From NCBI GenBank assembly GCA_017462485.1, contig JAFTRA010000025.1, forward strand, positions 1-37,111: a DNA stretch of 37,111 nt. The letters run 5' to 3'. Source of the DNA: Clostridia bacterium. GTDB lineage: Bacteria; Bacillota; Clostridia; Oscillospirales; CAG-272. The notes below the pieces were generated by a model. It was given only the letters and a program-made list of their open reading frames with translations, made no database searches and was not told the origin of the DNA. Both the position numbers and the translations under genes were made by a program. Of the stretch, positions 1 to 37,111 are shown in pieces (position 1 is the first letter of the stretch; each line of letters begins with the position of its first letter).

Positions 1-21
1 AGTTATTTTCGAGATTCCTTC

Positions 22-96
22 GCACTTTTCAGTGCTGTTCAGAAATTTCTTTGTTGTTCAATTTTCAAAGATCAAGGCTGTCCTCAACATGACAGC
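22..96 (-). promoter_or_regulatory. rRNA-type leader with boxA-like antitermination motif
   Basis: The minus-strand transcript begins with a small hairpin (GCTGTC 77-82 with GACAGC 91-96). It then reads GATCTTTGAAAATTGAACA (55-73), close to the boxA-type sequence (TGxTCTTTGAAAA) of rRNA operon leaders and spacers in many bacteria. A second hairpin with a GAAA-type loop follows at 22-35 (GCACT/AGTGC). No structural RNA is visible before the window edge, so a 16S gene would begin beyond position 1. The edge could also be an assembly break at a repeated rRNA operon. Confidence 0.6.
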
Positions 97-177
97 TTAC
101 CTATTATACAATAAACATTTTAAATTGTCAAGCCTTTTTTTGAAGTTTTTTTAATCTTTTTTGACTTTTTTGTTTTT
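96..177 (-). promoter_or_regulatory. Strong sigma-A promoter with phased A-tracts, rrn-like
   Basis: Read on the minus strand there is TTGACA (126-131), a 17-nt spacer and TATAAT (103-108), a perfect consensus. Upstream of the -35 the minus strand carries A-runs of 5-7 nt at 135-141, 146-152, 157-162, 166-171 and 173-177, spaced about 9-11 bp. That is the arrangement of an UP element on strongly transcribed promoters. Transcription would start near 96 and leave the window to the left. The promoter is seen directly; that it serves an rRNA operon is inferred from the boxA-like motif downstream. Confidence 0.8.
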
Positions 178-350
178 GTTCATGAAACACAAGGTTTGAG
201 GGGTGGTTTTTGTGCAACATTACTATATTAAATTTTGAGTTTTCGAGTATGACCTCTTATATATAATAATAAGGAAGATTTAGGAATTTAATATATCAAA
301 CAGAGTTTGAATTAAACAGGAATAATTTGTTAAAAAATACAGCATACCTA

Positions 351-379
351 TTGACAATATTTTGATACGGTGTTATAAT
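351..379 (+). promoter_or_regulatory. htpG promoter, sigma-A consensus
   Basis: TTGACA (351-356), a 17-nt spacer and TATAAT (374-379) match the housekeeping consensus exactly. The expected start point near 386 falls inside the CIRCE operator that follows, so repressor binding would block initiation directly. Confidence 0.9.
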
Positions 380-382
380 GTT

Positions 383-409
383 TTAGCACTCGATAGCAAA
401 GAGTGCTAA
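383..409 (+). promoter_or_regulatory. CIRCE operator (HrcA binding site)
   Basis: TTAGCACTC, nine nucleotides, then GAGTGCTAA: a perfect 9-9-9 CIRCE inverted repeat between the htpG promoter and its ribosome binding site. CIRCE is the operator of HrcA, whose activity depends on GroEL. This places htpG in the HrcA regulon here, whereas in Bacillus subtilis htpG is not CIRCE-controlled. hrcA itself is not in the window. Confidence 0.95.
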
Positions 410-429
410 AAAGAAAGAGGTTTTTAGAA

Positions 430-2307
430 ATGAGAAAGAAACAATTCAAAACCGAGTCGCAAAAGCTGCTCGATATGATGATTAATTCGATTTATACGCA
501 CAAGGAGATATTTTTAAGAGAGCTTATCTCGAACGCTTCGGATGCGGTTGATAAGCTTTACTTCAAGTCGCTCACCGATTCCTCCGTTTCCCTCTCGAAG
601 AACGACTATGCAATCTGGATAAAGGCGGACAAGGCGGCGAGAACGCTGACTATTTCCGACAACGGAATAGGAATGACCGAAGCGGAGCTTGAGAACAATC
701 TTGGAACTATCGCGAAGAGCGGCTCGTTTGATTTCAAGCGCGACAACGGCTCGAGCGAGGGCGTTGACATTATAGGTCAATTCGGCGTAGGCTTCTACTC
801 CGCATTTATGGTAGCCTCAAAAATCAAGGTAGCATCTAAGCCCTACGGCGCTGACGAGGCTTTCCTTTGGGAATCCGAGGGAGCTTCGGGATACACTATC
901 GAGAAATGCGACAAGGCAAGCTTCGGCACGGAAATCACTTTATATATAAAGGAAGACACGGAAGAGGAGAAATACTCTGAATTCCTTGAAGAATACCGAA
1001 TTCGCGGACTTATCAAAAAATATTCTGATTACATCAGATACCCTATAAAGATGGAAGTCGAGAACGAGAAGCTTAAAGCGGGCTCGACAGATGAATACGA
1101 AACGGTTACAGAGATAGAAACGCTCAACAGTATGATTCCTCTTTGGAAAAAGAGCGCATCCGAGGTTACCGCGGAGGAGTACGCTGCCTTCTACCGCGAC
1201 AAATTCTACGATTTCGAGAAGCCCTTGCGCACTATAACGCAAAAATCCGAGGGTACTGCTACCTATTCAGCGCTTATGTTCATTCCCTCTCGCGCGCCCT
1301 TTAACTACTACACGAAGGACTATGAAAAGGGACTCGAGCTTTATTCAAGCGGCGTTATGATTATGGAGAAATGCTCCGACCTGCTTCCCGATTACTTCGG
1401 ATTCGTTAAGGGACTCGTTGACTCCTCCGATTTATCGCTCAACATTTCCCGAGAAATGCTCCAGCATGACAGACAGCTTAAGATAATGGCGAAGGCTATC
1501 GAAAAAAAGATCAAGAGCGAGCTTGAAAAAATGCTTGAGTCTGACAGGGAAAATTACGAAAAATTCTTCGACGCTTTTGGTATCCAGCTCAAATTCGGCC
1601 TTTACGCCGACTACGGTATGCACAAGGACGTGCTAGTTGACCTCGTTCTCTTCAAATCCTCCGAGGGTAAATACGTATCGCTCAAGGAATACGTATCGAA
1701 TATGAAGGACGGTCAGAATTGCATTTACTACGCTTCGGGCGAAACCGAGGCTAAAATCGCCATGCTTCCGCAGGTAGAGGCCGTTAAATCTCGCGGATAC
1801 GAGGTGCTTTATCTTACCGACGACGTTGACGAATTTGCTCTTAAAATGCTCGGCAAGTATGATGACAAGGAATTCAAGAGCGTTACAGCGGAGGCACTCG
1901 ACCTTGCGACAGACGATGAGAAGAAAAAAATTGACGAGGCTAACTCCGGTGCCTCAGATATGCTTAGCGTTATGAAAGAGGCTATCGGCAAGGTTTCGGC
2001 AGTTAAATTCTCGGCAAATCTCACAAATCACCCTGTTTGCCTTTCAAGCGAGGGCGAGCTTTCGGTTGAAATGGAAAAGGTTCTTCGCAGAATGCCCGGT
2101 GCGGAGGGTGCTCCCGAGGCAAAGGTAGTTCTTGAAATCAACCATTCGCACAAAATAACAGAAAAGCTCTTCAAGCTTTACGCCGAGGACAAGGAAACGC
2201 TCAAAAAGTATGCAAAGATACTATATTTCGAGGCGTGCCTTATCAGCGGTCTTTCGCTTGATGACCCTGCTGAATTTGCGACTTTGGTTTCCGAATTAAT
2301 GATATAA
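430..2307 (+). CDS. htpG: Molecular chaperone HtpG (bacterial Hsp90)
   Basis: This is a dimeric cytosolic ATP-dependent chaperone of the Hsp90 family, 625 aa, the usual full length. The GHKL ATPase motifs are visible near the N-terminus: LRELISNASDA (catalytic Glu and Mg-binding Asn), SDNGIGM, the lid glycine segment GQFGVGFYSAFMVA, and GTEITLYI. The middle and C-terminal dimerisation domains follow. An in-frame GTG at 403 would add nine residues but lies inside the CIRCE operator, so I chose ATG 430, with AGAGG at 416-420 as ribosome binding site. The gene is monocistronic: its own promoter and CIRCE lie upstream and a strong terminator lies after the stop. Heat-shock derepression through HrcA is the expected control. 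Confidence 0.97.
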   Translation: MRKKQFKTESQKLLDMMINSIYTHKEIFLRELISNASDAVDKLYFKSLTDSSVSLSKNDYAIWIKADKAARTLTISDNGIGMTEAELENNLGTIAKSGSFDFKRDNGSSEGVDIIGQFGVGFYSAFMVASKIKVASKPYGADEAFLWESEGASGYTIEKCDKASFGTEITLYIKEDTEEEKYSEFLEEYRIRGLIKKYSDYIRYPIKMEVENEKLKAGSTDEYETVTEIETLNSMIPLWKKSASEVTAEEYAAFYRDKFYDFEKPLRTITQKSEGTATYSALMFIPSRAPFNYYTKDYEKGLELYSSGVMIMEKCSDLLPDYFGFVKGLVDSSDLSLNISREMLQHDRQLKIMAKAIEKKIKSELEKMLESDRENYEKFFDAFGIQLKFGLYADYGMHKDVLVDLVLFKSSEGKYVSLKEYVSNMKDGQNCIYYASGETEAKIAMLPQVEAVKSRGYEVLYLTDDVDEFALKMLGKYDDKEFKSVTAEALDLATDDEKKKIDEANSGASDMLSVMKEAIGKVSAVKFSANLTNHPVCLSSEGELSVEMEKVLRRMPGAEGAPEAKVVLEINHSHKITEKLFKLYAEDKETLKKYAKILYFEACLISGLSLDDPAEFATLVSELMI

Positions 2308-2326
2308 TGAGAGCTTAGGTTTACAA

Positions 2327-2374
2327 AACAATAGAAGCGGCTTCCATCACAGGTTGCCGCTTCTATTGTTTTTA
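2327..2374. terminator. Bidirectional intrinsic terminator, htpG / DUF4097 operon
   Basis: A 15-bp perfect stem (2327-2341 with 2356-2370) has a 14-nt loop and is followed by a T-run on the + strand; an A-rich stretch at 2323-2331 supplies U residues for minus-strand transcripts. It sits between convergent genes and can end both transcripts. Confidence 0.9.
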
Positions 2375-2380
2375 TTTATT

Positions 2381-3181
2381 TTATTCGCTGAAAGCTACGT
2401 TGATAGCCCCTACGCCACCGTCAATTTCAATGCGAGCAGCGCCACTGCCGAACGTTCCGCTCTCTTTGATATTCTTGCCGTCGAGCATAATGCTGCCAAC
2501 CGCTTTGTTTATCCTCAGGGTGTAATCATTAGACGAACCTAAAAATCTTAAGTTGGCCTCTCCGACGCCAAGGTCGATATCACTCTCGCCCGTTATTTTA
2601 GAGGTGAGATTCAGCTCCCCGACACCCATTTCAAATTCAAGATTATTGAGTGTTCCGCCCGATATCGTTACCTTACCGGCACCGCCTGCGATATCAGCCT
2701 CTTGAAGTGCGTTCAGCTCGCGAATATTAACCTCGCCTGCGCCAAGCTCAAGGTCAAATCTCTTTGCCGACAGCGTTTCAACGGTGAACCTGCCTGCGCC
2801 TGTAGTTACATCGGCGCTCTCAAAAACCTTGCCCTCGGGGATAGTCAGAACAAATACAGCATCGTCATAGTTTCTTCCGGAACCGCTTTTTTCTTTGGCC
2901 TTCAACGTGCTGCCAACTTCCTCAACCCTCAGATATTTAAGATTGCTCTCAATGCTGAAGGCAGCGCCCGTCTTTATCTCAAAATCTGCTGCGGGTATTT
3001 CGATTTCTATATCGGTAATGCCATCACTGACGGTATATAGCGTCGTTTCTTCATCGACAGCCTTACCGAAAATCCCGAAAACAAGTGCAACAGCCGAAAC
3101 GATAGCCCCTATAATACCGATTATAATAATTATCGCCAGGGCGAGTGCAACGTATTTTATTATTCTCTGCGTCCTTGTCAT
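2381..3181 (-). CDS. Membrane-anchored DUF4097-family protein
   Basis: 266 aa. One hydrophobic segment near residues 10-36 anchors the protein. The rest is a chain of short beta-rich repeats with recurring glycine-rich cores (GAGRFTV, GAGEVNI, GAGKVTI, GVGELNL, GVGEANL, GVGAINV). That spacing is typical of the beta-solenoid-like DUF4097 fold often annotated as putative adhesin. The start ATG overlaps the stop of the upstream LiaF-like gene as ATGA, so translation is probably coupled. No enzyme motif is present. An envelope-stress role is inferred only from the partner gene. Confidence 0.75.
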   Translation of the reverse strand: MTRTQRIIKYVALALAIIIIIGIIGAIVSAVALVFGIFGKAVDEETTLYTVSDGITDIEIEIPAADFEIKTGAAFSIESNLKYLRVEEVGSTLKAKEKSGSGRNYDDAVFVLTIPEGKVFESADVTTGAGRFTVETLSAKRFDLELGAGEVNIRELNALQEADIAGGAGKVTISGGTLNNLEFEMGVGELNLTSKITGESDIDLGVGEANLRFLGSSNDYTLRINKAVGSIMLDGKNIKESGTFGSGAARIEIDGGVGAINVAFSE

Positions 3182-3855
3182 TTAATTTCCACGCCTCCGA
3201 ATATTGATGTTGCGCTTACGTAAAGCGTAACACAGTCTTCGCGCTCTTCCTTTTTATTAGAAGCTCCGCCGAAAATTGAGGTTGAGCTTATTTTTACATT
3301 CACGTTATCGGGGACAATTATATCAATTCCGCCAAAGATTGCTGTTGCCTTTATAGCCGTATCCTTTTCTATGATGGCGCCTCGAAGATCAATGTCAATA
3401 CCGCCAAACACAGCGGTAAGCTCCGCGCCGTCGAATACCTCTCCGTTATAATTTATTTCATTACCCGAGAACATTGCGACGGATACTTTGGGTGCTACAC
3501 CCGAAGCTTTCATTTCTTCCAGAACTTCAGCAGTCTTGCTTTTTCCTGCAGACTCGGTAATCATCTTTATGCCAATTCCGACGATGATAACGGGTATTAT
3601 AAGCTTGAAGATTATATCGAAATCTATAATATCGCGGCTTGCGAGGAACAAGAGAACGCCCACTGCAATTCCTATAATATTTCCCGTCTTTTCCCGCTCG
3701 GTAAAGAGTCCGACAGCGCAAGGCACTATAATGAAGAGAGTCCACCAGCCGTCAAAGAAGAAATTAACGTTCGCCACCTCCAAGACGTCAAGGGCAAATA
3801 TAACGCCTGCAGCTATTAGCAGTGCGCCCCATATGATACCGTTTATTTTTTTCAT
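3178..3855 (-). CDS. LiaF-like membrane protein (DUF5668 / YvqF-type C-terminal domain)
   Basis: 225 aa. The N-terminal half has about four membrane segments within residues 5-100, typical of the LiaI/LiaF-like region. The C-terminal half has the repeated FGGIDI / FGGASN / FGGVEI pattern of the cell-wall-active-antibiotic response (LiaF/YvqF) domain. In Bacillus, LiaF is a negative modulator of the LiaRS cell-envelope stress system. No liaRS genes lie nearby, so the regulatory role is not established here. AAGGAGGG lies 7 nt before the ATG. It is the first gene of a two-gene operon with its own promoter. Confidence 0.78.
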   Translation of the reverse strand: MKKINGIIWGALLIAAGVIFALDVLEVANVNFFFDGWWTLFIIVPCAVGLFTEREKTGNIIGIAVGVLLFLASRDIIDFDIIFKLIIPVIIVGIGIKMITESAGKSKTAEVLEEMKASGVAPKVSVAMFSGNEINYNGEVFDGAELTAVFGGIDIDLRGAIIEKDTAIKATAIFGGIDIIVPDNVNVKISSTSIFGGASNKKEEREDCVTLYVSATSIFGGVEIK

Positions 3856-3893
3856 TGAAAATTCCCTCCTTTTATAAAAAGCTTTACGAGGTT

Positions 3894-3922
3894 ATTATAG
3901 CACAGGCGAGACTTCTTTGCAA
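3894..3922 (-). promoter_or_regulatory. Promoter of the LiaF-like / DUF4097 operon
   Basis: On the minus strand TTGCAA (3917-3922), 17 nt and TATAAT (3894-3899) give a good sigma-A promoter about 38 nt before the LiaF-like start codon. No extra inverted repeat that would suggest a LiaR-type operator was seen. Confidence 0.65.
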
Positions 3923-3987
3923 TATTTTGAGAAAATTTTCCACAAAAAATACATATGTAAATTTTCTGCGAAAAGAATTTAAAACGT

Positions 3988-4016
3988 TTGACTTTGGCGC
4001 AATTTTATGGCATAAT
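3988..4016 (+). promoter_or_regulatory. Promoter of the DUF1538-PII operon
   Basis: TTGACT (3988-3993), a 17-nt spacer and CATAAT (4011-4016) precede the operon by about 48 nt. It is divergent from the LiaF-like promoter, with about 65 bp between the two -35 boxes. Confidence 0.65.
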
Positions 4017-4063
4017 ATATATTGGAAGTTAATGCGCGCAAATAAATTCAGGAGGCATATGAA

Positions 4064-5584
4064 TTGCATACGGTTTTACTGAAAAAGCTAAAAGAATCTA
4101 TGATTTCGGTTTTGCCCGTAGTGGCAATCGTTTTAACACTTAATCTGACGCCGCTGGTGAATTTCAGCTTAACGGAAATAGCCACCTTTGCCATCTCCTC
4201 GGTATTCCTTATACTTGGAATAGCACTCTTTAATCTCGGAGCTGACCTGGCTATGACTCCTATGGGCGAGCATATAGGCTCCGCTCTTACCAAGCTTCGC
4301 AGTATTGCGATACTGCTCTCGGTTTGCTTTGCTATGGGAGTTTTAATCACCGTTGCAGAACCTGATCTCTCCGTGCTTGCGGGTCAGGTAAAGGAGATAA
4401 TAAACAGCACAGCCCTGATACTTACGATAGGCGTTGGCGTTGGTCTTTTCCTCGTTTTAGCTATACTTAAGATAATATTTAGAAAGTCTCTCTCGTCGAT
4501 GCTTATGTTCTTCTATATGATGCTCTTCGCCTTTACGGCACTGCTCATTATAAGAGGAAACGAGGCGCTTATACCCCTCGCCTTCGACTCCGGCGGAGTT
4601 ACCACCGGACCTATTACAGTTCCATTTATCATGGCACTCGGTGTTGGTATTGCCTCAGCAATAGGCGGTAAAAATTCAGGTGAAAACTCATTTGGTCTTA
4701 TCGCACTTTGCTCTGTTGGTCCTATGCTCGCGGTTCTTATACTCGGCTGCTTCACCGGCGGTGAGCTTAACTTCATTCCCGAGTATGACCTTAACGTTGA
4801 ATTTTCTTATATAGTACATAAGATTTTCGACATCTGCGGCGAGGTTTTACTTGCTCTTTCGCTTATAGTAATATTCTTCCTTATTCTTCAATTAGTATGC
4901 TTAAAGCTCCCAAAAAAGAAGCTTTTGCAAATAACTGTTGGCATTATTTACACATTTTTAGGATTGGTAATCTTCCTTTCGTCAGTTTCGATAGGCTTTA
5001 TGCCTATTGGATATAAACTTGGCGGAGAGCTTGGCGAAAATCCCCTGCTCTTCATTCTCTTCAGCTTCCTTCTCGGAATGGTTGTAGTCCTTGCAGAGCC
5101 TGCCGTTCACGTTCTTAACAAACAGGTCGAGGAAATCACCGAGGGTACGGTAAGCCGTCAGGCAATGGTTATAGCGCTCTCGCTCGGCGTAGGATTATCT
5201 CTCGGGCTCTCAGCACTCAGAATAACCTTCGGCTTCTCAATTCTCTACTATCTTATTCCCGGTTACCTTATTTCTCTCGGTCTTTCGTTCTTTGTTCCCG
5301 GACTCTATACGGCTATTGCGTTTGACTCGGGTGGAGTTGCCAGCGGTCCTCTTACCTCAAGCTTCATTCTCCCATTTGCTGTTGGAGCTTGCGTTACGAT
5401 AGGCGGCGGAGCGGGAAGCGTTCTTACCGATGCGTTCGGTACGGTTGCTATGGTTGCTATGGCGCCGCTTATTACAATACAGCTTCTCGGCTTCAGGGCT
5501 ATCCTAACCAAGAAGATACGCGAAAGAATAGCAATGAACAGAATACTCAACGCTGACGACGAACAAATTATAGATTTTATGTAA
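4064..5584 (+). CDS. DUF1538 family polytopic membrane protein, duplicated
   Basis: 506 aa and strongly hydrophobic, with roughly a dozen membrane segments arranged as two homologous halves. Each half has an AEPx motif (AEPDLSVL in the first, AEPAVHVL in the second) and then a FDSGGV motif (about residues 174-179 and 420-425) followed by a Gly-rich helix. This is the DUF1538 architecture: an internally duplicated probable transporter of unknown substrate. TTG is the likely start: AGGAGG at 4050-4055 lies 8 nt upstream of it, whereas an ATG at 4059 is only 3 nt from that site and opens an out-of-frame 7-codon ORF. Two PII-like genes follow in the same operon, suggesting nucleotide or nitrogen/carbon-status control of transport. 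Substrate and direction cannot be read from the sequence. Confidence 0.85.
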   Translation: MHTVLLKKLKESMISVLPVVAIVLTLNLTPLVNFSLTEIATFAISSVFLILGIALFNLGADLAMTPMGEHIGSALTKLRSIAILLSVCFAMGVLITVAEPDLSVLAGQVKEIINSTALILTIGVGVGLFLVLAILKIIFRKSLSSMLMFFYMMLFAFTALLIIRGNEALIPLAFDSGGVTTGPITVPFIMALGVGIASAIGGKNSGENSFGLIALCSVGPMLAVLILGCFTGGELNFIPEYDLNVEFSYIVHKIFDICGEVLLALSLIVIFFLILQLVCLKLPKKKLLQITVGIIYTFLGLVIFLSSVSIGFMPIGYKLGGELGENPLLFILFSFLLGMVVVLAEPAVHVLNKQVEEITEGTVSRQAMVIALSLGVGLSLGLSALRITFGFSILYYLIPGYLISLGLSFFVPGLYTAIAFDSGGVASGPLTSSFILPFAVGACVTIGGGAGSVLTDAFGTVAMVAMAPLITIQLLGFRAILTKKIRERIAMNRILNADDEQIIDFM

Positions 5585-5596
5585 GGAGGAGAGGTT

Positions 5597-5995
5597 ATGG
5601 CAAGAGTTAAAACGACTAAAGCAAAGCAAGCGAAGACTTCAATGTCAGCTCCTAAGCAGCTTAAGCTTCTCTTTACGATAGTTAATAAGGAAAAAACAGA
5701 ATTTTTCGTCGACCTTTTGCACAATTTTGAAATAAATATGCAACTGATTTTATCGGCTCACGGTACGGCAAACGACCATATTATTTCTCTTCTAGGTCTT
5801 AACGACAGCTCAAAATCTGTAATCGTAAGTGCGATACGCAAGGACAAGGTTAAGGAAGCGCTTGCTACACTTGAAGAAAAATTCAGAACGGTAAAGGGTG
5901 GTAAAGGAATTGCCTATACAGTTCCGATAACCAGCATGATAGGCGTTGCGATTTATCAGTTCCTTTCCAACACGACAAACGGAGGTATAAGGTGA
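5597..5995 (+). CDS. PII-like signalling protein 1 (basic N-terminal extension)
   Basis: 132 aa. After a lysine-rich tail of about 20 residues there is a PII-like ferredoxin-fold pattern: strand LLFTIVNK, a helix, a short loop region HGTAND where the T-loop would begin, strand SVIVSAIRKDKV, and a C-terminal GGKGIAYTVPI segment like the PII C-terminal signature. The canonical T-loop uridylylation Tyr is not apparent, so modification like that of GlnB is unlikely. AAGGAGGAG precedes the ATG, 12 nt after the DUF1538 stop. Its stop overlaps the start of the next PII gene. Probably a divergent PII that binds the adjacent membrane protein. Confidence 0.65.
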   Translation: MARVKTTKAKQAKTSMSAPKQLKLLFTIVNKEKTEFFVDLLHNFEINMQLILSAHGTANDHIISLLGLNDSSKSVIVSAIRKDKVKEALATLEEKFRTVKGGKGIAYTVPITSMIGVAIYQFLSNTTNGGIR

Positions 5996-6342
5996 GTACT
6001 TATAAGCACGAGGTTATATTTTGTATAGTTAACGCAGGCTTTGCCGACGAGGTTATGGACGCGGCACGCGAGGGCGGAGCAAGAGGCGGAACCGTTATCA
6101 GAGCCAGAGGTACTGCAGCGCAAGAGGCAGAAAAGCTCTTCAATATCGCAATTCAACCCGAAAAAGAAATCGTTATGATTCTCATTGAAAGCAAGCTTAA
6201 AAATGATATTCTTCACGCGCTTTATAAAGAGGTTGGTCTTAATACTCCCGGTCAGGGCATAGCGTTTACAATGCCCGTTGAGGACGTCGTGGGATTAACC
6301 GATTTTTCTGCCGTAGATAAAAAAACCGAGCCCGCAGATTAA
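5992..6342 (+). CDS. PII family signalling protein 2
   Basis: 116 aa, a typical PII length. It shows the N-terminal strand EVIFCIVNAGFADEVMDAAREGG, the GGARGGTVIRARGT segment that leads into the T-loop of PII proteins, and the C-terminal GQGIAFTMPVEDVVGL signature. PII proteins are trimeric sensors of ATP/ADP and 2-oxoglutarate or other small ligands that gate transporters and enzymes. The start is GTG 5992, overlapping the previous stop by 4 nt, with GGAGG at 5981-5985. The operon DUF1538-PII-PII could give a heteromeric or two-input regulator of the transporter. Confidence 0.8.
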   Translation: MSTYKHEVIFCIVNAGFADEVMDAAREGGARGGTVIRARGTAAQEAEKLFNIAIQPEKEIVMILIESKLKNDILHALYKEVGLNTPGQGIAFTMPVEDVVGLTDFSAVDKKTEPAD

Positions 6343-6374
6343 AATTGAGCTCATTTAAATAATTTTTGAATGGG

Positions 6375-6462
6375 CTGTCTCATTAAGAATTCAAGTAAAT
6401 CAAGGCAAAAATATGAAACTGCGGTCAGAATTATAGTTTTAACGAATTCTTAATGAGAACAG
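6375..6462. repeat. Long-arm inverted repeat after the PII operon
   Basis: An 18-nt arm at 6375-6392 (CTGTCTCATTAAGAATTC) is repeated in inverted form at 6444-6462 with one inserted base; the intervening loop is about 51 nt. It lies 32 nt after the PII-2 stop. There is no T-run directly after the second arm, so it is not a plain intrinsic terminator. It could protect the 3' end of the mRNA, or be one end of the dispersed element that follows. Confidence 0.6.
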
Positions 6463-6861
6463 AACTTCGGGGCGAACGGATTTGGAGCGGAAATCCTTGG
6501 CTGACGAGCGAGAGCAAATACTCTTGCCGTATTTGTCTTTATGTTTGCGTACAAAAGGTACGCTGAGCGAGGAAACGAGGATACTCTTTGCGCGCTTAAG
6601 CGCTGCTGCGCTTGGCACGATGTGCCGCATTGCACCCCTGTTGCAATGCGCGCAGAGCAATCTTCGCATTTGCACTGATGAGCAAGCTCCTCGATGCAAA
6701 TTAGCTTGATTATAAAATAAAAAACTTTAATAAAAACGAAGAAAACCATAGGTTTTCAACCTTAATTTCTTTAAATTTGCATAAAGAAACGACAGAAACA
6801 CTGTTTTATGACAATGCTTCTGCCGTTTTTTATTTGGTTCTGCCTAAATGCGACAGCCCCT
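6455..6861. repeat. Dispersed intergenic repeat, copy 1 (about 400 bp)
   Basis: This segment aligns by eye with 9031-9303. Shared blocks are a start with CGGGGC(G/A)AACGGATTT, an identical 21-nt block at 6526-6546, CGTACAAAAGGTACG (6548-6562), AATAAAAAACT(T/A)TAATAAA, GGTTTTCAACCTTAATTTCTT, a terminator-like hairpin, and an end reading AAATGCGACAGCCCCT. Copy 1 has about 150 nt of extra hairpin-rich sequence at 6563-6715. Open frames here are not supported as genes. It fills most of the 523-nt gap between PII-2 and the MATE gene. Confidence 0.7.
6787..6832. terminator. Terminator-like hairpin inside repeat copy 1
   Basis: A 14-position stem (6787-6800 with 6815-6828) with two mismatches is followed by a T-run at 6826-6831. 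It lies between the + PII operon and the 3' end of the minus-strand MATE gene and could end transcripts in both directions. Confidence 0.7.
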
Positions 6862-6865
6862 GTTG

Positions 6866-8260
6866 TTAAATAATTTGTTTTGTCCACTTCCCTCTTTTGA
6901 AATAGACGAGATAAACTATTGCCTTAGCCCACTCTGATATAGCGAAGGCTATCCAGCAGCCGATAAGTCCAAGTCCTAAAACGATTCCCAAAATATAAGA
7001 AAGCAATACTATAATTCCCCATGCGCTTATAATTCCCGAAAGCATCGTTACTATAACGTTGCGGCTTGCATTCATTGCCGCCTCCATAATATTGACGATA
7101 CCTCTTCCGCATTCTATCAAGCAATCAATTGCAAATATAACGAGACACATTGAGAATATCTCTTCGCTGCTCGTAAATAAGGATAAAAGAGATTTTCTGA
7201 AAATAAGAATAATTACCGATACGAAGGTGTTTGCAGCCATGGAAAGCGTCATCATCAGGCGGCATACCTTCTTTATTGCGACTATATCTCCCCTACCCAC
7301 ATATCTACCGACGAAAACCGAAACGCACGAGCATATCACCGAGCTGAACATTGCCGCATAGCCAACAATATTATTCGTGTACGAGTATGCGTTAAGCGAT
7401 ACAATTCCCATAGCGCCTATAAAGCTCACGGTAAGCGTCATAGCCATATTATACGAAAAGCTCGCTATACTTCCGGGGATTCCGAGAGTATATATTTTTC
7501 CGCAAAAACGCTTATCGGGCTTTAAAACGAAGGGACATTTGCACTTGTAGAAAACCGCGCTTGAATATATTATAGCGAAAAGATAGGATATTTCACCCGA
7601 GACGGCAATTGCCGCAGTACCTGACAAGTCCGGAATGAGCTTTACGTAAAGTAAAAGGTATATAAAAAGCACGTTTAAAGCGTTGGAAATCATTCCGCCT
7701 ATCATAGTCTGAACTGCTTTACCGTTACATACGAGCATAGTGCCTAAAAATCCGCTGATAATAGGTAAAAACAGAAGCCCGCCGCGAATCTTAAGGTACG
7801 TCGTTCCGTACTCCAGAGCATCTCCCTCCAGATTCAGCATAATGAGAAGCGGCTCTGCAAAAATAAACAGCAAGAAGCTTACCAGCCCCGAGGTTATCAT
7901 TATAATCATAAGAGCAGTTGCCACAATGCGCCCCGCTCGAAGTCTATCGCCGCGTCCAAGCTCAATGCTGACCAGAATAGTCGCTCCAACCGTCGTAACG
8001 TTAAGAATAATCGTAAAAATACTGACTATCTGCGTTGCCGACGTCGTCGCGCCAACCGCATTTTCTGCGTATCCCGATATAAGTAACGTACTGAACGTAG
8101 CTGTAAGCTTCGAAAATAAAAGCTCGCACAGCTTAGGAATAAAAAGCGCTAAAAACGTCAGTTTCTTGCCGTTATTATCAATGGATAACACGGAAAAATC
8201 AAAAAATGATCTTATCTTTGCCCACACGGGAGCCAACGAGTTAGTTTTGATACCTTTCAT
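6866..8260 (-). CDS. MATE family efflux transporter
   Basis: 464 aa and about 12 membrane helices, the normal size for MATE (multidrug and toxic compound extrusion) antiporters, which couple Na+ or H+ entry to export of drugs or metabolites. Characteristic segments are KLTATFSTLLISGYAENAVGATTSATQIV near the N-terminus and the paired-repeat counterpart SFIGAMGIVSLNAYSYTNNIVGYAAMFSSVICSCVSVFVGRYVGRGD in the second half. No clear Shine-Dalgarno sequence precedes ATG 8260; a short upstream ORF ends 11 nt before it. The promoter is near 8399-8427. Substrate is unknown. Confidence 0.88.
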   Translation of the reverse strand: MKGIKTNSLAPVWAKIRSFFDFSVLSIDNNGKKLTFLALFIPKLCELLFSKLTATFSTLLISGYAENAVGATTSATQIVSIFTIILNVTTVGATILVSIELGRGDRLRAGRIVATALMIIMITSGLVSFLLFIFAEPLLIMLNLEGDALEYGTTYLKIRGGLLFLPIISGFLGTMLVCNGKAVQTMIGGMISNALNVLFIYLLLYVKLIPDLSGTAAIAVSGEISYLFAIIYSSAVFYKCKCPFVLKPDKRFCGKIYTLGIPGSIASFSYNMAMTLTVSFIGAMGIVSLNAYSYTNNIVGYAAMFSSVICSCVSVFVGRYVGRGDIVAIKKVCRLMMTLSMAANTFVSVIILIFRKSLLSLFTSSEEIFSMCLVIFAIDCLIECGRGIVNIMEAAMNASRNVIVTMLSGIISAWGIIVLLSYILGIVLGLGLIGCWIAFAISEWAKAIVYLVYFKRGKWTKQII

Positions 8261-8271
8261 AGCACAAAATC

Positions 8272-8355
8272 TCAGCCAAAAAGCAATAACGCTATCAGCC
8301 TTCTACGTTTTAATTGCGTTGCCGTAGCCGCATATTTTTTACACAACCTAGCCAT
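8272..8355 (-). CDS. Candidate 27-aa leader peptide upstream of the MATE gene
   Basis: In the roughly 130-nt leader of the MATE mRNA, ATG 8355 opens a 27-codon frame ending in TGA 11 nt before the MATE start. The product would be basic in its middle (QLKRRR) with a hydrophobic end (LIALLLFG). It has no clear ribosome binding site, and neither does the MATE gene. It could mediate translational coupling or attenuation, or be chance. Confidence 0.25.
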   Translation of the reverse strand: MARLCKKYAATATQLKRRRLIALLLFG

Positions 8356-8398
8356 TTAACTTATAGCAAGCAATCTATCATTTTTCAACCTTGAACAA

Positions 8399-8427
8399 AG
8401 TGTAGCACTTCGAAATCCGAAAGTCAA
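8399..8427 (-). promoter_or_regulatory. Promoter of the MATE gene
   Basis: On the minus strand TTGACT (8422-8427), 17 nt and TACACT (8399-8404). A transcript starting near 8391 would have a leader of about 130 nt. The rest of the 365-nt gap 8261-8625 is AT-rich and shows no further gene. Confidence 0.6.
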
Positions 8428-8625
8428 TAGGTTTTAAAAATATTCTTTTGAACAATTTTTATATCCATGCGCAAAAGCGAATTCATTTCTAGCTTAAAAG
8501 TTCAGCGCGTTTCACCAAGCTCTATAATTTCCTATTTATTTCCCGACTTTTCCCGTATTTCCTGTTTATAGAATATTAGCGCGTAATAAATATTTTAATG
8601 AACAAGGGCTAAACTATTATCGGTG

Positions 8626-9027
8626 ATGAATTTGAAATATAAGAGTATTAAAAAATATGCCGTGTTCTTTTCCGTCGGCAGCGCGGGCTACGCTATAATC
8701 GAGCTTTTATGGAGAGGACGCACGCACTGGACTATGCTTATTGCGGGCGGTATATGCTTCGTGATTTTTTCCGTTATCGAGGAGCGTATGAGTCAAAGCG
8801 CTATGATAACGAAGTGCGTGCTCTGTTCTCTTTCGATAACGCTCGTAGAGCTTATTTTCGGCATAATCTTCAATATAATTTTAAAGATGAACGTCTGGGA
8901 TTACAGCAGAATTCCGCTTAACCTTTTAGGTCAGATATGCCCTCTTTATACAATTCTTTGGGCAGCTCTTTCGCTTATATTCCTACCGCTTGCGAGAAAA
9001 CTTAATTATATGCTTTCACAGTCCTAA
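8626..9027 (+). CDS. Small membrane protein, ABC_trans_CmpB (putative ABC-transporter type IV) family
   Basis: 133 aa with about four membrane helices. The segment WDYSRIPLNLLGQICPLYTILWAALSLIFLPLARKL matches the conserved WDYS-PLN-G-IC-W pattern of the CmpB-like family (PF06541), whose function is not known despite its name. An in-frame GTG lies one codon earlier at 8623. AAGGG near 8605 is too far away to decide the start. No partner gene is adjacent: it stands between the divergent MATE gene and a repeat. Confidence 0.65.
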   Translation: MNLKYKSIKKYAVFFSVGSAGYAIIELLWRGRTHWTMLIAGGICFVIFSVIEERMSQSAMITKCVLCSLSITLVELIFGIIFNIILKMNVWDYSRIPLNLLGQICPLYTILWAALSLIFLPLARKLNYMLSQS

Positions 9028-9030
9028 AAA

Positions 9031-9303
9031 CGCGACAGCCGGGGCAAACGGATTTTGTGTGGAAAGCGTCGTTTGCACCCGATAGCAAATACGCTCGCCG
9101 TATTTGTCTTTATGTTTTCGTACAAAAGGTACGTCGAGAGTAAGCAAACGGCGGTAGAATAAAAAACTATAATAAATCAGAGAAAAGCGTAGCTTTTCAA
9201 CCTTAATTTCTTAATATATCAGCAGAAAACAAAATAGGGGCACTGTGTTACCAGCGCCCCTATTTTGTTTTTATTCGGTTCCGTCAAAATACGACAGCCC
9301 CTT
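9031..9303. repeat. Dispersed intergenic repeat, copy 2 (about 270 bp)
   Basis: This is the shorter copy of the element at 6455-6861, with the same block order. The terminator stem differs completely in sequence between copies, while its loop start (CACTGTGTTA here, CACTGTTTTA in copy 1) and both flanks are conserved. The element begins and ends with a directly repeated CGACAGCC (about 9033-9040 and 9291-9298). It fills the gap between the CmpB-like gene and rplQ. Confidence 0.7.
9226..9271. terminator. Strong bidirectional terminator after rplQ and the CmpB-like gene
   Basis: A perfect 16-bp stem (9226-9241 with 9256-9271) has a 14-nt loop. The base is A/T-rich on both sides, giving U-rich ends on either strand. 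It lies 46 nt after the rplQ stop and closes the ribosomal supercluster. Confidence 0.9.
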
Positions 9304-9316
9304 ATTTATAAGAGAA

Positions 9317-9685
9317 TTACTTCTCCTCAACAGTTTCCTCTGCTGCCTTAACCGCTACGAGCTTAACGATTGCCTTTTCAGCACCGTCTCCGCGGCGGGG
9401 GCCCATCTTAAGAACCTGTGTATATCCGCCGTTAACGCCAGCATAGCTGGGAGCGATAACAGAGAATACCTTCTTTGCTACGTCTTCCTTTGTTATATAA
9501 GCAAGCGCTGCACGGTATGCAGCAAGGTCGCCCTTCTTACCAAGGGTGATCATTTCTTCAGCCTTTGCTGCTACTTCCTGTGCTCTTGTATATGTTGTTT
9601 CGATCTTGCCACATTCAAGAAGAAGAGTAACCATGCCTCTGAGCATAGCTTTACGCTGTGCAGTAGTTCTGCCAAGCTTTCTCAT
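9317..9685 (-). CDS. rplQ: 50S ribosomal protein L17
   Basis: 122 aa. It has the L17 start [38 protein letters not shown] and the following [15 protein letters not shown] segment. L17 binds 23S rRNA domains near the exit-tunnel side. The C-terminal tail is acidic (EETVEEK). It follows rpoA after 19 nt with AGGAGG 8-9 nt before the ATG, and is the last gene of the cluster before the terminator. Confidence 0.98.
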
Positions 9686-9704
9686 GTATGTGTCCTCCTA
9701 ATTC

Positions 9705-10682
9705 TTATTCTTCATCCTTCTTTAAGCTAAGGCCTAAAGATGCGAGCTTCTGGATAACTTCCTCGAGAGACTTACGTCCAAGGTTTCTAACCTTGATCAT
9801 ATCATCCTCGGTTCTGTTAATCAAGTCTTCTACCGTGTCAATGCCCGCGCGCTTCAAGCAGTTGAAGCTACGAACGGACAAATCAAGTTCCTCAATGGTC
9901 ATCTCGAGAACTTTATCTCTCTTAACTTCGGGTCTTTCAACCAAGAACTCTTCTCGCTGTGCCTTATCAGACATATCAATGAAGAGCTTGAGGTGCTCAT
10001 TGAGAACCTTGGCTGCGAGCGAAACTGCCTCCCTTGCGGTGATAGTTCCGTTGGTAAGAACCTTCATCGTAAGCTTATCAAGGTCTGTCGCGCTTCCTAC
10101 ACGGGTATTTTCAACGTTGAATTCAACCTTATATACGGGTGTGAAGATAGAGTCAACAAAGATAAGTCCGATGGGTGCTCCTACATTTGCGCCTGCGTTT
10201 GCAAGGTAGATCTGCTTATTAACCTCGGAGGAGCGGTATGCTCTACCCTCGTCAAAGGTGATCTCCATATAGAAGCGGGCGTTCTCGCTTACGGTGCAGA
10301 TGTGCTTATTCGGATTGAGGATCGTAACGTCTGCGTCGGGAATAATATCACCGGCGGTTACTTCGCAAGGACCTGTTACGTCAATAACTGTGGTCTTGGG
10401 ACCCTCGCATTCGAGTTTAGCAACGATGCCCTTTACGTTAAGAACAATCTCGGGAACGTCTTCCTTTACGCCGTTGCAAGCAGAGATCTCGTGGAGTACT
10501 CCGTCAATCTTGATGCTGGTTGCAGCGTAGCCGGGCAACGTGGAGAGAAGAATTCTTCTAAGAGCATTACCAAGAGTGATACCGTATCCTCTTACAAGAG
10601 GCTCGGCAACGAATATTGCTTCGCTTTCATTCTCGTTGGTATTCGTTACTGTAATATTGAACTTTTCCATTGCGTTCATCAT
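9705..10682 (-). CDS. rpoA: RNA polymerase alpha subunit
   Basis: 325 aa. The N-terminal dimerisation and assembly domain shows [22 protein letters not shown]. The C-terminal domain that contacts UP-element DNA and activators shows [24 protein letters not shown] and [19 protein letters not shown] 10682 and ATG 10679 are both possible; AGGAGG ends about 12 nt upstream of the first. A 132-nt spacer with a strong hairpin separates it from rpsD. An intact alphaCTD fits with the UP-element-like A-tracts at the left edge. Confidence 0.98.
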
Positions 10683-10718
10683 AGTAATAAATATCCTCCT
10701 GTTTCTCTTTTTAATTGT

Positions 10719-10807
10719 TTCTCCCTAGGGAGAAGCCGTGCAAACGGATACATAACCCTCGAGAAGAAGGACAAGACAAAGCTTTCCTTTTTCTCGTAGG
10801 ATGTATC
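10719..10807 (-). promoter_or_regulatory. Structured rpsD-rpoA spacer RNA
   Basis: Within the 132-nt spacer, 10747-10753 pairs with 10801-10807 (7 bp) and 10760-10771 pairs continuously with 10785-10796 (12 bp including one G-U), forming a long two-tier hairpin directly after the rpsD stop. A 16-nt perfect palindrome TTCTCCCTAGGGAGAA (10719-10734) follows. There is no U-tract, so it is not a simple terminator. It could be an S4 binding site, an RNase processing site or a stabiliser. Confidence 0.6.
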
Positions 10808-10814
10808 GGAGGGA

Positions 10815-11441
10815 TTATTTGGAATAAAGCTCGACGATAAGCTGCTCGTTGAACTCAAAGTCGATGTCTTCTCTTGCGGGAAGAGCAACAACCTTAGCTG
10901 CGAGATTTGCTGCATCCTTCTCAAGCCACTTGGGGCTGGTTGCGGTTGCATAGTTCTCTGTGAGAGCCTTAATCTTAACGCTTTCCTTGCTTGTTTCCTT
11001 AACGGCGATTACGTCACCTGCTTTAACGAGGATAGAGGGAATGGATACCTTCTTACCGTTAAGAGTGAAGTGACTGTGAAGAACAAGCTGACGAGCTTCC
11101 TTTCTGGATGCTGCCATACCCATTCTGTAAACTACGTTATCAAGGCGTCTTTCAAGAAGGATAAGGAGGTTTGCACCTGTAATACCATCCATCTTTTCAG
11201 CCAATTCATAGTAGTGCTTGAACTGACCTTCAAGAACACCGTAGTAACGTCTTGCCTTCTGCTTCTCACGAAGCTGTCTGCCGTATTCTCCGACCTTCTT
11301 ACGAGCCGCACCGTGCTGACCGGGTGCTGTGCTTCTGTGGTCAAATGCGCATTTGCCGTTTGTGCAACGCTCGCCCTTGAGATAGAGCTTGCAGCCTTCA
11401 CGACGGCAAAGCTTACAGTTAGCGCCTGTATATCTTGCCAT
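10815..11441 (-). CDS. rpsD: 30S ribosomal protein S4 (zinc-binding form)
   Basis: 208 aa. S4 nucleates assembly of the 16S rRNA 5' domain and autoregulates its operon in several bacteria. The zinc-finger form is visible: Cys9, Cys12, Cys26 and Cys31. The S4 RNA-binding domain follows ([34 protein letters not shown]). GGGGAGG lies about 9 nt before the ATG. In this cluster it sits between rpsK and rpoA, the Gram-negative and clostridial alpha-operon arrangement; in Bacillus subtilis rpsD is elsewhere. Confidence 0.98.
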
Positions 11442-11462
11442 TTTAAAATACCTCCCCTTGAA

Positions 11463-11855
11463 TTAAACGCGTCTGCGCTTAGGAGGACGACAACCGTTAT
11501 GAGGAATCGGTGTTACGTCCTTAATCATAGTGATTTCAAGTCCTGCGGTTGCAAGAGCGCGGATTGCAGACTCTCTGCCTGCTCCGGGACCTCTTACAAG
11601 AACCTCAACAGTCTTCATACCCTGATCAACAGCGATCTTGCCTGCGTGCTCTGCTGCAGTCTGAGCTGCGTAGGGAGTGGACTTCTTGGAACCCTTGAAT
11701 CCCATTTCACCGGAAGTACCCCAAGCGATTACGTTGCCCTGCATATCTGTAATAGAAACGATTGTGTTATTAAAAGTCGAACGAATGTGCGCTACGCCCT
11801 TTTCGACGTTCTTGCGCTCGCGGCGCTTCTTAACAACCTTCTTAGCTACTGCCAT
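11463..11855 (-). CDS. rpsK: 30S ribosomal protein S11
   Basis: 130 aa, full length. The diagnostic segments are [46 protein letters not shown] and the C-terminal [11 protein letters not shown]11 lines the platform of the 30S subunit near the mRNA exit. It lies 13 nt after rpsM with AAGGAG upstream of the start. Confidence 0.98.
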
Positions 11856-11868
11856 CTCGGTTTACTCC

Positions 11869-12237
11869 TTATTTCTTCTTATTTGCAATGGTCTTTGCGG
11901 GACCTTTTCTTGTTCTTGCGTTAGTCTTGGTACGCTGACCTCTTACGGGAAGACCCTTTCTGTGTCTTGTACCACGATAGCAATTTACTTCTACAAGTCT
12001 CTTGATGTTAAGAGCTACCTCACGGCGAAGGTCACCTTCTACGTGGTAGTTAGCTTCGATTTCATCACGGAGACGAGCTATTTCATTTTCAGTAAGATCC
12101 TTTGCGCGAGTATCGGGGTTTACACCGGTCTTTGCAAGGATATCCTTGGAGGTCTTAAGTCCAATACCGTAAATGTAAGTGAGCGCGATTTCTACGCGTT
12201 TGTTATTGGGAATATCAACACCAGCTATACGAGCCAT
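11869..12237 (-). CDS. rpsM: 30S ribosomal protein S13
   Basis: 122 aa. The start [26 protein letters not shown] is diagnostic, as is the basic C-terminus [22 protein letters not shown]13 forms head bridges to the 50S subunit. AAGGAG lies about 10 nt before the ATG, 45 nt after the rpmJ stop. Confidence 0.98.
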
Positions 12238-12282
12238 TTCGATATATACTCCTTTTTAAATTTAGTCGTCTGATATGCGTTA

Positions 12283-12396
12283 TTAACCCTGACGCTGCTT
12301 GTGCTTGGGGTTCTCGCAAATGACCATTATTTTACCGTGTCTTTTAATGATCTTGCACTTTTCGCATATTTTTTTGACGGAAGGCTTAACTTTCAT
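12283..12396 (-). CDS. rpmJ: 50S ribosomal protein L36 (zinc form)
   Basis: 37 aa, the standard L36 length: it begins [17 protein letters not shown] and ends HKQRQG. Cys11, Cys14, Cys27 and His32 form the zinc site of the C+ form. A longer open frame extends to 12486, but the extra residues are not L36; ATG 12396 with GGAAAGG upstream is the start. It sits between infA and rpsM as in most bacteria. Confidence 0.96.
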
Positions 12397-12430
12397 TTTT
12401 AATACCTTTCCTTTCAGAAATAAATAAATA

Positions 12431-12652
12431 TTACTTCTTTCTCCAGGTGATACGACCCTTTGAAATATCATAAGGTGAAACCTCAACGGTTACCGTATCT
12501 CCTACGAGAATCTTGATATAATTCATACGAAGCTTTCCTGAAATTGTTGCAGTCACGATGTGACCGTTAGGAAGCTTTACCTTGAAGACGGTGTTAGGAA
12601 GCGCTTCCACTACCTGACAATCTTCAAATTCAATCAAATCATTCTTAGCCAG
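12431..12652 (-). CDS. infA: Translation initiation factor IF-1, probable CTG start
   Basis: 73 aa if begun at CTG 12652 ([10 protein letters not shown]), which aligns with the universal MAK-D start and 72-73 aa length of IF1. The OB-fold hallmarks are [36 protein letters not shown] and [13 protein letters not shown]. No ATG or GTG exists in frame near here. AAGGGAGGG lies 6 nt upstream of the CTG. An in-frame TTG at 12688 would add 12 residues encoded partly by that Shine-Dalgarno sequence, which is unlikely. IF1 blocks the A site during initiation and stimulates IF2/IF3. Confidence 0.93.
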
Positions 12653-12696
12653 AACTATCCCTCCCTTTGACCGACGTTTCGTCGGCAAGCATTAAC

Positions 12697-13455
12697 TTAA
12701 ACGATATTAACATCGGTAAGTATTATCGGATCACCATCGGTTATGAGAATAGAGTTCTCATAGTGAGCGGAAAGCTCACCGTCCTGAGTCACTACCGTCC
12801 AACCGTCCTTCAACACCCTAACGTCGTACGAGCCTGCGTTTACCATAGGCTCAATAGCGAGCGTCATTCCGGGATAAAGCCTTACTCCGCGTCCCGCTCT
12901 GCCGAAATTCGGTATCTCGGGATCTTCGTGGAGGTCCTTACCAACTCCGTGACCGACGTAATCTCTTACAACCGAAAAGCCATTTGAAATGACGAAATCT
13001 TCAACCGCGTGGCCTATGTCCCCGATGCGATTTCCGGGTCTTGCGACCTTCATCGCTTCATAGAAGCTTTGCTCAGTGACCGAGATCAGCTTCAGAGCCT
13101 TATCGCTTACCTTGCCGACAGCGAACGTACGCGCACTGTCGCCATTATAGCCGCGGTAGCGAGCTCCGACGTCAACCTTTACGATATCTCCGTCGGCAAG
13201 AATTACTCTTTCTGACGGAATTCCGTGTATAACCTGGTTGTTTATAGAGATACACGCGCTTCCGGGGAAGCCGCCGTATCCGAGGAACGATGGTGTTGCG
13301 CCGCACTTTTCTATGTGGCGGCGTATTTTCGTGTCAATTTCTTTTGTGGATATACCGGGGCGAATCAAATCCTTTGCAACCATAAGCGCTTCGGCTGTGA
13401 TGCGCCCGGCTATCTTCATAAGAGCTATCTGCTCATTGTTTTTAATTACAAACAT
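12697..13455 (-). CDS. map: Methionine aminopeptidase, type I
   Basis: 252 aa, the normal type Ia size. It removes N-terminal Met from nascent proteins. The metal-site motifs are present: VDVGARYRGYNGDSARTF (two Asp ligands), GHGVGKDLHEDPEIPNF (His), TLAIEPM (Glu) and a C-terminal SAHYENSILIT (Glu). The secY-adk-map-infA order is the usual one. It starts 2 nt after the adk stop with only a weak ribosome binding site, so coupling to adk translation is likely. Confidence 0.97.
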   Translation of the reverse strand: MFVIKNNEQIALMKIAGRITAEALMVAKDLIRPGISTKEIDTKIRRHIEKCGATPSFLGYGGFPGSACISINNQVIHGIPSERVILADGDIVKVDVGARYRGYNGDSARTFAVGKVSDKALKLISVTEQSFYEAMKVARPGNRIGDIGHAVEDFVISNGFSVVRDYVGHGVGKDLHEDPEIPNFGRAGRGVRLYPGMTLAIEPMVNAGSYDVRVLKDGWTVVTQDGELSAHYENSILITDGDPIILTDVNIV

Positions 13456-13457
13456 GT

Positions 13458-14090
13458 TTAAACTTCAAGAGCCGAAAGCGTACGGCACGAAATCTCATCA
13501 ACACTTCCTACGCCGTCAACAAGCTTAAGAATACCCTTTAGAGAGTAATAATCCTTGAGAGGCTCGGTCGTGCTGTGATATACCTCAAGTCTTGACAAAA
13601 CCACTTCGGGAGCGTCGTCCTTACGAACGGTGAGCTCCTCGGAGCATTTATCACAAGTTTTTCCATCCTTTGAGGGATTGAATGCTATATGATAGGAAGC
13701 TCCGCATTTTGCGCATACGCGTCTGCCCGACATTCTCTCGACGATCTTCTCGTCGGGAACTTCGATTGAAACAACCTTGTCAAGCGCGACACCCATACTG
13801 TCAAGCGCCTCTGCCTGAGGCACGGTTCTTGGGAATCCGTCGAGGATAAATCCATTCTGACAATCTGATTTTGCGAGGCGTTCCTTGATTATACCGATAA
13901 CGACGTCATCGGGAACAAGCTCGCCCGCTTCAATAAATTTTTTGGCTTTAAGACCCATTTCGGTTCCGTTCTTCAAGGCCTCGCGTATAATCGCTCCGGT
14001 AGAGATGGTAGGAATACCAAGTCTATCGGCGATTATATCAGCTTGAGTACCTTTTCCGGCACCGGGTGCGCCAAGAAAAATTATTTTCAT
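13458..14090 (-). CDS. adk: Adenylate kinase (zinc-LID type)
   Basis: 210 aa. It catalyses ATP + AMP to 2 ADP. Visible features are the P-loop GAPGAGKGTQAD, FILDGFPRTVPQAEAL, and a long LID with a zinc site: CAKCGASYHIAFNPSKDG followed by CDKC (Cys4), the form common in Firmicutes. AGGAG lies 7 nt before the ATG, 21 nt after secY. Some C-terminal residues diverge (SCRTLSALEV) but the core is intact. Confidence 0.97.
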   Translation of the reverse strand: MKIIFLGAPGAGKGTQADIIADRLGIPTISTGAIIREALKNGTEMGLKAKKFIEAGELVPDDVVIGIIKERLAKSDCQNGFILDGFPRTVPQAEALDSMGVALDKVVSIEVPDEKIVERMSGRRVCAKCGASYHIAFNPSKDGKTCDKCSEELTVRKDDAPEVVLSRLEVYHSTTEPLKDYYSLKGILKLVDGVGSVDEISCRTLSALEV

Positions 14091-14111
14091 TCTTTTACTC
14101 CTGTGCTTTAA

Positions 14112-15566
14112 TTAAAGGAAGCCCTTATAGTTACGCATAGTGAGCTGAGCTTCAAGCTCTCTGAATGTTTCGATAGCAACACCGACTACGATAAGAAGCG
14201 AGGTACCACCAAAGGTAAACATACTTGTGAGGCTTGAAACGGTACTGTCTATCTGGCTCTGAAGGTACGTTGCGTACCAAGATGTCGAAGAATCGGCAGT
14301 ATATTTTGCAATCTCCTTTGCGAGATCAGAGCCGTTCATTATCCATTCAACGATGTGCTGGAGAACGTGAGGTCCGAACACTACCGGAGCTACTGCAATG
14401 ATACTGAGGAAGAGAGCGCCAACGAGCGTTACCTTGCCAAGTATCTTGCGAATGTAATCAGCGGTAGGTCTTCCCTGTCTGATACCGGGGATTGCGCCAC
14501 CCTGCTTCTTAAGATTGTTTGCAACTTCCATAGGATCGAAGGTGATTGTGGTATAGAAGTAAGAGAAAGCAATAATAAGAATGAAGAGCGTTACGGGATA
14601 AACTACACCGTTAGACGCAAGAATTCTGTTGAGAGTTCCCCAGAAGCCCTCTGTATCGGAGGTAACTCCGCAAAGAGCAAGAATGGTAGGAACGAGAGAT
14701 ACGATAGAGCTTGCGAAGATGATAGGCATAACGCCTGTCATATTAACCTTAAGAGGAATGTTCGAGCTCTGACCGCCGTACATCTTACGGCCAACTACTC
14801 TCTTAGCGTACTGAACGGGGATTCTTCTCTCAGATCCGGTTACCCAGATTACGAAAATAACGAGAGCAACGAGAGATGCGAGAAGAACGAGTGCGAAGAG
14901 CGTGGATACGATTCCGTAGAGCCATGCCTTCTCGGAATACTGGTAAGTGCTTATTACAAGACTTACAAGGTTATATACGAGAGACGGAAGAGAAGAAATG
15001 ATGTTTGCGAAAAGGATTATCGAAATACCGTTTCCAAGACCTCTTTCGTTGATTCTCTCTGCGAGCCACATAATAATGGATGCGCCTGCAACGTAGCAAG
15101 CTACGATTACTATTCCGTAGAACCAGTATGCACCGGGGTTATCATCAGCGTTTGCGGCATTAGCGAGCATTCCGCTGTTCTTAAGAAGGAAGTAGTATCC
15201 GATAGCGGTTACGATAGCAAGGATAACCGTTACTATTCTCGTTATGAAGTTCATCTTCTCTTTGTCTTCCTTCGCAATCTCACCGAGTCTCGGGAAAACA
15301 ACTGCGAGAAGCTGAATTATAATTGAAGCGTTAATATAAGGCGATACTCCAAGAGCGAAGAGCGTTGCGGTTCCGAGAGAGCCACCCGAAAGAGTGTTCA
15401 TATAATCGAGAATCGTACCGCCGAAATAGCTGTTGAAGTTATTAGCACTTACGAAAGGAACGGGGATAACTGTACCTATACGGTAAAGAACAAGGATGAA
15501 GAGAGTGAAGATTATCTTGCTTCTTATATCCTTGGTATTCCAAGCGTTCTTAAGTGTCTGAAGCAT
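14112..15566 (-). CDS. secY: Protein translocase subunit SecY
   Basis: 484 aa with ten expected membrane helices, the channel of the Sec translocon. Recognisable parts are the N-terminal LKNAWNTKDIRSKIIFTLFILVLYRIGTVIPVPFV, the plug region, WLAERINERGLGNGISIILFANII, GSERRIPVQYAKR and GIRQGRPTADYIRKIL. It is about 50 residues longer than the roughly 430-aa norm: there is an extra loop segment near residues 130-150 and another (NGSDLAKEIAKYTADSSTSW) before the last helix. Its ATG directly follows the rplO stop. Confidence 0.98.
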   Translation of the reverse strand: MLQTLKNAWNTKDIRSKIIFTLFILVLYRIGTVIPVPFVSANNFNSYFGGTILDYMNTLSGGSLGTATLFALGVSPYINASIIIQLLAVVFPRLGEIAKEDKEKMNFITRIVTVILAIVTAIGYYFLLKNSGMLANAANADDNPGAYWFYGIVIVACYVAGASIIMWLAERINERGLGNGISIILFANIISSLPSLVYNLVSLVISTYQYSEKAWLYGIVSTLFALVLLASLVALVIFVIWVTGSERRIPVQYAKRVVGRKMYGGQSSNIPLKVNMTGVMPIIFASSIVSLVPTILALCGVTSDTEGFWGTLNRILASNGVVYPVTLFILIIAFSYFYTTITFDPMEVANNLKKQGGAIPGIRQGRPTADYIRKILGKVTLVGALFLSIIAVAPVVFGPHVLQHIVEWIMNGSDLAKEIAKYTADSSTSWYATYLQSQIDSTVSSLTSMFTFGGTSLLIVVGVAIETFRELEAQLTMRNYKGFL

Positions 15567-16010
15567 TTATACCACCTCAGTCTTTCCACCTACTGCCTCG
15601 ATCTTCTCTTTAGCAGAAGCTGAGAAGACTTTCGCCTTAACAGTGAGTTTCTTTGTGAGTTCGCCTTCGCCGAGAACCTTAACTCCGTCCATAACGGAAT
15701 CAATTACTCCTGCGACAAGGAGAGCAGCACTATCAACTACATCACCATCGTTGAATTTATTTAAGGACTCGACATTGATAACAGCGTACTGCTTACCAAA
15801 TCTAGCATTGTTAAAGCCTCTCTTGGGAAGCTTTCTGTAAAGCGGGAGCTGACCGCCTTCAAAGCCGGGTCTTACACCACCGCCCGAACGAGCGTTCTGG
15901 CCCTTGTGACCTTTGCCGGCTGTTTTTCCGTTGCCGGAACCTGCGCCTCTACCTTTGCGGAAGGATGCTTTTACAGAGCCTTCTGCGGGTGAAAGTTCAT
16001 GGAGCTTCAT
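15567..16010 (-). CDS. rplO: 50S ribosomal protein L15
   Basis: 147 aa. It begins [11 protein letters not shown], the standard L15 start, followed by the Gly/Arg-rich extension [47 protein letters not shown]. Six extra upstream codons are open, but AAGGAGG sits 7 nt before ATG 16010, so that start is preferred. It is immediately followed by secY with no spacer, the classic spc-operon coupling. Confidence 0.97.
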
Positions 16011-16034
16011 TTTGTATCCTCCTTTCAATTCCGA

Positions 16035-16214
16035 TTAAACGGTTTCTACCTTAACAAGGTGTGAAATTACTTTAATTTTTCCCTGTACAGCCTCGTTGTT
16101 AGCAACAACGATAGAATCACCGGGTCTCTTGAAGCCAAAAGACTTTGCGGTTGCAATCTGAGCGGGCTTACGAGCGATAAGGCTCTTTACAAGAGTAATC
16201 TTAACGTTTTCCAT
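16035..16214 (-). CDS. rpmD: 50S ribosomal protein L30
   Basis: 59 aa. It begins MENVKITLVKSLIARKPAQIATAKSFGFKRPGDS and ends with KVISHLVKVETV, the standard short bacterial L30. AAGGAGG precedes ATG 16214. An open frame extends upstream to 16247 inside the end of rpsE, but those codons overlap the ribosome binding site and are not L30-like. Confidence 0.96.
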   Translation of the reverse strand: MENVKITLVKSLIARKPAQIATAKSFGFKRPGDSIVVANNEAVQGKIKVISHLVKVETV

Positions 16215-16227
16215 TTTCGATTCCTCC

Positions 16228-16731
16228 TTATGCCTTAACGTCTTCAACGGAAAGTCCGCGAAGTGCTGCGATTTCTTCAGCTGTTCTGAGTGCCTTAAGG
16301 CCCTCGAAGGTAGCCTTAACTACGTTCGTGGGGTTGGAAGAACGAAGGCACTTTGCACGAATGTTCTTGATACCTGCAAGCTCAAGAATGATACGAACCG
16401 TACCGCCTGCGATAATACCGGTACCGGGGCCGGCGGGCTTGAGAAGCACCTTACCTGCGCCGTATTCACCGACAACTTCGTGAGGAATAGTGGTACCGCT
16501 GAGAGATACCTTTATAAGATTTTTCTTTGCATCTTCGATTCCCTTGCGGATTGCATCCGGAACCTCTGCTGCTTTACCGAGGCCGAAGCCTACATGTCCA
16601 TTTCCGTCGCCTACTACCATGATAGCTGCAAAACGAGCGATTCTACCGCCCTTTACGGTCTTGGAAACACGGTTTAATACTACAAGCTGTTCCTGAAGAT
16701 CAAGCTCAGCTGCGTTAATTCTCTTTGCCAT
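16228..16731 (-). CDS. rpsE: 30S ribosomal protein S5
   Basis: 167 aa. S5 motifs: [56 protein letters not shown] in the N-terminal RNA-binding domain, then [19 protein letters not shown] in the second domain. S5 acts in decoding fidelity and mRNA entry. AAGGAG lies about 7 nt before the ATG; rpmD starts 13 nt after the stop. Confidence 0.98.
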
Positions 16732-16783
16732 GTTTATTCTCCTTATAGAATGTTTCTTGTCGAAACAGTGTACAAACCAGCGA

Positions 16784-17143
16784 TTAGAACTTGAGGCCGC
16801 CTTCTCTTGCGCCTTCTGCTAATTCTGATACACGTCCGTGATAAATGTAGCCACCGCGGTCAAATACTACTGCGGAAATGCCTTTTTCAAGTGCTCTCTT
16901 TGCGAGAGTATTACCAACTTTTCTGGCTGCCTCTTTGTTAGAGCCAAGTCCTTCAAAGTCCTTTTCATAAGTGCTTGCGCTAGCGAGCGTTACACCGTTT
17001 ACATCGTCGATAACCTGAGCCGAGATGTGAGCGTTGGAACGATATACAGCGAGACGAGGTCTCTCAGGAGTACCCGAAATCTTACCGCGAACTCTGTTGT
17101 GTCTCTTAAGACGCTGTGCGTTACTGTCGATTCTTTTAACCAT
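16784..17143 (-). CDS. rplR: 50S ribosomal protein L18
   Basis: 119 aa. It has the L18 pattern [37 protein letters not shown] and the C-terminal [29 protein letters not shown]18 binds 5S rRNA with L5 (also in this operon). AAGGAG lies upstream of the ATG; rpsE follows after 52 nt. Confidence 0.98.
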
Positions 17144-17161
17144 CTTAAGTATCTCCTTTCA

Positions 17162-17701
17162 TTACTTACCGGTTTTTCCGGCCTTGCGGCGAATCTTTTC
17201 ACCGGTGTACTTGATACCCTTACCAAGGTAGGGCTCGGGAGGTCTCTTGGATCTGATAACTGCTGCTACCTGACCTACAGCCTGCTTATCAATACCCTTT
17301 ACGATGATGGTTGTGCTATCGGGGGTTTCGAAGGTGATACCGTTGCCCTCTTCGAAAACAACGGGGTGAGAATAACCAAGACCGAGAACGAGCTTGCCAT
17401 TCTGCTTTTCAACTCTGTAACCTACGCCGACGATTTCAAGCTTCTTTGCGTAGCCTGTTGTTACACCTACAACCATATTGTTGAGGAGTGTTCTTGTAAG
17501 ACCGTGAAGAGCGCGCATCTCCTTCTGATCATTGGGACGGGTAACAAGTATAGTTGCACCCTCCTGCTTGATTTCGAGTGCGGAGCAGAAATTCTGCTTA
17601 AGCTCGCCGAGAGGTCCTTTAACCGTTACTGCATTACCCTCTGCAACCGTTACGGTTACGCCTGCGGGAACTGCAATAGGTTCTCTACCAATTCTAGACA
17701 T
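17162..17701 (-). CDS. rplF: 50S ribosomal protein L6
   Basis: 179 aa. It starts [19 protein letters not shown] and ends with the L6 signature [26 protein letters not shown]6 has two similar domains and binds near the sarcin-ricin loop and GTPase centre. GGGAGG lies about 9 nt before the ATG, 21 nt after rpsH. Confidence 0.98.
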
Positions 17702-17722
17702 TGTTCATTACCTCCCTATCAA

Positions 17723-18121
17723 TTACCATACGAAGGCGAGAACTTCGCCGCCGACATTGGCCTGTCTTGCTTTCTTATCGGTCATAACGCCCTTGGAAGT
17801 GGATACTATAGCAATACCAAGACCGTTCATTACCTTAGGCATATCCTCACAGTTGGAGTAAATACGGAGACCGGGCTTTGATACTCTGCGGATTCCGTGA
17901 ATTACCTTCTGCTTGCCTGCAGTGTACTTAAGAGTAATTCTGATGATACCCTGCTTGCCGTCTTCAACTACCTGATAGCCTCTGATATATCCCTCGTCAG
18001 AAAGAATCTGAGCGATGGACTTCTTAAGGTTGGACGCGGGAACGTCAACCGTTTCGTGTTTCGCATTATTTGCATTTCTTATTCTAGTGAGCATATCTGC
18101 GATTACGTCTGAAATTTGCAT
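17723..18121 (-). CDS. rpsH: 30S ribosomal protein S8
   Basis: 132 aa. S8 starts [36 protein letters not shown] and ends with the signature [26 protein letters not shown]. In Escherichia coli S8 is the autogenous repressor of the spc operon. Here the gene follows an unusually long (128-nt) structured spacer after rpsN, which may be relevant to such control. AGGAGG lies about 8 nt before the ATG. Confidence 0.98.
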
Positions 18122-18249
18122 TTTTTTATCCTCCTATATGCAAGTTCATTTTCTTGCTACCGAAGCTTTCCTTCGGTGCCTTTTCGGCGGTTAAACAAAG
18201 GGGATTTCGCCTCCCTCTGTTTCCTTCCGACAGTTAAAGAGAAATTATA
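18122..18249 (-). promoter_or_regulatory. Structured 128-nt rpsN-rpsH spacer
   Basis: Spacers in this cluster are mostly 0-70 nt, but this one is 128 nt. It contains a 7-bp perfect hairpin (18159-18165 with 18171-18177, 5-nt loop), extendable past a bulged base by the flanking GC (18156-18157 with 18179-18180). Only the rpsH ribosome binding site follows. There is no U-tract and no promoter of good quality was seen. It is a candidate S8 binding or mRNA-processing site. Confidence 0.45.
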
Positions 18250-18435
18250 TTACCAAGATGCCTTTCTTACGCCCGGAATCTCGCCCTTGTAAGCAAGTTC
18301 GCGGAAGCAGATACGGCAAATTCCGTACTTACGGAGGTAGGCGTGAGGTCTACCGCAGATTTTGCATCTGTTGTAAGCTCTGGTAGAGTACTTGGGCTCT
18401 TTCTGCTGCTTGAGAACCATTGACTTCTTAGCCAT
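18250..18435 (-). CDS. rpsN: 30S ribosomal protein S14, type Z
   Basis: 61 aa, the short zinc-binding form. Cys24, Cys27, Cys40 and Cys43 (CKIC ... CRIC) hold the zinc, followed by [18 protein letters not shown]. This is the housekeeping form in Firmicutes; a zinc-independent paralogue is not in the window. AAGGAGG lies about 8 nt before the ATG. Confidence 0.98.
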
Positions 18436-18448
18436 TTTTTAATCCTCC

Positions 18449-18991
18449 TTAGTTCTGAGCAAAGGGAGCGCCCATGAGAGTGAGCATCTCTTTTGCCTCT
18501 GTATCGGTGTTAGCGGTGGTAACGAAAACGATATCCATACCGCGAATCTTCTCTACCTTATCGTACTCGATTTCGGGGAAGATGAGCTGCTCCTTGAGAC
18601 CGAGAGCATAGTTGCCTCTGCCGTCGAAGCCGTTGGGGTTGATGCCCTTGAAGTCACGAACTCTGGGAAGAGCGAAGCTGAAGAGCTTATCCATAAACTC
18701 ATACATCTTCTCGCCACGGAGAGTAACCTTAACGCCAATCTTCATGCCCTCACGGAGCTTGAAGTTAGCTATGGACTTGTGAGCATACGTGGGAACTGCC
18801 TTCTGGCCGGAGATAAGAGTGATCTCTTCGATTACCTTATCAATTACCTTTGAGTTCTCCTTTGCGTCGCCGCAACCTACGTTGATTACGATCTTGTCAA
18901 ACTTCGGAATCTGCATTACCGAAGAATACTCGAACTTATTCATGAGGGCGGGAGCAACTTCGTTCTTATACTTTTCAGAAAATCTAGACAT
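18449..18991 (-). CDS. rplE: 50S ribosomal protein L5
   Basis: 180 aa. It starts with the L5 segment [40 protein letters not shown] and contains [43 protein letters not shown]5 binds 5S rRNA and contacts P-site tRNA. AGGAGG precedes the ATG; rpsN follows after 13 nt. Confidence 0.98.
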
Positions 18992-19010
18992 TGTTTACTT
19001 CCTCCTCAGA

Positions 19011-19337
19011 TTAAATTTCTGCGCCGCACTTAGCGCAAAGACGTACCTTTACCTGCTTATCACCAACGGTCTTGTAACCAACCTTAGTACGAACGCCCTT
19101 ATCGCACTTCTTGCAAACGAGCTGAACCTTATCTGCATAGATAGCGCCTTCGGTCTTGATGATCTGCGAAGCTTCGCCCTGACGGCGAGCCTTGGTGTGC
19201 TTGGAAACGATGTTGGCACCTGCTACGATTACCTTGCCCTCTTCGGGAGAAGTAGCAATTACCTTACCACGAGTTCCCTTGGAATCGCCGGAGATAACAA
19301 CAACTTCGTCATCTTTTCTAACGTGAAGCTTATTCAT
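19011..19337 (-). CDS. rplX: 50S ribosomal protein L24
   Basis: 108 aa. The KOW motif is near the start (VRKDDEVVVISGDSKGTRGKVIATSPEEGKVIVAGANIVSKHTK). The C-terminal part has two CxxC pairs (CKKC and CAKC), as in many clostridial L24 proteins, probably binding zinc. L24 starts 50S assembly. GGAGG lies about 8 nt before the ATG. Confidence 0.98.
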   Translation of the reverse strand: MNKLHVRKDDEVVVISGDSKGTRGKVIATSPEEGKVIVAGANIVSKHTKARRQGEASQIIKTEGAIYADKVQLVCKKCDKGVRTKVGYKTVGDKQVKVRLCAKCGAEI

Positions 19338-19355
19338 TTGTACTTACCTCCTGCA

Positions 19356-19724
19356 TTAAAGCACTTCGGGAGCAAGAGACATGATCTTGGTGAAGTCATG
19401 CTCTCTGAGCTCTCTGGCAACGGGGCCAAAGATACGAGTTCCCTTGGGTGTTTTGTCTTCCTTTATAATAACTGCAGCGTTCTCATCAAACTTGATGTAA
19501 GAACCGTCTGCGCGGCGAGTCTCCTTTACAGTTCTAACTACAACTGCTTTAACAACCTCGCCCTTCTTTACAACGCCACCGGGTGCTGCCTTCTTAACGC
19601 AGGCAACAACGATATCACCGATTCCGGCATAGCGGCGTCCCGAGCCACCGAGAACACGGATGCACATAAGTTCCTTAGCGCCTGTGTTGTCGGCAACTTT
19701 CATTAAAGATTGCTGCTGAATCAC
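19356..19724 (-). CDS. rplN: 50S ribosomal protein L14
   Basis: 122 aa. It starts (GTG) [27 protein letters not shown] and has the L14 signature [31 protein letters not shown]14 forms an intersubunit bridge. The GTG start follows AAGGAGG. A 72-nt spacer separates it from rpsQ. Confidence 0.98.
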
Positions 19725-19796
19725 TGTTTTTTCCTCCTTTTTCGGTAAACCTTTAATCTACCTACTGGTTTAGTGACTGTTAGTTTGTTAATTAAA

Positions 19797-20057
19797 TTAT
19801 TTAGCCTTCTCTACGATTTCAACAAGTCTCCATCTCTTAGTCTTGGAGAGAGGTCTTGTTTCCATAACGGCTACCTTATCGCCGATTCCGCAAGTGTTAG
19901 CTTCGTCATGAGCGTGAATCTTAACGGTTCTCTTGATGATCTTGCCATACTTGGGGTGACGAACGTTGTCTTCGATAGCAACTACGATGGTCTTGTCCAT
20001 CTTATTGCTTACTACTTTACCAACTCTTACTTTTCTGAGCTTACGAGTTTCAGTCAT
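19797..20057 (-). CDS. rpsQ: 30S ribosomal protein S17
   Basis: 86 aa from ATG 20057 ([39 protein letters not shown]). The OB-fold signature [24 protein letters not shown] is present. An upstream ATG at 20072 overlaps the rpmC stop, but its codons are the Shine-Dalgarno sequence GGAGGAAAG itself, so the shorter start is preferred. Confidence 0.96.
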
Positions 20058-20071
20058 TTTTCTTTCCTCCA

Positions 20072-20260
20072 TTAAGCATTCTTCTCACGAAGAACTGTCA
20101 TCACACGAGCGATGTCATGCTTAACAGCTGTGATCTTGTGAGGATTGTCAAGCTGATTAACTGCAAGCTGGAAGCGGAGATTGAAAAGTTCTTCTTTGAG
20201 TTCGCCGAGCTTTGCGTTGAGCTGCTCGGTTGTCATATCTCTAAGTTCTGTTGCTTTCAT
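20072..20260 (-). CDS. rpmC: 50S ribosomal protein L29
   Basis: 62 aa. It has the L29 two-helix pattern [61 protein letters not shown]29 sits at the exit tunnel, where trigger factor and SRP dock. It begins 5 nt after the rplP stop. Confidence 0.97.
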
Positions 20261-20265
20261 TACGC

Positions 20266-20694
20266 TTAAGCCTCCTCGGTTTCAGTGTCTTCCTTCATAA
20301 CAAACTTACACTTGATAGGAAGCTTGTTTGCAGCAAGACGCATTGCTTCTTTTGCCTGCTCTACAGAAACGCCGTCCATTTCGAACATAACGCGACCGGG
20401 CTTAACTACTGCTACCCAGTACTCAGGCGAGCCTTTACCTGAACCCATTCGAGTTTCAGCGGGTTTTTCGGTGATAGGCTTATCAGGGAATATTTTAATC
20501 CAAACCTTACCGCCACGCTTTACGTATCTGGTCATAGCGATACGGGCAGCTTCTATCTGGTTGGATGTGATCCATGCGGGCTCGGTTGCAACGAGACCGT
20601 AGGTACCGTTAGTAACTGTGTTACCGCGAAGGGCTTTACCTGTAAGACGTCCGCGATGAACGCGTCTGTACTTAACTCTCTTAGGCATCAACAT
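20266..20694 (-). CDS. rplP: 50S ribosomal protein L16
   Basis: 142 aa. It starts [25 protein letters not shown] and has [42 protein letters not shown]-like text of L16, a protein near the A-site tRNA and peptidyl transferase centre. The ATG overlaps the rpsC stop by one base, with AGGAGGG inside the end of rpsC, so translation is coupled. Confidence 0.98.
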
Positions 20695-21455
20695 TATTTA
20701 TTGCCCTCCTCTGCGTTCTTTCTGAAGTTACGGCGCTGACCGTCTCTGTTCTGAGGACGGCGGTTGTTGTCGTTTCTTCTGGGACGTCTGTCCTGTCTGT
20801 CACGTCTACCCTCGTTCTGAGCGTTCTCTGCGAGAACCTCACCCTTGTAGATCCAAACCTTAACGCCGATCTTACCGTAAGTGGTGTTTGCTTCAAAGAA
20901 ACCGTAGTCGATGTCGGCTCTGATTGTCTGAAGCGGAATGGTACCCTCGTGGTAGTGCTCGGAACGAGCAATTTCAGCACCGCCGAGACGGCCGCTGCAT
21001 GCTACCTTGATACCCTTTGCGCCGAGTCTCATAGTTCTGCCGATTGCAAGCTTCATTGCGCGGCGGAAGGAAACTCTCTTCTCAAGCTGTGCTGCGATAG
21101 ACTCCGCAACGAGCTGAGCGTTGATATCGGGATTCTTTATCTCGATTACGTTTACTACTACGGGGCGGCCAACCATAGCCTCAAGCTCGCCTCTGAGCTT
21201 TTCGATCTCTGCGCCGTGGAATCCGATTACCACGCCGGGCTTAGCGCACTGAATAAATACTCTTACTCTTGCGCTGTCACGCTCGATCTCAACCTTGGGA
21301 ACGCCTGCGCCCTGGAGCTTATTCTTTACATACTCTCTAACCTTGTGGTCGGATACGAGTGTGTCGCCAAAGTCCTTATCGTTAACGAACCATCTGGAGT
21401 CCCAGTTCTTGATTACGCCAACGCGCAAACCGTGGGGATTAACCTTCTGTCCCAT
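20694..21455 (-). CDS. rpsC: 30S ribosomal protein S3 with Arg-rich tail
   Basis: 253 aa, about 30 longer than many Firmicute S3 proteins. The KH domain ([21 protein letters not shown]) and C-terminal domain ([54 protein letters not shown]) are complete. The last roughly 45 residues are a low-complexity Arg/Asn/Asp-rich tail. S3 lies at the mRNA entry tunnel. GGAGG precedes the ATG. Confidence 0.98.
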
Positions 21456-21456
21456 G

Positions 21457-21798
21457 TTAGCCTACCTCCTTCTCTTTTACTACAAGTGTTACGTGGCTGG
21501 TTCTCTTAAGAATCTGGAATGCTCTGCCCTGAGCTCTGGGCTGTACTCTCTTGAGTGTGGGGCCGGGGCATACGAAGCATTCGGAAACGTAGAGGTTACC
21601 TGCATTCATATTGAAATTGTGCTCTGCATTTGCTACCGCGCTCTTAAGGAGCTTAATAAGGTGCTCACTTGCAATCTTGTTGGTATTCTTAAGAATAGCC
21701 ATTGCAGTCTCTGTATCTTTGCCTCTGATGAGGTCAAGTACTATCTGAACCTTGCGCGGAGAAATTCTGACATATTTAAGATGTGCTTTTGCTTCCAT
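21457..21798 (-). CDS. rplV: 50S ribosomal protein L22
   Basis: 113 aa. L22 pattern: [57 protein letters not shown] and [30 protein letters not shown]; the latter contains the beta-hairpin that lines the exit tunnel. It ends one base before the rpsC start codon. Confidence 0.98.
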
Positions 21799-21843
21799 TA
21801 TCGGAATTGCCTCCTCTCGCTTTTCGCGATTTACTATTTACCG

Positions 21844-22125
21844 TTATTTGCCGTTATTTGATGTTTTTGAGCCCGCGTGACCCTTGAAGGTACGGGTAAG
21901 TGCGAATTCGCCAAGCTTATGTCCAACCATATCTTCAGTTACATATACCGGAACGTGCTTTCTGCCGTCGTGAACAGCGATAGTATGTCCTACGAACTCA
22001 GGGAAGATAGTAGAAGAACGGGACCAGGTCTTAAGCACCTTTTTCTCATTCTTTTCATTCATTGCACAAATACGATTGAAGAGCTTCTCTTCAACGTAGG
22101 GTGCCTTCTTTAAGCTTCTGCTCAT
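21844..22125 (-). CDS. rpsS: 30S ribosomal protein S19
   Basis: 93 aa. S19 motif order: [73 protein letters not shown]19 binds S13 in the 30S head. AAGGAG lies about 7 nt before the ATG. Confidence 0.98.
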
Positions 22126-22151
22126 GTTTGTTCTCCTTATTCAGTCAATCA

Positions 22152-22982
22152 TTACTTAGCGTTTCTGCGCTTTATAATGAATTTATTGGTTCTTGCCTTC
22201 TTGTTTCTGGTCTTATAACCGAGAGCGGGCTTGCCCCAAGGAGTAACAGGTCCGGGACGGCCTACAGGAGACTTACCTTCACCACCACCGTGAGGGTGAT
22301 CGCAGGGGTTCATTACGGAACCGCGAACTGTGGGACGGATACCCTTGTGACGAGTCTTACCGGCTTTACCGAGCTTGATGGTCTCGTGCTCGATATTACC
22401 TACCTGACCGATTGTTGCCTTGCACTCAAGTCTGATTATACGAACTTCGCCGGAGGGAAGTCTTACCTGAGCTGTGCCATTCTCTTTAGCCATAAGCTGA
22501 GCGAAAGCACCTGCAGAACGAACGAGCTGAGCGCCCTTGCCGGGATTAAGCTCAATGTTGTGGATAATAGTACCTACGGGAATCTGAGAGATAGGAAGCA
22601 CGTTACCGGGCTTGATATCTACGTCGGAACCGGTTGCTACTACATCACCGTCGGTAAGTCCAACGGGAGCAACGATGTAGCTCTTCTTACCTGCTTCGTT
22701 CTCGAGAAGCGCAATGTATGCGGTTCTGTTGGGGTCGTACTCAACGCCGATAACCTTTGCAGTACCCTCTTCGTTTCTCTTGAAGTCGATAAGTCTATAC
22801 TTCTGCTTGTTTCCGCCACCGTGGTGACGAACTGTTATTTTGCCGTAGCTGTTTCTGCCGGCATTCTTCTTTTTCTTAACGATAAGGCTCTTTTCGGGGG
22901 TGAACTTAGTCACTTCATCGAAGGAAGGGCTTACCATATTTCTGCGCGACGGAGTAGTCGGCTTGTACTTCATAGTTGCCAT
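22152..22982 (-). CDS. rplB: 50S ribosomal protein L2
   Basis: 276 aa, full length. L2 motifs: [32 protein letters not shown], and the C-terminal [47 protein letters not shown] with the conserved His near the peptidyl transferase centre. AGGAGG lies about 9 nt before the ATG. Confidence 0.98.
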
Positions 22983-23001
22983 TATTACTTTACCTCCTGA
23001 C

Positions 23002-23298
23002 TCAGTTCATACTCTCGAAGAAAGCGATAGGAGCGGAGTCCTCGGAAAGAGTAACAACTGCCTTCTTCCACTCGCTGGTGTAACCGAAGTGCACGCCGTA
23101 TCTCTTGGGCTTCTTCTTCATATTGATAATGTTGACCTTTACAACCTTGGTCTTCTTGAACATAGTCTCAACCGCTGCTGCAACGTCAGCCTTGGTTGCG
23201 TCGGATGCTACCTCGAAGCTGTAACGCTTCTCTGCAACTCCGTCCATGCTCTTTTCGGTGATAAGAGGTCTTACAATGATATCTGCATAAGATTTCAT
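23002..23298 (-). CDS. rplW: 50S ribosomal protein L23
   Basis: 98 aa. L23 pattern: [62 protein letters not shown]. It forms the docking site for trigger factor and SRP at the tunnel exit. The ATG overlaps the rplD stop as ATGA. Confidence 0.98.
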
Positions 23299-23921
23299 CT
23301 TGCATATACCTCCTCGATCTTAGCTACTGCATCCTTAGCTACGATAAGAGTATCGCAGTTGAGAATGTCATATACGTCGATGGTGTTCCACTGAGTTGTC
23401 TTAACACCCTCAATGTTGTCGCAGCTCTTAATTACGAACGCGTTCACTTCGGGAAGAACGATGAGCGCTTTCTTTGCTGCGCCGAGAGCCTCGAGCATAG
23501 CTACCATAGCCTTGGTCTTATACTCGGTGGCGTTGATTGCATCTACAACAACGAACTCGTTGTTTGCAACCTTAGAGGAAAGAGCTCCGAAGAGAGCTGC
23601 TCTCTTGGTCTGCTTGTTGAGGTTTACGCGATAGGTTCTGGGCTTCGGGCCGAGAGCTACGCCGCCGTGTGTCCACTGAGGAGAACGGGTGCTACCCTGT
23701 CTTGCATGACCTGTACCCTTCTGCTTCCAGGGCTTCTTACCACCGCCGGATACTTCCGTACGAGTGAGGGTGGACTGTGTTCCCTGTCTCTGATTCAAAA
23801 GGTATGCTCTTACTGCGGTGTGGAGGACTGCTTCATTAACAGTTGCGCCGAACACTTTTTCAGACAAAGTGATTTCGCCGACTTCCTTGCCCGCCATATC
23901 TACAACTTTCATATTAGGCAT
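23295..23921 (-). CDS. rplD: 50S ribosomal protein L4
   Basis: 208 aa. L4 pattern: NQRQGTQSTLTRTEVSGGGKKPWKQKGTGHARQGSTRSPQWTHGGVALGPKPRTYRVNLNKQTKRAAL. The extended loop reaches the exit tunnel. In Escherichia coli L4 represses the S10 operon; no such control is proven in Firmicutes, but the leader before rpsJ is structured. GGAGG lies about 9 nt before the ATG. Confidence 0.98.
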   Translation of the reverse strand: MPNMKVVDMAGKEVGEITLSEKVFGATVNEAVLHTAVRAYLLNQRQGTQSTLTRTEVSGGGKKPWKQKGTGHARQGSTRSPQWTHGGVALGPKPRTYRVNLNKQTKRAALFGALSSKVANNEFVVVDAINATEYKTKAMVAMLEALGAAKKALIVLPEVNAFVIKSCDNIEGVKTTQWNTIDVYDILNCDTLIVAKDAVAKIEEVYAR

Positions 23922-23939
23922 TGTGTTTTCCTCCTTCCG

Positions 23940-24569
23940 TTATGCTTTAACCGAATCACGAATAAATACGATGCCGCCCTTTGCGCCGGGAACTGCACCC
24001 TTTACTGCGATGAGATTCTTTTCTGCATCAATCTTTACTGCAACGAGATTAAGGATTGTTACCTGCTCGTTACCATACTGACCGGGCATCTTCTTGTTCT
24101 TGAAGATTCTAGCGGGGTCAATAACGCCCATCGAACCGGGCTGACGGTGAATAGGACCTGTACCATGAGTCATTCTAAGGATGTGGTGACCCCATCTCTT
24201 AACGCAGCCTGTGTAGCCGCGACCCTTTGTGATACCTGTGATGTCGACCTTGTCGCCAGCGGCGAAGGTTTCGACGGTTACCACGGATCCAACTTCATAT
24301 GCGCTGCAATCCTCAAGTCTGAATTCCTTGAGATGCTTCTTGGGGGTGATACCTGCCTTTTTGAAATGGCCAAGTTCTGCCTTTGTGAGATGCTTCTCTT
24401 TTGCATCCTCGTATGCAAGCTGAATAGCTGCATAGCCGTCGTTTTCAACGGTCTTCTTCTGTGCTACCACGCAGGGTCCTGCTTCAATCAGGGTTACGGG
24501 TATTACGTTGCCTTTTTCGTCGAAGATCTGGGTCATAGCCAGCTTCTTACCGATAATGCCTTTTTTCAT
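23940..24569 (-). CDS. rplC: 50S ribosomal protein L3
   Basis: 209 aa from ATG 24569 (MKKGIIGKKLAMTQIFDEKGNVIPVTLIEAGPCVV). The central GITKGRGYTGCVKRWGHHILRMTHGTGPIHRQPGSMG is diagnostic. An ATG four codons earlier (24581) lies on the Shine-Dalgarno sequence GGAGGAAG, so the inner start is preferred. L3 reaches the peptidyl transferase centre. Confidence 0.97.
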   Translation of the reverse strand: MKKGIIGKKLAMTQIFDEKGNVIPVTLIEAGPCVVAQKKTVENDGYAAIQLAYEDAKEKHLTKAELGHFKKAGITPKKHLKEFRLEDCSAYEVGSVVTVETFAAGDKVDITGITKGRGYTGCVKRWGHHILRMTHGTGPIHRQPGSMGVIDPARIFKNKKMPGQYGNEQVTILNLVAVKIDAEKNLIAVKGAVPGAKGGIVFIRDSVKA

Positions 24570-24581
24570 TTCTTCCTCCAT

Positions 24582-24695
24582 TAGTTATTGGTTGACAGGT
24601 TTTGAATTTTCGCTTTTCAGCGGATCCCGCCAACATGACCACGAGGTGTGGTGTTTTAGGGGATTGAAGCTCCCCCGAGGTTTCCCTCGATTAAA
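24582..24695 (-). promoter_or_regulatory. Structured rpsJ-rplC spacer
   Basis: This 114-nt spacer holds four consecutive short hairpins: 24676-24689 (CGAGG/CCTCG closing GAAA on the RNA), 24659-24675 (GGGGA/TCCCC), 24638-24652 (ACCAC/GTGGT) and 24611-24622 (CGCT/AGCG closing GAAA). No U-tract follows. It is a candidate r-protein binding or processing region; nothing here is gene-like. Confidence 0.45.
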
Positions 24696-25004
24696 TTAAG
24701 CCTTGATTTCGATCTCAACGCCTGCAGGAAGCTCGATGCTCATAAGAGCCTCAACGGTCTTCTGCGCGGGATTGATGATGTCAACAAGTCTCTTATGTGT
24801 GCGCATTTCAAACTGCTCACGGCTGTCCTTATACTTGTGAACCGCTCTGAGAATCGTTACGATCTCTCTGTCGGTAGGAAGTGGAATAGGACCGCTAACC
24901 TTGCTTCCGTTTCTTTTAGCTACATCTACAACCTTTGCTGCTGCGGCGTCAATGATTGCGGAATCATAGCTCTTGAGTCTAACTCTGATTTTTCCCTGTG
25001 CCAT
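24696..25004 (-). CDS. rpsJ: 30S ribosomal protein S10 (NusE)
   Basis: 102 aa. S10 pattern: [72 protein letters not shown]. Besides its ribosomal role, S10 acts as NusE with NusB at boxA in rRNA antitermination, relevant to the boxA-like leader at the left edge. First gene of the supercluster, with GGAGG about 8 nt before the ATG. Confidence 0.98.
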
Positions 25005-25232
25005 TTTGTTGTCCTCCTTCTTAATTTAGAAGGGCGATAGGTTTCACACTGCGCCGGGTGGTTCTTGACCGACCCTACAAAAACGATTCGCGTAGCTCTT
25101 ACCGCAGAGAGGAATGCGAACCGAAAAGCTTGGCGCAAGTATTCTTGCTCCGCCCGGTTAGTAACCAGACATACTCAGCGGAAATTCCCTACTTCAAAGA
25201 GTAGCCACCTCCCGCGTCAACGCATATCAAGC
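25005..25232 (-). promoter_or_regulatory. Structured 5' leader of the S10 supercluster
   Basis: About 228 nt of untranslated leader. Hairpins readable in the RNA are GCGGGA with UUCCGC enclosing CUAC/GUAG, a GGCG/CGCC stem over CAAG/CUUG, and a long arm GGUUCGC/GCGAAUC enclosing CUCU/AGAG (about 25078-25118). Together they cover most of the leader. This much structure fits an autogenous r-protein control region, but no known leader family was matched with confidence. Confidence 0.6.
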
Positions 25233-25238
25233 TTTTAA

Positions 25239-25267
25239 ATTATACACTATTTATTATAAAAAATCAA
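25239..25267 (-). promoter_or_regulatory. S10 supercluster promoter
   Basis: On the minus strand TTGATT (25262-25267), 17 nt and TATAAT (25239-25244). The start point would lie near 25232. It is the only good promoter found upstream of the 31-gene cluster. Confidence 0.75.
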
Positions 25268-25460
25268 TACTTGTGCCAAAAAAAGTTAATTTTTTATAGG
25301 TAGAAAATGCAAGAATCTTTTCTTTTGTTTTTGTGCAACTTTCACAAAAGGCGCTTTTGGAGCGATTTTCACAATCCAAAAAAATATTTTATTATTATAT
25401 GATTTATTTACATTTTGTTAACAATTATATAGTACAATAAATACAAAATGATAAGAAGAG

Positions 25461-25560
25461 TTTTTTTGCTTACGCAAGAAAGCGATATTATTCGCAGTGC
25501 TTTTCGCGCAAATAGCGATATTGCCCGCTCTGCAAGCAGTTATAAGTGACGTGATAACCA
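25461..25560. repeat. Short hairpin-unit repeat, site 1
   Basis: Small hairpin-like units separated by GCGATATTA (25482-25490) and GCGATATTG (25515-25523) resemble the units at 31424-31483. They lie in the 768-nt gene-free stretch 25005-25772. 25268-25460 in that stretch is plain AT-rich sequence. Confidence 0.45.
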
Positions 25561-25599
25561 AGTGAAACGACACTGTAAGAAACACTTGTGAGCGAGTGA

Positions 25600-25720
25600 G
25601 TTCAGGTTGCTCCTCGACGGCTCGGTGAAACCGAGCGGAACGCATAGCGTAGGAGTGCATACCGCTCCTACACCGAAGGAGTATATACCTCGATTTGCTA
25701 GGTGTGAAACACACCGGGGC
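25600..25720. repeat. Hairpin-dense intergenic segment
   Basis: Three perfect hairpins lie in a row: GCTCGGT/ACCGAGC (25620-25636, 3-nt loop), GTAGGAG/CTCCTAC (25649-25671) and GGTGTG/CACACC (25701-25715, 3-nt loop). The segment ends with CGGGGCGAAC, the same 10 bases found near the start of the dispersed repeat at 6469. No coding frame is convincing. It is probably a dispersed element or a non-coding RNA. Confidence 0.4.
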
Positions 25721-25772
25721 GAACACATACTTATTCCCTATATATAATAAATGAAGGAAACTTAACGAAAAA

Positions 25773-26954
25773 ATGAATCAAAAAACGAAAATAAACCGCA
25801 TATATCTACCCTTTTTGATAGCGGTTTTAATAGCCTCCGTGGCTCTCAGAGCAGCAGCTCTGCTTACCGATTTTGACGAAGCTACGGGATATTTCGGTGA
25901 CAAGGGGCTCATAATCGCAGCCTCAGTCATAGTCGTAGCAGGAGCGGTTTTGCTTACAACCTATTCTATTGCTGCAGGCGGAAAGCGCAAGCTTGTAGCT
26001 ACGTTTGCTACCCCCGCAACCTACGTTCCTACGGGCGCGGTATGTTCTGCCCTTATGTTCTTTGCGATAAAGACCGCAGAAAGCTTGAAGGAGCTTTATA
26101 TGGCATTCGCAGGCGGATATTTAAAATTCAGTCTATCTACCTTGCCGAGCTATATAGCGGCACTGCTCGTTCCGCTAGCCATACTTTCAATAGGCTACTT
26201 CATTTTAAACGCCTGCGTTTTTGAAAGAGGCTCGGAGGCGAGAGCAGTCTTCGGCATAATAAACGTCGCGTTTCTTGCGCTTTACGCAAGCTACCTTTAT
26301 TTTGATACCACGCTTACGATAAACGCGCCTAACAAGATAATAGACCAGATGGCATTCATATTTGCGGCGCTTTTCTTCCTTTATGAAATAAGAATATCTC
26401 TTGGGCGCGAGTGCTGGAATCTTTATATGACGTTCGGATTTCTTGCATCGCTCCTTACAGGCTACTCTTCCCTGCCCTCCGTTATTGCGTATTTTGCGAA
26501 CAATACCGAAGTATCTCACTCGGTTTACGAAAGCTTGCTCACACTCTCTCTGTTCATCTTCATTACGTCAAGACTCATTCTTGCCGCCTCATTAAGAAAG
26601 GACGAGGAGAGCGAAAATGTGACGCTTATGAAGGATAGCGCAAGAGAGCGCCTTTCTGTTATAGACGAGCGCGCCGAGGCAAAAAAACTTGCCGAGCTTG
26701 AGCTTTACGAGAAGCTCAACAAAATTGCGGACGACCCCTTGAGCTTTGAAGAAAACAGTGATGCCGTTCAGATTAGCTACGACGAGCTGTTAGCCCCCGA
26801 CGATGCAGCGGAAAGCTCTGCGGAATTTGAAATTCCCTTAACAGAGCCGACGGAAGAACACGAAGAAATTCCGCAAATCGAAGAGCCCGAGCAGGAGCAG
26901 ATTCAGTTCTTTGAGGAGAGTGAAACTCCTGCGGATACCGACGACGTTCAATAA
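25773..26954 (+). CDS. Hypothetical polytopic membrane protein with acidic tail
   Basis: 393 aa of unrecognised family. About seven to eight hydrophobic segments occupy residues 10-275. The last 120 residues are soluble and very acidic (runs of Glu/Asp with Pro, ending TPADTDDVQ), starting after a charged helix (ERLSVIDERAEAKKLAELELYEKLNKI). GAAGGAA lies about 12 nt before the ATG. polA follows in the same orientation after 59 nt with a hairpin between them, so joint transcription is possible but uncertain. No function is proposed. Confidence 0.75.
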   Translation: MNQKTKINRIYLPFLIAVLIASVALRAAALLTDFDEATGYFGDKGLIIAASVIVVAGAVLLTTYSIAAGGKRKLVATFATPATYVPTGAVCSALMFFAIKTAESLKELYMAFAGGYLKFSLSTLPSYIAALLVPLAILSIGYFILNACVFERGSEARAVFGIINVAFLALYASYLYFDTTLTINAPNKIIDQMAFIFAALFFLYEIRISLGRECWNLYMTFGFLASLLTGYSSLPSVIAYFANNTEVSHSVYESLLTLSLFIFITSRLILAASLRKDEESENVTLMKDSARERLSVIDERAEAKKLAELELYEKLNKIADDPLSFEENSDAVQISYDELLAPDDAAESSAEFEIPLTEPTEEHEEIPQIEEPEQEQIQFFEESETPADTDDVQ

Positions 26955-26965
26955 ACAAAAAAGCA

Positions 26966-26990
26966 AAGGCTGTCTCAAAAGGGCAGCCTT
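26966..26990. terminator. Weak hairpin between the membrane protein gene and polA
   Basis: A 7-bp stem (26966-26972 with 26984-26990) and an 11-nt loop. The T-rich side is on the minus strand, so as a + terminator it is weak; partial read-through into polA is expected. Confidence 0.35.
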
Positions 26991-27013
26991 CAAATAAAAG
27001 GACATATAATAAA

Positions 27014-29602
27014 ATGAAGAAAATCCTAGTAATAGACGGTAACAGTATAATCAACAGAGCCTTCTTTGGAGTCAGGCCGCTTACGACGAAGAGCGGCAAA
27101 AATACAAATGCCGTATTCGGTATGATAAACATAATTTCGAGGCAAATGGATGCCTTAAAGCCCGATTACGCTGCCGTTTGCTTCGACTTAAAGCATCCGA
27201 CGTTCAGGCACGAGATGTTCTCGGAATACAAGGCAGGCAGAAATCCCACACCGCCCGAGCTGCTTGAGCAGCTCCCCGAGGCAAAGGAATGCTTAAGGCT
27301 TATGGGATTGCACGTTCTAGAGCTTCCCGGCTACGAGGCGGACGATATTCAAGGAACGGTGGCTAAGCTTGCCCACGAATGTGAAGAGGAAACCGAGAGC
27401 TATATTCTCTCGGGTGACAGAGACCTCTTGCAGCTTATAGATGATAAAATCACGGTTCTCCTTGCGACAAACACCGAAACAAAGGCTATGAGAGAGCCCG
27501 AGTTCAAGGAAAAATACGGAATACTTCCCACGCAGTTCGTTGATATGAAGGCTCTTATGGGCGACTCGTCGGACAACATCCCGGGCGTTCGCGGAATCGG
27601 AGAAAAAACTGCGGCTTCGCTTATACAGAATTTCGGCACGCTTGAGGGTATATACGAGAACATTGACGATTCGAGAATAACAAAGAGTGTTAGAGCAAAG
27701 CTTACCGAGGGCAAAGATAACGCATATCTTTCGAGGAAGCTTGCGAGAATAGAAACACACGTCCCAATAGAAAAGACGCTCAATGACCTCAAATACGAAG
27801 GAATTAACAAAGGCGGACTTTATAAAAAGTTCACCGAGCTTGAGCTTAACTCGTTCATAACGAAATTTAAGCTTTCGGCAGCCGACCTCGCAGACGGGGC
27901 AAACGAAATGCCCGAGAAAGCCGCAGAAACACAAGAAAAAAGCGAAGTTTCCAGCGAAATACCCCCTACCCGTGCAAAGAAAATCTCGGAAAACTATCAA
28001 AATCTGCTTGATGGCGCAAAGAGAATTTCGGTAGTTAATCTTGATGGTGGCTTCGGTATATGTGACGGAGAGTATTCCTACGTCGTGGATTTTCAAAATC
28101 CCATACTTAAGGAGCTTTTCGAAAAAGAGCTCTCGGTTATCTGCTACGACGGAAAGGCGCTCCTGCACAAGCTTAATTCTCTTGGCGTAAAGGCTTCACA
28201 CGGGGTAGCACTTATAGACCTTATGCTCTATGCGTACGTGCTTAACCCCGGAAGCGGTGACGCTACTCTCCCATCGCTTATTTCGATGTTCTTGTCGGAA
28301 ACCGCAATAGACGGAGAGGATTTTTCCGACCTACTCTTCCCTCTTGAAAAGGTTATGAGAGATAAGGTATGCGAGGCCGGTGGCGAAAAGGTACTCGACG
28401 AGCTTGAATTACCTCTTATAAGAATACTCTTCGAGATGGAAACAGAGGGCTTCAAAATCAACACCTACGGTATGCTTGAGTTCGCGGATGCGCTTGACGA
28501 GCTTGCGCACGAGCTCCAAGAGCGTATATACGTTCAGGCGCTTGGAGAATTCAATATTAACTCTCCAAAACAGCTCGGAGAGGTGCTATATGTAAAGCTT
28601 GGTTTACCTTGCAAGTCAAAAAAGAATAAAAACGGCTTCTCAACCGATGCAGAAACGCTCGAGGAACTTCGCCAATATTCGCCTATTATAGACGATATCC
28701 TTGAATACCGCCAAGTCACAAAGCTCAGAGGCACGTACGCCGCAGCTCTGCCAAAGCTTGCGGACGAAAACGCAAGAATACACACCGATTTCAAGCAGGC
28801 TCTTACCGCAACGGGCAGACTCTCAAGCGCCGACCCGAATTTGCAGAACATTCCCATAAGAACGAAAATGGGGCGTGAGATGCGCCGTTACTTCATATCG
28901 CGCGAGGGCTATTCCCTTGTCGATGCCGACTACTCTCAAATTGAGCTACGCCTGCTTGCACATATCTCCGACGATTACAATATGTCAGAGGCGTTCAGAG
29001 AGGGCGTTGATATACACAGAAAGACAGCGTCAGCCGTTTTCGGTATTCCCGAGGAATCGGTGAATGACGAAATGAGAAAGCGCGCTAAAGCGGTAAACTT
29101 CGGTATAGTTTACGGTATAAGCGGCTTCTCGCTCGCAAAGGATATTGGTATCACGACCTCAGAGGCTTCAAAATACATCAAGAGCTATCTCTTAAACTAC
29201 CCCTTTATCGACTCGTATCTTGAGCGTGTTGTAGTGCAAGCTAAAGAAAACGGCTATACCGAAACCCTTATGGGCAGACGCAGATATATCCCCGAGCTTA
29301 ACGCTGCAAACGGTATGCTCCGTGCTTTCGGCAAGCGAGTAGCTATGAACGCTCCCATACAGGGTACTGCGGCAGATATTATGAAGCTCGCTATGATAAA
29401 GGTCTACGAAAGACTTCGTCGTGAAGAGCCCGAGGCAAAGCTGGTTATGCAGGTACACGACGAGCTTATAGTCGAAGCTCCCGACGAAAGAATTGACTCG
29501 GTTAAGAAAATTCTTGCCGAGGAAATGGAGAACGCTGTAAAGCTTAACGTTCCCTTAACGGTTGACGTCACGAGCGGCAAAAACTGGCTCGATCAGGAAT
29601 GA
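27014..29602 (+). CDS. polA: DNA polymerase I
   Basis: 862 aa. The N-terminal 5'-3' exonuclease/flap domain (LVIDGNSIINRAFFG; ALMGDSSDNIPGVRGIGEKTAASLI) is complete, up to about residue 290. The middle domain (about 330-480) has the 3'-5' exonuclease fold position but lacks the DxE pair and other acidic residues, so proofreading is probably lost, as in many Firmicute and Thermus Pol I enzymes. The polymerase domain has motif A VDADYSQIELR, motif B MRKRAKAVNFGIVYG and motif C MQVHDELIVE. It acts in Okazaki fragment processing and repair. AAAGGA lies about 11 nt before the ATG. Confidence 0.97.
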   Translation: MKKILVIDGNSIINRAFFGVRPLTTKSGKNTNAVFGMINIISRQMDALKPDYAAVCFDLKHPTFRHEMFSEYKAGRNPTPPELLEQLPEAKECLRLMGLHVLELPGYEADDIQGTVAKLAHECEEETESYILSGDRDLLQLIDDKITVLLATNTETKAMREPEFKEKYGILPTQFVDMKALMGDSSDNIPGVRGIGEKTAASLIQNFGTLEGIYENIDDSRITKSVRAKLTEGKDNAYLSRKLARIETHVPIEKTLNDLKYEGINKGGLYKKFTELELNSFITKFKLSAADLADGANEMPEKAAETQEKSEVSSEIPPTRAKKISENYQNLLDGAKRISVVNLDGGFGICDGEYSYVVDFQNPILKELFEKELSVICYDGKALLHKLNSLGVKASHGVALIDLMLYAYVLNPGSGDATLPSLISMFLSETAIDGEDFSDLLFPLEKVMRDKVCEAGGEKVLDELELPLIRILFEMETEGFKINTYGMLEFADALDELAHELQERIYVQALGEFNINSPKQLGEVLYVKLGLPCKSKKNKNGFSTDAETLEELRQYSPIIDDILEYRQVTKLRGTYAAALPKLADENARIHTDFKQALTATGRLSSADPNLQNIPIRTKMGREMRRYFISREGYSLVDADYSQIELRLLAHISDDYNMSEAFREGVDIHRKTASAVFGIPEESVNDEMRKRAKAVNFGIVYGISGFSLAKDIGITTSEASKYIKSYLLNYPFIDSYLERVVVQAKENGYTETLMGRRRYIPELNAANGMLRAFGKRVAMNAPIQGTAADIMKLAMIKVYERLRREEPEAKLVMQVHDELIVEAPDERIDSVKKILAEEMENAVKLNVPLTVDVTSGKNWLDQE

Positions 29603-29646
29603 TTTTTTTAATAAAGCAGATTAATGTAAACTAATGTTATAAAAAT

Positions 29647-29687
29647 ACGGACTGCCGCGATTTTTTTCGGGCAGTCCGTTGTCTTTT
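29647..29687. terminator. Bidirectional terminator, polA / SipL-like gene
   Basis: A perfect 10-bp stem (29647-29656 with 29670-29679) and a 13-nt loop, with TTTTT at 29683-29687 on the + side and an A-run (29641-29645) that gives U residues on the minus side. It separates two convergent genes. Confidence 0.88.
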
Positions 29688-29729
29688 TATTTAATACGCT
29701 ACGCTCAAGATTTGTAAGTTTTTAAACGA

Positions 29730-31298
29730 CTATTTAACGATTATAATCTTTGGAACAGAGGAAATGTTGTTTTCCATATTTTCGGGAAGAGCTGCGCTTA
29801 AGTTCTGCTTAACTATTTTTGCAGGCGATATGCGGTATTTTTTCGCAACGCTCCAGAGGGTATCCTCCCTCTCGGTATAATAGACGTGAACGCACCTTTC
29901 ACATCCTCTTTCTTCCTCGCCCGAGGCAAGTGTGAAAACGATTCTCTCGCACTTTGTAGCTTCAGCCAATGCTCTCACCAGAATATAGCACTCTACGTAG
30001 ATTTTTTCACTGTCAAAGCTAGGTGAAACCTCGCACGGTACAACACTTACAGAAATTTCCGAGCTTTCATTCAAGCCGTTTATCTTATATGAGAGGCTTA
30101 TAGGCTCTTCAATTTTCTTCGGGTAGCAGTCCTCCGCCTCCAAGCCTTTTGCGGCAAGGGTTACACACAAATCGCAAGAAATTTTCATCTCCGACTCCCC
30201 TGCCTCGCACTTAACGTTTCTTACCGCCGCATCCCAATCAAAAATTCCGTGAAGCACCTCTTCTCCTCGAGGAGCAACCATTGAAATCTTTGCCTTTTCA
30301 CATACCGAGCCAAGCATTTCACGGTAGGCGAAATCGCGATATTCGACAGAACACTCTCTTCCCTCAAGGAAAGCGTCGGTTACGACGTCGTATTCCTCGT
30401 TATAGTGCCGTGTTACTCCGCACTCGACTGACATATTCATTACCACGGATGCGGCACATTCGCCCGTGTCCTTTTCGTCTGTCGCATTATTGACGTTGAG
30501 TGTTACGCCCGTGACGGTAGCTTTTGGATGATATTCGTTATCGGTGCCGTATTTTCCGGTCTCGATTCCCTCTTCTATGGGGATTCTCTTTTCAAGGCGC
30601 ATTATCTCGTCGCCGACACGAAGAAGGCAAAAAGCGTCTGCATAGCCGGAAAGATTAACGCCCGAATCGGTTGGATAAACCGAATCTATATGAGCCACGG
30701 CATCATACTTTATTACCTCTATTTCATCAGCGAGAATATCGGCAAGGCGGTCAATCTCCTCGGCATATTCCCTCTCGCTGCCGCCGCAGTATTCAGCGCT
30801 GTGAATTTTGATTTTCGTTTTCTTGGTTTCAGCCGACTCGAACATCCTGCAATCCTGAAGCTCGCCCTCGGTTACCGTATATATATCGGTGGCAACCGAC
30901 GCCTTTGCGCTAATTTTTCTGGGTCCCGCAAGCCTTACGGCGACAGACTGCACACGCATCTCAGCTCCCGCGTCGATAAAGTCGTAAGACATTTTCTCGG
31001 TATGCTCAAAATCCGAGGTGAACGACGCCTCGGTAAGACGGTCCTCTCCGTCAAGATAAAGCACTTTGAACGTCACTATCCCGAGAAGAGAAACGTCTCT
31101 TCCAGACAAAAATTTGTTGCACGGAGTGAGGCTTGCCGAATATTTAAGGAGTCTTTTAATATCTCCCATATAGTCGGGAAGCACAAAGTCACGGCTGCAC
31201 TCGCCCCTAACTCCGCATACTCTCTCCTCTTTTCTGAAAGAGCCGCCATCTGACCCCGCGTCCGAATTGATTTTCATTTCGTTATCGTTATTTGACAT
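29730..31298 (-). CDS. sipL: DUF3794 and LysM domain protein, SipL-like spore morphogenesis protein
   Basis: 522 aa, close to the roughly 517 aa of Clostridioides difficile SipL. The body carries repeated DUF3794-type beta-rich segments (for example GRDVSLLGIVTFKVLYLDGEDRL and GYADAFCLLRVGDEIMRLEKRIPIEEGI). The C-terminal LysM domain (VYYTEREDTLWSVAKKYRISPAKIVKQN...PKIIIVK) fills about residues 470-522. SipL binds SpoIVA and is needed for coat encasement of the forespore in C. difficile. The start is ATG 31298 with GGAGGA 8 nt upstream, which is buried in a terminator-like hairpin. It follows hprK on the same strand after 237 nt. The family call is firm; the symbol is inferred from architecture. 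Confidence 0.75.
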   Translation of the reverse strand: MSNNDNEMKINSDAGSDGGSFRKEERVCGVRGECSRDFVLPDYMGDIKRLLKYSASLTPCNKFLSGRDVSLLGIVTFKVLYLDGEDRLTEASFTSDFEHTEKMSYDFIDAGAEMRVQSVAVRLAGPRKISAKASVATDIYTVTEGELQDCRMFESAETKKTKIKIHSAEYCGGSEREYAEEIDRLADILADEIEVIKYDAVAHIDSVYPTDSGVNLSGYADAFCLLRVGDEIMRLEKRIPIEEGIETGKYGTDNEYHPKATVTGVTLNVNNATDEKDTGECAASVVMNMSVECGVTRHYNEEYDVVTDAFLEGRECSVEYRDFAYREMLGSVCEKAKISMVAPRGEEVLHGIFDWDAAVRNVKCEAGESEMKISCDLCVTLAAKGLEAEDCYPKKIEEPISLSYKINGLNESSEISVSVVPCEVSPSFDSEKIYVECYILVRALAEATKCERIVFTLASGEEERGCERCVHVYYTEREDTLWSVAKKYRISPAKIVKQNLSAALPENMENNISSVPKIIIVK

Positions 31299-31343
31299 AA
31301 AAAAAGTCCTCCGAGTAGTATTTGTACTATACTATGCGGAGGA
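31299..31343 (-). promoter_or_regulatory. Hairpin that buries the SipL-like gene's ribosome binding site
   Basis: On the minus-strand RNA, TCCTCCG (31337-31343 complement) pairs with CGGAGGA (31307-31313 complement), then two non-canonical pairs and six more A-U/G-C pairs (31329-31334 with 31316-31321), 7-nt loop. Seven U residues follow and then the start codon. The 3' arm contains the Shine-Dalgarno sequence. The shape is at once an intrinsic terminator and an RBS lock. Confidence 0.75.
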
Positions 31344-31366
31344 AATTTTATTTATGACGTTTTTCG

Positions 31367-31490
31367 TTTTCACGTTTGCGTAGCGAACAGGTTTTGCATG
31401 TGAAAAAAGATATATATTCGCTTTGCAAACGCGATGTTACTCACTTCGCGAGCAGCGTTATTCGCCTATGGCGAGCGATATGATTAAATC
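31367..31490. repeat. Short hairpin-unit repeat, site 2, with flanking inverted repeat
   Basis: Three successive units of about 21 nt each consist of a mini-hairpin (for example TCGC-ctatg-GCGA) and a spacer: GCGATGTTA (31431-31439), AGCGTTAT, GCGATATGA (31475-31483). An inverted pair TTTTCAC (31367-31373) / GTGAAAA (31400-31406) lies beside them. It resembles 25461-25560. It is not CRISPR: units are too short and vary in the hairpin arms. Confidence 0.5.
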
Positions 31491-31535
31491 CCACATGTAA
31501 TTTATATCGTTGGGGCTGCCGCATAAATGCACGAT

Positions 31536-32468
31536 TCACTGCCCCATAGACTCCATCAGGCGCTTATTGAACTCCTCTGCGGTATTATATCCCATACGCT
31601 TCTGGCGGTTGTTCATAGCAGCAACCTCGATAACTACAGAAAGGTTTCTTCCCGGGCAAACGGGGAGAACTATCATAGGCACCTTAATGCCGAGAATATC
31701 CGTCGTGGACTCCTCGAGACCGAGACGGTCGTACATTTTTCCCTGCTGCCAGTTTTCAAGATTGATAACAAGGTCTATTTTTTCGGTGAGCTTAACCGAG
31801 CCCATACCGAAAAGACGTCTTACGTCAACGATACCGATACCGCGAAGCTCAACGTAGTGGCGTATTATTTCGGGGGCTTTACCAACGAGCGTGGTAGCCG
31901 AAACCTTTTTGATTTCAACCGCGTCGTCGGCTATAAGTCTGTGCCCTCTCTTGACGAGCTCTATCGCAGTCTCACTCTTACCTACTCCCGAGTCACCAAG
32001 AAGCAAAATACCCTCGCCGTAAACCTCAACAAGAACACCGTGACGAGTAATTCTCGGTCCGAGCTCAACATTAAGATATGCTATAAGAGCCGCCATAAAT
32101 TCCGACGTCCTGTCCTTCGTACGAAGTAGCGGCACGCTATGACGCTCTGCAAGTGCCACAATCTCGTCTCCAATCTCTATTGAAGATGTGTATATAACGC
32201 CGGCAGGCTTCGAGGCAAAGAAAGCGTCAAGTCTTGCGGAGCGCAGCTTCGGGGAAAGCGTCTTTAAAAACTGGCTCTCCATCATTCCGATGACCTGGAT
32301 TCGCTCCTGCTCGTAGTAGTCGTAATAGTCGGCAGCCATCTGAAGCCCGGGACGGTTGACTCTCGCGCAGTTTATTTTAATATTATCGGGCAAATCCGGC
32401 AGGTAAAAGGTATCGAGGTTAAATTTATCAATTACCCTTGAAAGTTGAATATAATAGGTTTCTTCCAT
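31536..32468 (-). CDS. hprK: HPr kinase/phosphorylase
   Basis: 310 aa, the family's normal length. It phosphorylates Ser46 of HPr with ATP or pyrophosphate and reverses the reaction, setting carbon catabolite repression in Firmicutes. The Walker A motif GDSGVGKS is at about residues 157-164, and the HprK signature ELRGIGIVDVRRLFGMGSVKLTEKIDLVINLENW follows, with the C-terminal PVCPGRNLSVVIEVAAMNNRQKRMGYN. AAGGCGG lies about 9 nt before ATG 32468. The usual neighbours (lgt, or murB) are absent; a sporulation-type gene follows instead. Confidence 0.96.
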   Translation of the reverse strand: MEETYYIQLSRVIDKFNLDTFYLPDLPDNIKINCARVNRPGLQMAADYYDYYEQERIQVIGMMESQFLKTLSPKLRSARLDAFFASKPAGVIYTSSIEIGDEIVALAERHSVPLLRTKDRTSEFMAALIAYLNVELGPRITRHGVLVEVYGEGILLLGDSGVGKSETAIELVKRGHRLIADDAVEIKKVSATTLVGKAPEIIRHYVELRGIGIVDVRRLFGMGSVKLTEKIDLVINLENWQQGKMYDRLGLEESTTDILGIKVPMIVLPVCPGRNLSVVIEVAAMNNRQKRMGYNTAEEFNKRLMESMGQ

Positions 32469-32571
32469 AGTATTATCCGCCTTTATAACAGTTTAACAAA
32501 TCTATTTTATCACAAAAAAACTATAAATGCAAATATTTTAATATTTTTTTGTTTTTACTTCCTCTATTTAC

Positions 32572-32600
32572 TTGATTTGTTAATATAATTTTGCTAAAAT
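32572..32600 (+). promoter_or_regulatory. Promoter of the lipoprotein gene
   Basis: TTGATT (32572-32577), a 17-nt spacer and TAAAAT (32595-32600), 28 nt before the ATG at 32629. Confidence 0.65.
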
Positions 32601-32628
32601 ATATAAAAACTAATAAAAAGGAACGCAT

Positions 32629-33726
32629 ATGAAAAAACTTATAGCGATTATACTTATACTTTGCTCATGCCTTTCGCTTTTTGCGTGTGGGGACGAAAAA
32701 TATCCGCCCGCCCCAAGTACCGACGAGGAAGCAGAGGTTATGATGACCTTCTCCTATGAGGACGAGAAGTACGAGATTAAATACGAGCTCTACCGCGCGC
32801 TTTTCCTTAACCTTTCGGGCGAGTACGACGGCGGCAACCGTGACTTTTGGAAGAGTGATGCCGCAAGCGTGGCAAAGGCAGACATAAACGAAAGAATTAT
32901 CAGCCTTGCGGCAGATATTTTCGCAACGCTTCATATAGCGAAGGCTATAGGCTTCAACCCCTATTCAAAGGACGTTAACGAGCAGATTTCAGAGTATGTG
33001 GAAAATAGCGTTGACGGTAGTGATGACGGAGAATTCGAGGGCTTTGGCGGCGACTATGACGCATATCTCGCATCCCTCAAGGCAAAGAATATGAATTACT
33101 CGGTGCAGACGCTTCTTTTGAGATACTCTATTGCATACGATGCCGTTATAGAATATTACACGGGTACGGTTGATAGCGAAAATCCCACCACCGATATGGA
33201 ATCAGGCTCCCTTGAATTCACAAAAGGCGACGTACGCGCCTTTTATGACGGTGAGCTTTCGGCAAGAGTCAGCCTTATCGTTATAAATTCTACCTATATA
33301 CCAAAGGAAACCGCAGCGGCAAGACGTGATGCAATAGCCTCTGCTCCAACTAGAGACGAGGCTCTCGCGAAGGCCATTCAGCTCACGTCCGGCACACCGT
33401 CCGATATACTCGACGGAGTCGTTATCGGTAAGCACAGTCTGGATGCGGCTTACTACTCAAAGGTTACGAGTACCGCACTCGAGCTTGAGGTTGACGAGGT
33501 TAGCGAGCTTATCGAGGTCATCTCGGCTGACACCTCGGAATACTGGATACTCTATAAGCTTGATAAAACAGAAGAATATTTTAACGAAAACTACGATGCG
33601 ATAGAGGACGTTTATATTTCCGAGCGCATTGGAGAAATTATAGAAAACGCAAAATCCGAAATAATAAAATCAAAATCCGCAAAAGCGGCTTTCGAAGAGC
33701 TTGACCTATCGGGAATTTCAATGTAA
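32629..33726 (+). CDS. Lipoprotein, SurA/PrsA-type foldase-like
   Basis: 365 aa. A lipoprotein signal peptide is clear: MKK, hydrophobic core, lipobox LFAC with the modified Cys at about residue 20. The mature part has a SurA N-terminal-like helical region (YEIKYELYRALFLNL, ADINERIISLAADIFATLHIAKAIG) and a C-terminal segment that could be a degenerate parvulin-like domain; no clear PPIase active-site pattern was seen. It likely sits on the outer face of the membrane. AAAAGGA precedes the ATG. The stop overlaps the next start (TAATG), so the two genes are co-translated. Confidence 0.6.
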   Translation: MKKLIAIILILCSCLSLFACGDEKYPPAPSTDEEAEVMMTFSYEDEKYEIKYELYRALFLNLSGEYDGGNRDFWKSDAASVAKADINERIISLAADIFATLHIAKAIGFNPYSKDVNEQISEYVENSVDGSDDGEFEGFGGDYDAYLASLKAKNMNYSVQTLLLRYSIAYDAVIEYYTGTVDSENPTTDMESGSLEFTKGDVRAFYDGELSARVSLIVINSTYIPKETAAARRDAIASAPTRDEALAKAIQLTSGTPSDILDGVVIGKHSLDAAYYSKVTSTALELEVDEVSELIEVISADTSEYWILYKLDKTEEYFNENYDAIEDVYISERIGEIIENAKSEIIKSKSAKAAFEELDLSGISM

Positions 33727-34217
33727 TGCTAAAAGATAAGTTTAAAACAAATTTAAAGACACCTCACCGACGCAACGAGCGTTTTAATGGCGGCGAGGAC
33801 CTTACTGCAGAGGCGCTCGTGTGCGAAACGTTTGAATTTCTTAATAAATATTATCGCGGCTGCTTCGCTCTGAACAGCGCGCCCGTTGCCGAGCGTTGCG
33901 TTTATATTTCCCCTGCAAAATACGCAGATTTTATGAAAACCGTTTTAAAGACGGTTTTCGGCAGAGAGACCGTAACTATAAGCGTATTACCACGTATTAA
34001 TAGCTTCTCTATCGCGATTGAATTTGAGACCTCTATTCTCTCGGAAGAGGACGTCGATATGCTAGAGCGCCTTGCCGCTGACTCGGGATTCTCGTTTGAA
34101 GTAGCTGATGATAGACTCTCGCTTGATATAGCCTACTCCGACGAGAAGCACAGCATTTTCAACGCAATTTCGACAAGAATTATTTACAATTCTCTGCAAA
34201 AATCATTTATATATTGA
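33726..34217 (+). CDS. Hypothetical protein coupled to the lipoprotein gene
   Basis: 163 aa, not recognised. It starts on the TAATG overlap with the preceding gene. It is soluble, with a basic N-terminus followed by mixed alpha/beta sequence. The order helix (YADFMKTVLKTVFG), strands (TVTISVLPRINSFSIAIEF), helix (SEEDVDMLERLAADSGFSFEV) and strand (RLSLDIAY) faintly resembles a GHKL-type ATPase fold without its N and G boxes, so no activity is claimed. It is followed by spoIVB after 93 nt. Confidence 0.6.
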   Translation: MLKDKFKTNLKTPHRRNERFNGGEDLTAEALVCETFEFLNKYYRGCFALNSAPVAERCVYISPAKYADFMKTVLKTVFGRETVTISVLPRINSFSIAIEFETSILSEEDVDMLERLAADSGFSFEVADDRLSLDIAYSDEKHSIFNAISTRIIYNSLQKSFIY

Positions 34218-34310
34218 ATTTCCCTTAATTTGTTACACATATAATTTTCACGGTGAATCAAACTAATATCGCGGGGATTTATCCTTAGCTCGCAAAGAAG
34301 GAATTCACCG

Positions 34311-35468
34311 ATGAAAAACACAAGTGTATTTAGAAATTACGGTAAAAAATCAGTATTCAAAAGCGCATTATTTTCCGCAATAGCGCTTATTCTCTTACTC
34401 TCAAGTGCCGTTTCTGTAAGTGCGGACAGCTCGAGACTTGACACGTACCCGACCGAAGCTGCAAAAGCCGGTAGTTCTGACGGGTCGGTTGCCGTTGGCT
34501 CGAGATTCTTTGAGCTTATATTCGGCAAGGGTGAGCCAGGGGAATCAAGAGAAGATATATTCTTATGCCCCGGAGGAGATGCCTTCGGGGTAAAAATTTG
34601 CGGAAGCGGAGTCACCGTCAACAAGGTGGTGACTGAGCTTTCATCAGGGCTTTTACATGTTGACGACAGGATCCTTTCCATAGACGGAAAGGAAATTCAC
34701 GAGGTATCCGAAGCGAAGTCTATCATTAACGCATCGGGCGGAAAAAAGCTATGCTTTGAGATTTTGCGTGACGGCAAAAAAATAAAGCTTGATATCGAGC
34801 CTAAATCAGCGGGCGGCGAGTACCACCTTGGCGTTATCCTATCGGACGGCGCTTTGGGAATAGGTACTATCACCTACTACAATCCCGAAACGCAAGAATT
34901 TGGCGGTCTCGGTCACGGCATCTGCTCAAAGGACGGCGGAGAGGTGTTAAAAATGACACGTGGGCAGGTCACAGGCGTTATTCTTGCAGGAGCAGCGCGT
35001 GGTGCTCCCTCTCACCCGGGAGAGCTGCGGGGAGTCCTGACAGATAAAATTCTCGGCACGGTATCGAAAAACACAGACTGCGGTGTTTTCGGCACGCTAT
35101 CCACCGACGCGGCGGAGACTTACGCTTCACCGATAAAGATTGCGAAGCGTGACGAGGTAAAGCCCGGTGAAGCTACTATAATATCGACTGTCAAAAGCGG
35201 CAAAAAAGCCGAATACAAAATCGAAATTACCGACATCGACTACTCATCTACCGGTACGAAGTCATTTAAAATTCACGTCACCGACGAAGCCCTCATCGCC
35301 CTCACGGGCGGCATAGTCCGTGGAATGTCGGGCTCACCGATTATCCAGAACGGAAAGCTCGTCGGTGCTGTTACTCACGTTATGGTGGCGGATCCAACCG
35401 AGGGGTATGGGATATTCATTGAAAATATGTTAAGTGCGGCAAAAAATACCGTTCCAAAGGCTGCGTAA
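34311..35468 (+). CDS. spoIVB: SpoIVB peptidase, sporulation signalling serine protease
   Basis: 385 aa. An N-terminal membrane/signal segment (about residues 18-38) precedes a PDZ domain (VTVNKVVTELSSGLLHVDDRILSIDGKEI) and the S55 peptidase domain. The catalytic His is in FGGLGHGI (about residue 202) and the Ser in RGMSGSPIIQNGKLVGAVTHV (motif at about 339-345). SpoIVB is made in the forespore and cleaves SpoIVFA to trigger pro-sigma-K processing. AAGGA lies 8-9 nt before the ATG. The upstream region has a weak forespore-type promoter resemblance only. Common neighbours recN and spo0A are absent here. Confidence 0.95.
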   Translation: MKNTSVFRNYGKKSVFKSALFSAIALILLLSSAVSVSADSSRLDTYPTEAAKAGSSDGSVAVGSRFFELIFGKGEPGESREDIFLCPGGDAFGVKICGSGVTVNKVVTELSSGLLHVDDRILSIDGKEIHEVSEAKSIINASGGKKLCFEILRDGKKIKLDIEPKSAGGEYHLGVILSDGALGIGTITYYNPETQEFGGLGHGICSKDGGEVLKMTRGQVTGVILAGAARGAPSHPGELRGVLTDKILGTVSKNTDCGVFGTLSTDAAETYASPIKIAKRDEVKPGEATIISTVKSGKKAEYKIEITDIDYSSTGTKSFKIHVTDEALIALTGGIVRGMSGSPIIQNGKLVGAVTHVMVADPTEGYGIFIENMLSAAKNTVPKAA

Positions 35469-35507
35469 AGCTAGTTGATAATTAAAAATGGAAAATTGAA
35501 AATTTAA

Positions 35508-35548
35508 AGGCAATATCATTCCATTTTGGTTTGATATTGCCTATCTTT
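35508..35548. terminator. Bidirectional terminator, spoIVB / DeoR gene
   Basis: A perfect 11-bp stem (35508-35518 with 35532-35542), a 13-nt loop, then ATCTTTT. It lies between convergent genes; A/T-rich flanks serve both strands. Confidence 0.8.
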
Positions 35549-36283
35549 TCATATTAATGTCGCCTTAGTAACAACTCCCTCGAAATCTCTGTCAAATACA
35601 GCATAATCAATACAGTCAAGTGAACTTAAAGTATAAAGCGACTTAGTATTGAATTTCGTACTGTCGCACAAAAACACGGTCTTATTTGCGCGTTCAAGCA
35701 TTACACTCCGCACATAGCTTTCTTCTTCTGTTGAATCGCTTATCATGCCGTCTATGCTCAACGACTGGGAAGAAAAGAACATAATATCCACGCTTATATC
35801 CGAAAGCGCCTTATATGCCTGAGAGCCACCGAGAGATACCGAGCCGTTAATAGAAGAGCCACCGATACAGTGCGTGCAAATCCCCTGCTTAATTGCGCTG
35901 ACGGCAATTTCCAGATTGTTAGTAAAAACTACCGCTGAATCAATTTTTGCAATATACGGAATCATAAAACTTGCCGTTGTTGAGCTGTCAAGCAAAATAC
36001 TCTGTCCGCTCTTTAAGAGAGCGGACGCCTTTTGCGCTATCAGGCGCTTTTCTTTTATGCTTTTGGTCAAACGATTGTAAAATCCTGCTACCCGACCGTT
36101 GATTTCTGGCAATGATGCTCCGCCGTATGAGCGATTTACGAGGCCGAGATTTTCAAGGCGTGTTAAATCTCTGCGAATGCTGGATGGTGAGGTAAAGGTA
36201 CGCCTTGAAAGCTCGTTGACGCTTACGTATGTATCCTCTCCTATGATTTTTAAAATTTCATTTTGCCTCTCTGATATTCCCAT
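35549..36283 (-). CDS. DeoR/GlpR family transcriptional regulator
   Basis: 244 aa. The N-terminal DeoR helix-turn-helix is clear (ERQNEILKIIGEDTYVSVNELSRRTFTSPSSIRRDLTRLENLGLVNRSYGGASL), followed by the sugar-phosphate sensor domain (ILLDSSTTASFMIPYI, VFTNNLEIAV, CIGGS). Such proteins usually repress sugar genes and are released by a phosphorylated sugar. The gene is divergent from an araD-like gene with a shared 133-bp intergenic region holding a spaced inverted repeat, so that gene is the likely target. The effector is unknown. Confidence 0.9.
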   Translation of the reverse strand: MGISERQNEILKIIGEDTYVSVNELSRRTFTSPSSIRRDLTRLENLGLVNRSYGGASLPEINGRVAGFYNRLTKSIKEKRLIAQKASALLKSGQSILLDSSTTASFMIPYIAKIDSAVVFTNNLEIAVSAIKQGICTHCIGGSSINGSVSLGGSQAYKALSDISVDIMFFSSQSLSIDGMISDSTEEESYVRSVMLERANKTVFLCDSTKFNTKSLYTLSSLDCIDYAVFDRDFEGVVTKATLI

Positions 36284-36308
36284 ATAAAAACCTCATATCA
36301 ATTTATAG

Positions 36309-36362
36309 GCGCATTTTTGCTCATTTTCCTATTTTAGCGCCATATATTGCGCAAAAACGCGC
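36309..36362. promoter_or_regulatory. Candidate DeoR-family operator pair
   Basis: Two 12-bp arms, GCGCATTTTTGC (36309-36320) and GCAAAAACGCGC (36351-36362), are inverted repeats with one mismatch. Their centres are 42 bp apart, about four helical turns. The right arm overlaps the araD promoter spacer. Assignment to the adjacent DeoR protein is inference. Confidence 0.5.
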
Positions 36363-36375
36363 ATCGTGATATCAT
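36347..36375 (+). promoter_or_regulatory. Promoter of the araD-like gene
   Basis: TTGCGC (36347-36352), a 17-nt spacer and TATCAT (36370-36375), 41 nt before the ATG. The right operator arm covers the -35 end and part of the spacer. Confidence 0.5.
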
Positions 36376-36416
36376 TGTAGCATATAAAACAAAATTTGTC
36401 AATGGGAGTAATAAAA

Positions 36417-37111
36417 ATGAAATTTACAACCGAAAACCTAAAAGAAAGAGTATTACAAGCTAATCTTTCACTCAAACAAAACAACCTGATCACTCTTACA
36501 TGGGGAAACGTATCCGAAATTGATCGAGAGCTTGGACTTATCGCTATCAAACCCTCGGGCATTGATTACGATGCTATGACAGCGAATGATATGGTCGTCA
36601 CCGATCTTGACGGAAACATTATCGAAGGACACCTAAATCCATCCTCGGATCTTGACACGCACCTGCAGTTATATAAAAGCTTTACAAATATAAACGCCGT
36701 TGTGCACACACATTCCAGATGGGCGACAATTTTTGCACAGGCAGGCAAAGAAATCCCTATGTTAGGAACAACACACGCCGATACCTTTTACGGTAACATT
36801 CCCTGCACAAGAAAAATGACTGCCGAGGAAATTGCCGGCAATTACGAAATAGAAACAGGAAATGTGATTACTGAGAGATTTCAGAGCTTAGATCCCATTG
36901 CAATTCCCGGAGTCATCGTCAATTCTCACGGACCTCTCACTTGGGGAAAAAATGCTTACGATGCGGTAAAAAATGCAATCGTTTTGGAGGAGGTCGCTAT
37001 GATGGCTTGGCACACGCTAACTCTGAATCATCAAGCAACCTTCCAACAAGAATTGGCGGACAAGCATTATTTCAGAAAGCACGGCGAAAACGCGTATTAC
37101 GGACAAGGAGA
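36417..37111 (+). CDS. araD: L-ribulose-5-phosphate 4-epimerase (AraD/class II aldolase family), 3' end cut
   Basis: 231 codons are present with no stop before the window edge. The enzyme interconverts L-ribulose-5-P and D-xylulose-5-P using Zn2+. Visible motifs: [22 protein letters not shown] (phosphate/substrate loop), [40 protein letters not shown] with the HxH metal ligands, [10 protein letters not shown] with the third His, and a C-terminal [15 protein letters not shown] matching the end of AraD, so few residues are missing. GGGAG lies 8 nt before the ATG. UlaF/SgaE paralogues are similar, so ascorbate-type substrates cannot be excluded. Probably under the divergent DeoR regulator. Confidence 0.88.

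Follow-up and report, generated by a model that had tools for sequence, protein, structure and literature searches.

The locus examined here raises the question of what a membrane protein transports when its gene is followed by two different PII-like genes, and what those PII-like proteins do for it. The window, meaning the whole 37,111-nt stretch of DNA that was analysed, comes from a gut bacterium of the class Clostridia and carries three adjacent genes, termed T, A and B. The original prediction had described them as one tight operon, and the coordinates hold: the three open reading frames were verified in the window, the stop of T lies 12 nt before the ATG of A (5597), and A and B overlap by 4 nt. 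The features are as follows.

3988..4016, plus strand: weak promoter-like site, TTGACT-17-CATAAT, its -10 element preceded by TG; consensus match 10/12
4051..4056, plus strand: AGGAGG ribosome-binding site of T, read in the sequence
4064..5584, plus strand: T, a 506-aa membrane protein read from a TTG start, with two DUF1538 domains (PF07556) and related to UmpAB
4064..4798, plus strand: N-terminal DUF1538 repeat of T, residues 1-245, predicted N-in/C-out; Lys/Arg (K/R) bias +7 in the window
4355..4366, plus strand: AEPD motif of the N repeat, residues 98-101, at a helix break; invariant in 78 sequences
4583..4597, plus strand: FDSGG motif of the N repeat, residues 174-178; DSGG invariant, F174 nearly invariant
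4799..5581, plus strand: C-terminal DUF1538 repeat of T, residues 246-506, predicted inverted with a cytoplasmic C-terminus; K/R bias -8 in the window
5093..5104, plus strand: AEPA motif of the C repeat, residues 344-347; invariant
5321..5335, plus strand: FDSGG motif of the C repeat, residues 420-424; invariant
5597..5995, plus strand: A, divergent PII-like protein, 132 aa, with a Lys-rich N-terminal tail; assigned by predicted fold and homology to B
5992..6342, plus strand: B, PII-like protein, 116 aa, GTG start, matching PF00543

The promoter-like site lies about 48 nt 5' of the T start and is a weak match, as 12 such sites occur in the region on both strands where 4.5 are expected. Neither a Na+ riboswitch nor any other Rfam leader was found at T in the window or in eight relatives. 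Divergent from the T operon, on the minus strand at 2381-3855, lie two genes overlapping by 4 nt, one for a DUF4097 protein and the other for a membrane protein resembling LiaF.

T is a DUF1538 protein, with PF07556 as its sole Pfam match, present as two domains at 413.9 bits against a gathering score of 22.6. The internal duplication with paired AEPx and FDSGG motifs that had been read from the sequence is thereby confirmed, since both halves carry the domain and the motifs. Across 78 aligned sequences (the window and 77 close relatives), AEP and DSGG are unvarying in both halves, and the Phe of FDSGG is nearly invariant at residue 174 and invariant at 420. Some relatives with a single DUF1538 domain depart from the exact motifs, with VEP for AEP and MDSAS or FDAAG for FDSGG, while retaining the Glu and the Asp. 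The AlphaFold2 model of T (pLDDT 83.9, pTM 0.84) places seven helical units in each half; AEPD falls in the gap separating helices 81-98 and 100-108, and FDSGG (174-178) lies directly ahead of the break separating helices 167-181 and 185-200. Fold and sequence comparison returned no solved structure resembling T with confidence among the matches listed.

As each half has seven helices, an odd number, the two halves should be oppositely directed, and the distribution of Lys and Arg over the two membrane faces was counted with loops set from the window model and sequence and then transferred to relatives. Fused N halves showed a mean K/R bias of +8.6, positive in 104/104, and fused C halves a mean of -7.1, negative in 104/104. 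Proteins encoded by split pairs followed the same pattern, with a positive bias in 34/35 N proteins (the exception, L146, has an abnormal start and a bias of -8) and a negative bias in 35/35 C proteins. Single-domain DUF1538 proteins averaged +1.3 (n = 9, range -2 to 3; seven positive, two negative), so that the charge count yields opposite biases in the halves and values near zero in singles, the pattern of an inverted repeat. Removal of the termini weakened the N/C split, which was still present: the bias remained positive in 104/104 fused and 33/35 split N units and negative in 102/104 fused and 29/35 split C units. Asp and Glu also lean toward the inner face of the C half (negative in 84/104 fused and 30/35 split C units), with no such lean in fused N halves (mean -0.55); because they share this lean, part of the C-half K/R bias reflects a polar tail. 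Seven of the 80 close loci entered the charge count and 16 of the 80 the PII residue comparison described below; L001-L003 (the window itself), L007, L032, L156, L173, L192, L194 and L209 were excluded from the residue, tree and charge analyses. The halves of T are thus predicted to be inverted repeats with opposite K/R bias. A like series of dual-topology singles, opposite pairs and fused two-domain proteins is described for DUF606 in the accessible text of PMC3962082; DUF606 and DUF1538 are separate protein families, with a matching charge bias seen here for DUF1538, and that text mentions no PII partner, unlike the situation at DUF1538.

Examining the surroundings of DUF1538 genes in other genomes shows how constant the PII partner is. 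Among close relatives, defined as the best 80 of 317 found on genome contigs, a PII of the A type lies within 288 nt 3' of T in 80/80 loci, and B is also present in 77/80, the contig ending at that point in L088, L093 and L098. The broader set comprised 141 DUF1538 clusters, the best-listed matches from phylum and order samples; some species may be common to this set and the 80 close loci, and seven regions fetched by PII matches are not part of it. In 139 of these 141, a PII gene follows DUF1538 on the same strand at a distance of no more than 700 nt; the two clusters with no adjoining PII are L173, at a contig end, and L198, whose genome has a tandem PII on another contig. The neighbourhood search suggested with the original prediction therefore came out in its favour. 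A search of 299 phylum genomes with the B profile found both genes in 100, DUF1538 only in one (G056), PII only in two (G001 and G049, both weak matches) and neither in 196, giving a Fisher p of 2e-76 with the genomes taken as independent despite their relatedness. Across 72,556 plasmid records, the identical nine records carry DUF1538 and this PII subfamily, adjoining by coordinates, including loci from two genera of Alphaproteobacteria, each with a single PII. Other recurrent neighbours occur in at most 19 of 159 loci each, save for a family of ORFs that runs antisense to B in 34 loci. DUF1538 is almost obligatorily linked to PII, and the unit is widespread. Databases already show DUF1538 and PII genes side by side under automatic names such as 'P-II family nitrogen regulator'.

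Individual loci vary around this layout. In G218 (L230 2392-3114, G218:C77) a tandem PII is unlinked from its DUF1538 and stands beside a divergent ORF of 455 aa whose start is hydrophobic. G280 carries an extra tandem PII with no adjoining DUF1538 (L233 2778-3560, G280:C68), its nearest upstream gene being MFS-like by eye only. L178 and L183 (G103 and G137, one genus) contain two units in tandem, each a DUF1538 pair plus PII.

The number of PII copies follows the number of DUF1538 domains, and paired PIIs often form one tandem protein. Among the best-listed phylum and order clusters, one DUF1538 gene accompanied by one PII accounts for nine; two separate DUF1538 genes occur with one PII in 13, two PIIs in six and a tandem PII in 14; and fused T occurs with two PIIs in 14, a tandem PII in 79 and no adjoining PII in two (L173, L198). 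In terms of domains, 9/10 single-DUF1538 clusters have one PII domain and 93/95 plain fused-T clusters have two. L209 is the exception among the singles and stands outside this tabulation together with L007, an uncounted locus whose T is cut by the contig, and L192 and L194, whose T is broken or odd. At L209 (2754-4185, G308), a half-length T, an N-type repeat by score, is found beside a full tandem PII. Trees were built from 52 of 156 clusters plus the window by a quick method with no mixture model and with the root not inferred. In the tree of 97 DUF1538 repeats, a supported branch sets off each of three groups, singles, fused N and fused C repeats, and the N type is cleanly separated from the C type (support 97-100).

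Both small proteins are of PII type, as had been proposed. B passes the Pfam P-II model (PF00543; 29.0 bits, cut-off 25), and A alone scores 20.6 bits, below that cut-off; a P-II match at E<=0.001 was obtained for 67/70 members of the B alignment and 17/75 of the A alignment. The profiles of A and B match over 101 columns (hhalign E 7e-12). Structure prediction, named beforehand as the check on this assignment, gave a model of A with a PII-like ferredoxin-like fold by structure comparison, and for B the Pfam match stands. The top Foldseek match of A is PstA, a c-di-AMP receptor (PF06153; E 1e-5), and its further fold neighbours are CPII and, by structure titles, SbtB; for CPII (Thiomonas; 5d4l and others) the identity is 21-23%. 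Searched against PDB sequences, the B profile matches 9p1x best, an entry made up of 12 identical chains of a P-II family protein.

The pocket residues of these PIIs differ from those of the classical family. Residues K90, R101 and R103 are among those that define canonical GlnB/GlnK, and the T-loop Tyr51 and a TGxxGDGKI motif are described as family marks (PMC6516651). Comparison with E. coli GlnK covered 131 A copies, 131 B copies, 15 single PIIs of split pairs and nine PIIs from loci with a single DUF1538. Among B copies, G27 and T29 are present in 100%, G35, K58 and G89 in 85-87% and F92 in 83%, with R38 not retained and a variable position 39 (GlnK numbering) at which His is commonest; in the window this position is Gln in B and Asp in A. 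K90, R101 and R103 are never among the commonest residues in any of the four groups, the commonest replacements being Ile for K90 and Gly for R101, and window A and B both carry these two replacements together with Ala or Thr for R103. These PIIs have a shortened T-loop, and in both window proteins the position of Tyr51 lies within the gap; neither is therefore a canonical GlnB/GlnK. The description of A as having a Lys-rich N-terminal tail and no T-loop Tyr was correct; the GGARGG segment of B, which had been called canonical, is the region around GlnK G27-G35 in a protein that lacks Tyr51 and K90/R101/R103. T29 is kept in only 40% of A copies, and the pocket glycines, T29 and K58 are conserved in B and in the single-copy PIIs. 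On the PII tree, which has few columns and long-branch warnings and is weakly resolved, A copies form one group (support 89) and B copies are intermixed with the PIIs that occur singly at split umpA/umpB loci, an arrangement not forced by the starred branches. The simplest reading of these sequences is that window A is an added, faster-changing copy with a degenerate pocket and B the older one. CPII, SbtB and PstA are precedents for adenine-type ligand binding, and by analogy with them such a ligand is possible for these PIIs.

What T transports is best approached through its characterised relatives. With UmpA and UmpB of Halomonas zhaodongensis present together, E. coli KNabc again tolerates NaCl and LiCl; the two proteins co-immunoprecipitate and carry out pH-dependent Na+(Li+,K+)/H+ exchange (PMC5484666). 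The ORFs listed for the clone that gave this activity in E. coli include no PII gene, and the main text of that paper does not mention PII. UmpAB resembles T in needing two homologous DUF1538 units together, each with seven predicted helices, and differs in being encoded by two genes rather than as one fused protein. The E. coli K-12 genome contains glnK, and the KNabc strain presumably had its own PII proteins during the UmpAB work. No experimentally studied DUF1538 proteins besides UmpA and UmpB were found in the open literature. The reading we favour, with a little better than even confidence, is that T is a DUF1538 (UmpAB-related) antiporter exchanging monovalent cations for H+, and that the same operon supplies a PII-like regulator dedicated to it. 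Weighing against it are the unlinked pair in G218, the DUF1538 of G056 with no PII of this kind, the tandem PII beside a lone half T in L209 and the extra tandem PII of G280 with no adjoining DUF1538.

The alternative that survives best keeps PII control of T and gives T a cargo other than a monovalent cation, for example a bicarbonate anion or an organic solute, with the UmpAB activity specific to the Halomonas branch; we consider this rather improbable, though deserving of weight. T scores 163.9 against 490 bits and 134.6 against 500 bits in the UmpAB models NF041627 and NF041628, and because it lies so far under these equivalog cut-offs its substrate may differ from that of UmpAB. CPII is part of carbon systems, and it and SbtB, likewise from a carbon system, are fold neighbours of A; the missing Na+ riboswitch or other leader in the window and eight relatives leans the same way. 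Opposed to this, Na+, Li+ and K+ are what UmpAB, the one characterised DUF1538 case found, exchanges for H+ (PMC5484666), DUF1538 stands in a table of key pH-adaptation genes in PMC13255231, and AEP and FDSGG have acidic residues that never vary in either half across T and its 77 aligned relatives, which would fit cation/H+ exchange. The original prediction had called the substrate unknown; that view is too broad for a family whose pairs include the antiporter UmpAB (PMC5484666).

The established PII-transporter pairs offer partial parallels. AmtB-GlnK of E. coli likewise places a transporter gene beside a PII gene; AmtB is unrelated to T, which matches only PF07556, GlnK has a long T-loop and K90/R101/R103, both lacking in A and B, and one PII gene stands there against two in T-A-B. 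SbtA-SbtB has one PII-like protein in place of the divergent A/B pair, and its solved complexes 7egk, 7egl and 8zor are among the fold matches of A, whereas SbtA is absent among the 50 matches listed for T. The C-terminal redox R-loop of SbtB, with its disulfide (PMC10991534), has no counterpart here, as A contains no Cys and B one Cys near its N-terminus. PstA resembles A by fold, and PF06153 has no match in the whole host genome (98% complete), which encodes a c-di-AMP cyclase.

A further possibility, that A and B serve the structure or assembly of the transporter as subunits and are not signal-driven gates, appears unlikely. The tracking of DUF1538 domains by PII copy number, the frequent fusion of the PIIs, the degenerate pocket of A and the absence of K90, R101 and R103 from the commonest residues of every PII group would all suit subunits, but a clone lacking any listed PII gene sufficed for UmpAB activity in E. 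coli (PMC5484666), and the pocket glycines, T29 and K58 are conserved in B and the single-copy PIIs as expected of a ligand site.

The whole host genome has no AmtB match and no further Pfam P-II match, though the same search missed A, so that a divergent PII could escape it; with AmtB, PstA and a further P-II match all missing, A and B are probably not serving ammonium transport, and the 'nitrogen regulator' label is doubtful because the usual ATP-phosphate and uridylylation features are absent from both. That A and B are general nitrogen regulators merely co-transcribed with T, as the automatic annotation and the Pfam P-II match of B might suggest, is very improbable given the reciprocal co-occurrence (100/1/2 of 299 genomes), the absence of AmtB and the replacement of K90, R101 and R103 with Tyr51 in a T-loop gap.

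Returning to the antiporter with its own PII-like regulator, a possible mode of working can be outlined. T would act as a fused UmpA/UmpB pair, its two opposed seven-helix repeats forming one transport unit with helix breaks predicted at AEP and beside FDSGG in each repeat. A and B may dock on the cytoplasmic face of T, where B, having kept the pocket glycines and T29 and lost the ATP-phosphate residues, could sense an adenine-type small molecule and, on binding it, alter the exchange activity of T. A, as a degenerate paralogue of B, would adapt or tether the complex. Two separate inputs, as first envisaged, are less likely than a sensor B with an adapted partner A, because the site of A is degenerate. 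The activity of UmpAB in E. coli from a clone with no listed PII gene (PMC5484666) indicates that PII is dispensable for transport, which fits a brake and not a required subunit; the A/B pair would most likely restrain cation/proton exchange. In the fullest version, which is put forward tentatively and is held with clearly less confidence than the antiporter-plus-regulator reading itself, the two PIIs, often one tandem chain, would form a hetero-oligomer that gates an inverted-repeat cation/H+ antiporter; B would sense an adenine nucleotide or c-di-AMP in a pocket lacking the usual ATP-phosphate residues, and A would be a partner that binds none.

The unit had been put forward as undescribed, and no account of a DUF1538-PII link was found in the text of open papers; titles and abstract starts of the wider open PII-transporter literature likewise revealed no such system. 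One candidate, 'PII' in the accessible text of PMC7221264, proved to be part of a printed peptide motif and carries no such link. T-A-B is seemingly an undescribed version of the PII-transporter theme.

The textbook role of PII proteins is to regulate the transport of nitrogen and carbon, and direct PII control would, if the present reading is true, reach ion and pH homeostasis as well. Of the genomes sampled from one large bacterial phylum, about a third (101/299) contain DUF1538, and the names that databases currently give to these genes are 'DUF1538' and 'nitrogen regulator'. A series running from single through paired to fused transporters, with PIIs that are likewise single, paired or fused, may record the joint evolution of an inverted-repeat transporter and its regulator. 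If gating by the PII pair is true, the energy or c-di-AMP state of the cell would directly set cytoplasmic pH and Na+/K+.
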